64,000 bases of DNA from Blastopirellula retiformator (GTDB lineage Bacteria > Planctomycetota > Planctomycetia > Pirellulales > Pirellulaceae): positions 434,894-498,893 of the forward strand of contig NZ_SJPF01000004.1 of the NCBI RefSeq assembly GCF_007859755.1, read 5' to 3'. The position numbers were made by a program, and so were the translations under genes. The notes under the pieces were generated by a model. The model was given only the letters and a program-made list of their open reading frames with translations, had not been told where the DNA came from and ran no database searches. Below are positions 1 to 64,000 of this stretch, one piece after another. Position 1 is the stretch's first letter. Every line of letters starts with the position of its first letter.

Positions 1-1550
1 AATGCGGGAACGCCAGCGAAGTTCAGGTTGATGCCGCTGCTGCCGTGCGACTTCGATCGCGAGCGTTTATCGCGGGCCGCTTCTTTCTCACTGACGCGGT
101 TCTGCAGCGCTTCGCGCGAGATCATCGTCGCGCCGCCGACGCTCTCGCCGGCCGTCATTAGCGGATCAGCGATGCTAACATCCAACACCCCGCTGGCGCC
201 AGGATCGGACATCGACGACAGCAAATCGTCATCCAGCGCCCGCGCCACCGGCAACGGCTTGCCGCGACCGGCGCTGGAGAGGCCGGCGCTGGAGCGTCCG
301 GCGCTGGAGAGGCCGGCATCGGTTTCAACGCGTTGACCGCGGACCGTTTCGGAATTGAGGATGCCAGAGTTGCCGTCGTCCAGTTCTTCCAGCAGTTCGG
401 CCACGCGGGGCATCGTCGACGGGGCGACCGTGCCCGACTTGCCCCCTTCGGCCTTGGCTTGCCGCAGCTCGACTTCTTCACCGGCGACGGTCAGTTCTTC
501 GTCAGCGCCGCTGCGTCGCTGTTTCAGCCAATCTCGGAGGGCGACGGCCACTTCGCTGGCCGATTGATACCGCTGCTCCGGCTTCTTCATCATCAGCTTT
601 TCGCAGATTTTCGCCAGCAAAGCAGGGCAATTGGGGCGCAACTTCCGCAGCTTCTCGGGATTGATCGTTTGGTGTTTGGCAATCCGCTGCGCCAGACTGC
701 CGTCCGGAAACGGCGGATGGCCGACCAACAGGAAATAGAGCGAGCACCCGAGACTATAAAGGTCAGCGCGACCATCCACCTTGTGACTGTTGACCGCTTG
801 TTCCGGCGACAGATAGTCGGCCGTGCCTAGCACGCTCTCTTGATTGGCGAGCGTCAGCGAGGTGGCGTCGTCTCGGGTGAACCGGGCCAGTCCCATATCC
901 AGGACTTTCACCACGCCGCTATCGTCCAGCAGCAAGTTGGCCGGTTTGATGTCGCGGTGGATCAGACCCCGCTGATGGGCGTGCTGCAAGGCGTCGGCCG
1001 CTTGGGCGATGTAGTCGGCCGCGGTTTCGACTTCCAGCGGACCTTTCTCGCGGACCAAGACCTGCAAGTCGCACCCCGGGACGTACTCCATCACGATGTA
1101 ATGGGTATCCCCTTCGTTATCGACGTCGAAGGCCCGCACGATGTTGGGATGGTCCAGTTGAGCCGCCGCCTGCGCTTCGAGATGGAATCGACCCAGATAG
1201 GACGAATCTTTGACGCGATTGCGGGGGAGCACTTTGATCGCCACCTTGCGCTGCATCACCGTATGCTCGCCCAGGTAAACGCTGCTCATGCCGCCGGTCC
1301 CTAAATGGCCCAACAGCTTGTACTTGGAGAGGAAGAAACCCTTGTATTTCCCCTGCAGGATCTTCTCGCGGTGCCAGGTGGTGATGTACTTCTTGGCGAC
1401 GAAGTAATCGGCCGTCTGCTGCACATCTTCCGGCAATTCTCCCCCGTTTTGAGCGCGCAGCTCAGCAACGGCGGTTTCAAATTGCGTGGGGTGGATCAGT
1501 TGTGATCGCCCGGCAAGTTCAATGAAACGTTCGGAAGTAATGTTACTCAT
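1..1550 (-). CDS. Serine/threonine protein kinase, N-terminal part (runs off the window)
   Basis: The reverse strand is open from an ATG at 1550-1548 to the window edge (at least 516 codons), so this is the N-terminal part of a larger protein. A Hanks-type kinase domain spans about residues 77-340: glycine loop GTGGMSSVYLG, VAIK lysine, HRDIKPAN catalytic loop near 198-205, DMG where DFG is usual, and SPE near 248-250. It phosphorylates Ser/Thr on partner proteins; the target is unknown. About 75 residues precede the kinase and a low-complexity region follows, containing three or more copies of a five-residue unit (SSAG plus L or R) encoded by 15-bp repeats at 271-315. Any membrane or sensor domain would lie outside the window. 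The kinase call is secure; its signal is not visible. Confidence 0.93.
   Translation of the reverse strand, partial: MSNITSERFIELAGRSQLIHPTQFETAVAELRAQNGGELPEDVQQTADYFVAKKYITTWHREKILQGKYKGFFLSKYKLLGHLGTGGMSSVYLGEHTVMQRKVAIKVLPRNRVKDSSYLGRFHLEAQAAAQLDHPNIVRAFDVDNEGDTHYIVMEYVPGCDLQVLVREKGPLEVETAADYIAQAADALQHAHQRGLIHRDIKPANLLLDDSGVVKVLDMGLARFTRDDATSLTLANQESVLGTADYLSPEQAVNSHKVDGRADLYSLGCSLYFLLVGHPPFPDGSLAQRIAKHQTINPEKLRKLRPNCPALLAKICEKLMMKKPEQRYQSASEVAVALRDWLKQRRSGADEELTVAGEEVELRQAKAEGGKSGTVAPSTMPRVAELLEELDDGNSGILNSETVRGQRVETDAGLSSAGRSSAGLSSAGRGKPLPVARALDDDLLSSMSDPGASGVLDVSIADPLMTAGESVGGATMISREALQNRVSEKEAARDKRSRSKSHGSSGINLNFAGVPA
271..315. repeat. 15-bp tandem repeat, 3 units, inside the kinase gene
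   Basis: Three adjacent 15-bp units (gcgctggagaggccg with small changes in the middle unit) are read on the reverse strand as repeated S-S-A-G-[LR]. The unit is a multiple of three, so copy-number change would keep the frame. It lies in the linker after the kinase domain. Confidence 0.8.
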
Positions 1551-1923
1551 CTCAAGCCCAAGGAATCACGAATTCAGGCGCCTCGCTAGCTGCCTGTTGA
1601 AAAATGCCATCGTGGCATTTTCCAACCTCGCCAGGCTCAGAGCATAGCTCTTCGCGGCTCGCAAAATAACGACTTTCGTCGCTATTTTGGGATCGCATCC
1701 CTACGATCCAGCAGCCCGTTGAGAAAATCAACGGACTGCTAGTGGAGATAGCGACTGCAACCTGTTCCCCGCAGTATAAATAATTGCGTTTCGGCTTAAC
1801 ATTGGCAAAATCGTCCGGTTATTTGCCGATCCCCTGATTCATGTTCAAATTGGGGAAGAAATCCAAGATAGCGCTCCGCAAGTTATCCAAATCTTAACAC
1901 ATATCCCCCTAAGGGCGCCAATC
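1551..1923. other. Divergent intergenic region
   Basis: The gap between the kinase start (reverse) and the glutaredoxin start (forward) holds repeat copy A and an A/T-richer stretch at about 1770-1910 likely to contain the glutaredoxin promoter. I could not fix -10/-35 boxes with confidence. An AAGGG ribosome-binding site lies just before the ATG at 1924. Confidence 0.6.
1586..1742 (+). repeat. ~150-bp multi-hairpin repeat, copy A
   Basis: First of five copies of one element in the window. Successive inverted repeats are visible: an outer arm GTTGAAAAATGCCA paired with TGGCATTTTCCAAC, AGAGC-ATA-GCTCT, AAAATAACGAC paired with GTCGCTATTTT, and CCGTTGA paired with TCAACGG. The ends CTAGCTGCCTGTTGA and, read in reverse, CTAGCAGTCCGTTGA form imperfect terminal inverted repeats, and CTAG stands at both ends. 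This copy lies between two divergently transcribed genes, so it is not simply a gene terminator here. Confidence 0.88.
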
Positions 1924-2163
1924 ATGACCGCTTACCACACGCGACTGTTTACCCGGCCTGGTTGTCATCTGTGCGAAGACGCCGAGCAAATCTTGCTGCG
2001 CCACGGCATCGTCGCCGAGCCGGTCAACATCGACGAAGACCCGCAGCTGAAGGAAAAGTACGGCTGCTGCATCCCGGTCGTCGAGATCAACGGCAAGGTC
2101 CGCTTCCGGGGCAAAGTGAATGAAGTCCTCCTGCGGCGGTTGTTGGCGTCGGTCGAAGCATAA
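1924..2163 (+). CDS. Glutaredoxin family protein
   Basis: A 79-residue thioredoxin-fold protein of the small glutaredoxin-like family (DUF836 type). The redox motif C-H-L-C is at residues 16-19, directly after the first beta strand, and a cis-proline loop (C-I-P-V-V) follows near residue 50. The length matches a bare thioredoxin fold with no signal peptide, so it probably acts in the cytoplasm in thiol-disulfide exchange; the partner is unknown. It is preceded by an AAGGG ribosome-binding site and is the first gene of a run with the glycosyltransferase-like gene (5-nt gap) and thiO, suggesting co-transcription. Confidence 0.88.
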   Translation: MTAYHTRLFTRPGCHLCEDAEQILLRHGIVAEPVNIDEDPQLKEKYGCCIPVVEINGKVRFRGKVNEVLLRRLLASVEA

Positions 2164-2168
2164 TCACG

Positions 2169-2843
2169 ATGGAAGTCTTGGGGATGTTCGCCAAGTATTG
2201 GCGAGCCGGCGAAGTGAAGACCCGTTTGGGGGCGACGATCGGCATGGCGGCCGCCGCGGCGGTGCACCAGTTGTTCGTGCAAACCTCGCTTGCGCGGTTT
2301 CGACACCTGGGAGATCGGCGGGAACTGCAGTTTTCTCCCTCGACCGAATCGCAAGCCTTCGCCGCCGTCGCGGGCGATGCCTGGCAGGTGACGCCGCAAG
2401 CCCCAGGGGATCTGGGGGATCGCATCACTTACTACTTCGCCACGCAACTAGGGGGCGGCGCAACTCAGACGCTGCTGATTGGCTCGGACAGCCCGAATTT
2501 GCCGATCGACTATGTGCGAGCCGCGTTTCGCCACCTGGACGATCACGATGTCGTCCTGGGCCCGGCCGTCGACGGGGGATACTACTTAATAGGGCTGCGT
2601 CAGCGGTGCGATGCGTTGTTTACCGATATCGCCTGGAGCACGTCGGACGTCTTGGAGCAAACGCTCGCCAAGTGCGACTCCCTTAACCTGCGAACCGCCC
2701 AGACCCCAACATGGTACGATGTCGATGATAAATCCGACCTAAAGCGGCTGCTGGCCGAACCGCCGGAATGCGACGCCGATCCTGATCTACGTGCCCTGCA
2801 TACTCAGCTGAATTTGATTCTCGCCGATTGCCCGCCCCTGTGA
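2169..2843 (+). CDS. TIGR04282/DUF2064 glycosyltransferase-like protein
   Basis: A 224-residue protein of the DUF2064 family (TIGR04282 arsenosugar/nucleotidyl-type glycosyltransferase-like, GT-A fold). Visible landmarks are GEVKTRLG near residue 14, GSDSPNLP near 104 and GPAVDGGYYLIGL near 131, which correspond to nucleotide-sugar binding and metal-site segments in the family. The substrate is not known for most members. It starts 5 nt after the glutaredoxin stop and its own stop overlaps the start of thiO, so the three genes are probably translated from one mRNA. Length is normal for the family. Confidence 0.85.
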   Translation: MEVLGMFAKYWRAGEVKTRLGATIGMAAAAAVHQLFVQTSLARFRHLGDRRELQFSPSTESQAFAAVAGDAWQVTPQAPGDLGDRITYYFATQLGGGATQTLLIGSDSPNLPIDYVRAAFRHLDDHDVVLGPAVDGGYYLIGLRQRCDALFTDIAWSTSDVLEQTLAKCDSLNLRTAQTPTWYDVDDKSDLKRLLAEPPECDADPDLRALHTQLNLILADCPPL

Positions 2844-4012
2844 ATTCTGACGCTCAACCTACTTCGACTTGCTCTTCCCACGCTGACTGCCTTGTAATCG
2901 GCGGCGGGGCGATTGGCCTTTCGCTCGCTTACGAACTGGCGACGCATGGCCTCTCGGTCACGCTGCTCGACAAAGGCGAAATCGGCAAAGCCGCCTCCTG
3001 GGCTGGCGCTGGCCTGTTGCCCCCGGCCACGATCGGCGCGGCGGTTGAGCCGCAGGAACAACTGCGGGCCCTTAGTCATCAACTGCACGCCGAGTGGTCG
3101 GTCCGCCTGCGCGAAGAAACCGGCATCGACAACGAGTACGAGCGCTCTGGCGGCTACTATCTGGCCCGCAAAGTAGGGGAAGCGGCGGCGCTGTCCACCA
3201 TGGTCAGCCAATGGACCGAAGAGGGAATCGCGGTCGAGCGGATCAGTTCGGAAGAACTCCACGCTCGCGTCCCGGATCTAGCGCCCGAGCTAAAAGCCCG
3301 CTCGGCCTATCATCTGCCCGATGAAGCGATCGTTCGCAACCCGCGACATCTGCAAGCGCTGCGTCAGGCTTGCTCGCAGCGGGGCGTGACCTTCGTTGAT
3401 CATGTCGAAGCGGTCGACTTTCAGCTTGCCGGCGATCGCATCACCGCCGTGACGACCAACCAAGGGAGCGTCACCGCCGACAAATACTGCATCGCCGCCG
3501 GCGCCTGGTCGCAGCGTTTGACCGATGCGCTCTTGGCCCAAGTTGGCTTTACGCACGCCGCGAAAACGCCCGACATCGAACCAATCCGCGGGCAGATGCT
3601 GCTGCTCGACGCCGGCGAGCGGTTCTTCACGGCGCCGCTGAACGAAGGGCCGCGGTATCTGGTTCCGCGGCGCGATGGACTGGTGCTGGTCGGCTCGACG
3701 GTCGAAGAGGCAGGCTTCGATTGCTCGACGACGAACGAAATCGCCCGTGAACTGCGGGAGTTCGCCTGTCAGTTGCTGCCGCGGCTAGAAACGGCCGAGA
3801 TCCGGCAAAGCTGGGCGGGCCTACGCCCGGCCAGCATCGACGGGATACCTTATATTGGCGCAATGCCCGGCATCGCCAACGCGTACGTCGCCGCAGGACA
3901 TTTTCGCAGCGGCCTGCATCTTTCGCCCGGGACCGCCGTGTTGCTCGGCCGGCTGATTCGGGAGGTTGAAGTGGAGTTTGATCTTTCGCCGTTTCGCGTC
4001 GATCGCAGTTAG
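2840..4012 (+). CDS. thiO: Glycine oxidase ThiO (FAD-dependent)
   Basis: ThiO oxidises glycine to iminoglycine, which feeds the thiazole half of thiamine. The 390-residue protein has an N-terminal FAD-binding motif (VIGGGAIGLSLAYELA), the DAO-family middle region, and the C-terminal segment GHFRSGLHLSPGTA typical of ThiO. The proposed GTG start at 2840 overlaps the preceding stop as GTGA, suggesting translational coupling; a TTG at 2828 is also possible. thiC (35,789) and thiD2-thiE (59,631) lie far away, and thiS/thiG are not in the window. Repeat copy B follows 4 nt after the stop. Generic D-amino-acid oxidase activity is the main alternative. Confidence 0.88.
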   Translation: MNSDAQPTSTCSSHADCLVIGGGAIGLSLAYELATHGLSVTLLDKGEIGKAASWAGAGLLPPATIGAAVEPQEQLRALSHQLHAEWSVRLREETGIDNEYERSGGYYLARKVGEAAALSTMVSQWTEEGIAVERISSEELHARVPDLAPELKARSAYHLPDEAIVRNPRHLQALRQACSQRGVTFVDHVEAVDFQLAGDRITAVTTNQGSVTADKYCIAAGAWSQRLTDALLAQVGFTHAAKTPDIEPIRGQMLLLDAGERFFTAPLNEGPRYLVPRRDGLVLVGSTVEEAGFDCSTTNEIARELREFACQLLPRLETAEIRQSWAGLRPASIDGIPYIGAMPGIANAYVAAGHFRSGLHLSPGTAVLLGRLIREVEVEFDLSPFRVDRS

Positions 4013-4016
4013 AACG

Positions 4017-4173
4017 CTAACTGCCTGTTGAAAAATGCCATCGTGGCATTTTTCAACCTCGCCAGGCTCAGAGCATAGCTCCTCGCGGCTCGCAAAATAA
4101 CGACTTACGTCGCTATTTTGGGATCGCATCCGTGCGATCACGCAGCCCGTTGAGAAAATCAACGGACTGCTAG
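4017..4173 (+). repeat. ~150-bp multi-hairpin repeat, copy B
   Basis: Second copy, between the convergent thiO and cheB genes. Its first stem is perfect (GTTGAAAAATGCCA, loop TCG, TGGCATTTTTCAAC). The AAAATAACGAC/GTCGCTATTTT stem, the GATCGCA/GTGCGATC stem and the final CCGTTGA/TCAACGG stem are also present. It ends CTAG and begins CTAA. In this position the A/T-edged hairpins could terminate transcription from both sides. Confidence 0.9.
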
Positions 4174-4180
4174 GCGGGTT

Positions 4181-5317
4181 TTAGCGAGCCGACACCACGC
4201 CGTTGCGGAGCCGTTTCGCTTCGCGCACGATCGTCGCCGAGGCGTCTTGCAGGTCGAACTGCTTATCGACGTTTCCTTCGATGAAGGCGACGCGATTCAT
4301 GCCGTAAATGTCGGAACTCGCTTCGTCCTGGCCCAGCACGAAACCGCCTCCTTTGCGAATCGCTTTGCAGCCGTCCGAGCCATCCCGGCCCATGCCGGTC
4401 ATCACCACGCCCAGGCAAGTGTCGCCAAACACCTTGGCGGCCGAACGCATCATCACGTCGACCGACGGACGATGTCCGCTGACCGGGTCGGCGTCAAACA
4501 CTTCCAGCCGCGTTTGGCTGCGGGTATGGCGGCGAATCTCGAGGTGCCGACCACCGGGGGCGACGTAGGCGCAACCCGCTTCCAGCATGTCGCCGGTCTC
4601 AGCTTCTTTGACCTTCACTTGCGAGATCGAGTCGAGCCGCTTGGCGAACGCCCGGGTGAATTGTTCCGGCATGTGCTGCACGATCACGATCGGCGGCAAT
4701 CCGGCCGGCAGGTTTTCGAACAGCGAAGTCAACGCGGGGGGGCCGCCGGTCGAAATGCCAATCGCGATGCAGCGGCAGGGCCAATTGTTGGCGACCACCG
4801 GTTCGGCCTGTTTTGGCCGGACAACGCTTGTTTTTTTCGTGACTCCGGCGGCGGCGCGACGTTTGCGGCGAACCTCGGCGCGGGCCCGGCGAATCTCGAG
4901 CACCTTCGCCACGTCGGTATCGGCGACCGAGCGGATCTTGCGAACCAGGTCGTCGCGCATCACCGACTCGGCGGCGCCCAGACCTTCCGGCTTGGCGACA
5001 TAGTCGAAGGCGCCCCGTTCGAGCGCGTCGAGCGTGATGTCGCCGCCCAACTGGGTCATCGCACTGACCATGATCACCGGAATGGGGCGAATCGCGAGCA
5101 GTTTATCGAGCGTTTCCAGTCCGTCCATCCCCGGCATCTGCACGTCGAGGGTGATCACGTCCGGCTCTTTTTGCTTCATCATTTGCAGGGCCTGCTGACC
5201 ACTGCTGGCTGCGCCGCAGACTTCAATGCCGCCGACATCGGCCAACTGATCGGCAATGAGCGTTCGCATGAGCGCGGAGTCATCGACGATCAGCACACGT
5301 GTGGTTTTTCCTGCCAT
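4181..5317 (-). CDS. cheB: Chemotaxis response regulator protein-glutamate methylesterase CheB
   Basis: CheB removes methyl groups from chemoreceptors when phosphorylated by CheA. The 378-residue protein has an N-terminal receiver domain (VLIVDDSALMR; phosphoacceptor Asp in TLDVQMPGMDG near residue 58), a basic linker, and a C-terminal methylesterase domain with the expected triad: Ser in GISTGG, His in QHMPEQFT, Asp in MTGMGRDGSDG. I prefer the ATG at 5317 because the receiver domain begins at once; an upstream in-frame start would add 15 unsupported residues. No CheA, CheR, CheW or receptor gene is nearby, so its partners lie elsewhere. Confidence 0.93.
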   Translation of the reverse strand: MAGKTTRVLIVDDSALMRTLIADQLADVGGIEVCGAASSGQQALQMMKQKEPDVITLDVQMPGMDGLETLDKLLAIRPIPVIMVSAMTQLGGDITLDALERGAFDYVAKPEGLGAAESVMRDDLVRKIRSVADTDVAKVLEIRRARAEVRRKRRAAAGVTKKTSVVRPKQAEPVVANNWPCRCIAIGISTGGPPALTSLFENLPAGLPPIVIVQHMPEQFTRAFAKRLDSISQVKVKEAETGDMLEAGCAYVAPGGRHLEIRRHTRSQTRLEVFDADPVSGHRPSVDVMMRSAAKVFGDTCLGVVMTGMGRDGSDGCKAIRKGGGFVLGQDEASSDIYGMNRVAFIEGNVDKQFDLQDASATIVREAKRLRNGVVSAR

Positions 5318-5579
5318 GTCTTGCTCAATCGAAATATCACGCGACGAAAGCTGTCGCCGCACCTACCCCCTTTACAAAAATCGACAATCAAAAGTAGGAC
5401 GCGTTTTGCGCGTTTCTGTAAACCGAGGGCGGCAGTTGCAGAGATCCGCAAAAATACGTTGGCAATCCCCCACGATCTTGCTCCTTTGGCGGCGTCATGT
5501 TCCCAATTTTCGCCCTAATCGGTACGCTGGGCGTATTACGACTGACTTAATCCCTCTCACCGTTTCGATCGCTATCCGC

Positions 5580-6857
5580 ATGTCTGTCGACGCTCCCGCG
5601 AAAATCACGATTCTCGGCGCTGGCCCGATCGGCTTAGAAGCCGCCCTTTACGCACGTTTTCTGGGCTATGAAGTGGCGCTGTACGAGCAAGGTCGCCCGG
5701 CCGAGTCGATTCGTCGCTGGGGCGGCGTCCCGCTGTTCAGTCCGTTCGGCATGAACAGTTCGCCGCTGGGCCGCAGCGCCTTGGCCGCCCAGGCGGACGA
5801 CGACTTCTCGCTGCCAGCCGAAGACGAGCTGCTAACCGGCGCCGAGTATGTCGACCGTTATCTGCAACCGCTGGCCGAGTCGGACTTGTTGGCCGACAGT
5901 CTCCACTGCGGCTGGAAAGCGATCGCCGTCGGCCGTGCAGGACTTTCCAAATCGGACATGGTCGATGAAGAGGCCCGCCGCGACGCCGACTTTATCGTGG
6001 TGCTGGTGGATAGCGACGGCCAAGAGAAGATCGATCGCAGCGATGTGCTGATCGACTGCACCGGACTGTTCGGCCAGGCCAGCTGGATCGGCGGCGACGG
6101 CGTGCCGGCGACCGGCGAACTGGCGGCTCGCCCGCATGTCGAGTTTGGCCTGCCCGACATTCTGGTCGGCGAGCGGGACAAGTACGCCAGCAAACATACG
6201 CTGGTGATCGGCTCCGGCTATTCGGCGGCGACCAACGTTTGTGCGTTGGGGCAACTGGCTCGCGAGGCGCTTCATACGCAGGTTACCTGGATCACGCGGA
6301 AAGCGAACCAGGCCGATGCGGAAGGTCCGATGCGGCGGTTTGAAAACGACTCGCTGTCGGCCCGCGATCGCCTGGCGGTGCAAGCGAACCAACTGGCCGC
6401 CAAAACCGAGCCGCATGTCGTCCATTGGCCGCACGCCCCGGTCACCGGCATTCACTACGACGCGCATAGCGATCGCTTTCAGGTCACCTTGGCTGGTGAG
6501 AAGCCGGGCATGCATGAGTTTGATCGCGTCATCGCCAACGTCGGCTATGTCCCCAACACCGACCTGACCCGTTCGCTGCAAGTGCAATATTGCTATGCGA
6601 CCGAAGGCCCGCTGAAACTGGCCGCCAAGCTGATGGAGCCCGAGTCGGCCGATTGCTTGACGCAGCCAACCGGCGAAGCGCAGCTGTTGGTTAATCCCGA
6701 GCCCGACTTCTATGTCTTGGGAGCGAAAAGCTACGGGCGAAATTCGCAGTTCCTGATTCAGAACGGCTTGAAGCAGATCCAGCAGCTCTTTACGATCATC
6801 GGCGATCGCGAGAATCTCGATCTCTACCGACAGTTCCTGCCTGCCAATCCCCAGTAA
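5580..6857 (+). CDS. FAD/NAD(P)-binding oxidoreductase, first gene of an unassigned operon
   Basis: A 425-residue flavoprotein-type oxidoreductase. The N-terminus carries a Rossmann dinucleotide motif (ILGAGPIGLEAALYARFLG) and a second one appears mid-protein (LVIGSGYSAATNVCALG), an arrangement of the pyridine-nucleotide oxidoreductase/flavin monooxygenase superfamily with FAD and NAD(P) sites. No CxxC redox disulfide is seen between them, arguing against thioredoxin reductase. The open frame extends upstream to 5256, but the ATG at 5580 places the FAD motif at the usual distance from the start. It is followed after 7 nt by a radical SAM gene. The substrate is unknown; I do not recognise a named family. 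Confidence 0.78.
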   Translation: MSVDAPAKITILGAGPIGLEAALYARFLGYEVALYEQGRPAESIRRWGGVPLFSPFGMNSSPLGRSALAAQADDDFSLPAEDELLTGAEYVDRYLQPLAESDLLADSLHCGWKAIAVGRAGLSKSDMVDEEARRDADFIVVLVDSDGQEKIDRSDVLIDCTGLFGQASWIGGDGVPATGELAARPHVEFGLPDILVGERDKYASKHTLVIGSGYSAATNVCALGQLAREALHTQVTWITRKANQADAEGPMRRFENDSLSARDRLAVQANQLAAKTEPHVVHWPHAPVTGIHYDAHSDRFQVTLAGEKPGMHEFDRVIANVGYVPNTDLTRSLQVQYCYATEGPLKLAAKLMEPESADCLTQPTGEAQLLVNPEPDFYVLGAKSYGRNSQFLIQNGLKQIQQLFTIIGDRENLDLYRQFLPANPQ

Positions 6858-6864
6858 GGTCCGC

Positions 6865-7767
6865 GTGCCCTCCGGCGAATCTCCCCAAGTCGATCCGTCG
6901 CATCTCGATGCGCTCTGGTTTCAAGTGACCGGCCTCAGATGCAATCTGGCCTGCCGCCATTGCTTCGTCAGTTGCCATCCCAAGAACGACACGTTTGGCT
7001 TTCTCACGCTCGAGCAAGTCGAAAGTCGCTTGCAGGAAGCGGCCAAGCTAGGCGTCAAAGAGTTCTATTTCACCGGCGGCGAACCCTTTTTGCATCCACA
7101 GATCGTGCCGATGTTAATCGCGGCGCTTCGCTACGGTCCCGTCACGGTGCTGACCAACGGAACCGTCCTCAAAGCCCAGTGGCTGCAGCAACTGTGGTCC
7201 GCCGAAGATCAGGGCATCTACTCGCTGGAGTTTCGCGTTTCCATCGATGGCTTCTCGCCGGCGACCAATGATCCGATCCGCGGCGCCGGTACGTTTGATC
7301 GCGCGATGCGCGGCGTGCAGCTGCTGGTCGAGCACGACTTTCTGCCGATCATCACCGCGGTCCGGACCTGGCCTGACGCGGAAGAAGCGGAAGTGGTCGC
7401 CAACTTCGCCGCCGTGTTGCGCGACATCGGCTACACGCGTCCGCGAATCAAGCTGTTGCCGACGCTGCAGTTGGGCGCCGAAGAGACCCGCTCGTGCGGC
7501 TATGGCCAGCATGATCGGATCACCGCCGAGATGTGGGCCGGCTTTGATGCGACGCAGCTGGTATGCGAGCATAGCCGCGTCGTCTCAGACCGCGGCGTCC
7601 ACGTCTGCCCGATTCTGGTCGAAGCGCCCGATTCGCTACTGGGCGAAACGCTGGCCGAGTCGCTACGTCCTTTTCCGCTAGCGCATGGCGCCTGCTTCAC
7701 GTGCTATCAGTTTGGATCGATCTGCGCCAATCCTTCGACCGCGGCGGGAACAGGGAACGGATCATGA
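6865..7767 (+). CDS. Radical SAM protein with SPASM-like C-terminal cluster
   Basis: A 300-residue radical SAM enzyme. The S-adenosylmethionine cluster motif is C26-N-L-A-C30-R-H-C33, followed by the FTGGEPFLHP segment that contacts SAM. Five further cysteines lie near the C-terminus (about C234, C248, C277, C280 and C287, the last as CFTCYQFGSIC), resembling SPASM/twitch-type auxiliary Fe-S cluster ligation. Such proteins often modify peptides or small molecules by radical chemistry; no precursor peptide was recognised here. GTG start at 6865, 7 nt after the oxidoreductase stop; its stop overlaps the next start as ATGA. Product unknown. Confidence 0.88.
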   Translation: MPSGESPQVDPSHLDALWFQVTGLRCNLACRHCFVSCHPKNDTFGFLTLEQVESRLQEAAKLGVKEFYFTGGEPFLHPQIVPMLIAALRYGPVTVLTNGTVLKAQWLQQLWSAEDQGIYSLEFRVSIDGFSPATNDPIRGAGTFDRAMRGVQLLVEHDFLPIITAVRTWPDAEEAEVVANFAAVLRDIGYTRPRIKLLPTLQLGAEETRSCGYGQHDRITAEMWAGFDATQLVCEHSRVVSDRGVHVCPILVEAPDSLLGETLAESLRPFPLAHGACFTCYQFGSICANPSTAAGTGNGS

Positions 7768-8552
7768 CGACGCGAATCGCCTACTTTGGCGGCGTCTACA
7801 ACAACTATCTAGCGCTCGAGGCGGCGATTGCCGACGCGAAGGGGCGCGGCGTCGATCAGATGTTTTGCCTGGGCGATCTCGGCGCATTCGGGCCCCATCC
7901 CGATCGGGTCTTTCCGCTGCTGCACGATCACGCAATCCAGGTCGTTCGCGGAAACTATGACGATTCGATCGGTCATGGCCTCGACGATTGCCAATGCGGC
8001 TACACCGATCCCCGCGACAACCACTTTGCCCAGATCAGCTACGACTACACGCTGCAGAACACCTCCAGCGACAATCGCGCCTACCTGCGAACGCTCCCTC
8101 CCGAGATCGAGCTAGAGATCGAAGGGAAGCGAATCTTACTTTGTCATGGTAGCCCGCGACGGACCAACGAATTTTTATGGGAATCGACGACGTCGACTTC
8201 CTTTTTGGACTGGCTTTGCAAGGAGCGGCAAGCCGATCTGATTCTGGCGACCCATACCGGCATTCATTGGGGGCGCGAGCTAGCGAACCGCGGGGCGTTT
8301 GTGAACGTAGGTGCCTTAGGTCGGCCGGCCAACAATGGCCAGACCGAGGTTTGGTACACAATCGTCACCATCGACGCTCAGGCCGGTATCCGCTGGCAGT
8401 TTGTGCCGCTGGCCTACGACTTTCGCCGTTTGAGCCGAGAAATGCAGGCCGAACGGCTTCCGCCGGAGTTTATCGAAACGGTCGAGACCGGCTGGTGGAC
8501 GACCTGCCTAGAGGTATTGCCCGCCAAAGAGCGCCGCACTGGGCGATATTAA
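7764..8552 (+). CDS. Metallophosphoesterase-fold protein with degenerate metal motif I
   Basis: A 262-residue protein of the calcineurin-like phosphoesterase superfamily (YfcE/MJ0936-like subgroup). Conserved parts are GDLGAFGPHPD, RGNYDD, LLCHGSP and the VNVGALGRP segment. The first metal-binding motif, normally S-D-x-H-G-N, reads G-G-V-Y-N-N, so the motif-I Asp and His are absent; the GHTH-type motif is also altered (THTG). The protein may bind metal poorly, use an altered site, or be non-catalytic. Its ATG overlaps the radical SAM stop by four bases, indicating tight coupling. An upstream in-frame ATG at 7701 is less likely, because it would deeply overlap the radical SAM gene. Confidence 0.85.
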   Translation: MTTRIAYFGGVYNNYLALEAAIADAKGRGVDQMFCLGDLGAFGPHPDRVFPLLHDHAIQVVRGNYDDSIGHGLDDCQCGYTDPRDNHFAQISYDYTLQNTSSDNRAYLRTLPPEIELEIEGKRILLCHGSPRRTNEFLWESTTSTSFLDWLCKERQADLILATHTGIHWGRELANRGAFVNVGALGRPANNGQTEVWYTIVTIDAQAGIRWQFVPLAYDFRRLSREMQAERLPPEFIETVETGWWTTCLEVLPAKERRTGRY

Positions 8553-8673
8553 ATTTGGGGCAAAGTCGCACTTGGCCGAGAGCGGTCCGAATTTCGAGAC
8601 TCGCACCGCCGATTGTAAGCGTTATATTGAAGAGATCGTAAACAACTTTCAACGCATTTGGGAGCGTTAGCCG

Positions 8674-9744
8674 ATGTCGACACGAGTTTTCGCCTGCCTG
8701 TCGCTGCTGCTGGCCAGTCTGCCGGTTGTCGCGGCCGAACCGGAGAATCGCTCGCCTCAGCAACTGCCCCAACCAGCTGCAGAGCAAACCGACCGGGCTA
8801 TCCGTCGGGCAATTCGTCAGCTGGACAGCGACACCTTTGCCGAACGCCGGGAAGCGGCCGACGCGCTGCGTGACGCTGGCGCCGCGGCGATCGCTCCGCT
8901 GGAAGAAGCGTGCCGCGATGGCGCCGGCGAGCGGGTCGCCCAGTCGATCGAGATCCTCAAGTCGTTCGCCGCCAGCGAAGACCGCATGGTTAGCGCGGCC
9001 GCGCAACAGGCGCTGCAGAACATCGCCAACGGCGACAACGCCACCGCCGCCAAACTGGCCGCAACCGCGACGCAGTCGCTGCGATCCGCTCCCGGTCGCC
9101 TGCAGCTGCCGGACGTTCGTCACCGGATCGGCGAGCAGCCAGGTTTCGGCGCACGCCGCAACTTCAGCATGTCGACCGTCCGCAACAACGGCCGCGAAGA
9201 AATGAAAGTGACCGATGGCGATCTGGAAGTGGTGATCAACAAAGATCCGAACGGACCGATCCAGGTCGAGTGGCAAGCAGGGGGCGGCGAAAAGCAAACC
9301 GCCAAAGCGGACGATCTGCAGCAGTTGCGGGAAGAACATCCCGAAGCGGCGAAACTGGTCGAAAAGTACGAGGCCCGCGGCCTCGGCGCTCTGGGCGGAG
9401 GGATGATCGGCGACAACCGCTTCTTCGCCCCGATGCGAATGGGCGGCTTGCCAATTCCGCAGCCGATGATGGAAATGGACGAACACTTCGCCCGGATGCG
9501 GGCCGAGCATCAACGGATGGTCGAGCAGATGCGGGCTCAGCACGAAGAGCGGATGCAGGAAATGCGTCGCCTGGCCCCGCCGGTCGCCCCTGGCATTCGG
9601 CCGCCGCAAATCGAACGTCTCCGCGCCAGCACCGAGCAACTTCGCCAGCGCGTCGAGAATGGCCAGGTCGATGAAGCGACCCAGGCCGAGATCGAGCGGC
9701 TGCAACGCGTGCTCGACGAACTGCAACTGCAGTTTGGCCGCTAG
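8674..9744 (+). CDS. Secreted HEAT-repeat-like protein of unknown function
   Basis: A 356-residue protein with a clear signal peptide (MSTRVFACLSLLLASLPVVA then AEP), so it is exported. Residues about 40-130 are alpha-helical and HEAT/armadillo-like (DTFAERREAADALRDAGAAAIAPL and following). The middle has a short beta-type segment, and the C-terminal third is rich in Met, Glu, Arg and Gln (about 265-356) with strong coiled-coil character. No catalytic motif is seen. The stop overlaps the stop of the convergent glycosyltransferase gene (shared CTAG at 9741-9744). Role unknown; a scaffold or adhesion-related function is conceivable but unsupported. Confidence 0.75.
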   Translation: MSTRVFACLSLLLASLPVVAAEPENRSPQQLPQPAAEQTDRAIRRAIRQLDSDTFAERREAADALRDAGAAAIAPLEEACRDGAGERVAQSIEILKSFAASEDRMVSAAAQQALQNIANGDNATAAKLAATATQSLRSAPGRLQLPDVRHRIGEQPGFGARRNFSMSTVRNNGREEMKVTDGDLEVVINKDPNGPIQVEWQAGGGEKQTAKADDLQQLREEHPEAAKLVEKYEARGLGALGGGMIGDNRFFAPMRMGGLPIPQPMMEMDEHFARMRAEHQRMVEQMRAQHEERMQEMRRLAPPVAPGIRPPQIERLRASTEQLRQRVENGQVDEATQAEIERLQRVLDELQLQFGR

Positions 9745-11258
9745 TCGCTGGCCGACTCTTCCGCCGGCGTCACCAACACGACCCGCATGCCGCGATGTCC
9801 CGGCAAGATGCGGGTAGTCGACGCCCATGGCAGCGACTGGGCCGCTTTGACCGCCAACTCGGCGGCAAACGCCGGATCGCCCGGCTCCATCACCACGATC
9901 GTCTGCGGCTCGGTGACCATGTCGGCCTGCCAGGGCTGCAGCAATTCGGGATCGCCATTGCGAAGCGGGATCACCTGGGGAAACGGCGTCTGCGGCCGAT
10001 ACAGGGCCGCGACCGGCAGCCGACAGAAGTCGGCCAGCGCGTCGTCGTTGGCGACCAGCTCATTCGATTCGATCAAGCCCGACGAAACCATCAGCGTCGC
10101 TTCCGGCGGCAGTTCTAACTGGTCGATCGTGGCGATCGCTCCTCGCCAATCTTGCCGCCGCTGATGGGTCCAGTGATCGGGCAGGTGAAAGAAGAAGATC
10201 GAACTGGCCATCGTCACCGCGACCAAGATGCGGAGACCGCGGAACTCGATCCGGGCGACATTCAGCCCCGCCCAGACAAACAACATCGCCTGACTGCCGA
10301 TCAAGTACCGTCGCAAAAACAGTGGCGTGATCTCGAGGTAGGTGACGTACCACGCAACCGCAATCGGCGCCAGCGTGGCGAAGATTGTCCAGACGTAATG
10401 TGCGGTCCAGTTTCGCTGTCGTTCGTCCGCCTGTCGGCCTGGCAGCAGCTTGTTGCCGACCAGCGCGATCGCCAGCGGCGCCAGCCCGAACGGAATGATC
10501 GGGAGGATCTCGATGATTCGAAACGACGATCCGGCATGAATGAACTGCGTCCAGTTGAGCCGTCGCGAGTAGACGAGCGCCAGCTGCGGATAAAGGGGCA
10601 ACAGGCCGACGCCCAGCCCGGCCAACATCAACGCCAATCGTCCCCAGGCCCGATGTCCCCAAGCGGCCAACAACAGCGGCGGCAAACAAGCGGCGACCAG
10701 CAATGCCGCCGTCAAATGCAAATGGATCGTGAGCGCCGCCGTCAGCGTCCAGAGCACCGCCGTCCGCCGATCAAAGTCGCGCCACAGCCGCATCGTCAGG
10801 GCGAACAGCAACAAACAGCCTAGCTGCGCCGCGGCGTACGATCGAGCCTCGGTCGCATAAAACACCATGTCGCGGTCGACGGCGACCAGCAGCGCTGCCG
10901 TAATGCCGGCCAGTCCCGATCCGCTCCAACGCCGCACCAAAACGCCGATCAGAACCAACGTCGTCACGCCGCAGACGACCGATGGCATCCGCAAGGTCCA
11001 CTCGCTGGCGCCAAACAGCTCGACAACCAGCCGCTCGAGCCAGAAAAAGAGGGGGCCGTTATTCCCTTCGATCGCGCGGCGGGGGATCTCGCTGACGTCG
11101 CCATCGATCACCCAGGCCGTATGCAGTTCGTCGAGCCAGAGACTTTCTCGCAAGGGGAGCAGCCGCAGCCCCAGTCCCAACAGCGCAATCAGCAACAGCG
11201 ATCGCCAAAACAGGCGACTGGCGAGAGGGACATTCCAGGAGAAAGGCGAATCGGTCAC
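9741..11258 (-). CDS. GT-C fold (GT39/ArnT-like) membrane glycosyltransferase
   Basis: A 505-residue polytopic membrane protein. After the first membrane helix comes LWLDELHTAW, the acidic Asp-Glu loop that in GT39/ArnT/PMT-type glycosyltransferases holds the catalytic base, and about ten hydrophobic segments follow to roughly residue 365. The last 130 residues form a soluble, presumably periplasmic, domain. It should transfer a sugar from a polyprenyl-phosphate donor to a lipid or protein acceptor. It lies just downstream, on the same strand, of an ExeA/BY-kinase-like trio, which would fit a surface polysaccharide or glycoprotein role. Acceptor unknown. Confidence 0.82.
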   Translation of the reverse strand: MTDSPFSWNVPLASRLFWRSLLLIALLGLGLRLLPLRESLWLDELHTAWVIDGDVSEIPRRAIEGNNGPLFFWLERLVVELFGASEWTLRMPSVVCGVTTLVLIGVLVRRWSGSGLAGITAALLVAVDRDMVFYATEARSYAAAQLGCLLLFALTMRLWRDFDRRTAVLWTLTAALTIHLHLTAALLVAACLPPLLLAAWGHRAWGRLALMLAGLGVGLLPLYPQLALVYSRRLNWTQFIHAGSSFRIIEILPIIPFGLAPLAIALVGNKLLPGRQADERQRNWTAHYVWTIFATLAPIAVAWYVTYLEITPLFLRRYLIGSQAMLFVWAGLNVARIEFRGLRILVAVTMASSIFFFHLPDHWTHQRRQDWRGAIATIDQLELPPEATLMVSSGLIESNELVANDDALADFCRLPVAALYRPQTPFPQVIPLRNGDPELLQPWQADMVTEPQTIVVMEPGDPAFAAELAVKAAQSLPWASTTRILPGHRGMRVVLVTPAEESASD

Positions 11259-11316
11259 GCGATAGATTGTAGTCGCGGATCGATGGCGAGGGAGTGGACT
11301 GGGAGAGCTAATTTCG

Positions 11317-12135
11317 CTAATCGGTCGAAACGGCGACCAGCTCTTCGTTGACCGCTTCGATCTGCTCGGCCGAAATCACCGTTTGCTCTTCGGCGAAGGC
11401 GATCAACAGGGCCAAGTCGCACAGCCGATTGATCCGCCGTGGGGCGCCGCCGGTGATCTCGTGCAGTCGCGCCAGGGCCGCGGCCTCAATAATCTCTCGC
11501 CGAGCCCCGGCCGTCGTCAGACGATGCAGCACATAGGACGCAGTTTCGTCGGCCGACAAAGGCTTGACCATGCATTTGACCGCCAGGCGCGTCTCAAAGG
11601 CCGGGGTCCGCTTCAGCGCCGGTAAGATCTCGGTCTGGCCGACCAACAGCAGCGTCAGGTCGAGCAACCCGTCGGTCTCCAGATTGGTCAGCAGCCGCAA
11701 CGTTTCTAGGGCGTTGAAATCGGCGACCAGGTGAGCTTCGTCGATGACCAGCACCGCATGGTTGCCCGCTTTGGTGTTCTCGCTCAGTCCGCGGCGGATC
11801 GCCTGGACGCTGTCGGCGATCGACGTGGTGGCCGATTGCTCAACGCCAACCAGCTCGCGCACGATGTAGGCCAACAGTTGGTCGGCCGGCATGTACGGAA
11901 AGACGACGTGGACCTTCGGCGTAAACTGCTCGGGCAGTTGCTGCAGCAAGAGAGAAGCCATCAAGCTTTTCCCCAGCCCTTCGCCGCCGGTTAGCAGCGC
12001 CGCGCCGCGACGATTTTCGACCGCGTACCGCAATTTCAACAACGTTCCCTGGGCCGACTCGGCCGGGTAGTAGAACGCCGGAATCGCCGTATTTTCAAAC
12101 GGGCGAGTGCTCAGATTCCAGTAGTCTTCGTACAT
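11317..12135 (-). CDS. ExeA-like AAA ATPase
   Basis: A 272-residue AAA ATPase of the ExeA/general secretion type. It opens with the family signature MYEDYWNLSTRPFENT, then Walker A GGEGLGKS near residue 50, Walker B HAVLVIDEAH near 130, and the GGAPRRINRLCDLAL segment near the sensor-2 region. Related ATPases energise type II secretion or occur beside exosortase/exopolysaccharide genes (TIGR03015 group). The gene starts 6 nt after the stop of the upstream ParA-like gene, so the two are co-translated. No membrane segment is seen; it is probably cytoplasmic, working with its membrane neighbour. Confidence 0.88.
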   Translation of the reverse strand: MYEDYWNLSTRPFENTAIPAFYYPAESAQGTLLKLRYAVENRRGAALLTGGEGLGKSLMASLLLQQLPEQFTPKVHVVFPYMPADQLLAYIVRELVGVEQSATTSIADSVQAIRRGLSENTKAGNHAVLVIDEAHLVADFNALETLRLLTNLETDGLLDLTLLLVGQTEILPALKRTPAFETRLAVKCMVKPLSADETASYVLHRLTTAGARREIIEAAALARLHEITGGAPRRINRLCDLALLIAFAEEQTVISAEQIEAVNEELVAVSTD

Positions 12136-12141
12136 TGCTTT

Positions 12142-13293
12142 TTAACCGACGAAATTTTCGGTGACGCCCAGGATCGAAATTCCGGCGCCTGCCAGACGCC
12201 GCACGACTTCCGCCACCTGCGAGTCGTCCGAGATCCGCAGATCGCGAACGATCATGGCGGCGTCGATCTGACTCACTTTGTTCGGCACGTCATGGACCTG
12301 GCCAACGTCGACCAGGATCATGTCGTAGCTCCCTTTCATGCTCTGCAGCATTTGATCGAGTTTCTCCGGCGTTCCTTTCGCCAGGCTTGGCGCCAGGGTC
12401 AGATCGTCGATGACCGAATGAATCGCCGCATCTTCGACCGTCGGACCACCTTCGGCGATCGCTTCCCAGCCATGTTCGACCCGCACGCCCAACCGGGTGG
12501 CCAACTCGGGATTAGTGTCGCTGGCGTCGACGATGGCGGTTTTCATACCGCCGCCGGCCAGCATCTTGGCCAGGCAGAGCGTCAACGTCGAGCAACCTTC
12601 GCCAGCGGCGAAGCTGTAGACGGCGACCACTTTCTTTCCTTGGCCGCTCACTTCGGTCAGGCGATCCCGCACTTCGGCGAAGCCTTCAAAGCCCCGTTCC
12701 AAAAGCATCTCGATCGTCGCCGGCCAGGCGAACCGGGGAGCTTCCCACTGCGGACGGAACGTCACGTTTTTCGGGGCGGCGCTGCTGGTGGTCAGCATGC
12801 TTTCCCATTCCAGGCGATCGCTGGTTTTGCCCGCAGGGGGAGCGATCGACTTGGCAGGCTGCTTCTCGGGGGCCAATTTCTCGGGTGCCGGTTGCTTGGC
12901 TTCCGGCTTGTTGACTTTCGGCGGCGACGGGGCAGGGGACACTTCGGCGACCGGCGGGGCCGCTTCTTTTTCGGCCCGGACCCGCTTCAAGATGCGATCG
13001 ACGGCGGCGGCGACGGCGGCCGTGTTTTGGGCTGACGCGTCAAAGACCGACGCTTCCGGCGTTGGGGCTTCGTCTTCTTCCGACTCCGCGGCCAAATCGC
13101 CTAGATCACCCTCGTTGGTCGGTGAACCCGGCAAGTCGATCCGCAATCCCTTCTTCCGCCACTCATACAGTTGTTCGACCGTCGGTCCGCCCGGAAAGAC
13201 GGGAACGCTGCGGGAATATTCGGCAGCGGGATCGTCCGAGGTCGGAACTTCGGGGCCGTACGCACGAATGAAGGCTCGATCTACAGAACTCAT
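12142..13293 (-). CDS. BY-kinase/ParA-like ATPase with degenerate Walker A
   Basis: A 383-residue protein with an N-terminal low-complexity part (Ala/Pro/Lys-rich, about residues 60-180) and a C-terminal ParA/MinD-type nucleotide-binding domain similar to bacterial tyrosine kinases of the CpsD/CapB group. The Walker A loop reads AAGEGCSTLTL, with Cys where the invariant Lys of GEGKST should be; a Walker A'-like segment (TAIVDASDTNPEL) and a Walker B-like strand (YDMILVDVG) remain. There is no C-terminal tyrosine cluster. It is therefore probably catalytically weak or regulatory. It overlaps the upstream membrane-protein gene at TAATG and is followed closely by the ExeA-like ATPase. Confidence 0.78.
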   Translation of the reverse strand: MSSVDRAFIRAYGPEVPTSDDPAAEYSRSVPVFPGGPTVEQLYEWRKKGLRIDLPGSPTNEGDLGDLAAESEEDEAPTPEASVFDASAQNTAAVAAAVDRILKRVRAEKEAAPPVAEVSPAPSPPKVNKPEAKQPAPEKLAPEKQPAKSIAPPAGKTSDRLEWESMLTTSSAAPKNVTFRPQWEAPRFAWPATIEMLLERGFEGFAEVRDRLTEVSGQGKKVVAVYSFAAGEGCSTLTLCLAKMLAGGGMKTAIVDASDTNPELATRLGVRVEHGWEAIAEGGPTVEDAAIHSVIDDLTLAPSLAKGTPEKLDQMLQSMKGSYDMILVDVGQVHDVPNKVSQIDAAMIVRDLRISDDSQVAEVVRRLAGAGISILGVTENFVG

Positions 13294-14609
13294 TAACGCA
13301 ACCTCCCCATCGGGTCTTCAAATCCGTTCAAACGAGCCTGAGCCGGTCGATCGGCGGCAGGATCGCCTGGTGCGTAATATCTTGCGTCGCTGACGCTCGG
13401 CGACGGGCCAAACAAGTCGGTGGAGTTCAGCCCTTGTTGACCATAGCGGCTGCCGGAGGTGGTCGGCGAGACCGGCTCGGGGCGCCCTAGCGAAGCGGTC
13501 GGATGGACCGTTTGCGGCTGTACCGATGGCGCCTGGGCCCCTTGATCGAAAATCGGACGACCCGCCGGCGAGGTCTCGCCGGTTGCGTTGCCGCCGGTCG
13601 CACTTCCACCGGCGGCGCTACCGCGCGGCTCTTGCCGATACCAGGGCGTTTCCGAATTGCTGCGGTTGGCGGGCGCGGCGTTGTTGTACTGCGTTTGCAT
13701 GGCGCCGCCGCCAGAACCGTACATCGACGCGCCGTACGACGACGTGCCGGTGGGCGGTTGGCCAGGTCGCGTGGCGACTTCATATTCGGGGCTGGTCGCG
13801 CCCCCCAGCAAGTCGGCCGAACTGATCGGCGGAGTGCTGCGTGGGTTGGCCTGACCGGCGACCGAGCCTCCCAGCGAAGCTCGCGGGGCAGACGCTTCGT
13901 CGGCGCCGTTTGGCTCTGGGAATGGATTGAACTTGGGCGCCGTCTGACCGCCGCCATCTTGCAGCGGCGGAGCGACTTCGTCCGACGCGGTGATCGCCGG
14001 CTCCATCTTTTCCATATGAATGTGTTCGGCGGGATCTTCCGCATCCAAACCAATCGCCGGGGCAAAATCCGGGGCTTCGCTCTGCTGGCCGAGCTGGATG
14101 TCGGGGCTCAGTTCCAGCGAGTCAGGCGCCGGATCGTTATTCTTACCGCGATGGCCGGTCGAAATCGTGATTGTTCCCCAGATCAACACGCCGGCGATCA
14201 TCGCCAAAAACAACCGCGTGCGCCACACCGGCGCCTTGGTCGCTTTCATCCGCTCGCGACGCCCTTGGGCGCCTTCGTACAGCGGCTTGCGATAGCTAGC
14301 GGAAGTTCGATTGGGGGGCGTCGCCGCGGCCGATATTCCCGGCGCCGGACGTTCGCTGACCGGCCGGCGGGGCGAGTGCGGGCCGCGCGGCGTGTGAGCG
14401 GCGTCCACGCGATGCGTTGGGGGGGCAGGTTTTTCCGAGGGTGCGTTTGCGACGAGCGGCTCTTGATCGACGTCATCATTGACGGCCAGCGGAGCGGCAG
14501 GCGGCTTCGGGGGAGCCGCCAAGTCGGGCATACGCAACAAAACCCGGGGGAGCGCCGGCACCAGTTGGGCTTTCGGCTCCGCGTCTGTGGGGGTTGTCGT
14601 GTTGGTCAT
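13293..14609 (-). CDS. Single-pass membrane protein with long Pro/Ala/Gly/Ser-rich arms
   Basis: A 438-residue protein with no recognised domain. One membrane helix (LFLAMIAGVLIWGTITIS, around residue 140) separates a basic, proline-rich N-terminal part, presumably cytoplasmic, from a long Gly/Ser/Pro/Ala/Thr-rich part of about 270 residues, presumably periplasmic and disordered. The start at 14609 is chosen because GGAAG lies just upstream; an ATG at 14636 has no such site. It is the first gene of the trio with the ParA-like and ExeA-like ATPases. By position it may be the membrane anchor of that machinery. Confidence 0.7.
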   Translation of the reverse strand: MTNTTTPTDAEPKAQLVPALPRVLLRMPDLAAPPKPPAAPLAVNDDVDQEPLVANAPSEKPAPPTHRVDAAHTPRGPHSPRRPVSERPAPGISAAATPPNRTSASYRKPLYEGAQGRRERMKATKAPVWRTRLFLAMIAGVLIWGTITISTGHRGKNNDPAPDSLELSPDIQLGQQSEAPDFAPAIGLDAEDPAEHIHMEKMEPAITASDEVAPPLQDGGGQTAPKFNPFPEPNGADEASAPRASLGGSVAGQANPRSTPPISSADLLGGATSPEYEVATRPGQPPTGTSSYGASMYGSGGGAMQTQYNNAAPANRSNSETPWYRQEPRGSAAGGSATGGNATGETSPAGRPIFDQGAQAPSVQPQTVHPTASLGRPEPVSPTTSGSRYGQQGLNSTDLFGPSPSVSDARYYAPGDPAADRPAQARLNGFEDPMGRLR

Positions 14610-14893
14610 CGTCTTGGCTTCCTTGCCTATTTTCACAGTCTCGACGCCATCTTGGCGTATTTCTGGTCCGTCATCTCTTCGGATCGGGCAGCGAGTCTGC
14701 AGATCTTGAGCGTTAGATAAGAAAAATTGACTTTGCCGGCTAGGCGAAGTTTTGCGGAAACCGCTTTTCGGACGAACCTTGTCGCTTTATTGGCAATCTG
14801 GGATACTTAGAGGGCTACAAATTTCCCTTTAGTGACAGCAGTGCCCTGACCAAGTCCGTACGGCAGCCGCCGGCGGCCCACAAAAAATACAGC

Positions 14894-18613
<3,720 letters not shown>

Positions 18614-18622
18614 AAGCGAAGG

Positions 18623-18643
18623 GTAGGGCAGGCCGTGCCTGCC
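18623..18643. repeat. GGCAGGC-CGT-GCCTGCC hairpin repeat, copy 1
   Basis: A small perfect hairpin preceded by GTAG, located 10 nt after the metH stop. The same 21 bases recur at 27669-27689 just after another gene. The 3-nt loop and G/C stem could aid transcription termination, but no T-tract follows. Confidence 0.7.
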
Positions 18644-18688
18644 AAGGCGCCAAGGCTCGACTTGGCAACGACGACTTAACTCCAAGAA

Positions 18689-18725
18689 CGTGTGCTACTG
18701 CTGGCTTGTCCAGCAGTGGCACACG
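18689..18725. repeat. CGTGTGC-type palindromic repeat, copy 1
   Basis: An inverted repeat with 16-bp arms (CGTGTGCTACTGCTGG and CCAGCAGTGGCACACG, one G-T wobble) and a 5-nt loop (CTTGT). It lies between the convergent metH and CBS genes. Related copies are at 34035-34114 and 43250-43300. Confidence 0.85.
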
Positions 18726-18777
18726 GGATGATGGAAGAGCGGGGTCTCGACCCAGCCTACGTCCTGGAAAACGCATA

Positions 18778-18810
18778 CATTGCCACGCGAAGCCATGGCA
18801 ATGGCGCCCA
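18778..18810. repeat. GCCATTGCCA palindrome family, copy 1
   Basis: CATTGCCA and TGGCAATG arms around a 9-nt loop, followed by GCGCCCA. It overlaps the end of the convergent interval just before the CBS gene stop. Related palindromes lie at 43071-43106 and 49423-49460. Confidence 0.65.
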
Positions 18811-18817
18811 TAGTTTT

Positions 18818-19636
18818 CTACGTCGAGCCAGGCCCCGGAGCCTGGTTGTCGCCGGACTGTCTGGGGGAGAGCACCAAGAACTTGCTTTCGTTGTGGTCGA
18901 CCACGTCGAACGCTGATGACTTGCCAATCAGGTCGAAGTGCCGCACGAAGCCGTGCGCCGGGATGACCAGGTTGCTGTCGGCGATCTTGGTGGCGATCGC
19001 ATCTTCGACGGTGCCGCGGACGAACTTCACCAAGATGCGACTGCTGGGCGGATCGTAGCCGAGCACCACGCGGTCGAGTCGGGCCTTGCGATTCTTGATG
19101 TTGTTCATCGGAATCACCAGGTCGCCGTTGACCTTGCGGATGTAAGCCGGAATCTTGACCTTCGCCTCGTTCATGGGCGAGTACATGCGGAACGAGTTTT
19201 CGACCTCGCCTTCCTGCACTTCGGCCAAGTGATGGATCAAGTCGGACGTGCTTAGCACGCCGCGCAGTTCTTGCCGCAATCCAACCACCGGCAGACAGCC
19301 GATCTTGTTGGTCGCCAACACCAAGGCCGCTTTGGCCAAGGGAACGTCGGGCGAAACGGTCACCGGTCGTTCGCGCGTGATCAGATGCTGAATTTCCCGC
19401 GGCAATTCGTCCGGCTCTTCCGGCTTCATCATCGAGCGTACGACGTCACGCTGCGACACGACCCCGATTACGCGCTTCTTCTCATCGACAATGATGATCC
19501 GCCGCAGACCATGGCGCGCCATGAGTCCAGCGACGATCTTCACGTGCGTACCGACCGTGGCGGTATGCACCTTTACCGTCATCACATCGCGGACGACGCC
19601 GCTCAGTTTTTCCGATATGGTATCGAGTGAAGGCAT
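18818..19636 (-). CDS. CBS domain-containing protein
   Basis: A 272-residue protein with a tandem CBS pair (Bateman module) over about residues 15-145: VRDVMTVKVHTATVGT ... RIIIVDEKKRVIGVVSQRDVVRSM, then VTVSPDVPLAKAALVLATNKIGCLPVV ... GVLSTSDLIHHL. CBS pairs bind adenine nucleotides and control an attached or partner function. The C-terminal 125 residues contain no domain I recognise. No transporter or enzyme domain is fused, so it probably regulates another protein. It is isolated on its strand and convergent with metH. Confidence 0.85.
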   Translation of the reverse strand: MPSLDTISEKLSGVVRDVMTVKVHTATVGTHVKIVAGLMARHGLRRIIIVDEKKRVIGVVSQRDVVRSMMKPEEPDELPREIQHLITRERPVTVSPDVPLAKAALVLATNKIGCLPVVGLRQELRGVLSTSDLIHHLAEVQEGEVENSFRMYSPMNEAKVKIPAYIRKVNGDLVIPMNNIKNRKARLDRVVLGYDPPSSRILVKFVRGTVEDAIATKIADSNLVIPAHGFVRHFDLIGKSSAFDVVDHNESKFLVLSPRQSGDNQAPGPGST

Positions 19637-19920
19637 AGGGGGAACGATGAGAACCTGAACAGGGGAAATGTGATTTCCAGGATTGCCAAGGTCGGGAATT
19701 TCCCCGACATCAGGAAACTATAGCATGCGAAAGTTGCCGCAAGCGGCCGCTTCGCAGCTTCGCCAAATTTGCGGAGACCACGGTACAGAAAGAGGTTACG
19801 TCGTCGCGAATAACACGATTTACGGCCGCGTGCCGCAACGGCGACGACCGGTCGTAACGGTTATGGCGAGCAAGGTCGCACTCAGCCGGGCGACGGCCGA
19901 TTTGGCCCCACCCCTGACGG

Positions 19921-20997
19921 CTAATTCTCGACCATGTAGATGTGCTGAATGGAAATTTTCGGCGCCACCGCGCTAAACGCGGCCGCTCCCTCGTCGGTCA
20001 CTTTGGTGCGGGTCACGATCAAGGTTTCCAGCGATTTCGACTTGGCCAGCTCCAAAATGCCGGCGTCGGTCACCTCGGTCGAACCGAGATGCAGCCACTT
20101 CAGATTCGGCAATTCGGCGAGCAAGGCCAAATGCTTGTCGGTCAAGGCGTTGGCGTCCAGATTCAGCCGCTCGATCGCTTCCAGCTTCGCCAGTTCCGGG
20201 ATCGCGGCGTCGGTGATCTTCGTCTTCCACAGATTCAGATCTTTCAGGTTCGTCAGCTTGGCGATCTCGGCCGCTCCGGCGTCATCGACTCCGGTCTCGC
20301 TGACGTCCAGGCTTTCCAACGTTTCAATCTTCGCCAACTCCGGCATCCCTTGGCCAGTCACCTGGCTGCCGCGGAGACGGATCTTGGTCAACGCCGGATA
20401 CTTGGTCAGCGCGACCAGATCCTCGTCGCCGGTCGGCGTGTTAAACAGATAGACCTCTTTCAGCTGCGGCAATTCCGGCAGATGTTCGAGCCCGGCCGCC
20501 GAGGCTTCGGTCTCGTCCAGGCCCAACACCTTCAGCTTGGTCAGCGGGGCCAGGTGTGCAAGATCAGCGTCTTGGATCTCCTGACCGCGAAACAGCAGCC
20601 GTTCCAACCTGGTCAACTGACCAATCGACTTCAGCGCTTCGCCGCTGACCGCGACGCCCCGCATGTCGAGCGTTTGCAGATTGTAAAGCGACGCCAGTTC
20701 GGTCGCCGACGCATCGGTCATGCCGACGTCCTGCAGCGACAACTTGCGCAAGGTGATCGCTTCGCCAAGCCCGCGAAAGTCGACGTCAGTCGCGATCACG
20801 CGGCTCAGATCCATGCCGATCGGATCGCCACCGCTGGACCGAGAAATCTTCGCGCCCAGCTTCCCCAACCGCCAGACGGTCGGCGGATCGGACGGATGCT
20901 GATCTTTTTTCGACAATTCTTCTACCGGCTTTGGCATGCAGCCAATCGCAGGCAGCAGCAAAACAGATCCGAGAAGTAGTCGTGCAAAAACAGTCAT
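19921..20997 (-). CDS. Leucine-rich-repeat lipoprotein
   Basis: A 358-residue protein with a lipoprotein signal: hydrophobic N-terminus ending in LLPAIGC, lipidated Cys at residue 20. From about residue 70 to the end there are roughly ten to twelve leucine-rich repeats of about 24 residues with the pattern L-x-x-L-x-L-x-x-T-x-[IV]-T-D-x-G/A, the bacterial cysteine-poor LRR type common in planctomycetes. The fold suggests protein-protein interaction at the cell envelope. No enzymatic domain is fused. A divergent space of 286 bp separates it from the HDOD gene, and no operon partner is seen. Confidence 0.88.
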   Translation of the reverse strand: MTVFARLLLGSVLLLPAIGCMPKPVEELSKKDQHPSDPPTVWRLGKLGAKISRSSGGDPIGMDLSRVIATDVDFRGLGEAITLRKLSLQDVGMTDASATELASLYNLQTLDMRGVAVSGEALKSIGQLTRLERLLFRGQEIQDADLAHLAPLTKLKVLGLDETEASAAGLEHLPELPQLKEVYLFNTPTGDEDLVALTKYPALTKIRLRGSQVTGQGMPELAKIETLESLDVSETGVDDAGAAEIAKLTNLKDLNLWKTKITDAAIPELAKLEAIERLNLDANALTDKHLALLAELPNLKWLHLGSTEVTDAGILELAKSKSLETLIVTRTKVTDEGAAAFSAVAPKISIQHIYMVEN

Positions 20998-21283
20998 CTA
21001 TTCTGGTCCGCAAAGGAAAGGAGTGTCGACACCATGATTTAAGTCGACTTGGGACGTCGGAGTTTCCCCAGTCGCGTCGCCAGATGAGGACGGTCCCCTG
21101 AAGGCGGCATCTCCCGAGACAAGCTTGGCGACGCCCCAGCACTGTAACATAATCGCCACCAAGGAAGATCCCAGTTTCCTAGAGCGATTGGCCTGCGGAC
21201 GGAAAGAAATCGCTGCAAAATAAGGGATTTTGCAGCGAGTGGGCGTTTCCGGGCCCCCCGCAATACGCAAACCACCGCCTGCT

Positions 21284-22156
21284 CTAACTGACCAGCCAGT
21301 CATCGTACTTGGTCAGTTCGGCCTTCGCCTCTTCCGCGAATCGCGACAGGTCGCCGATCGTCATATCGAACTGTTTAAGCGCCGCCATCGACATCCGGTT
21401 GTACTTGGCGCCCAGCGACGTGACGCCGACTTCGGTCATCGCCATGTTCCCCATCTCGACCGCTTTGATCAGTTGCGAGTGAGGACCGCGATAGACGCCG
21501 GCGGTGTGGTGGTAGCGAATCGCATCGATCACCAACTCTGGAAATTTCCAGTGCCGCGCGACTCGCTCGCCAAATTCGGTATGGTCGAAGCCAAAGTACT
21601 GCTGCTCCCAGCGTACCTGAACCTGCTGGGCGGTCATCGCCGACAGCATCAGCTCGAACCGGCTGTTGAGGAACTGATCGAGAATCACGATGCCCAGATC
21701 GTGCAGCAGCCCGGCGATAAACGCATCTTCGGGTTCGCCAATCTGATGCTTCTTGGCGAACATCCTGGCGGAGACGCCGACCGCGACCATATGCTCCCAC
21801 AGGCCCGATCGACTGTAACGGCCGATCTTGTCGCCCCCCTGAAACAGTTCGCTCACGCTGGCCGTAATCGCCAGGTTGCGGACTTGCTTCATGCCAAGGT
21901 AGGCGACCGCCTGCTGCAAATTGGTCACTTTGTTGCGGAGGCCGAAGGCGGACGAGTTGACCAACTTCAGCACGCGTGAAGAGAGCGAAACGTCGCACTC
22001 GATGACCGCCGTCAGGTCCGAAGCGCTCGACTCTTCGTTACTCGCGATTTCCATCGCCTGGATGGCGATTTGGGGCAGGGACGAGACCTCCTCCACGCGC
22101 TGAATCAAAATATCCAGCGCCTGTTCGTTCAACACTTTGAGCGTCGCCATCGACAT
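21284..22156 (-). CDS. HDOD domain protein
   Basis: A 290-residue protein whose core (about residues 10-215) is an HDOD domain, a non-catalytic relative of HD phosphohydrolases that appears in signalling proteins. Family landmarks are VEEVSSLPQIAIQAMEIASNEESSASDLTAVIECDVSLSSRVLKLVNS at the start, given here by its ends, and AFIAGLLHDLGIVILDQF in the middle, where an HD pair is still present. The start at 22156 has an AAGGAGAG site upstream; the open frame extends 27 codons further without support. It is alone on its transcript, with no sensor or output domain fused. Confidence 0.87.
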   Translation of the reverse strand: MSMATLKVLNEQALDILIQRVEEVSSLPQIAIQAMEIASNEESSASDLTAVIECDVSLSSRVLKLVNSSAFGLRNKVTNLQQAVAYLGMKQVRNLAITASVSELFQGGDKIGRYSRSGLWEHMVAVGVSARMFAKKHQIGEPEDAFIAGLLHDLGIVILDQFLNSRFELMLSAMTAQQVQVRWEQQYFGFDHTEFGERVARHWKFPELVIDAIRYHHTAGVYRGPHSQLIKAVEMGNMAMTEVGVTSLGAKYNRMSMAALKQFDMTIGDLSRFAEEAKAELTKYDDWLVS

Positions 22157-22346
22157 GCCGGCCACTCTCCTTTTCCCCGTTGCGGTCCATTGCTCTCGCT
22201 TAGCGCAGGCGGTCCGCCACCTACGCGCATGCGGCATAGCTAAAGGATATATCGCGTTTTGCGACTCGCTGGGGCTTTCCGCCCGTTACTTGCCGCCAAC
22301 GGCGTGCAGGTTATGACGGTTATGCCAGACGCGGCGTCGCCGGTCG

Positions 22347-23579
22347 CTACGAACCGGCCGAAACCCCCGCTACGTAACCGCTTGACCAGGCCCATTGGAA
22401 ATTGAATCCGCCGATCCGTCCGTCGACGTCGCAGATCTCGCCGCACAGATACAAGCCCGGACAAACCCGCGACTCCATCGTCTTCAACTGGATCTGATCG
22501 AGCGGAATTCCCCCGGCGGTCGCTTCGGCGACGGCGAACCCGCGATTGCCGACGATCGGCGTCGGCATCGCCGTCGCCAGGCGAACCAGCCGCCGCCGCG
22601 CGGCTTTGTCGAGCTGATCGCCGGTTCGCTCGAGATCGATCTCGGCCAACTCTAACAGCAGGTCGGCCAACCGGGCGGGCAGTTTCTCCCGCAGCAGCTT
22701 TCGCAAACTGGCCGAGCCAAGCGCTTGCAGCGTTGCGTCCAACGCTTCGCTCGGCGTGCCGGGCAACCAGTTGATCCGCAGCTGCGTCTGCGGGTCATCC
22801 TCAACCGCATCCAGATAATGCCGGCTGATGTCGAGCACCGCCGGCCCCGATAGCCCGCGATGTGTGAAGAGTAGATCGCCAGTCACGATGCGCAACTTCT
22901 TACCAGTCGCAGAATGCACCAACAGCTCGGCCGGCAGACTGACGCCCGACAGTTCCTTGGGCCGCCAATCGTCAGACGCGACCAGCGGCACCAGCGCCGG
23001 AAAGAGCCGCGGCGTCAGCGTGTGTCCCAGTCGCTTCGCCAGTTCCCAGCCGTAACCGTCCGATCCGGTCTTGGGAACGCTTTTACCGCCGGTCGAGAGA
23101 ATCACCCGTGGCGAGATGATTTCGCCCCACTCGCCGCTGATGGCGAACGCGTCATCCTCGTTTTTCGCCAGGCGAGTGACGCGGCGTTTGGTCAAGATCG
23201 AGACGTTCAACCGGCGGGCTTCGTTGATCAGCGCGTCGAGCACCGTCTGCGCCTTGTTGGTGGTCGGAAACAGCTTGCCGGTCTCTTCCCGCTTCAGGCG
23301 AACGCCCAGTTCCGCAAACAGCTCGACCGTCGCGTCGGCGCCAAACCGCCCCAATACCTTTTTGATCGCATTACGACTGCCGCCGCAAAAGTCGTCAGCG
23401 GTTACCTGGTAATGCGTCACATTGCAGCGACCGCCGCCGGCGATCAAGATCTTCGCCCCCAATCGCGCTGCGCCATCGAGCACCACAATTCGCTGCTCGG
23501 CGCTGGTTCTAGCGGCCCAAATCGCCGCCATCAGTCCGGCGGCGCCTCCGCCGATGATTGTCAGGTCCGCTCGATCCAC
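22347..23579 (-). CDS. BaiN/HI0933-family NAD(P)/FAD-dependent oxidoreductase
   Basis: A 410-residue flavoprotein of the HI0933/BaiN family. It begins with an FAD-binding motif (LTIIGGGAAGLMAAIWAA), followed by the family-specific AKILIAGGGRCNVTH, and ends with LYLCGEICDVDGRIGGFNFQWAWSSG, the signature over the C-terminal FAD-contacting loop. Members reduce bile-acid-type substrates or are uncharacterised; the physiological substrate here is unknown. Length is typical. It stands alone on the reverse strand, facing away from the FHA gene. Confidence 0.9.
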   Translation of the reverse strand: MDRADLTIIGGGAAGLMAAIWAARTSAEQRIVVLDGAARLGAKILIAGGGRCNVTHYQVTADDFCGGSRNAIKKVLGRFGADATVELFAELGVRLKREETGKLFPTTNKAQTVLDALINEARRLNVSILTKRRVTRLAKNEDDAFAISGEWGEIISPRVILSTGGKSVPKTGSDGYGWELAKRLGHTLTPRLFPALVPLVASDDWRPKELSGVSLPAELLVHSATGKKLRIVTGDLLFTHRGLSGPAVLDISRHYLDAVEDDPQTQLRINWLPGTPSEALDATLQALGSASLRKLLREKLPARLADLLLELAEIDLERTGDQLDKAARRRLVRLATAMPTPIVGNRGFAVAEATAGGIPLDQIQLKTMESRVCPGLYLCGEICDVDGRIGGFNFQWAWSSGYVAGVSAGS

Positions 23580-23729
23580 AAGTCCGCCGCAAAAGTCGAA
23601 ATGATGAAGTTACCATGAACCCAGGATAAACGAACCGCCCCCCGCGCGGTTTCGTCACTAAAATATCGACCTCAGGCCGACAACTCGTTCGCCGAAAATT
23701 CAACCTCGCTTCACCGTCAGCACGCAACC

Positions 23730-24503
23730 ATGGAATCGAAACCGGTAGGACAGTCGACCCTGTTCGGCATTGGCGAAGAAGATGACCTGATTGACGAGCG
23801 CGACAGCCCTGCGGTCGCCCGGTATCGCCCGACCCTGCGGCCGCCGATGGCCAAGCTGATCGTCTATGACGACGGCGCCGAAACCGGCGACCTGATCCGC
23901 ATCCGCAAATCGTCGTTTGTGATCGGGCGAACCGAAGGGGATCTCATCATCCCCCACGACAGCCAAATTTCTAGCCGGCATCTAGAAATAGTGCGGCGCG
24001 AGCATCCCGGCGGCTTTGACTGGGTGCTCCGCGACTTGGGCTCGACCAACGGCACGTTCGTCCGGGCGACGCAGATCATCGTCAAGCCGAACCAGGTGAT
24101 GATGATCGGCGGCAAACGCTTTGGGCAAATCCCGCCCCGGGGCGGTGGCAATGTCGGCGCCACGATCCAGGGCGAAAAAGAACTGCTGGACGTCGCCCAG
24201 GAAGCAATGGACGAACTCGTCCCTTGCCTGCAGGAAATTAATTACGACGGCAACGGGAAACGTCACAAGCTAACCAAGAAGGAACACTGGATTGGCAGCG
24301 ATCCGGTGCAATGCTCGATTTTGGTCAACGATCCGACCGTCAGTCCGCAACATGCCCGCATTTACCAAGATAAGCAAGGGCGGTGGATCATCGACGACGC
24401 CAAATCGCTAAACGGCATCTGGCTTCGTATTCGAGAATTGAATATTGGCCGCGGCGGTTACTTTCATTGCGGCGAGCAGAGGTTCTCGCTGACGGTCACC
24501 TAG
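23730..24503 (+). CDS. Double FHA domain protein
   Basis: A 257-residue protein with two forkhead-associated domains, which bind phosphothreonine. The first covers about residues 40-130 (IGRTEGDLIIPHDSQISSRHLEI then DLGSTNGTFV), the second about 170-257 (IGSDPVQCSI then VSPQHARIY and DDAKSLNGIWL). No enzyme domain is attached, so it likely acts as an adaptor. The next gene downstream, 261 bp away on the same strand, is a large Ser/Thr kinase, an obvious candidate partner. The stop codon TAG lies inside the CTAG edge of repeat copy C. Confidence 0.92.
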   Translation: MESKPVGQSTLFGIGEEDDLIDERDSPAVARYRPTLRPPMAKLIVYDDGAETGDLIRIRKSSFVIGRTEGDLIIPHDSQISSRHLEIVRREHPGGFDWVLRDLGSTNGTFVRATQIIVKPNQVMMIGGKRFGQIPPRGGGNVGATIQGEKELLDVAQEAMDELVPCLQEINYDGNGKRHKLTKKEHWIGSDPVQCSILVNDPTVSPQHARIYQDKQGRWIIDDAKSLNGIWLRIRELNIGRGGYFHCGEQRFSLTVT

Positions 24504-24657
24504 GCAGGCCGTTGATTTTCTCAACGGGCTGCTGGATCGCACGGATGCGATCCCAAAATAACGACGTAAGTCGTTATTTTGCGAGCCGCGAAGAGCTACG
24601 CTCTGAGCCTGGCGAGGTTGGAAAATACCACGATGGCATTTTTCAACAGGCAGCTAG
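24500..24657 (-). repeat. ~150-bp multi-hairpin repeat, copy C (reverse orientation)
   Basis: Third copy, the only one in reverse orientation. It starts at the FHA stop codon and ends about 107 bp before the kinase start. CTAG stands at both edges (24500-24503 and 24654-24657). Hairpin order is the same as in the others, read on the reverse strand; the first stem has two imperfect positions (TGGTATTTTCCAAC) while the AAAATAACGAC/GTCGTTATTTT stem is perfect. Confidence 0.9.
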
Positions 24658-24764
24658 GCTTCACGCGTTCTTCACGCTCGTCAATTATTCTAGGCGACTC
24701 AGACGTCGCTCCTTCATCAATCCGCGCGCAAACTGGCGCCCAAGTCATCTTTGGCCAATGACCT

Positions 24765-27656
24765 ATGTGGTTGAAATGCCCTCATTGTCGCACGTCGCTG
24801 GAAGTGACGAACATCGCCGAGGGACACTATCGCCCGCAGTGCCGCAGCTGCAAAAAGCTGTTCTACATCGGCGTGCCGACCGATGACGCCGCCGACGAAG
24901 AAGTGGTCGTCAAAACGCTGAAAGAGATCCGCCAAGAGCTGCGTCAGGCGTTGGGAATGCAGAAGAAAAGCAGCAACGCCACCGCCGTCGACGCTTCAGC
25001 GACTCTGCCGGTGGCGGCCCGCTTGGAAGAAGAGTACGACGAACCGCCTGCCCCGTCGGCAAGCAACGGTCACACAAGCAATGGAAACAGCGATGCCTTC
25101 ACCACGTTCACTGGCGATGAGTTCTCGCTGCCGACCGCCGACGACGACGCGCTAACCCACTTCACGCCGGACGATCAGCCGGAGGAAGAAGACGACCACC
25201 CGGTCCTCAATCGCCCCAACTTCGACGATGAAGAAGAAGTGGAAGAACGCTCGCCGGTAGAGACGCCTGTCTCGGCGCCCCTGCCGCAGCGACCGACCGA
25301 ACCTGACGTGGCGCTTCCTACGCTCGCCACGGCCGCCGTCTTGCCCGAAGAAGCGGACGAAGAGGAAACCGAGCCTCAGCAACCAATGCCGCAGTCGCTG
25401 GCCGGTTATCGTTTGATCCGCCTTCTGGGAAAAGGAGCGATGGGCGCCGTTTATCTGGCTCGGCAGAAGTCGCTCGATCGGGATGTCGCCGTCAAAACGA
25501 TTCAGGCCAAGTGGGCTTCGAATCCCGTCTTCATCTCCCGCTTCACCCGCGAAGCGTACGCCGCCGCCCAGCTAACCCATCACAACATCGTCCAGATCTA
25601 CGACCTGGGAGAAGACGAAGGGACCCACTTCTTCAGCATGGAGCTGGTCGACGGGCAATCGCTGGGCGCCCACTTGAAAGAAACCGGCCGGCTCGATCGC
25701 GACGTCGCCGTCGGGTACATCCTCCAGGCGGCTCGCGGTCTGCAGTTCGCCCACGAGCGCGGCATCGTTCATCGCGACGTGAAGCCCGACAACCTGATGC
25801 TCAACAATCAGGGAGTGGTCAAGGTGGCCGATCTCGGCCTGGTCAAACTGCCCGACGAAGAAGAAACGCCCAATAGTGAGGTCGACCAAGAGCTGCTAAA
25901 GCGACGCAGCGTCCGCAGCACCATCGCCAACATGTCGATGGGCACGCCTGCCTACATGCCGCCGGAGCAAGCCCGCGACGCGTCGAGCGTCGATCACCGG
26001 GCCGACATCTATGCGCTCGGCTGCACCTTCTACGCGCTACTGACCGGGCGACCTCCCTTTGATGGCGCCACCGCGCTAGAAGTGATCACCAAACATCTCG
26101 AGCAGCCAATCGTCCGTCCCGACGCCGTCGCCAAGCATGTGCCGAAACAGCTGGCCGACGTCACGATGCGGATGGTTGCCAAAGAGCCCGATGACCGAGC
26201 CGCCAGCCTGGTCGAGGTAATCCGCAAGCTAGAAGAGTATCTGGGCATGAGCCCGACCGGCTCGTTCTCGCCCGGACAACAGCATGTCGAGATGCTGGAA
26301 GCAGGCATCAACCGCTTCAATGCCGCATCGGCCGGGCCACTGCGCAAGTCATGCTGCCTGGCCGCGGCCGGCATCTTGGTCGCCACGATGCTCGGCAGTT
26401 TGTTGTTTGGCATGGGGGGCGTTTTCGTCGCGGCCTTGACGATGGCCGCTGCGACGCCGCTCGCTTACCTGACGATCTCCGGCCTGCTGTCGGGCAACTT
26501 CCTCTATCGCAAACTGCGGGAGTTTCTCTATTCGTCCTCGCTGCTCGATTGGCTCAAATACTTGGGCGCCGCGATGTTGACGACGCTGTTTCTACTAGCG
26601 ACCGGTACGTTGCTCGCTGCAATTGGCGGAGCGGTGCTCGCGATCGGCGCCGCGGCCACGTTTTACTTTGCGGTTGATCGACGGCTGCAGAAACAGCGCG
26701 AACCGGCGCTCGAGCAGATTGAGCAGCTCCTCAAATCGCTACGCCTGCGGGGACTCGACGAGGCGGATATTCGCAGCTTCGTCGCCAAGTACGCTGGCGA
26801 CGGTTGGGAAGAGCCGTTTGAGGCGTTGTTCGGCTACCAGGCCAAGCTCCATGCCCGCGACTTCGCCTGCCGCACCGGCGGTGACCAGAAACAAAAAACG
26901 TTCGCCGCCTGGCGTGATCCGATCATCCGCTATTGCGATCGCCGCATTCGCGCCGCACAGGAATCGCAGCAGCGCCATCATCTGGCCGCGATCGAGTCGA
27001 AACGCCTGCAGGCCGAAGGCGCCACCGAAGAAGAAGCGGACGCGATCGCCGCCCAGGCCGCCCAGGCAATGATCGACGAGGCGATCCATCAGCGGGAAAC
27101 GGCCTACGAGCCCGACGCCGGCCCTCTCGACCCGCGCAAGGCCGCGCAGCTCCGCCGCAGCCGCCAGAAACAGATGTTGCAAGAGGGCCGCACCGCCAAG
27201 CCGGCGTCGTCGATCTCTTCGCTGAAGGAAATGGCGACGATGCCGCTCTCCTTTCTGACCGGCGCGCCACTACGCATCCTCGTTGGCGCGATTCTCTTGA
27301 GCGGCTGCGTCTTGTGGCTGCATCAAAACCATCTGCTCAGCGGCGACTTGACCACTGCCCTCGACATGAAGCGAACCTACGAGCCGCTCGAGCTGCCGAT
27401 GCTGACCAGCGACCTGTCCCGGTTCTTCTCCAGCTTTTCGACCGGCGTCGCCGGCCTGGTGCTGTTGGCGTCCGCCTTCTTCGGCTCGTGGCGGCTCAGC
27501 CTGTTCGCTTGGCCAGCCGCCGCGGTAATCCTGTTCGCCGCCGGCTTCGGCATCCCGGACGTGACCGAAAAACTACACGCCGGCTACCTGGCCGGCGCGA
27601 TCGGCGTCTCCCTCTTCGCCATCGGCATGATCCTCTACGGCGACGATGTCGAGTAG
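24765..27656 (+). CDS. Zinc-ribbon Ser/Thr protein kinase with membrane segments
   Basis: A 963-residue kinase. The N-terminus is an MJ0042-type zinc ribbon (Cys 5, 8, 26, 29), then an acidic, proline-rich linker to about residue 210. The kinase domain follows (215 to about 490: GKGAMGAVYLA, VAVKTI, HRDVKPDNLML, DLG instead of DFG, PPEQARD). Hydrophobic segments lie at about 530-575, 595-640 and in a group from about 840 to 955, with a charged helical domain between. It is thus membrane-bound. The ATG at 24765 opens the zinc ribbon directly. The upstream double-FHA gene may encode its phosphopeptide reader. Confidence 0.92.
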   Translation: MWLKCPHCRTSLEVTNIAEGHYRPQCRSCKKLFYIGVPTDDAADEEVVVKTLKEIRQELRQALGMQKKSSNATAVDASATLPVAARLEEEYDEPPAPSASNGHTSNGNSDAFTTFTGDEFSLPTADDDALTHFTPDDQPEEEDDHPVLNRPNFDDEEEVEERSPVETPVSAPLPQRPTEPDVALPTLATAAVLPEEADEEETEPQQPMPQSLAGYRLIRLLGKGAMGAVYLARQKSLDRDVAVKTIQAKWASNPVFISRFTREAYAAAQLTHHNIVQIYDLGEDEGTHFFSMELVDGQSLGAHLKETGRLDRDVAVGYILQAARGLQFAHERGIVHRDVKPDNLMLNNQGVVKVADLGLVKLPDEEETPNSEVDQELLKRRSVRSTIANMSMGTPAYMPPEQARDASSVDHRADIYALGCTFYALLTGRPPFDGATALEVITKHLEQPIVRPDAVAKHVPKQLADVTMRMVAKEPDDRAASLVEVIRKLEEYLGMSPTGSFSPGQQHVEMLEAGINRFNAASAGPLRKSCCLAAAGILVATMLGSLLFGMGGVFVAALTMAAATPLAYLTISGLLSGNFLYRKLREFLYSSSLLDWLKYLGAAMLTTLFLLATGTLLAAIGGAVLAIGAAATFYFAVDRRLQKQREPALEQIEQLLKSLRLRGLDEADIRSFVAKYAGDGWEEPFEALFGYQAKLHARDFACRTGGDQKQKTFAAWRDPIIRYCDRRIRAAQESQQRHHLAAIESKRLQAEGATEEEADAIAAQAAQAMIDEAIHQRETAYEPDAGPLDPRKAAQLRRSRQKQMLQEGRTAKPASSISSLKEMATMPLSFLTGAPLRILVGAILLSGCVLWLHQNHLLSGDLTTALDMKRTYEPLELPMLTSDLSRFFSSFSTGVAGLVLLASAFFGSWRLSLFAWPAAAVILFAAGFGIPDVTEKLHAGYLAGAIGVSLFAIGMILYGDDVE

Positions 27657-27668
27657 GGCAGTCGAGTC

Positions 27669-27689
27669 GTAGGGCAGGCCGTGCCTGCC
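27669..27689. repeat. GGCAGGC-CGT-GCCTGCC hairpin repeat, copy 2
   Basis: The same 21 bases as at 18623-18643, here 12 nt after the kinase stop. Both copies sit directly behind a forward gene and before a convergent one, consistent with a shared terminator-like or mobile repeat. Confidence 0.7.
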
Positions 27690-27708
27690 GCGGCCCTGCT
27701 CAAGAAGA

Positions 27709-27791
27709 ATAGAACACGGAGGGCACGGTCAGATAAGATCTTGGCGCCAAGTGTCTTTTCCTACCGTGTCTTTCCGTGCTCTCCGTGCTCC
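27709..27791. repeat. Inverted CACGGAG-type repeat pair overlapping the desaturase 3' end
   Basis: AGAACACGGAGGGCACGG at 27709-27726 (approximately) faces a copy on the opposite strand at 27764-27791, read in reverse as GGAGCACGGAGAGCACGG. The right-hand copy lies within the last codons of the desaturase-like gene and encodes its Glu/His/Gly-rich tail. Confidence 0.6.
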
Positions 27792-28597
27792 ATCTCCTCC
27801 CGCTCCAACTTCTCAAGCGGCATCCGCAACATCCCCCACAACGTGCGCCACTGCGGCTGGTCAAACTGATCGAGCCCATAGTCGACCGGCTTGTCCTCGC
27901 CGCGCATCTGGTGCGTGCCGAAGATTCGATCCCACCACGAAAACAAAACCGAGTAATTCGAGTTCGTCTCGACGCGAATTCGCGAATGATGAATCTGATG
28001 AAACCGCGGCGTCACAATCAACCATCGTAGCGGCCGATCGAGCGGGCCCAGCGAGATATTCGCATGGTGAAACATCGTGATCGCCACCACCAGCGTCTCG
28101 TAGATCAGCAGTTCCAGCATCGCGATCCCCAGCAGCAAGATCACGCCGAGCCGCAGCGCGGCCGACGCCAATTGCTCCAGCAGATGAAACCGGGTCGCCG
28201 ACGTCACGTCCATCGCCAGGTCGGCATGATGCATCCGGTGCGATCGCCAGAGCAGGGGAATGCCATGGTTCAGCCGATGCCACAGATACATCCAGAAGTC
28301 GAGCAGCAGAATCGCCAACCCAAACCGCAGCGGCGTCGCCACGTTTCCCCAGTTCAGCAGTCCCCACTGCCGCACTTCGGCCAGTTGAGCGACGCCGACC
28401 GTCACGGCCGAAAACGTCACCGCCAGCACGACCGTATTCAAAAGTGAAACCGCAACGTTCCGGCCTGCATGAACCAGGCGGCCGTCGCCCCGCGTGACCA
28501 GCGGATGAATCGACTCCCAGGTCCACAACACCGCCAGCGTCAGCAGCGTGACGCTTGGCTTGGCATAGACCGCCCAAGCAGGCGCCTCACTTACCAC
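27761..28597 (-). CDS. Sterol desaturase/fatty acid hydroxylase family protein
   Basis: A 278-residue integral membrane di-iron protein. The histidine clusters expected of the family are present: HRLNH near residue 107, HRMHH near 120, and FHQIHHS near 200, separated by hydrophobic segments. Members hydroxylate or desaturate lipids, sterols or carotenoids; the substrate here cannot be told. The last dozen residues (EEMEHGEHGKTR) come from an intergenic repeat, so the original protein may have ended earlier. It starts 7 nt after the rhodanese stop on the same strand. Confidence 0.9.
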   Translation of the reverse strand: MVSEAPAWAVYAKPSVTLLTLAVLWTWESIHPLVTRGDGRLVHAGRNVAVSLLNTVVLAVTFSAVTVGVAQLAEVRQWGLLNWGNVATPLRFGLAILLLDFWMYLWHRLNHGIPLLWRSHRMHHADLAMDVTSATRFHLLEQLASAALRLGVILLLGIAMLELLIYETLVVAITMFHHANISLGPLDRPLRWLIVTPRFHQIHHSRIRVETNSNYSVLFSWWDRIFGTHQMRGEDKPVDYGLDQFDQPQWRTLWGMLRMPLEKLEREEMEHGEHGKTR

Positions 28598-28604
28598 GCC
28601 GCCG

Positions 28605-29000
28605 CTACTCCTTCACCGCTTCGGCAAAGCCCGCTTCGACCAGCGACTGATAACTCGTCTTCAGCGGCTGCACTTTGTAACCTTGCTCGGCCAACAACTT
28701 GGCCGCCACGCCCGCCCGATAGCCAACCGCACAGTGAGTGTAGATCAACTTGTCTTTGGGAAGCGACTTCAGCTTCGCCTCCGCCTCGGCGCCTTTCAGC
28801 TCACTGAGCGGCAACGACTGCGCCGCCTGCAGATGCCCCGCTTCCCACTCCCGCAGCTCGCGAACATCGAGCAAGATCCCCTTTTCCTCTTGCAGCGATT
28901 TCTGCACCTCGGCCAGCGAAGGAGTCGTTGGTTCGGCCCCGTTTGCCGAAGCAGCCAGCAGGAGAACAAGCAGGGCAGGGAGGTGAAGCATGGTGCGCAT
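28605..29000 (-). CDS. Secreted rhodanese-like domain protein
   Basis: A 131-residue exported protein: signal peptide MRTMLHLPALLVLLLAASANG, then a single rhodanese domain (ILLDVRELREWEAGHLQAA ... active-site Cys in YTHCAVGYRAG). It may carry persulfide sulfur or simply bind anions in the periplasm. The start at 29000 is preferred because it begins the signal peptide; a longer frame to 29111 would bury it. It lies between a GH13 gene and the desaturase gene in a reverse-strand run. Confidence 0.85.
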   Translation of the reverse strand: MRTMLHLPALLVLLLAASANGAEPTTPSLAEVQKSLQEEKGILLDVRELREWEAGHLQAAQSLPLSELKGAEAEAKLKSLPKDKLIYTHCAVGYRAGVAAKLLAEQGYKVQPLKTSYQSLVEAGFAEAVKE

Positions 29001-29138
29001 CGATATGCCTTGTGGTGCGGAGAAAAGAGCAGGGGAGGACAAGTCCAGGGTAGCAGATTGCGGAGCGTTCTGCGCTAGGGCGAGCAAGCCGCCTGGCAAC
29101 CTCAAACGCAAGCTTGCCCTCGGCCTGACCTACTTGGA

Positions 29139-31073
29139 CTACCCCCCAAATACCAACACCGAGTTCGGCGGAATCGTGATCCGCGCCGTGGCGTTCAATC
29201 CGTCGCGGTGGCCGCCAAAGGCTTCGATGCCGCCGCCGTTGCCGCGTGGGGTGTAGTCGTCGTAGGCGTCGCTGTTGAAGATCTCGCGCCAATGTCCGGC
29301 GTGCGGGAAGCCGAGTTCGTAGCCCGAGAACTCGACGTCATTGAAGCTTACCACCACCACGGCGTCGCGGCCGACGCCGGGGACCCAGCGATGGAAGGCG
29401 AGAACCCGGTCGCCGGCGTTGGTGTGAAACGGATTGAGCGTTTCGCTGCGCAGGGCAGGTTCGTTACGGCGAAGCCAAACTAGCTCTTCAAAGAACCGGT
29501 GGAAACGGCCCATGTGCGGATCGCGGCCGAAGTCGAGCCCCTCCCACCAGATCAGCAAATCCGCATGATTGCCGGCGTCGTCGGCCCACCGTTTGTCTTC
29601 CAGGAACGACTGCCCCATAAAGATCATCGGGATGCCCGGCGAAGTGAGCAACAGCCCGGCCGCCGCCCGCGATCGACTGCGGGCATGCCACGACCGCGCA
29701 CTATTGCCATCGGCCAGTTGCGGAACCCGGGCGTTCCGATCGCGATAAACTTCGTCGTGGCTTTCCAGGTACTGCACGGCTCGCCACGCATTCAGAAAGC
29801 CGGGCGCCCACAGATTGTTGCGGACGCGGTCCAGATCAAGCTGCGACGAGGCGCCGAAACTGGCCGAATGGACCGCATCGCGCACGCTGGTCCGAATTCC
29901 ATCATGCCAGCTGGCGTCAAACCCAGCGCCGCCATGCTCCGGGAAGCGGACCACAAACGGGTCGACGCCCCAAAATTCGGCAATCTGCACCGCCGACGGA
30001 TCGGTAAACCGAACCGTGTTGGTCAGGTCCTGACAAAACTTCCAGCCATCGTTGCTGTTTTGATCAACGATCACGCTGACCTGGTCGTAGCGAAAACCGT
30101 CGAAGTGGTATTCGTTGATAAAGAAGACCGCGTTGTCGATCAGAAACTGCCGGACCTCGCTTTTCCAAATCGCCCACACCGGGCCGGTATGATCTTGATC
30201 GGTAAAATACAAGCTGTCGTTCGGATTGACGCCGGCCGCCCGATCAAAAAAGTAGAGGCTCTGCGGATCGTCCTTTACCTTGCCGCCGGCGTGGTTGTAG
30301 ACCACATCCAGCAGCACCGCGATGCCGTTCAGATGGAACAGCTCGATCACGATCTTCAATTGATCGCATTGGCTCTCCAAGTCTTGCTCGACCAGCGACG
30401 GCAGTCCATGTCGATTGCGCAGGCCGTTGACCAGCGGCAGGTAGGTTGCAAACTCGTTGGGAGGAACCGTGTAATCCATTTCGGGCGAGAAGATGTCGGT
30501 GCCCTCGTATCCCAAACTGCGGGAGTTTTTAAACTCGACCACCGGCAACAATTTGACGGCGTTGATCCCCAGCGCCTTCAGATAATCGAGCTTGCCCAGC
30601 AGATCGAAAAACTTGGCGACGCGGCTTGGACGATTGGGGCCGTTGAAGACGCCCACGTGCAGTTGATAGATGATCAAGTCGTTAAACGCCGGCGGAAGAT
30701 AGTCTCCGTCGTGCCAGACGAAGGCGTCGGGATCGCGCAAGATGCAATCGCTATCGGGCCAGTTCCGGGTGAACTCTCGGGCATACGGATCACGCTTCCA
30801 ACCGGAGCTTCCTTCGCCGTCGACCCAAAACTTGTAGTGATCGCCATCCTTCGCGTTCGGGACGAAGCAAGCCCAGTAGTCGCCATGCCGAAAAAGCTTC
30901 GCTTCGGCCGGCGGCGGCTCTTTCCAGCCGTCAACCCAACCATCAAAACTCCCCCGCAGATAAACGCCCTTGGCCCGCGGCGCCCAACAGCGAAACGTCG
31001 CCCCCGACTTGTCGGCGACCATGTTGGCGCCCATCGGCAGCGAGTTCGGATCAATCGGATCTTCGATCAACAT
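29139..31073 (-). CDS. GH13 glycoside hydrolase/branching-enzyme-like protein with CBM48
   Basis: A 644-residue alpha-amylase superfamily enzyme. An N-terminal CBM48/E-set domain (about 20-115, FRCWAPRAKGVYLRGSFDGW) precedes the (beta/alpha)8 barrel (about 130-530). Catalytic residues are visible: nucleophile Asp in GFRYDQVS, acid/base Glu in IAEFWG, transition-state Asp in ESHDEV. The architecture resembles 1,4-alpha-glucan branching enzymes and related glucan-acting GH13 members; hydrolase or transferase activity cannot be separated by eye. No signal peptide, so cytoplasmic glycogen-type metabolism is likely. The upstream gene remnant carries a carbohydrate-binding-like segment. Confidence 0.88.
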   Translation of the reverse strand: MLIEDPIDPNSLPMGANMVADKSGATFRCWAPRAKGVYLRGSFDGWVDGWKEPPPAEAKLFRHGDYWACFVPNAKDGDHYKFWVDGEGSSGWKRDPYAREFTRNWPDSDCILRDPDAFVWHDGDYLPPAFNDLIIYQLHVGVFNGPNRPSRVAKFFDLLGKLDYLKALGINAVKLLPVVEFKNSRSLGYEGTDIFSPEMDYTVPPNEFATYLPLVNGLRNRHGLPSLVEQDLESQCDQLKIVIELFHLNGIAVLLDVVYNHAGGKVKDDPQSLYFFDRAAGVNPNDSLYFTDQDHTGPVWAIWKSEVRQFLIDNAVFFINEYHFDGFRYDQVSVIVDQNSNDGWKFCQDLTNTVRFTDPSAVQIAEFWGVDPFVVRFPEHGGAGFDASWHDGIRTSVRDAVHSASFGASSQLDLDRVRNNLWAPGFLNAWRAVQYLESHDEVYRDRNARVPQLADGNSARSWHARSRSRAAAGLLLTSPGIPMIFMGQSFLEDKRWADDAGNHADLLIWWEGLDFGRDPHMGRFHRFFEELVWLRRNEPALRSETLNPFHTNAGDRVLAFHRWVPGVGRDAVVVVSFNDVEFSGYELGFPHAGHWREIFNSDAYDDYTPRGNGGGIEAFGGHRDGLNATARITIPPNSVLVFGG

Positions 31074-31090
31074 GTTGCGATCCCCAGTTG

Positions 31091-31660
31091 CTATACGTCA
31101 AATGTTGCGTCCATTCGCTTAATCAGCTCGCTTACCTGCTGAGCGTCAACGACGGGAACGTCCGCTTTCGCGGTCAGATCCATTTTCATCAAAGCCTGAC
31201 GGGCGACGACGGGGGCGACCGTTCCGCCCGCCATCCCCGAGCCGATCACAATCACATCGAACTCAAAATTCGGATCGACGTTATTGGGAAACAACTTTTG
31301 CTGCACGCGCCCCAACTCGACCGGCGGTCGCGTCAAAGCAGGATCTTGCCACGGCAGCTTCGCCAGGACGTAGGGATAAACTCTGCCATCTTGAACGACG
31401 TCGGCGGCGTTGTCGCCCGGGCCGCTAGCCGCCCGCAGTTGTAGGTTGGGATCGTCCTGCCACCGGTTCGGCATGATAAAGAACTTGAACGCAAACCCGC
31501 CTTCGTAGCGAGCCGTCTCTAGTTGAAAGACCCAGGCCTTCCGGGCGACGTCGTAAATCCCCTGGACCGGGTTGTTCTGCCAATCGTCGACGCTAGTGCA
31601 AAGTTCGACGCTTTGCCCATGCGTTTCGGTCAGCAACGCTTGCAAGAGAATCGTAAACAC
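31091..31660 (-). pseudogene. Remnant: carbohydrate-binding-like N-terminus joined to a truncated GMC oxidoreductase
   Basis: A 189-residue frame with a GTG start at 31660 and an AGGAG site upstream. Residues about 10-85 resemble a starch-binding/E-set-like module (VELCTSVDDWQ ... FAFKFFIM). At about 135-150 comes FEFDVIVIGSGMAGGTVA, the nucleotide-binding start of a GMC oxidoreductase, yet only about 40 residues follow, where roughly 450 are needed. The flavoenzyme therefore appears internally deleted. The start site remains intact, so a short protein may still be made. The stop lies 17 nt before the GH13 start. The alternative is a genuine small protein with a chance Rossmann-like motif. 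Confidence 0.6.
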
Positions 31661-32075
31661 CGTTTCACTCCTATAGTCCTGGGTGAGTGAGAGCTCGTCG
31701 TGCAGGAGGTGTGGGTGAAACCCAGACGATTTCCATCCGAGTCGTCGCCATTGTAACGGCGGACGAAGGCGATACCACTACAATTAAGGGTTTCCCCTAA
31801 AAACTTCGAAAGCGAGCGTTTACGCGGTACTGGCCTGCTTAACCAGCAGCCCCTCCCCAAAAATGGTTGACGCGCCGCCCCTCCTTTAGTATAAACTTGT
31901 ACAGTAACACAACAGCCTTCATTCTTCACGCATCGGCGCCTGCGGGAAGCGCCGAATTCTTTACTTCAGGCGATATTCGGCCCACGGATCTGGCCGTTCG
32001 CCCTTGTTTTGGTGAAGCCGTTATGCGGTGGCGCTCAACGTATGCGCAGGCGGCAAACCGACTGGAGAAGCAGCC
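31661..32075. other. Intergenic region with divergent promoters
   Basis: The gap between the GMC remnant (reverse) and the ATPase gene (forward). It holds the promoter listed at 31867-31895 and an otherwise unremarkable sequence; no convincing small gene was seen. A GGAGAAG ribosome-binding site lies at about 32064-32070. Confidence 0.6.
31867..31895 (+). promoter_or_regulatory. Putative sigma70-type promoter of the RepA-like ATPase gene
   Basis: TTGACG at 31867-31872, a 17-nt spacer, and TATAAA at 31890-31895. It is among the closest matches to the housekeeping consensus in the window and would leave a leader of about 175 nt before the ATG at 32076. Confidence 0.65.
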
Positions 32076-33479
32076 ATGTCCGCGATCGCGACAGCCAGTG
32101 ACGATCTTGCAATGGGTAGACTGGGTCACGACCCAACAAAAGCAAATCACGGCATCCAGCTTGCTGGGTCTCGAACCAGCCTACACGTTTCGCCCAGCCT
32201 TCTTGTTGCGGCTGATCAGCCAGACAACCTGCCGGCGCTGCCCGCCGTGACGCCTTGGGAAAGCGTCAGCCTCTCGCAGTTGCTCGCCCAATACCAGCCG
32301 CCGCAGTGGTTGTTGTCCGGGCTCTTGCGGCGCGATTCTCCGGCGGTGATCTTGGGGCCCAGTCGCGGGCTGAAGTCTTCGTTAGCGGTCGAGTTATGCG
32401 GGGCTTTGGCGAGCGGCGGAACGTTCTTGGGCCAGTTCGTCGCCCCGCAGAACTTTCGCGTTGGCTTTGTCGGGGGAGTCGAGGCCCGGGAGGTCGTGAC
32501 GCGGTTTGCCCGGCATTGGAGCGCCGCGGCCGACGGCAAACTAGCGGCGCTAGAGCAGATTGTTTGGGCGCTAGATTCGATCGACGCCGACGATCCGCAC
32601 AACCTGCGGAGCCTCGGCGATTGGATCGGGCGGCACGCGCTGGAAGTGGTGGTGATCGACGCCGCTGCCCTCACCACCGGGCACACGCCCAAGGCGGAAG
32701 CGACCTTACTGCGGCGTTTGGTCCGCTGTTGCCAAGAGTCAGACGCCACGCCGATCGTCGTCAGCCGATTGCGCAGCGAACCGACGCCGCGGCCACTCGA
32801 TTCTTCCGACTTGGCCAGCGCCCCCTGCGGCGCGGTTGCCCAGCAATGGCTGCTGCTCAATCGCCGCGAAACGTTTCGCCCTGGAGACCGCCGCCATCGG
32901 CTCTGGCTGACGCAGGGAAGTAGCGGCGGACCAAGCGGACGGTGGGGCGTCGATATCGACGAAGGTTGGGACGATGCGACAAGTTGGAACGTCACGCTGC
33001 GCGACCGCGAAGAAGCCGAGCAGGAGGTGATCGAACGCGCCAGCCAAATTCAGGCCGAACACCAAAACCGCAAGCTGCGAGCCGTTCTGAAACAAGTCGA
33101 TCCCCAGCACGCCACCAAGCTGCACATTCGCGAACGGACTGGCATGAGCGGCGGCAAGTTTAGCGCCGCCTGGGAACGTTTGGTCGATGCCGGCGAGATC
33201 ACCATCCTCCGCCAAACCGACGCCGAGCGCAACTATGGCGAAGCCCGGTATCGCTGGATCGATCCGGCCGAACCAAAAAATTCGGGCCGAGTCCACCACG
33301 ACCCGATCGACCAAGTTTTTCAAACGATGACGATCCAAGATTTGATCGACGAGGACAAACCAGCAGAGCCATGCGAAGCGAACAAAGAGGCCTCCGAAAA
33401 ATTTTCGCCGCCGAGTCCACTGCGGCCACCGCGGAAGAGCAAGAGAAAGAAAGTGAAACCGCAGAAGAAACGGTGGTGA
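32076..33479 (+). CDS. RepA-like/AAA_25 ATPase with C-terminal winged-helix-like region
   Basis: A 467-residue protein. Residues about 60-290 form a RecA/RepA-type ATPase: nucleotide loop ILGPSRGLKSSLAVEL (Lys-Ser-Ser present), Walker B strand LEVVVIDAAAL, and a later VVSRLRSE segment. About 350-410 looks like a DNA-binding winged helix (HIRERTGMSGGKFSAAWERLVDAGEI). The last 30 residues are strongly basic (RPPRKSKRKKVKPQKKRW). Such ATPases are linked to plasmid or phage replication. The ATG at 32076 has a GGAGAAG site; earlier in-frame starts do not. It sits beside a repeat-flanked nuclease-like gene, suggesting an accessory region. Function not proven. Confidence 0.75.
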   Translation: MSAIATASDDLAMGRLGHDPTKANHGIQLAGSRTSLHVSPSLLVAADQPDNLPALPAVTPWESVSLSQLLAQYQPPQWLLSGLLRRDSPAVILGPSRGLKSSLAVELCGALASGGTFLGQFVAPQNFRVGFVGGVEAREVVTRFARHWSAAADGKLAALEQIVWALDSIDADDPHNLRSLGDWIGRHALEVVVIDAAALTTGHTPKAEATLLRRLVRCCQESDATPIVVSRLRSEPTPRPLDSSDLASAPCGAVAQQWLLLNRRETFRPGDRRHRLWLTQGSSGGPSGRWGVDIDEGWDDATSWNVTLRDREEAEQEVIERASQIQAEHQNRKLRAVLKQVDPQHATKLHIRERTGMSGGKFSAAWERLVDAGEITILRQTDAERNYGEARYRWIDPAEPKNSGRVHHDPIDQVFQTMTIQDLIDEDKPAEPCEANKEASEKFSPPSPLRPPRKSKRKKVKPQKKRW

Positions 33480-33495
33480 GGAGTTTAAGAGGGGT

Positions 33496-33526
33496 GAACC
33501 GCAGATGGGCGCAGATGAACGCAGAT
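33496..33526 (+). repeat. Left inverted repeat of the GxxExxY cassette
   Basis: A CGCAGAT-rich sequence beginning GAACCGCAGATGGGCGCAGA. It matches, in inverted orientation, 33915-33945 at 27 of 31 positions. The start codon of the GxxExxY gene lies inside it. Confidence 0.8.
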
Positions 33527-33925
33527 AAGAATTTAGACGATGGGTCGAGCCAGCGTGATTCGCAGAGCTATGCCTTTGTTGGCGCGGCGATGGAGGTGCA
33601 TTCTGTTCTTGGTTGCGGTTTCTTGGAAAAGGTGTACCACGATGCACTTGAGCTGGAATTCATCGAGCGGAAGATTCCGTTTGTTCGTGAACAGCCGATT
33701 CCGGTGCTTTACAAAGGGCAACCTTTGTCGACGCCTTACAAAGCTGACTTTGTCTGCTTTGGCTCCATCATCGTCGAACTAAAGACAATCAAACAACTAT
33801 CGTCGATCGAAGAAGCCCAAGTCCTCCACTACCTAAAAGCAACCAACTTCGAGCGAGCCCTCTTACTCAACTTTGCCACCCCGAAACTCGACTACAAACG
33901 ATACATCAACACCCATCTGCGCTAA
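33515..33925 (+). CDS. GxxExxY family protein (PDDEXK-like), bounded by inverted repeats
   Basis: A 136-residue protein of the GxxExxY family (PF13366, PDDEXK-type fold). Landmarks: GCGFLEKVYHDAL (the G-x-x-E-x-x-Y motif), KADFVCF with the Asp, and IVELKTIKQL with the E-x-K. These form a nuclease-like active site, but family function is unknown. The ATG at 33515 falls within the left inverted repeat and the stop at 33923-33925 within the right one, so the terminal residues (MNAD..., ...HLR) are encoded by repeat sequence. The frame is open further upstream to 33371, overlapping the ATPase gene, but family length favours 33515. No ribosome-binding site is evident. Confidence 0.82.
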   Translation: MNADKNLDDGSSQRDSQSYAFVGAAMEVHSVLGCGFLEKVYHDALELEFIERKIPFVREQPIPVLYKGQPLSTPYKADFVCFGSIIVELKTIKQLSSIEEAQVLHYLKATNFERALLLNFATPKLDYKRYINTHLR

Positions 33926-33945
33926 TCTGCGACCATCTGTGGTTC
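33915..33945 (-). repeat. Right inverted repeat of the GxxExxY cassette
   Basis: Reverse complement begins GAACCACAGATGGTCGCAGA. It pairs with 33496-33526 and contains the gene's stop codon. Together the two repeats delimit a unit of about 450 bp. Confidence 0.8.
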
Positions 33946-33954
33946 CGTTAAGTG

Positions 33955-34158
33955 AACCGCAGATGGTCGCAGATAAGATGAATGAATTTTTGTTTATTCG
34001 ACGACGATCAAGACTTGATTTAGACGAAATATGTCGTGTGCTACTCCTTGCTTGTCCAGCCGTGGGCAGTCGGTACTCGGTTCACACTGCTGGACAAGCC
34101 AGCAGTGGCACACGTTAACCAGACTCCCATCTGCGTTCATCTGCGACCATCTGCGGTT
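33955..34158. repeat. Second CGCAGAT inverted-repeat pair enclosing a palindromic repeat
   Basis: AACCGCAGATGGTCGCAGAT at 33955-33974 is matched exactly, inverted, at 34139-34158. No gene lies between; instead the interval holds a rearranged CGTGTGC-type palindrome (34035-34114). It lies 9 nt beyond the right repeat of the GxxExxY unit. Confidence 0.8.
34035..34114. repeat. CGTGTGC-type palindromic repeat, copy 2 (rearranged)
   Basis: A degenerate left part (CGTGTGCTACTCCTTGCTTG) at 34035-34054 is followed by an inverted, better conserved part ending in CCAGCAGTGGCACACG at 34099-34114. It is related to copies at 18689 and 43250. Confidence 0.7.
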
Positions 34159-34273
34159 CCACAACCCGAAGCAGCCAAAATTCCTCCCCTTGGCGACACG
34201 GCCCGTTATAATCCAATCCCATCTGCGGTCAGAGAAAGGTCGGAGACCTTCTGCGCTAACAGGATTCCTGGAT

Positions 34274-35620
34274 ATGAAGCTTCGCCTGGTTTCGCTCAGC
34301 CTGATTTTGCTGTTTTGCGGCGGCGGTCTGTCGGTTGCCGGCGATCCGGAGCAGGGGTATCGCGTGATTGTCGATAAGCCGCTGATTTCCCCCTATTGGG
34401 ATCAGGAGACCTTCGAGAACACGTGGCGGGTCTGGCCCAAGGAATTGAAGGAGATTGCGGAGAAAGCTTCGCCTGATGAGCGGAAGCGGATTGCCTACGA
34501 TCGGTACGGGCTGACGCCGCGACCTGACAATCCGGCCAAGCCGCTGCAGTATGTCGTGGGGGACGACGGGATGTGGACCCCCAACTGCTTTACCTGTCAT
34601 GGGGGAGAGGTCGCCGGCCAGGTTCGCCCCGGCGCCCCCAATCATCGTTACGCGATGCAGACGTTGGCCGATGATATTCGCTACACCAAGATGTTGATCG
34701 GCAAGCCGCTGCTGAAGCCGGACTATGGCTCAGCGCTCGTTCCGCTGGGGGGAACCAATGGGACGACCAACGCGGTGATGTTTGGCGTCATCTTGATGAA
34801 CTTCCGCGACGCTGACCTGAATGTCCACGACAATCCCAACTTTATGCCGACCAAGCATCACGACATGGATGCCCCGGCGTGGTGGAACTTCGCCGACAAA
34901 GACTACATCTACTGCGACGCCTTCGCTCCGAAGGGAGTCAAAGGGCTGATGCAGTTCGCCCTGTCGCGGGAAAACGGCCCGCAGAAATTCCGCGGTTGGC
35001 AGCAAGACTTTGAGCACGTCTACGCCTATCTCGAGTCGCTCAAGGCGCCCGAGTATCCCTATCCGGTCGACAAGGCGTTGGCAGAGCAGGGGCGCGTCGC
35101 CTTTGAGAAAACGTGTGCCCGGTGCCATGGCAAATATGGCGAAGGGGAAACCTACCCATCGATCGTCGTCGATATCGACGAAATCGGCACCGACCGGGTC
35201 CGCTACGACGCTCTCTCTCCCAATGATCGCAAGTTGTACGGCGAGAGCTGGTTCAACGACTACAACCAGGGGGCGAAAACGCTGGACGATCCGGCTGGCT
35301 ACGCTGCGCCCCACCTGGGCGGCGTCTGGGCGTCTCCTCCCTATTTTCACAACGGCGCGGTCCCGACCCTGTGGCATGTCCTTAACCCCAGCGAGCGACC
35401 GACCGTCTGGCATCGGAACAGCGACGACTATGACCGGCAGCACGTTGGCTTGACGGTCGAGACGCACGAAAAAATGCCGAGCGAGGTCCGCCGGCGGGAT
35501 GAGAAGCGGGAATACTTTGACGCCCGCGGCTACGGAAAAAGCGCAGCGGGGCACGACTACCCCGACGAGCTAACTCCCCAAGAGAAGCGTGCGGTGCTGG
35601 AATACCTGAAAACTCTGTAA
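34274..35620 (+). CDS. Secreted di-heme c-type cytochrome
   Basis: A 448-residue exported cytochrome. The signal peptide is MKLRLVSLSLILLFCGGGLS. Two heme c attachment sites are present: C105-F-T-C108-H and C281-A-R-C284-H, the second in a typical cytochrome c domain, the first in a larger N-terminal domain. The C-terminal half carries PHLGGVWASPPYFHNG, a segment common in planctomycete cytochromes and di-heme peroxidase-like proteins. It probably carries electrons in the periplasm; the partner is unknown. The ATG at 34274 starts the signal peptide, so the longer upstream frame through the repeats is rejected. Confidence 0.87.
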   Translation: MKLRLVSLSLILLFCGGGLSVAGDPEQGYRVIVDKPLISPYWDQETFENTWRVWPKELKEIAEKASPDERKRIAYDRYGLTPRPDNPAKPLQYVVGDDGMWTPNCFTCHGGEVAGQVRPGAPNHRYAMQTLADDIRYTKMLIGKPLLKPDYGSALVPLGGTNGTTNAVMFGVILMNFRDADLNVHDNPNFMPTKHHDMDAPAWWNFADKDYIYCDAFAPKGVKGLMQFALSRENGPQKFRGWQQDFEHVYAYLESLKAPEYPYPVDKALAEQGRVAFEKTCARCHGKYGEGETYPSIVVDIDEIGTDRVRYDALSPNDRKLYGESWFNDYNQGAKTLDDPAGYAAPHLGGVWASPPYFHNGAVPTLWHVLNPSERPTVWHRNSDDYDRQHVGLTVETHEKMPSEVRRRDEKREYFDARGYGKSAAGHDYPDELTPQEKRAVLEYLKTL

Positions 35621-35659
35621 AAACGGCCAAATCTCCGCGGCCGGCGCTCTTACGCCAGA

Positions 35660-35689
35660 TTGACACCCGCGGCCACAGGCCGATACCAT
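35660..35689 (+). promoter_or_regulatory. Putative promoter upstream of thiC
   Basis: TTGACA at 35660-35665, an 18-nt spacer, and TACCAT at 35684-35689. The -35 box matches consensus fully, the -10 in four of six positions. No TPP riboswitch (no CTGAGA-type core) is seen between it and thiC; a tight GGCGCA/TGCGCC palindrome lies near 35755. Confidence 0.5.
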
Positions 35690-35785
35690 GGTCTTTTACC
35701 GAAGTCGAATCGCAGCATCCGGTTACGACTCTTCGCGAGACGCTTTAAATTTCGGCGCAGGTGCGCCGCAGCAAGGATTGGGTAA

Positions 35786-37126
<1,341 letters not shown>

Positions 37127-37176
37127 TCGGGACGCGGCTGATCATAAGAATCTTGTGAAAAAGCGTTTCGCAGTAC

Positions 37177-37326
37177 CTGCCTGTTGAAAAACGCCATCGT
37201 GGCATTTTTCAACCTCACCAGGCTCAGAGCGTAGCTCTTCACGGCTCGCAAAATAACGACTAACGTCGCTATTTTGCGATCGCATCCCTGCGTTCCCGCA
37301 GTCCGTCGAGATAATCGACGGACTGC
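37177..37326 (+). repeat. ~150-bp multi-hairpin repeat, copy D (compensatory variant)
   Basis: Fourth copy, 50 bp after thiC. It is the most diverged, yet its last stem reads CCGTCGA/TCGACGG where copies A and B have CCGTTGA/TCAACGG, i.e. both sides of one base pair changed together. Flanking CTAG is not preserved at either edge. Confidence 0.87.
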
Positions 37327-37385
37327 AACGGGAACGCTTTTTCTTTGCGCATTTCGCCTATCCCCGCTTCGCCCCTTTCCGCATA

Positions 37386-38756
37386 ATGCCGGCTATGGAT
37401 AAAACGCTGGAAGGATCGGAAGCCCCTGCAACGTCAGAGCTGCGGATCGAAAACCCCGACCGTTTGCCGCCGCTGTCGCGCGACATCGGTTACTGGGGGA
37501 TGACGATCACGCAATTCTTTGGCGCGTTCAACGACAACGTCTTCAAGCAACTGCTGCTGTTAATGGGCGTCGCCCAGGCGGTCAACGACGACGGGCAAGA
37601 TCTGCAGGGGGTAGCGATGATCATCTTCTCGCTTCCCTTTCTGCTATTGGCCGGGCCGGCCGGTTACCTGGCCGACAAGTACTCGAAGACCAACGTCATC
37701 GTGCTGTCGAAGGTGGCCGAGATCGTGGCGATGCTGTTGGGCGTGGCCGGGTTTTGGTACTTCGGCATGTTCGGCTTCGCCGGGCTGTTTGTCGTGCTGT
37801 TTCTGATGGGCGCGCAGAGCACCTTCTTTGGGCCCGCCAAATACGGCATCTTGCCTGAGACGCTGCATGAGCACGATCTGCCGAAAGCGAACGGCATCTT
37901 CCTGATGACGACGTTCCTCGCCATCATCTTCGGCACCGTCGCCGCCGGCGTACTGCGTGATCAGCTGACCGCCGATGGCGCCGAATCGAACAACCGCCTC
38001 TGGATCGGCTCGGCGATTTGCGTGGTAATCGCGGTCGTCGGCACGCTGACGTCGCTGCTGGTTCGCAAGACCAAGCCCGCCAAGCCCAACGCCACGTTGA
38101 CGGTCGGGGCCTGCACGGTTCCGCCCAGCGCGGTCAAGCTGTTTCGGGCCCGGCCTGCGATGCTGAAGGCGCTGCTGGCGTCGTGCATCTTCTGGCTGTG
38201 CGCCGGCATCGTACAGCAGGCGGTCAACTCGCTGGGGGTGGTGCAGCTGAAGCTGAGCGACACTCAAACCAGCATCATGAACGGGCTGATCGGCGTTGGC
38301 ATCGCGATCGGCTGCATGATCGCCGGGATGTTGTCAAAAGGGCGAATCGACTTCCGCATTGTGCAGACGGGGGCCTGGGGCATTTGCGCCTCGCTGGCGC
38401 TGTTGGCCTTGCCGGGCGGCGACCATGGGCACTTGCTGGGATACTGGGGAAGCCTGCCGGTGCTGGTGGTGCTGGGCGCCTGCACCGGGATGTTCTCGGT
38501 GCCGATCCAGGTTTATCTGCAGGCGAAGGCGCCCCTTTCGCAGAAAGGGGAAGTGATCGCCGAGATGAGCCGAGCCAACTGGGTAGCGATTCTGCTCTCC
38601 GGCGTCCTCTATGGCATCTTCGATAAAATCTTGCTAAGTTTCGAGAATCCCGAAGTCGTCGAGAACCCGCACCGCTGCTATTTGTTCGCATTTACCGTGC
38701 TGATCATGTTGCCGGTTGCGATTCTTTACCATCCCCCCAGCGAAGATTTAGAGTAA
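37386..38756 (+). CDS. MFS transporter, LplT-like
   Basis: A 456-residue major facilitator with about twelve membrane helices. The segment TQFFGAFNDNVFKQLLLL in the first helix is characteristic of the LplT (lysophospholipid flippase)/acyltransferase-associated group, so a lipid-like substrate is possible. A short hydrophilic N-terminal tail of 35 residues precedes it. No acyltransferase domain is fused or adjacent. Instead an SIS-domain gene begins 8 nt after its stop and a ROK kinase follows, suggesting an operon that may handle a sugar. The substrate is undetermined. Confidence 0.85.
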   Translation: MPAMDKTLEGSEAPATSELRIENPDRLPPLSRDIGYWGMTITQFFGAFNDNVFKQLLLLMGVAQAVNDDGQDLQGVAMIIFSLPFLLLAGPAGYLADKYSKTNVIVLSKVAEIVAMLLGVAGFWYFGMFGFAGLFVVLFLMGAQSTFFGPAKYGILPETLHEHDLPKANGIFLMTTFLAIIFGTVAAGVLRDQLTADGAESNNRLWIGSAICVVIAVVGTLTSLLVRKTKPAKPNATLTVGACTVPPSAVKLFRARPAMLKALLASCIFWLCAGIVQQAVNSLGVVQLKLSDTQTSIMNGLIGVGIAIGCMIAGMLSKGRIDFRIVQTGAWGICASLALLALPGGDHGHLLGYWGSLPVLVVLGACTGMFSVPIQVYLQAKAPLSQKGEVIAEMSRANWVAILLSGVLYGIFDKILLSFENPEVVENPHRCYLFAFTVLIMLPVAILYHPPSEDLE

Positions 38757-38764
38757 ACGCCGTC

Positions 38765-39373
38765 ATGCTTGGCGCCCACTTAGATTCATCCGCTTACGTC
38801 TCGCATTTGCAACAAGAGATCGCCAAGGTCGACCAGGCCGCGATCCAGAACTGGGCCGACCTGATCTACCAGGCCTGGGAGAATGGCAAATGGGTTTACA
38901 TCTTTGGCAACGGCGGATCGGGCACGACCGCCAGCCACTTTGCCGAAGATCTGGGCAAGAGCACGCTGCACGAGAAAGACCTGGGCGATGAGTCGCGCAA
39001 ACGGCTGAAGGTGCTCAGCCTGACCGACAACGCCGGTTGGCTGATGGCGATCGGCAACGACCTGGCCTACGACCAGATCTTCGTGCAGCAGTTGATGAAC
39101 TACGGCGGAGAAGGGGATGTAGTGATCGCGATCAGCGGATCAGGCAACAGCGACAACGTGCTGCACGCGGTCGACTGGGCCAATCGCCACGGCCTGACGA
39201 CGATCGGCCTGACCGGCTACAGCGGCGGCAAGCTGAAAGACCTGGCCCACCATAGCCTGCACGTGCCGACCAACGACATGGGAATGGTCGAGAGCATCCA
39301 TCTTTGCCTGTTCCACTGGGTGCTGAACGACGTCTTCGCCCGGATCAATCACGTCGGCCGCTACGAAGCGTAA
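38765..39373 (+). CDS. SIS domain protein, GmhA-like phosphosugar isomerase family
   Basis: A 202-residue single SIS domain protein. The phosphosugar-binding pattern is clear: IFGNGGSGTTASHFAEDLGK near 48-66, then AISGSGNSDNVL and GLTGYSGGKLKDLAHHSLHVP. Size and order fit GmhA/DiaA-type sedoheptulose 7-phosphate isomerases, which make ADP-heptose precursors, but some relatives are regulators. It sits between the MFS gene (8-nt gap) and a ROK kinase (50-nt gap), consistent with phosphosugar metabolism. No other heptose gene is in the window, so the isomerase role is an inference. Confidence 0.85.
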   Translation: MLGAHLDSSAYVSHLQQEIAKVDQAAIQNWADLIYQAWENGKWVYIFGNGGSGTTASHFAEDLGKSTLHEKDLGDESRKRLKVLSLTDNAGWLMAIGNDLAYDQIFVQQLMNYGGEGDVVIAISGSGNSDNVLHAVDWANRHGLTTIGLTGYSGGKLKDLAHHSLHVPTNDMGMVESIHLCLFHWVLNDVFARINHVGRYEA

Positions 39374-39423
39374 CAGGGCCGCCCGCCACCAACCGCCAAA
39401 CGCCCCGAGGAGAAAGCTCTTTC

Positions 39424-40422
39424 ATGTTCCTCGGAATCGAGATTGGCGGAACCAAGCTGCAAGTCGCCGTCGGCCTGCCCGGGCAAGAGCCCGTCGCGCT
39501 GGAGCGAATGGAAGTGCAGGCGGACCGGGGCGCGAACGGCATTCTCAACCAGATCGAAACGGCCGCCCATCGCCTGCTGCAGAAGAACCAACCGCTGGGG
39601 ATCGGCGTCGGCTTTGGCGGCCCGGTCGATCCGCAAACCGGCGTCGTCGCCAAGAGCCATCAGATCGACGGCTGGAATCGCTTTCCATTGCGCGACTGGT
39701 GTGAGAAGACCTTCAACCTGCCCACCGCGATCTGCAACGACTGCGACGCGGCGGCCCTGGCCGAAGCGACCTACGGCGCCGCGGCTGGCGCCAAGAGCGT
39801 CTTCTATGTCACCGTCGGTACCGGCGTGGGAGGCGGCTTCGTTTATCAGGGGCAACAGTTTGGCGCCGATCGCCCGACGATTGCCGAGATCGGCCACATG
39901 CGCCCCGGCATCCATGCCGACCGCGCCGAGATCACCGTCGAGTCGATCGCCAGCGGTTGGGGCCTGGCGGCCGAAGCCCGCTCGCGACTGATGGGGGACG
40001 TTTCGCGTTCGCTCTCCTTGTCGCGCGATCGCAGTCCGATTGCCGAGCAGACCAGCGACGAGTTCGCCCGCGACCTACTGCTCCGCTGTGACCATGACCT
40101 CGACCAACTAACCGCCAAGCTGATCGGCCAGGCCGCCGCCGACGGCAACGAACTGGCCCGCGACATTCTGGAACATGGCACGCAGGCCCTGGGCTGGGCG
40201 ATCGCCCAAGTCGTGACGCTGATGGCGCCGCAAGTGATCGTGGTCGGCGGGGGCGTCTCGCTAATGGGAGACCAACTCTTCTTCACGCCGCTGCGGGCGC
40301 AGGTCCGCCGCTTCGTCTTCCCGCCGTTGGTCGATAGTTGTTCGATTGTGTCGGCGAAGTTGGGAGAGTTGGTGGTGGTGCACGGCGCACTAGCCCTGGC
40401 CGCGCAACGATCTGAACACTAA
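39424..40422 (+). CDS. ROK family sugar kinase-like protein
   Basis: A 332-residue ROK protein. It begins MFLGIEIGGTKLQVAVG (ATP phosphate-1 loop), has GVGFGGPVDPQTG, CNDCDAAALAEATYGA (catalytic Asp region), and VTVGTGVGGGFVYQG (adenosine loop). The zinc-binding His-Cys3 motif that usually follows is altered: EIGHMRPGIHADRAE keeps the His but has no cysteines. It likely phosphorylates a hexose; the identity is unknown. The ATG at 39424 with an upstream GAGGAG is preferred to an earlier frame that overlaps the SIS gene. Third gene of an MFS-SIS-ROK run. Confidence 0.87.
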   Translation: MFLGIEIGGTKLQVAVGLPGQEPVALERMEVQADRGANGILNQIETAAHRLLQKNQPLGIGVGFGGPVDPQTGVVAKSHQIDGWNRFPLRDWCEKTFNLPTAICNDCDAAALAEATYGAAAGAKSVFYVTVGTGVGGGFVYQGQQFGADRPTIAEIGHMRPGIHADRAEITVESIASGWGLAAEARSRLMGDVSRSLSLSRDRSPIAEQTSDEFARDLLLRCDHDLDQLTAKLIGQAAADGNELARDILEHGTQALGWAIAQVVTLMAPQVIVVGGGVSLMGDQLFFTPLRAQVRRFVFPPLVDSCSIVSAKLGELVVVHGALALAAQRSEH

Positions 40423-40425
40423 GCG

Positions 40426-40447
40426 CGAGGCGCGAGCCGAGGGAATG
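40426..40447 (-). repeat. CATTCCCTCGGC-type repeat, copy 1
   Basis: Read on the reverse strand it begins CATTCCCTCGGCTCGCGCCT. A nearly identical sequence lies at 43319-43340 on the forward strand, differing by one base over 22. Confidence 0.65.
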
Positions 40448-40694
40448 TGGCCGCAAAGAACACGACGGCATCCTGCGCGCAACGGTTCAAAGCACCTACA
40501 AGCCGCTTCTTTCGCTATCCTCCGACTGGCTCGTCTTCGAACCCCACAATTCTGCTTGACAAAGCGCACGGAATTGTGGTCGATTTCAGGCGACGTTTGA
40601 GGACGTCGCCCGCTGGGCTTGGTCTTTGGAAATTGATGAAGGAGGCTTAGAACGCTCAACACTAGCCCGCAGTTCGTGGTCCGCACCGCGGCCC

Positions 40695-41795
40695 CTACCT
40701 AGTTAGTTCGCGGATGTCATCCAGCAGTGCGTTTACGTCGTTCAGCGACGTGTCCCACGAGCACATGAAGCGGGCGCCGCCGTTGGCGATGAAGCCGTAG
40801 AACTTCCAGCCTTTCGCGCGCAGCCCTTCGGCCACCGGTTCCGGCATCTGCACGAAGCAGGCGTTCGCTTCGACTGGGGCGAGCAGCGACACGCCGTCGA
40901 TCGACTCGATTCCCTTACCCAGTTCCGCCGCACAGGCGTTGGCGCTTTGGGCGTGCTTCAGCCAGGCGTTCGATTCGAGCAGGCCGATCCAGGGCGCCGA
41001 GAGGAACCGCATCTTCGAGGCGAGTTGGCCTGACTGTTTGCAGCGGTACTCGAACTCGTGGGCCAGCTCTTTGTTGAAGAAGATGACCGCTTCGCCAACC
41101 GGCATGCCGATCTTGGTGCCGCCGAAGCAGAGGACGTCGATCCCCAGTCGCCAAGTGACGTCAGCCGGGGCTTTGCCCAAGCTGGCCAGCGCGTTCGACA
41201 GCCGGGCGCCATCCAGGTGGAGCCGCAGGTGGTGCCGCTTCGCCGTGTCGCACAGGGCGGCCAGTTCGTCGGGCTGATAGACCGTGCCCATTTCGGTCGC
41301 CTGGGTGACGCTTAACACGCGCGGCTTGGGATAGTGAATGTCCTTGCGGCGGTTGACGATGTTCTCGACCGCAGTCGGATCAATCTTGCCATTGGCTCCG
41401 TCGGCCAGCAGAACCTTGGTGCCGTTGGAGAAGAACTCCGGGGCGCCGCATTCGTCGGTCTCGACGTGCGCCTGGGCGTGGCAGATGACGCTGTGGTACG
41501 AGTTGCAGAGCGCGGCCAAGGCGAGCGAGTTGGCGGCGGTGCCGTTGAAGACGAAGTAGACTTCGCAGTCGGTCTCGAAGAACTCTCGCAGCAGGTCGGA
41601 CGCGCGGTCGGTCCAGGGATCATCTCCGTAGGCAGGGGCATGACCCAAGCGGGCATGCTCGAGCGCTTCCCAGACTTCAGGGATGACGCCTGCGTAGTTA
41701 TCGCTGGCGAACTGACGGCGCGGCAGTGGATTGGGGGCGTTCAAGCGACCCTCCGACGAAACTGAAGATGTGAAAGACCAAGCGTTCCGCTCCAT
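40695..41795 (-). CDS. Low-specificity threonine aldolase-like PLP enzyme
   Basis: A 366-residue PLP-dependent protein of the threonine aldolase/beta-eliminating lyase family (fold type I). It has ASDNYAGVIPEV at the start, FNGTAANSLAL for cofactor phosphate contact, HLDGARLSNAL with the Asp that binds the pyridine nitrogen, and CFGGTKIGMPVGEA with the Schiff-base Lys. It would cleave L-threonine or L-allo-threonine to glycine and acetaldehyde, a possible glycine source. The start at 41795 is supported only by a loose GAGGA site; the first 28 residues are not conserved-looking. It ends a reverse-strand group with thrC and dapB. Confidence 0.88.
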   Translation of the reverse strand: MERNAWSFTSSVSSEGRLNAPNPLPRRQFASDNYAGVIPEVWEALEHARLGHAPAYGDDPWTDRASDLLREFFETDCEVYFVFNGTAANSLALAALCNSYHSVICHAQAHVETDECGAPEFFSNGTKVLLADGANGKIDPTAVENIVNRRKDIHYPKPRVLSVTQATEMGTVYQPDELAALCDTAKRHHLRLHLDGARLSNALASLGKAPADVTWRLGIDVLCFGGTKIGMPVGEAVIFFNKELAHEFEYRCKQSGQLASKMRFLSAPWIGLLESNAWLKHAQSANACAAELGKGIESIDGVSLLAPVEANACFVQMPEPVAEGLRAKGWKFYGFIANGGARFMCSWDTSLNDVNALLDDIRELTR

Positions 41796-41872
41796 TATGC
41801 CTGATCCTCGTCGGGGGCTCTTGTAGAATCTGCGCGCAAACCAAAGAGCAATTTACTTTCCGCGGGGGCAAT

Positions 41873-42244
41873 TTACTTTCCGCGGCTTTCCGCATGCTTG
41901 GCCCGGACTTCGGGCAAAGGATAATCGACAATTGGCAAATTTACTTGCACTAACTCTTTGAGGCGCTGATAGCCGCGGGTCGCCAGCTCCTGGCGCTGGG
42001 CGACGAAGGCCGCGTCGAGGTTCGCCTTAGCGAAGTCTCCCTCGGCCGTCACCGGCGCGAAGCCCTCGTCAACGATGAACTGCGCCAACACCGGGTTACA
42101 GCGAATGTGGCGTTCGGGCGTCGTGTGCAACACCTCGGGATCGAGCATTCCGATCACGTACCGCAAGTAGAGATCGCTTTCGGTCAGCTTCTCAACCGGC
42201 TGACCGCAAACTTCGCAGTTGTACCCTTCGTCGCACTTGGCCAT
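41873..42244 (-). CDS. Small conserved-looking protein of unknown function
   Basis: A 123-residue soluble protein. It starts MAKCDEGYNCEVCGQPV, with a C-x2-C pair that may bind metal, though the other two ligands of a full zinc site are not clear (a further Cys lies near residue 49). The rest is mixed helical and hydrophilic with no domain I recognise. Its ATG directly abuts the dapB stop (TAAATG), so it is almost certainly translated from the dapB mRNA. Codon use is like its neighbours. Function unknown. Confidence 0.75.
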   Translation of the reverse strand: MAKCDEGYNCEVCGQPVEKLTESDLYLRYVIGMLDPEVLHTTPERHIRCNPVLAQFIVDEGFAPVTAEGDFAKANLDAAFVAQRQELATRGYQRLKELVQVNLPIVDYPLPEVRAKHAESRGK

Positions 42245-43042
42245 TTACAGCCCCAGGACGTCGGCCATCGTGTACAGGCCCGGCGGTTTGCCGGCGGCGT
42301 ACTGAGCCGCTTTCAAGGCGCCGTTGGCGTAGCAGTCGCGGTTGCTGGCGCCCACCTTCAGCTCGATCGTTTCGCCCAATAGGCCAAAGATGATCGTGTG
42401 CTCGCCGGGGTTGTCGCCGACGCGGACGGCGTGGTAACCGATCTCGTCGCGGGGACGTTCACCGGGGCGGCCTTCGCGGCCGTGGGCTTCCTTGGTCTGG
42501 CCCATCTGCGACTGGACGATCTCGCCGAATTTCAGGGCGGTGCCGCTGGGGGAGTCTTCTTTGAAGCGATGATGCCGCTCGATGATTTCGACGTCGGCGC
42601 CGCCCGGGTAATCCTTCAGCGCGGCGGCGGCGATCTCGGTCAGCTTCATCGTCAGGTTGACCGCCAGGCTCATGCTGGGCGCCCAGACGATAGCGATCTT
42701 CTGGGCCGCTTCGTGCAGCAACGCCTTTTGCGCGTCGGTCAGGCCGGTGGTCGCCATCACCAGGGCGATGTTGCTGTCGACGCAGGTCTGGATCGCTCGA
42801 TCAGCGCCGGCCGGAACCGAGAAGTCGATCAGCGCGTCGGCTTCGACGTCCAACTTGCTGGTCAGCGGCAAGCCGATCGGACCGACGCCGGCGATCGCTC
42901 CGGCGTCTTCGCCCAGCTTCGGCTGGCCGTCATGCTCCAGCGCCGCCACCAGGTTGATGCCGGGGTTTTGATGGCCGAGTGCGATCAAACGTTGTCCCAT
43001 TCGACCAGCAGCTCCGCTGATCACGACGCGCGGTGCGCTCAT
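42245..43042 (-). CDS. dapB: 4-hydroxy-tetrahydrodipicolinate reductase DapB
   Basis: DapB reduces 4-hydroxy-tetrahydrodipicolinate in the lysine/diaminopimelate pathway. The 265-residue protein has the NAD(P)-binding ISGAAGRMGQRL at the N-terminus, DFSVPAGA, ATTGLTD, the catalytic E-I-I-E-R-H-H-R-F-K and the substrate loop DSPSGTAL. Start at 43042 is chosen because it opens the Rossmann strand and GGAG lies upstream; the frame runs 53 codons further through repeat sequence. A small gene of unknown function is coupled downstream, and thrC lies upstream beyond a repeat-rich gap. Confidence 0.95.
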   Translation of the reverse strand: MSAPRVVISGAAGRMGQRLIALGHQNPGINLVAALEHDGQPKLGEDAGAIAGVGPIGLPLTSKLDVEADALIDFSVPAGADRAIQTCVDSNIALVMATTGLTDAQKALLHEAAQKIAIVWAPSMSLAVNLTMKLTEIAAAALKDYPGGADVEIIERHHRFKEDSPSGTALKFGEIVQSQMGQTKEAHGREGRPGERPRDEIGYHAVRVGDNPGEHTIIFGLLGETIELKVGASNRDCYANGALKAAQYAAGKPPGLYTMADVLGL

Positions 43043-43070
43043 AGCTTTGTTAACTCCGATGAACCGTTCT

Positions 43071-43106
43071 TGGGTGCCGTTGCCACGTCTGCGTGGCAAG
43101 GAATGC
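43071..43106. repeat. GCCATTGCCA palindrome family, copy 2
   Basis: GTTGCCACG and CGTGGCAA arms around TCTG, preceded by TGGGTGCC. It is a diverged version of the palindrome at 49423-49460. It lies just upstream of the dapB start. Confidence 0.55.
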
Positions 43107-43249
43107 GTGGACAAGAGGTAGGGTTGGTGCAGCAAGCGAATAGGTCTTGCGAATTCCATATTCGCGTGAATCGCTTGCGTAACCCACCTTGAACTTGCCA
43201 ACGCATTGTTGGGTTTCGCTTCGCTGCACCCAACCTACAACTCGACTTC

Positions 43250-43300
43250 AATCTACCGTGTGCCACTGCTGGCTCGTCCAGCAGTGGCACACGGTAGATT
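43250..43300. repeat. CGTGTGC-type palindrome, copy 3: perfect 23-bp arms
   Basis: A perfect inverted repeat with 23-bp arms and a 5-nt loop (CTCGT). The arm consists of the 16-bp family core (CGTGTGCCACTGCTGG) plus seven further bases (AATCTAC) that are mirrored exactly on the other side. Copies at 18689 and 34035 share only the core. Confidence 0.88.
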
Positions 43301-43318
43301 GAACGATGATGGACGCCG

Positions 43319-43340
43319 CATTCCCTCGGCTTGCGCCTCG
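43319..43340 (+). repeat. CATTCCCTCGGC-type repeat, copy 2
   Basis: Starts CATTCCCTCGGCTTGCGCCT. It matches the reverse strand of 40426-40447 apart from one position. Confidence 0.65.
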
Positions 43341-43387
43341 GGCTACGATTGCTCCGCAAGGTGTGCGAAGAACGTAGCGGGCATCGA

Positions 43388-44788
43388 CTAACCGTACAAC
43401 TGAATCGCGGTGACGATGTCGGCCAGTTCGTTTTTGACCGCGACGGCGCGGTTGGCGTGGGCGGCTCGTTTGACGCCGCGGCTGCCGAGGATCTGGTTGA
43501 AGTAATCCTGGTCGGTCGTGTGATAGGCGACCGTCGCATTCGGATCCTTTAGCAGGTGCCCGGTCAGGATGCAGACGACGCGGTCGCTGGGAGCGATGAC
43601 CCCTTCTTCTCGCAGCATCTTGGCGCCCGCCACGCTGGCGGCGCTGGCCGGCTCGCACCCCATGCCGCCCGAGCCGACTTGGCTCTTGGCGTCCATGATC
43701 TCTTGATCGTTCACCTGGCGGACGACGCCGTCGCAATCGTGCAGCGCTCGCAGGCACTTGGTCAGATTGACCGGGCGATTGATCTCGATCGCGCTGGCCA
43801 AGGTCGACGCTTTGGCGCCGGTCTCGTCCATCGTCTGGTAGTAACCGTTGATCAGGTCTTTGTCGAAGTGCCCGCCATTCCAGCGAAGGTTGTGCTTGTT
43901 GTAAAGCTGGTCAAGCGTATCGGCGCCGCCTGCGTTGATCACCGCCAGCCGCGGAATCCGCGTGATCAGGCCGAGCTCTTTCAGTTCGGCGAACGCTTTG
44001 CCGAAGGCGCTGGAGTTCCCCAGGTTGCCGCCCGGCACGACGATCCAATCGGGCGGCTCCCAACGAAGCGCCTCAAGCACGCGGAACATCACCGACTTTT
44101 GCCCTTCCAGACGGAACGGGTTGACGCTGTTAACCAAGTAGATCCCCAGGTCCTTGGTCACTTCCTTCACGCGGGCCATGGCGTCGTCAAAGTCGCCGGA
44201 GATCTGCAGCGTGAGGGCGCCATAGTCGAGCGCCTGCGACAGCTTGCCGTACGAGATCTTGCCCGAGCCGATGAAGATCACCGCCTTCATCAATTGGGTC
44301 ACCGAGCAATACATCGCCAAAGAGGCGCTGGTGTTGCCGGTCGAAGCGCAGGCGGCTCGCTTGGCGCCGACGATGTGGGCGTGAGAGAACGCGGCCGTCA
44401 TGCCGTTGTCTTTGAAGCTGCCGGAAGGGTTCATCCCCTCGTACTGCAGATGCAACTTGCCGGAGTCGAGCCCGACGTACTGGCCAACCCGATCGGTCTG
44501 CTGCAGCAACGTTTGGCCTTCGCCCAGCGTGACGATCTGCTCGTCGGTGGCGTACGGGAACAAGCTGCGGAACCGCCAGACGCCGCTGAAGTTGAGTGGG
44601 TTATCGCGACGCGACCAGTTCGCTTCGATCTCTTTCCAACTGCTCGGGGGTCTTACCTGATCCCAGTCATACTTGACGTCAAGCAGTTCGCCGCAAGCGG
44701 GACAAGCGACCAGCACTTGGCCGATGTCGTAGGTCTTTCCGCAATTCGGCGAGAGGCATTTTTGAAATGCGTGAGGAGCGTCGGCCAC
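43388..44788 (-). CDS. thrC: Threonine synthase ThrC
   Basis: ThrC converts O-phosphohomoserine to threonine with PLP. The 466-residue protein has a short N-terminal zinc-ribbon-like part ([11 protein letters not shown] ... CPACG), then the fold-type-II core with [11 protein letters not shown] (PLP Lys), [28 protein letters not shown] (phosphate loop) and [12 protein letters not shown]. An N-terminal ribbon and this length fit the plant/archaeal-type class of threonine synthases. Its stop is 345 bp upstream of dapB, the two sharing the aspartate-family pathway. Confidence 0.95.
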
Positions 44789-44918
44789 GAGGCTAATTAC
44801 TTACTATGAAAGGCTTTTTGAACAAAAATCGGAATGCTCAGTCTATTGGAGCAAACCAGGCCCATCAAGGCGAGATCCCACCGCCTGTGAGGCTGAAAAA
44901 GGGAAGTTGCTGCAAAAA

Positions 44919-44948
44919 TTGACGCGGCGAAAACTCCCCCATTAGAAT
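44919..44948 (+). promoter_or_regulatory. Putative promoter of the DksA-like/lspA genes
   Basis: TTGACG at 44919-44924, an 18-nt spacer and TAGAAT at 44943-44948, about 40 nt before the ATG at 44987. Confidence 0.55.
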
Positions 44949-44986
44949 AAAGGGGCTTTCACTCACCTCAACGGAGTTCTGGGGCG

Positions 44987-45394
44987 ATGGCCACTACCCC
45001 ATCGGATCCGAAAAAACATGCGTTAAAACCGGCCGATGCCGAGCCGTTTCGGGTCGTGCTGCAGAAGCTGCGGGCTCGCCTACGCGGGGACGTCTCGCAC
45101 ATGACCGATTCGGCCCTGCGCAAAACGCGGAGCGAGTCTTCTGGCGATCTCTCCAGCATGCCGATTCACATGGCGGACATCGGCAGCGATAATTACGAGC
45201 AAGAGTTCACGCTCAGCATGCTGGCGGCCGAGGAAGGGACGCTTCAATTGATTCAAGAAGCACTGGCCAGAATTGAGTCCGGCGTGTATGGTGCGTGCCT
45301 CGAATGCGGCGGCAGAATCAAGAAGCCGCGACTTCACGCGATCCCTTACACACCGCTTTGCATTGACTGTGCCAACCAGCGAGAACGCCACTAG
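44987..45394 (+). CDS. TraR/DksA family zinc finger protein
   Basis: A 135-residue DksA/TraR-type protein. A helical N-terminal part (about 20-95, coiled-coil-like, LQKLRARLRGDVSHM ... MLAAEEGTLQLIQEALARIESG) leads to the C-terminal four-cysteine zinc finger YGACLECGGRIKKPRLHAIPYTPLCIDC, given by its ends. Full DksA acts in the RNA polymerase secondary channel with ppGpp; the acidic DxxDxA tip of the coiled coil is not clear here, so the same function is not assured. Its last 26 bases overlap lspA. Confidence 0.88.
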   Translation: MATTPSDPKKHALKPADAEPFRVVLQKLRARLRGDVSHMTDSALRKTRSESSGDLSSMPIHMADIGSDNYEQEFTLSMLAAEEGTLQLIQEALARIESGVYGACLECGGRIKKPRLHAIPYTPLCIDCANQRERH

Positions 45395-46004
45395 TCCGCC
45401 TGCCCCGGTTCAGCCAACCGTCGGGGTCAATCGCTACGTCATCTTCTTCGCCTTGGCGATTCTCGGATGCGGGCTCGATTTGTGGACAAAACATGCCGTT
45501 TTTCAGGCCGACGCCCAGTTTCCGCTGATCGAACGTCCCGGCAAACCGCCGCTGCGGATCTACTGGCTGATCGAGAACTACGTCGGGTTTGAGACCTCGC
45601 TCAACCATGGGGCCCTCTTTGGAATGGGGCAGGGGGGAACCCCGATCTTCGCTGGGTTCTCGGTGGTGGCGGCGATTGGCATCGTCTACTGGCTCTTCTT
45701 TCGCAAGGCGGCCAGCGACCTTTGGCTGACCATCGCCTTGGGAAGCGTGACGGCGGGCATCTTCGGGAACTTACATGACCGACTAGGCTTGTATCATGGC
45801 TTCGGTCATTGGGACAAAGGCGCCGTCCGCGACTGGATTCTCCTGACGGCGGGTTCCTACGACCTCCGCTGGCCAAATTTTAATATTGCCGACAGTTTTT
45901 TAGTTTGTGGGGCTGCATTGTTGCTTATACATGCGTTTATGCAGCCAGTGGAGGAAAAGCCGACACAATCCCCCGCAAACCACCCGCCCCAAAAAGAAGT
46001 GTAA
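45369..46004 (+). CDS. lspA: Signal peptidase II (lipoprotein signal peptidase) LspA
   Basis: LspA cleaves lipoprotein signal peptides after lipidation. The 211-residue protein has four membrane segments, with the two catalytic Asp residues in GNLHDRLGL and NIADSF; the first helix contains LDLWTKH in place of the common DQxTK. The only plausible start is GTG at 45369, which overlaps the DksA-like stop by 26 bases, implying translational coupling. It has longer N- and C-terminal tails than the usual 160-170 residues. Lipoprotein substrates include the LRR lipoprotein at 19921-20997. Confidence 0.9.
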   Translation: MPTSENATSPPAPVQPTVGVNRYVIFFALAILGCGLDLWTKHAVFQADAQFPLIERPGKPPLRIYWLIENYVGFETSLNHGALFGMGQGGTPIFAGFSVVAAIGIVYWLFFRKAASDLWLTIALGSVTAGIFGNLHDRLGLYHGFGHWDKGAVRDWILLTAGSYDLRWPNFNIADSFLVCGAALLLIHAFMQPVEEKPTQSPANHPPQKEV

Positions 46005-46014
46005 GCATATTTTA

Positions 46015-46042
46015 TTGACAATGTGATATTTTCCAGTAAATT
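46015..46042 (+). promoter_or_regulatory. Putative promoter of the Rrf2 gene
   Basis: TTGACA at 46015-46020, a 16-nt spacer and TAAATT at 46037-46042. The spacer and -10 box are covered by the palindrome at 46023-46047. Confidence 0.6.
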
Positions 46043-46047
46043 ATCAC
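46023..46047. promoter_or_regulatory. Palindromic operator candidate for Rrf2 autoregulation
   Basis: A 25-bp imperfect palindrome, GTGATATTTTCC-A-GTAAATTATCAC, with 10 of 12 positions symmetrical. Its position over the spacer and -10 box would let a bound repressor block RNA polymerase. Rrf2 proteins commonly bind A/T-rich palindromes at their own promoters. Confidence 0.6.
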
Positions 46048-46175
46048 CTGTCCCGTAGTAGTTCTGGTCAATGCCCTTCCATTGGCTGCAATCGACACGG
46101 AACGATTGTCACATACTTCCTCTTCTCATCATATGCGCACGGGAGTCTTCACCTCCCAACATAGGGGCACTACCC

Positions 46176-46664
46176 ATGAAACTTTCGCGTACCGTCGCCT
46201 ATGCCCTCCAGGCGACCCTTCAACTGGCTGAAACCGATTCGCAAAGCCCGGTGCCATGCAGCAAGCTGGCCGCCAAGGGTGACATGCCGGAACGGTTCTT
46301 ATTGCAGGTCCTGCGAAATCTCGTCACTCACGGGATTTTGCGCAGCACTCGCGGAGTCGATGGGGGCTACACGCTAGTTCGTCCAGCGGAGCAGATTTCG
46401 CTGCTGGAAATCATCGAAGCGATCGACGGTCCGATGGACTCCCGGTTGCCACTGGAAACCGAAGTTGACACCTCGTTTCAGGAAAACCTGAAAGAAGCGT
46501 TGGCGAGCGTCACCAGTGCGATGCGTCAACAACTGGCCGATATCAAAATCTCCCAGTTGGTCACGAAGAGTTCTAGCACCCCACGTCCAGGCATCGCGCC
46601 GTCGCCCCATATTGCCGCGACGTCGCTAAATGAAGCGAGCGTGCCGGTTCGCCAAGGTTCGTAA
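46176..46664 (+). CDS. Rrf2 family transcriptional regulator
   Basis: A 162-residue Rrf2-type winged-helix regulator. MKLSRTVAYALQATLQLAE, the recognition helix region (PERFLLQVLRNLVTHGILRSTRGVDGGYTL, given by its ends) and SLLEIIEAIDGP are typical. The three cysteines that ligate Fe-S in IscR/NsrR are absent (one Cys only, near residue 28), so it probably does not sense through that cluster. The C-terminal 50 residues look disordered. The start at 46176 begins the conserved domain; 35 upstream codons are unsupported. It has its own promoter/operator and a strong terminator. Confidence 0.88.
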   Translation: MKLSRTVAYALQATLQLAETDSQSPVPCSKLAAKGDMPERFLLQVLRNLVTHGILRSTRGVDGGYTLVRPAEQISLLEIIEAIDGPMDSRLPLETEVDTSFQENLKEALASVTSAMRQQLADIKISQLVTKSSSTPRPGIAPSPHIAATSLNEASVPVRQGS

Positions 46665-46699
46665 TCGGCCCCGCGCGAATGATCCATGTCTTCAAGAAA

Positions 46700-46737
46700 C
46701 GCTAATGCGGCCCGCAGGCCGCATTAGCGAGTTTTTC
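46700..46737 (+). terminator. Intrinsic terminator after the Rrf2 gene
   Basis: A 12-bp perfect stem (GCTAATGCGGCC/GGCCGCATTAGC) with a CGCA loop at 46701-46728, followed by CGAG and a T5 tract at 46732-46736. It lies 36 nt after the stop. Confidence 0.85.
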
Positions 46738-46873
46738 TGATAGCTGTAGCGTTTCTGGCGTTGGTGAGGCAAGCTGGTCAAGGCGACCGAAGCAGGCGAA
46801 TCCTCCAGATTCGTCGATGCAGGTCAACGCCGACCAGCGCGGCCGCAACCAGCCAGAACGCTAATGATTGAAG

Positions 46874-46893
46874 AAAACCGCTCTAGCGTTTTT
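46874..46893 (-). terminator. Possible terminator after glycyl-tRNA synthetase
   Basis: AAAACCGCTCTAGCGTTTTT forms a short A/T-flanked hairpin directly downstream of the reverse-strand glyS stop. The stem is small and carries a bulge, so this is tentative. Confidence 0.4.
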
Positions 46894-46909
46894 CTGTTTG
46901 GCGTCTCGA

Positions 46910-48520
46910 CTAGCCGTTGACCAGCTTGTCGATTTCGCTGACGACGTCGTCGGTCTTTACCCGCCATTGTTCCAGCGTGTCGCGGTGGCGAATGGTGACC
47001 GTCTTGTCGCTGATCGACTCGCCGTCGACCGTGATGCAGAACGGCGTCCCGACTTCGTCCTGGCGACGATAGCGACGTCCAACCGCCCCCGTCTCGTCGT
47101 AGAAGACGTTGAACTTCTTCTTGAGGGCGCGGTAGATGTCTTGAGCCACTTCCGGCATCCCGTCCTTCTTGACCAACGGGAAAACCGCCGCTTTGATCGG
47201 GGCGATCCGCGGGTGCAGCTTCATTACCACCCGCGACTGTAGCTTCCCTTTCTCATCGGGGGCTTCGTCTTCGTTGTACGCTTCGCACAAGAAGGCGAGC
47301 GTCGCCCGGTCGGCCCCAGCCGAAGGCTCGATCACGTGCGGGGTGAACCGCTCGTTGGTCAGGTTGTCGCGATAAGACAAGTCCTTCCCGCTTCCGCGAT
47401 GCAGCGGCTTACCATTCTCGTCCAGCTCCAGCGTCAGCGGGTTGCTGTCGGGATCGAGCTTTCCTTCCATGTGACTCCGCAGGTCGAAGTCGCCGCGATG
47501 GGCGATCCCTTCCAACTCGCCAAACTCGCCAGCCGGCAAGAACGGGAACGCATATTCGACATCGGCCGTGCCGGTCGAGTAGTGGCTCAGTTCGTCCGGA
47601 TCATGCTCACGCAGACGCAGCTTGTCTCCCGACAGCCCCATGTCGATATACCACTGGAAGCGACGGTTCCGCCAATAGGTGTACCACTGCGGAGACGCGT
47701 CGGGATGGCAGAAGAACTCGATCTCCATCTGCTCGAACTCGCGCGAGCGGAAGGTGAAGTTCCGCGGCGTGATTTCGTTGCGGAAGCTCTTGCCGACCTG
47801 GGCGATCCCAAACGGCACGCGAACCCGCGAGCTGTCGACCACGTTCTTGAAGTTGACGAAGATCCCCTGGGCCGTTTCGGGACGCAAAAACGCCGCGTTT
47901 TCTTCTCCCCCCAGCGCCCCGACGATCGTCTTGAACATCAAGTTGTATTCGCGCGGCTCGGTCAACGTCCCCAGCTCTTTGGCGTCGGGCCCCAAGACTT
48001 GCGAGAAGTCGTCGACGGTGGTCAGCGAGACCATCGCTCCGTCCCACTTTAGTTGATCGGCCTGCTTGGTTCGCAGCCCGAAGAACTTCAGGGCGTGCCG
48101 TTCGATGTCGGCCTCCGGCTGATCCGAGTCGGACCCCGCCGTGGCGAAGATCTTCTGTCCCTTCGCTTCGACCCAACGCCCAACAACCTGATCGTGGCGG
48201 TATCGCTTTTTCGATTGGCGACAGTCGACCATGTAGTCGTGGAACAGATCGTAGTGCCCGGAGCACTTCCAGACCTGCGGGTGCATGATGATCGTGCAGT
48301 CGAGCCCGGTCATTTCGTACGGTTCCGGGGCGCCGGTCATCGTCGTCAGGTCGTCATGCCCGCTGACCATGTCGCGCCACCACGCCTCTTTGACGTTCCG
48401 CTTCAGCTCGACGCCGAGCGGCCCGTAATCCCAAAAGCCGTTGATCCCCCCGTAGATTTCAGAGGATTGAAAGAGAAATCCGCGTCGCTTGCAGAGCGAC
48501 ACTAGCTTTTCCATTTCCAT
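46910..48520 (-). CDS. glyS: Glycine--tRNA ligase, homodimeric type
   Basis: A 536-residue class II aminoacyl-tRNA synthetase of the alpha2 (eukaryote/archaea/Gram-positive-like) type, not the alpha2beta2 GlyQ/GlyS form. Motif regions seen: YGGINGFWDYGPLGVELK near the N-terminus, RPETAQGIFVNFKN (motif 2 region start), FRNEITPRNFTFRSREFEQMEIEFF given by ends, and EPSAGADRATLAF (motif 3). The anticodon-binding domain occupies the C-terminal 110 residues. It charges tRNA-Gly in the cytoplasm. The gene stands alone on the reverse strand with 100 bp to comB upstream. Confidence 0.96.
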   Translation of the reverse strand: MEMEKLVSLCKRRGFLFQSSEIYGGINGFWDYGPLGVELKRNVKEAWWRDMVSGHDDLTTMTGAPEPYEMTGLDCTIIMHPQVWKCSGHYDLFHDYMVDCRQSKKRYRHDQVVGRWVEAKGQKIFATAGSDSDQPEADIERHALKFFGLRTKQADQLKWDGAMVSLTTVDDFSQVLGPDAKELGTLTEPREYNLMFKTIVGALGGEENAAFLRPETAQGIFVNFKNVVDSSRVRVPFGIAQVGKSFRNEITPRNFTFRSREFEQMEIEFFCHPDASPQWYTYWRNRRFQWYIDMGLSGDKLRLREHDPDELSHYSTGTADVEYAFPFLPAGEFGELEGIAHRGDFDLRSHMEGKLDPDSNPLTLELDENGKPLHRGSGKDLSYRDNLTNERFTPHVIEPSAGADRATLAFLCEAYNEDEAPDEKGKLQSRVVMKLHPRIAPIKAAVFPLVKKDGMPEVAQDIYRALKKKFNVFYDETGAVGRRYRRQDEVGTPFCITVDGESISDKTVTIRHRDTLEQWRVKTDDVVSEIDKLVNG

Positions 48521-48623
48521 GGCAGGACTCGGCTATCAAAAGTAGGGGTGTAAAGGGGCGCTGTTCGTCTCCCAAAGTTGGGGACGAAAAGGACCTATTC
48601 TAGCTTGGTATAGGGAGTTACGT

Positions 48624-49358
48624 CTACCGGAGGCGGATTTCCCACGTCTTGGCGTCTAGCTCTGGAACCAGATCGAACTTGTCGAGCGTCGCGGCGATCT
48701 GGATGTCGTTTTCCAGACCGATCGCCAGCACGTTCCGGCCGCCGCGGCTCTTCTGCAGCCGCTCGACCAGGGGGACGGCGACCAGATCTTCTTGTGCGGC
48801 CCGCCACGCGTCGAGCGCGATCTGCGCCGCGTCGTTCAGCTGCCAATCGCTGGTCGTCCCCATCAGGTCGACGATCGCGCCGGCCAGCAAGACGTCTTCA
48901 CGGGTCACTTCGCCGGCGGTTCCGGCACAGACCAGATGGACCTGTTCGGCGCCCGAAAGTTCGCGGCAGACAGCCGTTAGATTGACGAACGCCCCGATCA
49001 AGATTCGCCCGGCCCGCTGACAGCGCTGCATCGCCTTGGTGCCATTGGTGGTGGTAAAGACGATCGTATGGCCGCCGACGACGTCGGGCGAGTACTCGCT
49101 GGGCGAGTTCCCCAGGTCAAACCCGTCGATTCGCACGCCGCCACGTTCGCCCCCCAAGATAGCCCCTTCGATCGCCGCCCCTTTTTCTTTGGCATCTTCG
49201 ATCGAGATGCAGGGGACCACATGATCGGCGCCAGCGGCCAGCATGTGGACGATGGTGGTGGTTGCCCGCAAAACGTCAATCACCACGGTGGTCGATCCGG
49301 CGAGCGCTTCCTCGGGGGCAAGTTCGGGCAGCAGATGGACGTGAATCACAGACGACAT
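48624..49358 (-). CDS. comB: 2-phosphosulfolactate phosphatase ComB
   Basis: ComB dephosphorylates 2-phospho-3-sulfolactate, known from coenzyme M synthesis in methanogens and from sulfolactate production in some bacteria. The 244-residue protein has the family landmarks TVVIDVLRATTTIVHML, GGERGGVRIDGFDLGNSP and TIVFTTTNGTKAM. ComA and ComC partners are not in the window, so the pathway cannot be assigned. The start at 49358 has a GAGGA site 5 nt upstream; the longer frame to 49451 runs into a repeat. It is divergent from menG. Confidence 0.9.
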   Translation of the reverse strand: MSSVIHVHLLPELAPEEALAGSTTVVIDVLRATTTIVHMLAAGADHVVPCISIEDAKEKGAAIEGAILGGERGGVRIDGFDLGNSPSEYSPDVVGGHTIVFTTTNGTKAMQRCQRAGRILIGAFVNLTAVCRELSGAEQVHLVCAGTAGEVTREDVLLAGAIVDLMGTTSDWQLNDAAQIALDAWRAAQEDLVAVPLVERLQKSRGGRNVLAIGLENDIQIAATLDKFDLVPELDAKTWEIRLR

Positions 49359-49422
49359 GCATTTCCTCGCGATAAGATTGGTCGACATGATAGAGCGCCG
49401 CGGCGTGAGAAGGAATCGGTCA

Positions 49423-49460
49423 GGGGCGCCATTGCCATGCAGACGTGGCAATGGCGCCCA
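49423..49460. repeat. GCCATTGCCA palindrome family, copy 3
   Basis: GGGCGCCATTGCCA and TGGCAATGGCGCCCA arms (near perfect, about 14 bp) around TGCAGACG. It lies between the divergent comB and menG starts, so it could hold a regulatory protein or simply be a mobile repeat. Best preserved of three copies. Confidence 0.75.
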
Positions 49461-49517
49461 GTAACAATCACGCCGTGTTACGGAAACGCCCGGCTTGCGG
49501 TAAATTAGGTGGTTTCA

Positions 49518-50261
49518 ATGGTTCGAGTTGCCCGCACGGGGAAAACGCTACGCATGGTCGTCGACAAATCGGAAACGCGCGTCCGGCGAATGTTCGCCGA
49601 AATTGCCGGAAAATACGACCGGATGAACCATCTGCTGTCGATGAACGTCGACCGCTATTGGCGTTGGCGGACCACCAAAATCGTCCCGCCGACCGGCGAT
49701 GCGCCGATTTTGGACGTCTGTACCGGCACCGGCGACCTGGCGATCGCTTACTACAAAGCGGCTAAGGGAAAAGTGAAGGTCGAAGCGACCGACTTTTGCC
49801 CCGAAATGCTCGAAATCGGCGAAGTCAAAACCGAGCGGGCCAAGATCGAGGGGATCCGTTTCCAGGAAGCCGACACGCAGCAGTTGCCGTTTGAAAGCGA
49901 CACCTTCCAGATCGTCTCGGTCGCCTTTGGCCTGCGGAACGTCACCAACACCGACCTCGGCCTCAGCGAGATGACCCGCGTCTGCAAGCTAGGCGGCAAA
50001 GTGGCGGTGCTGGAGTTCTCGATCCCGCAGTGGCAGCCGTTCAAGGCGTTCTACCTCTGGTACTTCCGCAACATCCTGCCGCTGCTAGGGCGTATGTTCG
50101 CCAAGAACAAGGAAGACGCCTACAAGTACCTGCCCGATAGCGTTGGCGAGTTCCCGTATGGCGAAGCGCTCGCCGAGCGGATGCGAGCCGCCGGCCTGAA
50201 GGAGGTCTTCTTCAAGCCGCTCACCTTTGGCATCGCGACCCTGTACGTGGGGACCAAATGA
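49518..50261 (+). CDS. menG: Demethylmenaquinone methyltransferase (UbiE/MenG family)
   Basis: MenG/UbiE performs the last C-methylation of menaquinone with SAM. The 247-residue protein has MFAEIAGKYDRMNHLLSMNVDRYWR (given by its ends), the SAM motif ILDVCTGTGDLAI, FGLRNVTN and LEFSIPQ, all characteristic. The ATG at 49518 follows AGGTGG; a GTG at 49509 is the alternative. Its stop overlaps the ubiX start by four bases (ATGA). With the next two genes it makes a quinone-tail operon. Symbol menG is chosen because menaquinone is the expected quinone. Confidence 0.92.
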   Translation: MVRVARTGKTLRMVVDKSETRVRRMFAEIAGKYDRMNHLLSMNVDRYWRWRTTKIVPPTGDAPILDVCTGTGDLAIAYYKAAKGKVKVEATDFCPEMLEIGEVKTERAKIEGIRFQEADTQQLPFESDTFQIVSVAFGLRNVTNTDLGLSEMTRVCKLGGKVAVLEFSIPQWQPFKAFYLWYFRNILPLLGRMFAKNKEDAYKYLPDSVGEFPYGEALAERMRAAGLKEVFFKPLTFGIATLYVGTK

Positions 50262-50917
50262 GCGCGGCGTCTGCAATCGTGCTCGGCATCACCGGCGCCA
50301 GCGGGGCCGTCTATGCGCGGCGACTGTTGAACGTGCTGATCCACGCCGGCTATCACGTCGATCTCTCGATCAGCGAATCGGGCCGCGCCGTCTGGCTGCA
50401 AGAGCTGAACGTCGAGTTGGACCTCGACGATTTCGATCCCGCGTCGATCGTGACCACCAAGCCGGCCGCCGCCGACAAGCGTCTCGCCGCGACGATCGAG
50501 CTGAACGAGCCAACCGCCGCCGGGCAGCTGCGCTATTTTCACTACAAGAACTTCCTGGCGCCGATCGCCAGCGGCTCGGCGATTTCCCGCGGCATGGTCG
50601 TTTGCCCCTGCTCAGGCGGAACGCTCAGCGGCGTCGTGCATGGCGCCAGCGATACGCTGATCGAGCGGGCCGCCGACGTTCATCTGAAGGAGCGCCGCAA
50701 GCTGATTCTCGTTCCGCGTGAGACGCCGCTGTCGCTGATTTATCTCGACAACTTGCGGCGTGCTGCCGAAGCCGGAGCCGTCGTCTTGCCGGCGATGCCA
50801 GGCTGGTATCACGGAGTCCAGTCGCTCGACGACTTGATCGACTTTATCGTTGCCCGGATTTTGGATCAGCTGGAAGTGCCGCACGCATTGATGCGACGAT
50901 GGGGAAGCGATGATTAA
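50258..50917 (+). CDS. ubiX: Flavin prenyltransferase UbiX family
   Basis: UbiX-type enzymes prenylate FMN to make the cofactor of UbiD-type decarboxylases. The 219-residue protein shows the N-terminal LGITGASGAVYARRL, the GSAISRGMVVCPCSGGTLSGVVHGASDTLIERAADV stretch (given by ends), and the LVPRETPLSLIYLDNLRRAAEAGAVVLP segment typical of the family. It is joined to menG by an ATGA overlap and to the prenyltransferase gene by an 8-nt overlap. In futalosine-pathway bacteria a UbiX homologue (called MqnM) supports the UbiD-like MqnL; no ubiD/mqnL gene is in the window. Confidence 0.93.
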   Translation: MSAASAIVLGITGASGAVYARRLLNVLIHAGYHVDLSISESGRAVWLQELNVELDLDDFDPASIVTTKPAAADKRLAATIELNEPTAAGQLRYFHYKNFLAPIASGSAISRGMVVCPCSGGTLSGVVHGASDTLIERAADVHLKERRKLILVPRETPLSLIYLDNLRRAAEAGAVVLPAMPGWYHGVQSLDDLIDFIVARILDQLEVPHALMRRWGSDD

Positions 50918-51821
50918 GCGTATTAGCGACATCCTGGCGATGATCCGCTTTAGCCATACCGTCTTTGCGATGCCGTTTGCGTTGCTCGCCGCCGTGATGG
51001 CCTGGAACGCCCCGGCGCCCGAGGGAATCGACGTGCGGTTCTCGTGGCGAGAGCTTTTGGGCATCGTGCTATGCATGGTCTTTGCCCGCAGCGCGGCAAT
51101 GGCGCTCAACCGGTTGGCCGATCACAAGATTGACGCCGAGAACCCCCGCACGGCCAAGCGGCACATTCCGGCCGGCATCTTGTCAGTCGGCGAAGTGACG
51201 CTGTTTACGGTCGTCTGCTCGGTCGGCTTTATCGCTGCGACGCTGCTCTTCTGGCCCAACTGGCTGCCGCTGGCATTATCAGTTCCGGTACTGCTGTTCC
51301 TGTTCGGCTATAGCTATACGAAGCGCTGGACGTCGCTGGCTCACTTCTGGCTGGGGGCGTCGCTAATGCTGGCGCCGATCGCCGCCTGGATTGCAATTCG
51401 CGGGGCGGCGATATTGGCGGACCCGCTCGATCTCTTGCCGGCGGTGACGCTCGGCCTGGCGGTGCTGCTGTGGGTCGCGGGCTTTGACATCATCTATGCC
51501 TGCCAAGACGCCGAGTTCGATCGCGACGCCAAACTGCATAGCGTGCCGTCGACGTTCGGCGTCGCCGGAGCACTGCGTATCGCGGCCGTTTGTCACGCCT
51601 TGATGATTGGCGCACTCGCGCTACTTCCAGTCGTCTACCCATCGCTGGGGCTGGTCTACTGGCTGGGGATTGCGGCGGTGGCGATTCTGCTGATCTACGA
51701 ACACGCGATCGTGCGGCCGGACGATCTGTCGCGGGTCAATCTCGCCTTCTTTCACATCAACACGATCGTCGGCATCGGGCTGTTTGTGGTAACGACCCTC
51801 GATTTGCTGCTCTGGAAGTGA
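50910..51821 (+). CDS. mqnP: UbiA-family polyprenyltransferase (MqnP-like)
   Basis: A 303-residue integral membrane prenyltransferase with about eight to nine helices. The two Asp-rich motifs that bind prenyl diphosphate are present: NRLADHKIDAENPRT near residue 66 and DIIYACQDAEFDRDA near 195. The subgroup sequence resembles the 4-hydroxybenzoate-like prenyltransferases annotated as MqnP in futalosine-type menaquinone synthesis; MenA or UbiA are alternatives. It overlaps ubiX by eight bases and follows menG-ubiX, which supports the quinone assignment. Confidence 0.85.
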   Translation: MIKRISDILAMIRFSHTVFAMPFALLAAVMAWNAPAPEGIDVRFSWRELLGIVLCMVFARSAAMALNRLADHKIDAENPRTAKRHIPAGILSVGEVTLFTVVCSVGFIAATLLFWPNWLPLALSVPVLLFLFGYSYTKRWTSLAHFWLGASLMLAPIAAWIAIRGAAILADPLDLLPAVTLGLAVLLWVAGFDIIYACQDAEFDRDAKLHSVPSTFGVAGALRIAAVCHALMIGALALLPVVYPSLGLVYWLGIAAVAILLIYEHAIVRPDDLSRVNLAFFHINTIVGIGLFVVTTLDLLLWK

Positions 51822-51848
51822 TTGCAACCACTCACGTAGAATAGCGGC

Positions 51849-52580
51849 ATGACCAAACGCCTCCGCTATCTACTGATCCAGATTCGCAACGCCGACGATC
51901 CGATGCGCACGCAGGAAATCGGCTGTTTCGCTCAAGCGCTGCAGTGCGACGCCAGCCAGATCGAGCCCTTCGATCTGCTGCAAGGCGCCCCCAGCGAGCG
52001 TCACCTGGCCGAGATCGACATGGTAATGATCGGCGGCAGCGGGCACTATTCGGTCGCGTCCGAAGGCGAGTGGCTCGAAGTGGCGCTCGCCGGCTTGCGA
52101 AAGATCGTCGAGCTGGAAGTGCCGATGTTCGGTTCCTGCTGGGGCTTTCAAGCTTTGGCCCGAGCTTTGGGGGGCCGCGTGATCCATGACCTGCAGCATG
52201 CCGAACTGGGCACGCACGAACTGTTCTTAACCGACGCCGGCAAAGCCGACCCGATCTTTGGCCAACTGAGCGAACGTTTCCCCGCTTACATGGGACACGA
52301 AGACCGCGTCATCGAATTGCCGCCCGGCGTCGATCTGCTCGCCTCCAGCAAGCAAGTGCCGCAACAGGCGTTTCGCGTCCACGGCAAACCGGTCTACTGT
52401 ACGCAGTTTCATCCCGAGCTAACCGTCGCCACGCTCCTAGAGCGGGTTCGAGCCTATCCCGAGTACTGCGAAAAGATCGCCGGCGTCCCGTATCCCGAGT
52501 TTGAAGCGAACTACACCGATGCGGCGACTGAGACCGAAGGGTTGCTGCTGGCGTTTCGGCGGCAGTTTTTGGGGGTGTAG
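51849..52580 (+). CDS. Class I glutamine amidotransferase-like protein
   Basis: A 243-residue class I (triad-type) amidotransferase domain. The nucleophile is in MFGSCWGFQALA and the His-Glu pair in TQFHPELT. It is a stand-alone GATase1 of the GMP-synthase-like group (often annotated YfeJ/GuaA-like), with no synthetase domain attached. It may hydrolyse glutamine for an unidentified partner or act on gamma-glutamyl compounds. It begins 27 nt after mqnP, possibly in the same transcript, but a role in quinone synthesis is not implied by its family. Confidence 0.85.
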   Translation: MTKRLRYLLIQIRNADDPMRTQEIGCFAQALQCDASQIEPFDLLQGAPSERHLAEIDMVMIGGSGHYSVASEGEWLEVALAGLRKIVELEVPMFGSCWGFQALARALGGRVIHDLQHAELGTHELFLTDAGKADPIFGQLSERFPAYMGHEDRVIELPPGVDLLASSKQVPQQAFRVHGKPVYCTQFHPELTVATLLERVRAYPEYCEKIAGVPYPEFEANYTDAATETEGLLLAFRRQFLGV

Positions 52581-52657
52581 CCCCAGCTGGCGACGCAGCC
52601 AATTACAATAGACCGCTTATTCTGACGTAGCCTAAATCCTCTGGTGGAGCTTGTCTC

Positions 52658-53482
52658 TTGAGTTTGCATCGCTTCCTGTTTGTCGCCATGTTGCTGTTGC
52701 TGTCGCCGGTTGCGATCGTCTCTGCCGCCGAAAACGTCGCGTCGCTCTTGCCCCGGGCTCACGCCCACAACGACTACCTGCACCCGCGACCTCTGCTGGA
52801 CGCGTTGTCGCATGGCTTCAACAGCGTTGAGGCCGACATCTACCTGGTGGATGACCAACTGCTGGTCGCCCATTGGTATCACGAAATCAGCCCGTATCGC
52901 ACGCTCGAGAAACTGTATCTCGATCCGCTGAAAGAGCGGGTCGAAGCAGGCGACGGCCACGTCTATCCCAATGCTCCGCCGCTGCGTCTGCTGATCGACC
53001 TGAAGAGCGACGGCGAGAAAACGTACGCGGCGCTCGACAAGGTGTTGGCCAAGTACGCCGACATGCTATGCCGGGTCGAAGATGGCAAGTACTACCCGGG
53101 CGCCGTCGAAGTGGTGATCTCCGGCAATCGCCCCAAGCAGATGCTCGCCGAACAAAAACTGCGCTACGCCGGGCTCGACGGGCGACTGGGAGACCTGGGC
53201 GGCAAGACGCCCAAACACCTGATGCCGCTGGTCAGCGACAACTGGAAGTCGCACTTCAAGTGGAAAGGGGCAGGGGAGATCCCGGCGGCCGAAAAGGAAA
53301 AGCTGCAGCGCCTGGTTGACCAAACCCACGCCGAAGGCCGCGAGATCCGCTTCTGGGGCTCGCCTGACACGCCGGCGATGTGGCGTGTGCTGGATGAGTG
53401 TGGGGTCGATGCGATCAATACTGACAAGCTGTCGGGGCTGGCGGAGTATTTAAACGACGAACAGAAATCGCAGCAAAACTAA
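52658..53482 (+). CDS. Secreted PI-PLC/GDPD-superfamily protein
   Basis: A 274-residue exported protein with signal peptide (MSLHRFLFVAMLLLLSPVAI). The mature part has RAHAHNDYLHPRPLLDAL, VEADIYLV and LLVAHW, the conserved His/Glu/Asp pattern of the uncharacterised PI-PLC-like branch of the glycerophosphodiester phosphodiesterase superfamily. It probably hydrolyses a phosphodiester in the periplasm; substrate unknown. A TTG start at 52658 is preceded by GGTGGAG at good spacing; ATG at 52688 would shorten the signal peptide. The 3' end overlaps the convergent membrane-protein gene by 33 bases. Confidence 0.8.
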   Translation: MSLHRFLFVAMLLLLSPVAIVSAAENVASLLPRAHAHNDYLHPRPLLDALSHGFNSVEADIYLVDDQLLVAHWYHEISPYRTLEKLYLDPLKERVEAGDGHVYPNAPPLRLLIDLKSDGEKTYAALDKVLAKYADMLCRVEDGKYYPGAVEVVISGNRPKQMLAEQKLRYAGLDGRLGDLGGKTPKHLMPLVSDNWKSHFKWKGAGEIPAAEKEKLQRLVDQTHAEGREIRFWGSPDTPAMWRVLDECGVDAINTDKLSGLAEYLNDEQKSQQN

Positions 53483-53914
53483 AGCGGCGATCGACGCCTG
53501 AAGCAGCAGCAGGTTTTTGATGCTGATGCGGAGCCAGAGCAACGGCAGTACCGCCAAGATCGTTCCAGCAACCGCGAACCACCAAGCTGCAACCAGCAGC
53601 AGGTTCATCCAGTTGAGCCCGCCAAGATCACAATCGACCTGCGTTTCCGTGACCGTGATGACCGGGTCGCCGGCGAACAGCAGTAAAGCGGGCGTATTTG
53701 CATCTTGTCCCGGCCACTCACATTCGAAGTTTCGTGATACGCTCCAATGGAAAAACGGCTGCGGCCAACCCACGGCGTAGCCCGTCGTTTCTCCCTCTAA
53801 ATTGCCGATCGTGCGCCCTGGTTGAAGCGCAGTGTAGATCTGACAGAGAATGGCGAGGCCCATCACCGCGAGAACAACACCAACTTGCCAGCGACTGAAG
53901 CGCATACCGCTCAC
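53450..53914 (-). CDS. Membrane protein of unknown function
   Basis: A 154-residue protein with an N-terminal helix (VGVVLAVMGLAILCQIYTAL), a short extracytoplasmic part with two Cys (ECEWPG and VDCDLGG) that could form a disulfide, and two C-terminal membrane segments from about 105 to 154. A GTG start at 53914 has GGAAGG five bases upstream. It lies 24 nt after the stop of the secreted-protein gene on the same strand, so they may be co-transcribed. No family recognised. Confidence 0.65.
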   Translation of the reverse strand: MSGMRFSRWQVGVVLAVMGLAILCQIYTALQPGRTIGNLEGETTGYAVGWPQPFFHWSVSRNFECEWPGQDANTPALLLFAGDPVITVTETQVDCDLGGLNWMNLLLVAAWWFAVAGTILAVLPLLWLRISIKNLLLLQASIAALVLLRFLFVV

Positions 53915-53938
53915 GAATCCTTCCGCCGAGACTTTCGA

Positions 53939-54928
53939 CTAGTTCCCCTTCCGCTGCTTCACCACATCCAGCGGCGACTTGGCGGTAATATCGAGGCTGA
54001 CCTTTCCCGAACGAATCGGCTGGCCGGATCCCAGGGCAGTGTAGGTGGTGCCGGCCGGCACGTCGACGACGAAACTCTCGGGCGGGATTTCAACGTCGAA
54101 CTCGGCCTGCTTGATGTAGAAGAAGTCGCAGCGGGAGCCATGGCACCTTAGCGTTAACATGGGAATCTGATGCGGCTGCGGCGTCGCGGTTGACTTCAGC
54201 TGCAGGTGAATCGTGAACTGCGAGATGCCGCGCAGTTGCTCTACATCGCGGCACTGGGCGTAGGCCAAGATGGCGTCTTCTTTTCGGTCGACCAGCAGCA
54301 CCTCGCGGCCGATAAACGTTTCGACGAATAGCTCATGCCCGGCATAGGGGCGTACTTCGCCGTAGTAGCGAAAGATATGTTCGGCCCGCGAGAAAAGCCC
54401 CAGCGGGCTCAAACGTTCATCGAGCGACGCAAAGTGCCAGGTGTGATTGAACGTCTCGTCATTTTGATGACGTTGGATCCGCACGCACGATCTAGGCCCA
54501 ATGACGGTACGGCAAGCACGATCCGTACCGGGCGTCGTCGTCGACAGCTCAATGAGTTCTCCTTGGAAGTTGAGCGTTCCCGTTTGCCAAGCGTCGATAT
54601 CATGCCGTTTAACCAAAACGGCGCCTGGTGGAAGTGGCGGCGGCGGCGATGGATCCCGCTTCTTCAGCCCGACGCGGTCCAAGAATTTCCACGAGGTCAG
54701 CGACGCCTCGTCGAGCGGCCCTTCGCTCAACTTGTCGCGCAGCGCGATCACGTCGTCGAAAGTCCGGATCTGCAATCCTTCGATCCGAACGCCCAAGGCG
54801 ACCATCACCTCAATCCGTCCGGACGTCGGCACGTACATTTCCGATAGTCGTTCGGCATGGGCGAGGGCTGGGAAGACGACGAGGCCCAACAATGCCGACA
54901 ATAGCTTCCTGATTCGATCGGATCGCAT
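53939..54928 (-). CDS. Secreted protein of unknown function
   Basis: A 329-residue exported protein with a signal peptide (MRSDRIRKLLSALLGLVVFP, cleavage after ALAHA). The mature protein contains a proline run (PSPPPPLPPG near residue 125), and several cysteines that could pair. I recognise no domain. The ATG at 54928 opens the signal peptide; ten upstream codons are unsupported. It is followed by the membrane-protein gene after 24 nt. Its presence beside a PEP-CTERM gene suggests an envelope-related patch but gives no function. Confidence 0.7.
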   Translation of the reverse strand: MRSDRIRKLLSALLGLVVFPALAHAERLSEMYVPTSGRIEVMVALGVRIEGLQIRTFDDVIALRDKLSEGPLDEASLTSWKFLDRVGLKKRDPSPPPPLPPGAVLVKRHDIDAWQTGTLNFQGELIELSTTTPGTDRACRTVIGPRSCVRIQRHQNDETFNHTWHFASLDERLSPLGLFSRAEHIFRYYGEVRPYAGHELFVETFIGREVLLVDRKEDAILAYAQCRDVEQLRGISQFTIHLQLKSTATPQPHQIPMLTLRCHGSRCDFFYIKQAEFDVEIPPESFVVDVPAGTTYTALGSGQPIRSGKVSLDITAKSPLDVVKQRKGN

Positions 54929-55064
54929 CTGTATTCGAACTCCATCCGTAACGGCCAACGAATCGTGGAAGGCAATTCGCTCAAACTACCCTGAAACGTC
55001 AACAAAGGTCAACGAGAATGGGTCGAGGTAGAGCGTCCGCGAACGGTTCGTGTGGAGCCCGCCC

Positions 55065-55844
55065 TCAGGCGTCTATGTCGCTGACGGCGCTTCCCTCCAG
55101 CATCTGCCGAATTCGTTTCGAGAGCGGAATCATTCCTAACAGCGCACAGGCGATCATGCTCAGCACCAAGGTTGGCGGCTCTGGTACAACGGCCGGCGGC
55201 GGCACAAACTCGTAGCTGATCGAAACGTCAAATGTCGCCGTCTCGGCGATCGCGGCGCCGGTGATCGACGAGAGCGACCACGTGAAACCGGCGGGAGTCG
55301 CAGGCAGTGGTGGAAACTCGGTCGTGTGCGCCATCGAATAGGCGAAGATGTCAATCGTTCCCGTTCCAATAAACGGCGAGAACAGCGAGTCGCTGGGCAG
55401 CAGCGTGAGGTCGACGTTGGTGCTGAACACCTCCTCGTTCACATTCGCTTGGTGGTTGGGCCCCGGATCGGAAATCGAACCAAAGGTGCTGATAGGGCCG
55501 GAATCGGACATGGAAATCCCCGGGCCCGCGAACGTGTAGGCATGTTGAACTTGCCACACCCAGTTATCAATGAAAATCGGAGGGATAAAGGTGCCGCCGG
55601 TCGCCTGCGACACCGCTTCGATAGAAATCGACGTGTCATTCGTAATGTGAATCGACTGCAGCGTCCCCCAACTTGGATCGAAGCGAGGCGCGTTCACGGT
55701 GAAGTTGCGGGACGAACCAGTCAACGTGGCGTTGGTGCTTACCGACTGTGGCCCGCTGGCGAACGTGATCACGTCGCCAAGCGCAACGCCGCTTTGCAAA
55801 GTGACGGGAAGAAACGCCAGAACGAGGAGATACCAGATACGCAT
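55065..55844 (-). CDS. PEP-CTERM sorting domain protein
   Basis: A 259-residue secreted beta-rich protein. Signal peptide MRIWYLLVLAFLPVTLQSG; the C-terminus carries VPEPPTLVLSMIACALLGM followed by the basic KRIRQ, the tripartite PEP-CTERM signal cut by exosortase. About a dozen residues follow the basic cluster, somewhat more than usual. The middle (GDVITFASGPQSVSTNATLT ...) resembles choice-of-anchor domains, probably an extracellular matrix or surface role. Start at 55844 has a GGAGGG site; upstream extension is rejected. No exosortase gene is in the window. Confidence 0.87.
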   Translation of the reverse strand: MRIWYLLVLAFLPVTLQSGVALGDVITFASGPQSVSTNATLTGSSRNFTVNAPRFDPSWGTLQSIHITNDTSISIEAVSQATGGTFIPPIFIDNWVWQVQHAYTFAGPGISMSDSGPISTFGSISDPGPNHQANVNEEVFSTNVDLTLLPSDSLFSPFIGTGTIDIFAYSMAHTTEFPPLPATPAGFTWSLSSITGAAIAETATFDVSISYEFVPPPAVVPEPPTLVLSMIACALLGMIPLSKRIRQMLEGSAVSDIDA

Positions 55845-56000
55845 GGACTTGCCCTCCAAAGAGTACTTCTGGACTACTAGCGAACTCCCCCCAAGCATAG
55901 CGACCACCAAACCAAGAAACGACCAACAAAAAGCGAAGTTTTGATGGAATCGCCACGCCGGCGACAATAGCAAGATCGACGCTCGAAATTCTTCCAGGGC

Positions 56001-56031
56001 AAAAAAAGCCCGGCCAAGTCGGCCGGGCTTT
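56001..56031 (-). terminator. Intrinsic terminator after clpC
   Basis: An 8-bp G/C stem (GCCCGGCC/GGCCGGGC, loop AAGTC) at 56008-56028, extended by A/T pairs. Read on the reverse strand it ends in seven T residues, as expected for the clpC transcript, 27 nt after its stop. Confidence 0.85.
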
Positions 56032-56057
56032 CGTCATTTCAATTTTCAAACCGAAGT

Positions 56058-58613
<2,556 letters not shown>

Positions 58614-58677
58614 CCTCGCGATGAGTAATAGCGGGTAGTCTTCTGCTTCTCTATTCTATCGCACTAGACTCTGCGGG

Positions 58678-59325
58678 CTATGCCGCCTCGGAAGACGGGG
58701 CCGAATCATCGCGTGCAATCTTCTCTATTTCCTGCGGTGCTTGCGTTTCCTTCGCGGAGGCTTCAGACGACGAGTCCGGTTCACTTTCCGGTTCGTCTTC
58801 GTCCGCCATCCGATCTGCCAGCAAGCGGCGTTCACGTTGAATCTCCGCCCACCAGCGTCCAGCCGCATCCAACTTGGTTAACTTGGCGATCGAGTCGAGC
58901 GCCAAGTCATAACGTTGGGTGTGCCGGTACAAGGTGGCCAGCATCAGGCGAGCTTCTGCGTCGCGCGGGTCGCGCGAGAGCAGACGAAGCAAAGTCGCTT
59001 CGGCCTGGTGCCAATTCCCTTGTAAGTATTCGCTTTGGGCCGTGTGAAACAAGGCCTCGACCGACTCGTCCTGCGGTTGATAACCGCCGCGAGCGACGCG
59101 ATAGATGCTCCATCCGGCCGAGATCACCCATAGGAAAGTGACCACATACCAAATGCTATGCCGTACCGTTTCGCCCACGAACTCTGGCCAAACGCCGTGC
59201 AGAATCAACGCTGCGTTTAATATCAGCGCGAAGCCGCCGGCCCACACGAGCCCTCGCCATCGACCATATACCCACGTTTCGGTGAGCCCTGGCCAAAGGC
59301 AATATATCCATGGCGAATTTAGCAT
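58678..59325 (-). CDS. Membrane-anchored TPR-like protein
   Basis: A 215-residue protein. Two hydrophobic segments occur early (GLVWAGGFALILNAALILHG and IWYVVTFLWVISAGWSIYRV), then two tetratricopeptide-like units from about 85 to 150 (FHTAQSEYLQGNWHQAEATLLRLLSRDP, given by ends; LMLATLYRHTQRYDLALD), and a C-terminal acidic, Ser/Glu-rich tail. The fold suggests a protein-interaction role at the membrane; partners unknown. Start at 59325 has GGAGAGG upstream. It lies 64 nt upstream of clpC on the same strand. Confidence 0.8.
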   Translation of the reverse strand: MLNSPWIYCLWPGLTETWVYGRWRGLVWAGGFALILNAALILHGVWPEFVGETVRHSIWYVVTFLWVISAGWSIYRVARGGYQPQDESVEALFHTAQSEYLQGNWHQAEATLLRLLSRDPRDAEARLMLATLYRHTQRYDLALDSIAKLTKLDAAGRWWAEIQRERRLLADRMADEDEPESEPDSSSEASAKETQAPQEIEKIARDDSAPSSEAA

Positions 59326-59630
59326 CCCTACCTCTCCAGAAGCGATCAGCCTCCGCAATGCGGAGCGATCGGTCGGAATCGCCTCGGAATTCTAACTCGC
59401 AAATAAGGCGCAAGCAAGGCAACTAAAGAAACGCCATGAACTTACGCACTTTGGGCGAGCCAGAGCAGTAGCTCCTGCGGTAACGATGCCAACGATCCTT
59501 CTATCAACCAATTCCGACGCCAAGTTAGCAACCCTTGCCCCTGGCATTGGTTACGCGAAATGATGGCCCTAATGCCGATGTCGCCATCACTCTCTACAAT
59601 CGGGATGATTAATACCCCAGGAATTATCGG
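59326..59630. other. Divergent intergenic region
   Basis: About 305 bp between the TPR gene start and thiD2-thiE. I see no RNA gene, repeat or TPP riboswitch core here. AGGA lies 8 nt before the ATG at 59631. Promoters must be present but no box set stands out. Confidence 0.55.
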
Positions 59631-60701
59631 ATGTCACGCGATTTACCGCCAAGCGATTCCCATTCTGCCCTGCATGCCTGGCGAGCGATCGACGCCGCCG
59701 CCAACCGGGCGGCCGAAGGTTTGCGGGTTGTCGAAGATTTCGTTCGCTTCGGCCTCGACGATCGCCATTTAACCACGCTAGCAAAGAACGTTCGCCACGA
59801 TCTGACCGCGGCGCTGAAGCTCTTTTCGTCCGAAACGCTTCACAGGGCAAGAGATACGCAAGCTGACGTCGGCGTAAACGTCTCGACCGAGGCAGAACAG
59901 GCAAGAACCAATCTTGCCCAGATTGCCACATCCAACCTCAAGCGGGCCCAACAGTCGCTGCGGACGCTGGAAGAGTTCAGCAAGCTGGTGCAGCCCGAGG
60001 TCTCGCCTTACTTCGAGCAACTCCGCTATCGCAGCTACACCCTGGAGAAGGCGATCACCGCCACGCGAGAAAACGCCAGCCGCCTAGCCGACGCGCGGCT
60101 GTACGTGTTAATCGATGGGGGACGCGACGAAGACCATTTCGCAGAACTGGTGACGCAGTTGATCGCCGGCGGCGTGGCGATCTTGCAACTGCGCGACAAG
60201 CGAATCGACGACAAAACGCTGCTGGCGCGAGCGCAACATTTGCGCAAAATGACGAGCGAAAGTTCCACATTTTTCATCGTCAACGATCGACCTGACGTCG
60301 CTTTGCTGGCCGACGCCGATGGCGTGCACGTCGGTCAGGAAGAATTGTCGGTCAAAGAAGCCCGGGCCGTGCTGGGCGTCGACAAGCTGGTCGGCGTCTC
60401 GACGCACAGCATCGAACAAGCCCGCCGCGCGGTGCTCGATGGCGCCGACTACATCGGCGTCGGGCCCACCTTTCCGTCGCAGACCAAGTCGTTTGATCAG
60501 TTCCCCGGGCTCGATCTCGTTAGACAGGTAGCCGCAGAGATTCGCCTGCCGGCGTTCGCGATTGGGGGGATCTCGGCAGAGAATGTCACGCAAGTCATCG
60601 AAGCGGGACTCTGTCGCGTGGCGGTCAGCGGGGCGGTGGCGGCGGCGGAAGATACGCAGAAAGCGGCCGCGAATCTCCGCAGCATCCTCCACAACGATTA
60701 A
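59631..60701 (+). CDS. thiE: ThiD2-ThiE fusion: thiamine phosphate synthase
   Basis: A 356-residue protein with two parts. Residues about 15-140 match the ThiD2 domain (RAIDAAANRAAEGLRVVEDFVRF is its signature, given by ends), proposed to supply hydroxymethylpyrimidine kinase activity. Residues about 150-350 are the ThiE barrel that joins the pyrimidine and thiazole phosphates: LQLRDKRIDDKTLLARA, FFIVNDRPDVALLADADGVHVGQ given by ends, GVSTHSIEQA, YIGVGPTFPSQTK and FAIGGI. The gene is single, with repeat copy E about 90 bp after it. It is unlinked to thiO and thiC. Confidence 0.92.
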   Translation: MSRDLPPSDSHSALHAWRAIDAAANRAAEGLRVVEDFVRFGLDDRHLTTLAKNVRHDLTAALKLFSSETLHRARDTQADVGVNVSTEAEQARTNLAQIATSNLKRAQQSLRTLEEFSKLVQPEVSPYFEQLRYRSYTLEKAITATRENASRLADARLYVLIDGGRDEDHFAELVTQLIAGGVAILQLRDKRIDDKTLLARAQHLRKMTSESSTFFIVNDRPDVALLADADGVHVGQEELSVKEARAVLGVDKLVGVSTHSIEQARRAVLDGADYIGVGPTFPSQTKSFDQFPGLDLVRQVAAEIRLPAFAIGGISAENVTQVIEAGLCRVAVSGAVAAAEDTQKAAANLRSILHND

Positions 60702-60789
60702 CGGTTAGCCCAGATAGCTCCCGCTATCTGGGGCGACAACGTCGCCAGGAAGCATCGCTCCGCGGCCGGAATAGAATCGGCGCCTTCTG

Positions 60790-60944
60790 AGCTGCCTGTT
60801 GAAAAATGCCATCGTGGCATTTTTCAACCTCGCCAGGCTCAGAGCATAGCTCTTCGCGGCTCGCAAAATAACGACTTACGTCGTTATTTTGGGATCGCAT
60901 CCGTGCGATCACGCAGTCCGTCGAGAAAATCAACGGACTGTTAG
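60790..60944 (+). repeat. ~150-bp multi-hairpin repeat, copy E
   Basis: Fifth copy, between the convergent thiE and secreted-protein genes. First and third stems are perfect (GTTGAAAAATGCCA/TGGCATTTTTCAAC; AAAATAACGAC/GTCGTTATTTT). The last stem reads CCGTCGA/TCAACGG, keeping one changed side only, an intermediate between copies A/B and D. Edges are GAGC and TTAG. Confidence 0.9.
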
Positions 60945-60985
60945 ACCGCAAGACCTGGCCTTGATGCCTCCTGCGGCAGCGCCGC

Positions 60986-61011
60986 CCAGAAAGCGAGAGC
61001 TTTCTGGGCTA
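60986..61011. terminator. Possible hairpin terminator for the secreted-protein gene
   Basis: CCCAGAAAGC and GCTTTCTGGG are complementary around GAGA. The stem is 10 bp with a short loop. No clear T-tract follows on the reverse strand, so this is a tentative call. Confidence 0.45.
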
Positions 61012-61030
61012 TCCAATACAATCGTTGACG

Positions 61031-62131
61031 CTACGGCAGGTCGATCGATTTCAGCGTCCAGCTGTCGTCGGCGCCTTGGGTGATGACCACCGCTTGGGCG
61101 TCGTTCAGCTTGGCCAGTTGGACGACGCCTTCCCAGTCGCTGATCGTTTCAAACGACTGACCGGCGGTGCCGCCGCCGCGGACCGGCTTGGTCAAACCTT
61201 CTTCCCGCTCCAGATCTTCGGTGCTGATCTTCATCACGCCGCGGGCCGAGTTGGCCGAAAGCAGGAAGGTCTTGCCATCCTTCTCGTAGACGATCATGTC
61301 GAGCGGCTGGTTGCGATTGCCGAGTTCGGCGACGGTCGTCCCTTTCACTTTTTCCTGCGACTGCAGCTGTTTGACCGGGAACTTGACCAGCGGCGTGCAG
61401 GTGAAACCGGCCAGCACGTGAGGTTCGCCGCCGATGTTGAACGGCACGAACGTCCGGATCGCGGCGTAGTCTTCGTCGCGACCATGAGCGGCGTGGAAGA
61501 TCTCGATCCGCGACAGTTGATCGCCGGTGGTGAAGGGGAAGGGGACGCTGCGCACGGCCGAGGCGCCTTCGCCAGCCGCCAGACCGGTAACGATCACCTG
61601 ACCGTCGGCATAGGCCAAGTCGGTAATCGACTCGTTACGCAGGTTGCGACGACGGCGACCTTCGCCGCTCAACTCGTCAGCCGGAGCGTCCGATAGCTCT
61701 ACCTGAGCGAAGGGGACGTCTTTCAAAGCGACTGCGGTAATGTTTTGATCGGCGTCGATTTTCACCAGCGTCGGCTTGCCGCCGGCAGCGACCGACAGGT
61801 AGGCGGTTCCCGTTTCCGGATTAACCGCTAGATCCGCGATATTCAGATCAGCCGGACTTCCGCCGGTCGCTTTGGCGAGTTTCTCGCGTAGCGAGGTGAT
61901 CTCAAACTTTGCTTTTTCGGGGGCGCCTGGCTTTTCCCCCGTAGCGATGGCAAACACGGCGGCCGACTTCGGATCGCCGACCAATAAGACGCCATCGGGG
62001 GCAAATGCCAGCGGACCGGCCGATTTTATTTCGGGCGTTCCTTTTTTCAGACCGTACATTTCCGCATCAGCGGCATGTAAACCAGCGACTATCATCAAAC
62101 TGAGCGCCAAGGCTCCAAGCGTCGTCCGCAT
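61031..62131 (-). CDS. Secreted protein of unknown function, beta-propeller-like
   Basis: A 366-residue exported protein: signal peptide MRTTLGALALSLMIVAGLHA then ADA. The mature part alternates short hydrophobic strands with turns (GPLAFAPDGVLLVGDPKSAAVFAI, given by ends; IADLAVNPETGTAYLSV; LPDM-type segment PLDMIVYEKDGKTFLLSAN), a pattern like beta-propeller repeats with six or seven blades, though no named motif is seen. It has no membrane anchor after the signal. AAAGGA lies before the ATG at 62131. Convergent with thiE. Function unknown. Confidence 0.75.
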   Translation of the reverse strand: MRTTLGALALSLMIVAGLHAADAEMYGLKKGTPEIKSAGPLAFAPDGVLLVGDPKSAAVFAIATGEKPGAPEKAKFEITSLREKLAKATGGSPADLNIADLAVNPETGTAYLSVAAGGKPTLVKIDADQNITAVALKDVPFAQVELSDAPADELSGEGRRRRNLRNESITDLAYADGQVIVTGLAAGEGASAVRSVPFPFTTGDQLSRIEIFHAAHGRDEDYAAIRTFVPFNIGGEPHVLAGFTCTPLVKFPVKQLQSQEKVKGTTVAELGNRNQPLDMIVYEKDGKTFLLSANSARGVMKISTEDLEREEGLTKPVRGGGTAGQSFETISDWEGVVQLAKLNDAQAVVITQGADDSWTLKSIDLP

Positions 62132-62272
62132 GTCGAATTCCTTTAAACCGGGGCAGGGAAAGTCAGAGAATGCCAACCGCGCATCGTTCTGATTATCAGG
62201 ATTCCTGGCCCCGCTTCAAGGAATTCCGGAAATCGCGACAATGAAAGTCCCGAACTTACCTGGGAGAGCTCC

Positions 62273-63580
62273 ATGAAGGGCGAAACGCATCGAGTAGTGA
62301 TTATCGGTGGAGGCTTTGGCGGCCTCTACGCGGCGCGCAGTCTTAGCTCGGCGCCGGTCCACGTCACGATGGTCGATCGGCGGAACTTTCATCTGTTCCA
62401 GCCGCTGCTGTACCAGGTCGCCACCGGCGGGCTTTCGCCGGCCAATATCGCCGCTCCCTTGCGCCGGATTCTGGTTCGCCAGCGCAATACCGAAGTGGTA
62501 ATGGCCGACGTCGCCGACTTTGATCCGGCCAACAAGAAGGTGATCCTGCACGATGGTGAGTTGGAATATGACTCGCTGGTCGTCGCCGCCGGGGCCGAGA
62601 CTGGTTACTTCGGACAAAACCAATGGGCGAAGATCGCGCCAGGGCTGAAGTCGATCGAAGACGCGACCGAGATCCGTCGCAAAGTCCTCTCGGCGTTTGA
62701 ACAAGCGGAACGCGAAACTGATCCGAAGATTCGCGAAGAGCTGCTCACCTTCGTCATCGTCGGAGGCGGTCCGACCGGGGTCGAGCTAGCCGGCGCGATC
62801 GCCGAACTGTCGCACAATACGATGAAGTACGACTTCCGCAACATCAACCCGGCCGACGCGCGGATCATTTTGGTCGACGCCGGCGAACGCGTTTTGGCGC
62901 CATTTCCGCCCGAGCTGTCGAAGAACGCCCATGACGAGTTGGTCAAGCTGGGGGTCGAAGTCCACAACCACCATCGCGTCGGCGCGGTCAAGGAAGACTC
63001 GGTCATCGTCAAGCACGAAGAGGAAGAGACGACCATCCGCGCCAAGACGATCATTTGGGCGGCTGGCGTGCAAGCTTCGCCGCTGGCCAGCAAGTTGGCC
63101 GCCGCAACCGGCGCCGAAACCGATCGTGGCGGGCGGATCATCACCGAGCCCGATTGCACGGTACCGGGGCATCCCGAGATCTTTGCGATTGGCGACATGG
63201 CTTGCTACAAGCATCAAGGGGAACATCCGCTGCCGGGCGTCGCGCCGGTCGCGATGCAGCAAGGCCAATACGCCGCCAAGACGATCGTCAATCGCTTGCG
63301 AGACAAGCCTGTTGAACCGTTCAAATATAACGACCCCGGCAGCCTGGCGACGATCGGCCGTTCGAAAGCGGTCGCCGTGCTCGGCACGTGGAAGTTCACC
63401 GGCTTCATCGCGTGGGTGCTGTGGCTGGTTGTGCACCTGATGAAATTGATTCAATTCGAGAGCCGCCTCTTGGTGCTGATGCAGTGGAGCTGGGCTTACT
63501 CGACGTTCAATCGTTCCGCCCGACTGATCACCGGCGAAGACTATCGCCAGGAAGAGCTGGACGACATTTTGAACTCGTAA
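62273..63580 (+). CDS. ndh: NDH-2-type NAD(P)H:quinone oxidoreductase
   Basis: A 435-residue type II NADH dehydrogenase-like flavoprotein that would pass electrons from NADH to quinone without pumping protons. It has the FAD motif VVIIGGGFGGLYAARSL, the quinone-site-like HLFQPLLYQVATGGLSP, the NAD(P) motif FVIVGGGPTGVELAGAIAEL and the C-terminal IFAIGDMA. A hydrophobic C-terminal segment (FIAWVLWLVVHLMKLI) would place it on the membrane. GGGAG precedes the ATG. The quinone is presumably menaquinone, made with the menG-ubiX-mqnP genes upstream. Confidence 0.93.
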   Translation: MKGETHRVVIIGGGFGGLYAARSLSSAPVHVTMVDRRNFHLFQPLLYQVATGGLSPANIAAPLRRILVRQRNTEVVMADVADFDPANKKVILHDGELEYDSLVVAAGAETGYFGQNQWAKIAPGLKSIEDATEIRRKVLSAFEQAERETDPKIREELLTFVIVGGGPTGVELAGAIAELSHNTMKYDFRNINPADARIILVDAGERVLAPFPPELSKNAHDELVKLGVEVHNHHRVGAVKEDSVIVKHEEEETTIRAKTIIWAAGVQASPLASKLAAATGAETDRGGRIITEPDCTVPGHPEIFAIGDMACYKHQGEHPLPGVAPVAMQQGQYAAKTIVNRLRDKPVEPFKYNDPGSLATIGRSKAVAVLGTWKFTGFIAWVLWLVVHLMKLIQFESRLLVLMQWSWAYSTFNRSARLITGEDYRQEELDDILNS

Positions 63581-63583
63581 CTT

Positions 63584-63604
63584 GCCGTTTCTACCGGCTT
63601 TTTT
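63584..63604 (+). terminator. Possible intrinsic terminator after ndh
   Basis: GCCG and CGGC form a 4-bp stem around a 7-nt loop, followed by T6. The stem is short, so efficiency is doubtful. It begins 4 nt after the ndh stop. Confidence 0.45.
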
Positions 63605-63803
63605 GAAGTTTTTCACGCTGAAAATCTCTTCCGTGGCGCCAATACGATTGGCTGCTGGCGCCTAATTGTTATGCGGGCCGCTTCTTATCGCCGCCAACGA
63701 TGGCGGCTTGCGCGCCCATCGACGCCGTGAGTCTGGATTTCACGGAAAGTCGTGCGACTTTGGCGAAGTTTGCACCTGCCCGGCATCGCAGTTGCGTTTC
63801 TTG

Positions 63804-63950
63804 ATGCCGATGAACGCCGACCAGTTTGAACTGGTGGTCAGCCGCTGGATCGAAGGAAAAACGGCGGAGCGGAGAACGGTGGAACATCTGCTGGGCTGGA
63901 ATGGCAAGCAACCTCCGACCCAACAGGTCGCCCAGCACGGCCAAGAATAA
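63804..63950 (+). CDS. Possible small protein (48 residues)
   Basis: A frame starting MPMNADQFELVVSRWIEGK with amphipathic helix character and a polar, Gln-rich tail. There is no good ribosome-binding site, and the frame stays open further upstream to 63666. I recognise no family. It is listed because its first half looks protein-like, whereas the upstream extension looks like random translation. It could equally be noise. Confidence 0.3.
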   Translation: MPMNADQFELVVSRWIEGKTAERRTVEHLLGWNGKQPPTQQVAQHGQE

Positions 63951-64000
63951 TCTTCGCCCAGGTTGCGGCGGCGAGTAAAACCGATGCTCTCAATAGCGTA

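Follow-up and report, generated by a model that had tools for sequence, protein, structure and literature searches.

A high-copy MITE with a conserved five-hairpin interior in Blastopirellula retiformator, with ends matching those of IS1182-family insertion sequences of relatives

Repeat copies in the window

The stretch analyzed here, called the window, is 64,000 nucleotides of the Blastopirellula retiformator genome (C4:434894-498893; 6.20 Mb in 10 contigs, abbreviated C). It carries five copies of one short repeat, as a preliminary description made from the sequence alone had reported at about 150 bp with 85-95% of bases shared. With a covariance model whose underlying alignment contained copy A, we located a 149-bp core common to all five, with all 149 positions matched in each copy and E-values between 6e-45 and 4e-40; identity to copy A was indeed 85-95%. 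The copies and the hairpins of copy A (H1 to H5, the covariation-tested structure described below mapped onto that copy) are as follows, where TSD is target-site duplication and TIR is terminal inverted repeat.

1586-1742, + strand: copy A; TSD CTAG at 1586-1589, core at 1590-1738, TSD CTAG at 1739-1742
1596-1626, + strand: hairpin H1 of copy A; pairing of element positions 7-19, which belong to the left TIR, with positions 25-37
1630-1658, + strand: hairpin H2 of copy A; outer pairs GCC..GGC, inner pairs GAGC/GCTC
1663-1688, + strand: hairpin H3 of copy A; AAAATA.CGAC / GTCG.TATTTT type
1691-1708, + strand: hairpin H4 of copy A; GATCGCA / TGCGATC type
1712-1738, + strand: hairpin H5 of copy A; pairing of the right TIR (1728-1738) with its inverted copy inside the element (1712-1722)
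4017-4173, + strand: copy B; core at 4021-4169, flanks CTAA and CTAG
24500-24657, - strand: copy C; core at 24505-24653, CTAG on both sides with a one-base slip
37177-37325, + strand: copy D; core, the most divergent copy, TSD lost
60792-60940, + strand: copy E; core, flanks TGAG and TTAG, without TSD

The end sequences first described were correct, as was the placement of CTAG at both edges of copies A and C, with the slip in C. The TIRs (CTGCCTGTTGA and CAGTCCGTTGA) are imperfect, identical at 8 of 11 bases by direct reading, and are more alike in the copies of a relative, G037 (G and L numbers are our labels for genomes and loci). Copy C is located on the TAG stop codon of an ORF at 23730-24503. 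No ORF longer than 59 amino acids overlaps copy A, and the longest one fully inside it has 21 amino acids. The reported lack of coding capacity therefore holds for copy A, with the nuance that at least one stop-free frame crosses the core in 85 of the 87 full-length copies counted below. The window was also correctly said to lack a transposase as far as PF01797, PF01609, and NF033551 are concerned, the three families searched genome-wide, none of which had a match there. Rfam 15 gave no match in the window at gathering scores and none over the element in loci of four relatives at E-values up to 1.

Copy number, target-site duplication, and unoccupied sites

A first genome-wide look returned 376 to 377 candidates, and each of the 40 that were scored was at least 95% identical to copy A. 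When up to two mismatches are allowed, the left end CTGCCTGTTGAAAAA has 345 matches in the whole genome (174 forward and 171 reverse), far above chance as given by the 13 matches (5 and 8) of a reversed-pattern control. The detailed census covered 2.03 Mb, a third of the genome that includes the window, and yielded 87 full-length copies (46 plus, 41 minus; exactly 149 bp in 83) with a mean identity to the consensus of 95.4%. The flanking 4-mers were identical at 62 of the 87 copies, compared to 15.3 expected if the two sides were independent, and were mostly YTAR (CTAG 18, TTAG 17, CTAA 13, CTAT 7, TTAA 3, CTAC 2, CTTA 1, and ATAA 1). The two sides co-vary (TTAG/TTAG, CTAA/CTAA, CTAG/CTAG), and flanks that are not palindromic recur in one and the same orientation; CTAG is therefore a duplicated target lying outside the element. 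Of the two roles initially considered for it, a TSD and a part of the repeat, only the first stands.

The joined flanks of five copies were compared with three other genomes of the same genus. At C1:190444 and C2:243227, the junction was matched in one piece, with the element absent, in all three. Among 12 local alignments, 7 run through the junction for over 30 bases with no insert, and 3 fall short of it; two alignments for C2:174462 end 2 bases past the junction and show a single CTAA stop, compared to CTAA on either side of the element in B. retiformator. The counterpart of C2:174462 in G002 (C2:669987-670200) aligned in two segments whose spacing exceeds that in the query by about 136 bases; these extra bases were not recognized as the element, and none of the six model matches of G002 lies there.

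Target duplications together with unoccupied sites in relatives indicate a transposed element rather than a REP palindrome moved by a RAYT. The preliminary description had offered both a MITE and a REP-like element. RAYT movement is not known to leave a TSD. REP/BIME-type palindromes would be moved via single-stranded DNA by a RAYT, a Y1 tyrosine transposase, and a CTAG beside an imperfect palindrome does look like a tagged REP; the genome has 21 Y1 (PF01797) matches, and GTAG-tagged REPs are described in the PVC superphylum (PMC3733652). REP/RAYT systems, as described there, also resemble the element in having a tetranucleotide beside a palindrome, an intergenic location, and a high copy number, but their tetranucleotide is a fixed tag (PMC3733652), whereas the flanks here are varying duplicated targets around complete 149-bp units with two inverted ends. 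Moreover, among the 10 of 21 Y1 loci inspected, an evident copy lay within 1.5 kb at one and a lone end-like motif at two. The RAYT reading is largely refuted by the target duplications, and we regard it as very improbable. The MITE identity is borne out by the TIRs, the 4-bp YTAR-type TSDs, the unoccupied sites in relatives, and the matching IS1182-family ends described below. The Y1 matches are partly clustered (C2:268331-275151 and C4:906226-919162), with no evident link to the element.

The sampled third also contains 26- to 27-bp forms with the ends only, flanked by YTAN (C2:88790, C2:702824, C2:630188, C3:326873, and four others; 12 rows read as 8 places, as palindromes match both strands). 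Identical flanks were seen at 4 of the 8. These forms are either tiny mobile elements or, equally, the result of in-place deletion between two GTTGA motifs.

Gene context and stop codons

Gene context was assessed with hexamer-scored ORFs called in this analysis rather than with an annotation. Eleven of the 87 copies lie within coding sequence, 30 coincide exactly with a stop codon, and the other 46 are intergenic (an earlier count of 38 copies, 16 on stops, is contained in these numbers), compared to 3798 coding, 574 stop, and 2257 other noncoding positions for 6629 control YTAR sites. Among noncoding sites, fusion to a stop codon is enriched (30 versus 46, control 574 versus 2257; odds ratio 2.6, P 1.5e-4). 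Copies are scarcer than control sites in divergent gaps (10/76 versus 741/2808; P 0.008), and convergent gaps show no significant rise (21/76 versus 556/2808; P 0.11). Co-orientation with the gene is mild, both for stop-fused copies (20 of 29; P 0.06) and for copies in tandem gaps (30 of 45; P 0.036). The first impression that insertion is not confined to a single context is therefore half right, as coding interiors are avoided and stop codons are favored.

Since YTAR contains TAA or TAG on both strands, insertion at YTAR duplicates the stop, and survival of stop-restoring insertions is the simplest reason for the excess at stop codons. Given the stop-free frames in most copies, some of the 11 copies inside genes could be read through. 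The same positional biases (stop-codon fusion, depletion in divergent gaps, and co-orientation) would also fit hairpins that work as RNA at gene ends, in termination, mRNA stability, or processing, with copies kept for the benefit of the host, and so would the copy fixed in a tRNA array described below. However, stop-codon sites are expected to survive in any case, as the duplication restores the stop, and the substitution patterns considered below also speak against a role as RNA.

Distribution and a copy in a tRNA array

Searches of the relatives, as initially suggested alongside that of the whole genome with its hundreds of copies, detected the element in 9 of 60 genomes by blastn and, with strict filters, in 19 of 297 genomes of the class by the covariance model at E-values up to 1e-4, B. 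retiformator being included in both counts. Covariance-model matches were strong in families f1, f2, f7, and f10 and weak in f8, f19, and f22; G039 (family f4) also has the element. Abundance is patchy, with hundreds of copies in B. retiformator and between 2 and 6 matches per genome in the three others of its genus; first-look candidates numbered 48 in G037 and 65 in G039. Two decayed copies are common to G001 and G003 at the same places. A scan of genome contigs with a looser pattern, from which B. retiformator may have been left out, returned 22 stretches, all from Pirellulales, Planctomycetia, or Planctomycetota MAGs, while a stricter first pattern had no match in those contigs. The phage and plasmid collections had no match to copy A. 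One viral contig (IMGVR_UViG_2891333991_000001, L366) has an exact match to the element core pattern.

In g58, another genus of the family, one match was found in each of five genomes (E 1e-6 to 5e-14), and three other g58 genomes listed (G084, G130, and G265) had no covariance-model match. In all five loci (L218-L222), the element extends from 1501 to about 1640 within homologous flanks that form a tRNA array, with 10 to 19 ARAGORN genes per 3.1-kb locus, and lies between tRNA-Val or tRNA-Cys and tRNA-Asp, on the same strand. By eye, the H1 stem differs from locus to locus by paired substitutions, against a background of conserved tRNAs, and H2 is partly lost in two of the five. A diverged copy of the element is thus fixed in a tRNA array of five g58 species. 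Two loci of G231 (L223 and L236, from 1501 onward) gave weak model matches with CTAG flanks, on both sides in L223; H1 is similar and the internal hairpins are different, and these are perhaps a sister MITE family.

IS1182-family insertion sequences with matching ends

Insertion sequences (ISs) with similar ends were found in relatives. L157, in G045, is a 1540-bp element (CTAG-CAGCCTGTTGAATTAT ... inverted CCGCCCGTTGAATTAT-CTAG). It contains a single ORF (506 amino acids), the product of which matches PF05598, PF01609, and PF13751; its best NCBIfam model is NF033551 (IS1182), with 196 bits, below the cut-off of 270. L157 came from scanning fetched transposase loci for similar ends and was thus first noticed via the end motif. 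Its relatives include L159 in G001 (1472 bp, with perfect 15-base ends and one in-frame TGA), the 5'-truncated L160 in B. retiformator (C1:769771, with a matching right end, TTCAACGGGCTG-CTAG), a fragment at C6:13043 of the same genome, one in G003, and a decayed one in G037; none was found in G002, G039, G049, or G056.

An independent end search at ten IS1182-type loci, looking for inverted ends within identical 4-mers and leaving the MITE sequence unused, was positive at five (CTAG or TTAA flanks; ends CNGCCYGTTGA or CAGGCTGCTGA). These represent four distinct elements, namely, L157, L159 (= L323), and L318 of G234, all with CTAG flanks, and L326 of G003, with TTAA flanks. L314, L315, L316, L320, and L325 were without such ends. 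The left end of the MITE agrees with that of L318 at 14 of 15 bases, compared to 10 for the best interior 15-mer. The right end in B. retiformator agrees with the IS ends at 8 to 11 of 15 bases, and interior stretches do no worse (10 to 11). The G037 MITE ends match L159 at 14 of 15 bases on both sides, and the ends of L326 match a third end type present in one G037 MITE copy. These ISs thus resemble the MITE in their TIRs and their CTAG or TTAA flanks, and outside the ends the two have nothing in common but short chance words. Judged from sequence comparison, the element is a MITE with ends matching those of IS1182-family ISs of relatives, the match in B. retiformator being clear for the left end only, and we infer that an IS1182-type transposase is its probable mover.

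A transposase with matching ends, which the preliminary description proposed to look for, is accordingly present in relatives as IS1182-type ISs, and no intact one was found in B. retiformator. The IS1182 gene at C4:7808-9037 passes the NCBIfam cut-off, with no such ends detected. A search of the sampled third for matched ends with identical flanks 600 to 3500 bp apart gave three pairs, all of the MITE type and none IS1182. An ISAs1-type IS at C2:9287, adjoining a TTAG-CAGCCTGTTGA motif, was rejected as a partner: at the 5 of 10 loci with a readable right end, that end terminates at GGTGCGATCGCCGTG, the inverse of which occurs within the supposed left end. The target of ISPsy36, an IS1182-family element, is reported as GGCC rather than YTAR, and that of ISPsy32 is reported as CTAG (PMC8027508). 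YTAR is also given as the TSD of IS5 (PMC10359306), so that the target alone does not name the IS family.

Five hairpins kept by paired changes

As single-stranded DNA, copy A folds at -40.5 kcal/mol, 6.65 standard deviations below shuffled sequences (z -6.65). The five hairpins, with 53 pairs, were defined on one G037 copy and examined in an alignment (A3) that spans seven genomes of four families and comprises 43 of the 46 copies extracted; the decayed copies G003_L043, G001_L037, and G049_L039 were omitted, seven partial copies had been skipped earlier, and B. retiformator contributed 8 of the 36 149-bp copies then in hand. Standard pairs occupy 89.1% of the cells of A3, compared to 32.6 to 42.2% for slid structures. 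There were 183 double-change cells, compared to 54.9 in shuffled alignments (reached in 0 of 500 shuffles), and 27 pairs had changed on both sides; further pair types showed no excess (50 versus 50.7 in shuffles). Held-out copies behaved alike: in an alignment (A4) of 20 copies from G250, G292, G205, and G234 (families f2 and f7), in which L216 was shortened during extraction and which samples the stronger matches, standard pairs made up 83.0% versus 33.4 to 41.7% for slid structures, with 87 double-change cells versus 37.6 (0 of 500 shuffles) and 20 pairs changed on both sides, a number reached by 8 of 500 shuffles. Further pair types were again not in excess (40 versus 41.1), and helix H4 was the weakest, at 64% paired. 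Kinship among copies inflates these covariation counts; the change in kind between genomes is plain in the per-genome consensus sequences.

The MITE copies of G037 fall into end types CAGYCYGTTGA, CAGCCTGGGGA, and, in the one copy mentioned above, CAGGCTGCTGA. In H1 and H5, the internal strand that pairs with the TIR mostly changes along with the end type, while H2 to H4 stay in place; the exceptions are one H5 mismatch in the CAGCCTGGGGA type and one H1 C-A in the CAGGCTGCTGA type. The hairpins are thus kept by paired changes across planctomycete families. They are unrelated to the IS1182 ISs and are the most unusual feature of the element, one that the preliminary description had not mentioned.

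Settled copies and shared variants

Decay was counted in 82 of the 83 149-bp copies of B. retiformator. Of the singleton variants, 51 fell in stems (106 sites) and 21 at unpaired positions (43 sites), an equal frequency in stems and loops, indicating that settled copies decay regardless of the structure. The picture differed for variants shared by 8% or more of the copies (4 in stems versus 9 at unpaired sites; Fisher P 0.0098), a contrast that depends on these 13 shared variants, which were most simply multiplied by transposition. We infer that selection on the structure acts on transposing source copies during amplification and not copy by copy in the host. The equal decay of stems and loops argues against hairpins kept as RNA for the host. 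In addition, cells across genomes comprised 1991 Watson-Crick, 24 G-T, 87 A-C, and 159 other combinations, which is not the excess of G-T over A-C that a plus-strand RNA would give; as the settled copies share this skew, these counts carry no further weight. A role as RNA at gene ends is therefore improbable as the reason why the copies are kept.

The covariation could also reflect mutation rather than selection, if template switching during replication perfects imperfect palindromes. The changes between genomes are mainly from one Watson-Crick pair to another, with few G-T steps, as template switching would produce. However, the stem cells of the 82 settled copies hold 96 other departures (45 A-C, 31 other, and 20 G-T) compared to 3 double changes (an earlier count of 9 was due mostly to one copy misaligned by an indel), indicating that such correction is not fast and speaking against it as the sole cause of the covariation, and the number, order, and size of the hairpins persist across families. 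We consider template switching unlikely, although less so than the RNA role.

A model for mobilization in trans

The reading that we favor, at a probability of roughly 0.68, is a high-copy MITE that inserts at YTAR, carries hairpins selected for transposition, and depends on IS1182-family DDE transposases acting in trans. The transposase would cut at the CNGYCYGTTGA ends of the MITE, and insertion at YTAR would give the 4-bp duplication. Folding may aid transposition, for example, if each TIR is extruded as a double-stranded hairpin in single-stranded or supercoiled DNA. Selection would then act on source copies, settled copies would decay freely, and insertions at a YTAR overlapping TAA or TAG would regenerate the stop, so that many copies could survive at gene ends. 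Hairpins by themselves are no proof of a role in transposition; that five of them are kept by covariation across distant planctomycetes suggests that the folded shape helps the element to spread. A more far-reaching and distinctly tentative version, which we think possible rather than probable, is that the hairpin cassette is a selfish module, acting as folded DNA or RNA, that raises trans-mobilization by IS1182 transposases, co-evolves with the TIRs, spreads between planctomycete families, and was once adopted as a fixed, structured component of the g58 tRNA array.

MITEs are usually viewed as deletion leftovers with an unimportant interior. An IS1182-family MITE has been described in Paracoccus yeei, MITEPye1, with 159 bp, no ORF, 4-bp direct repeats, and stem-loops (PMC11578231). 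It resembles the planctomycete element, by description rather than sequence, in its IS1182-like TIRs, intergenic location, and long stem-loops, but it is reported at 1 to 3 per chromosome rather than hundreds, and the excerpted account mentions neither covariation nor conservation across families (PMC11578231). Correia/NEMIS, ERIC, and RUP elements are likewise about 100 to 200 bp and rich in hairpins, with about a hundred copies of RUP, and several elements of this kind have TA termini; as outlined in the same source, most small bacterial repeats form one stem-loop by pairing of their ends, unlike the five separate hairpins found here (PMC2229807). Among the open-licence literature matches listed, none reports this planctomycete element or covariation inside an IS1182-type MITE. 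IS1182-type MITEs are thus already known, and what is new here is the unusual abundance and the conserved five-hairpin interior. Because the structure of the interior persists between families even though settled copies decay freely, selection for DNA folding in transposition in trans is directly testable. With hundreds of insertions, of which about one-third in the sampled DNA lie on stop codons, the genome also offers a natural experiment in the tolerance of bacterial gene ends.

IS1272 belongs to the IS1182 family. It is reported to target hairpins, replacing the inverted repeats of the target without a TSD (PMC5678879). An IS with ends ATACYGTTCGGCACGCC (429-amino-acid open frame at C2:143581) is inserted in two of the MITE copies, at C2:143264-144810 and C1:650559-652332. 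Both insertions are at the same point, the tip of H1, and are bordered by a duplication of 13 bases, TGCCCTCGTGGCA. They account for both two-ended copies of this IS in the sampled third, and a lone end at C3:125 lies elsewhere; the IS appears to target the hairpin of the MITE.
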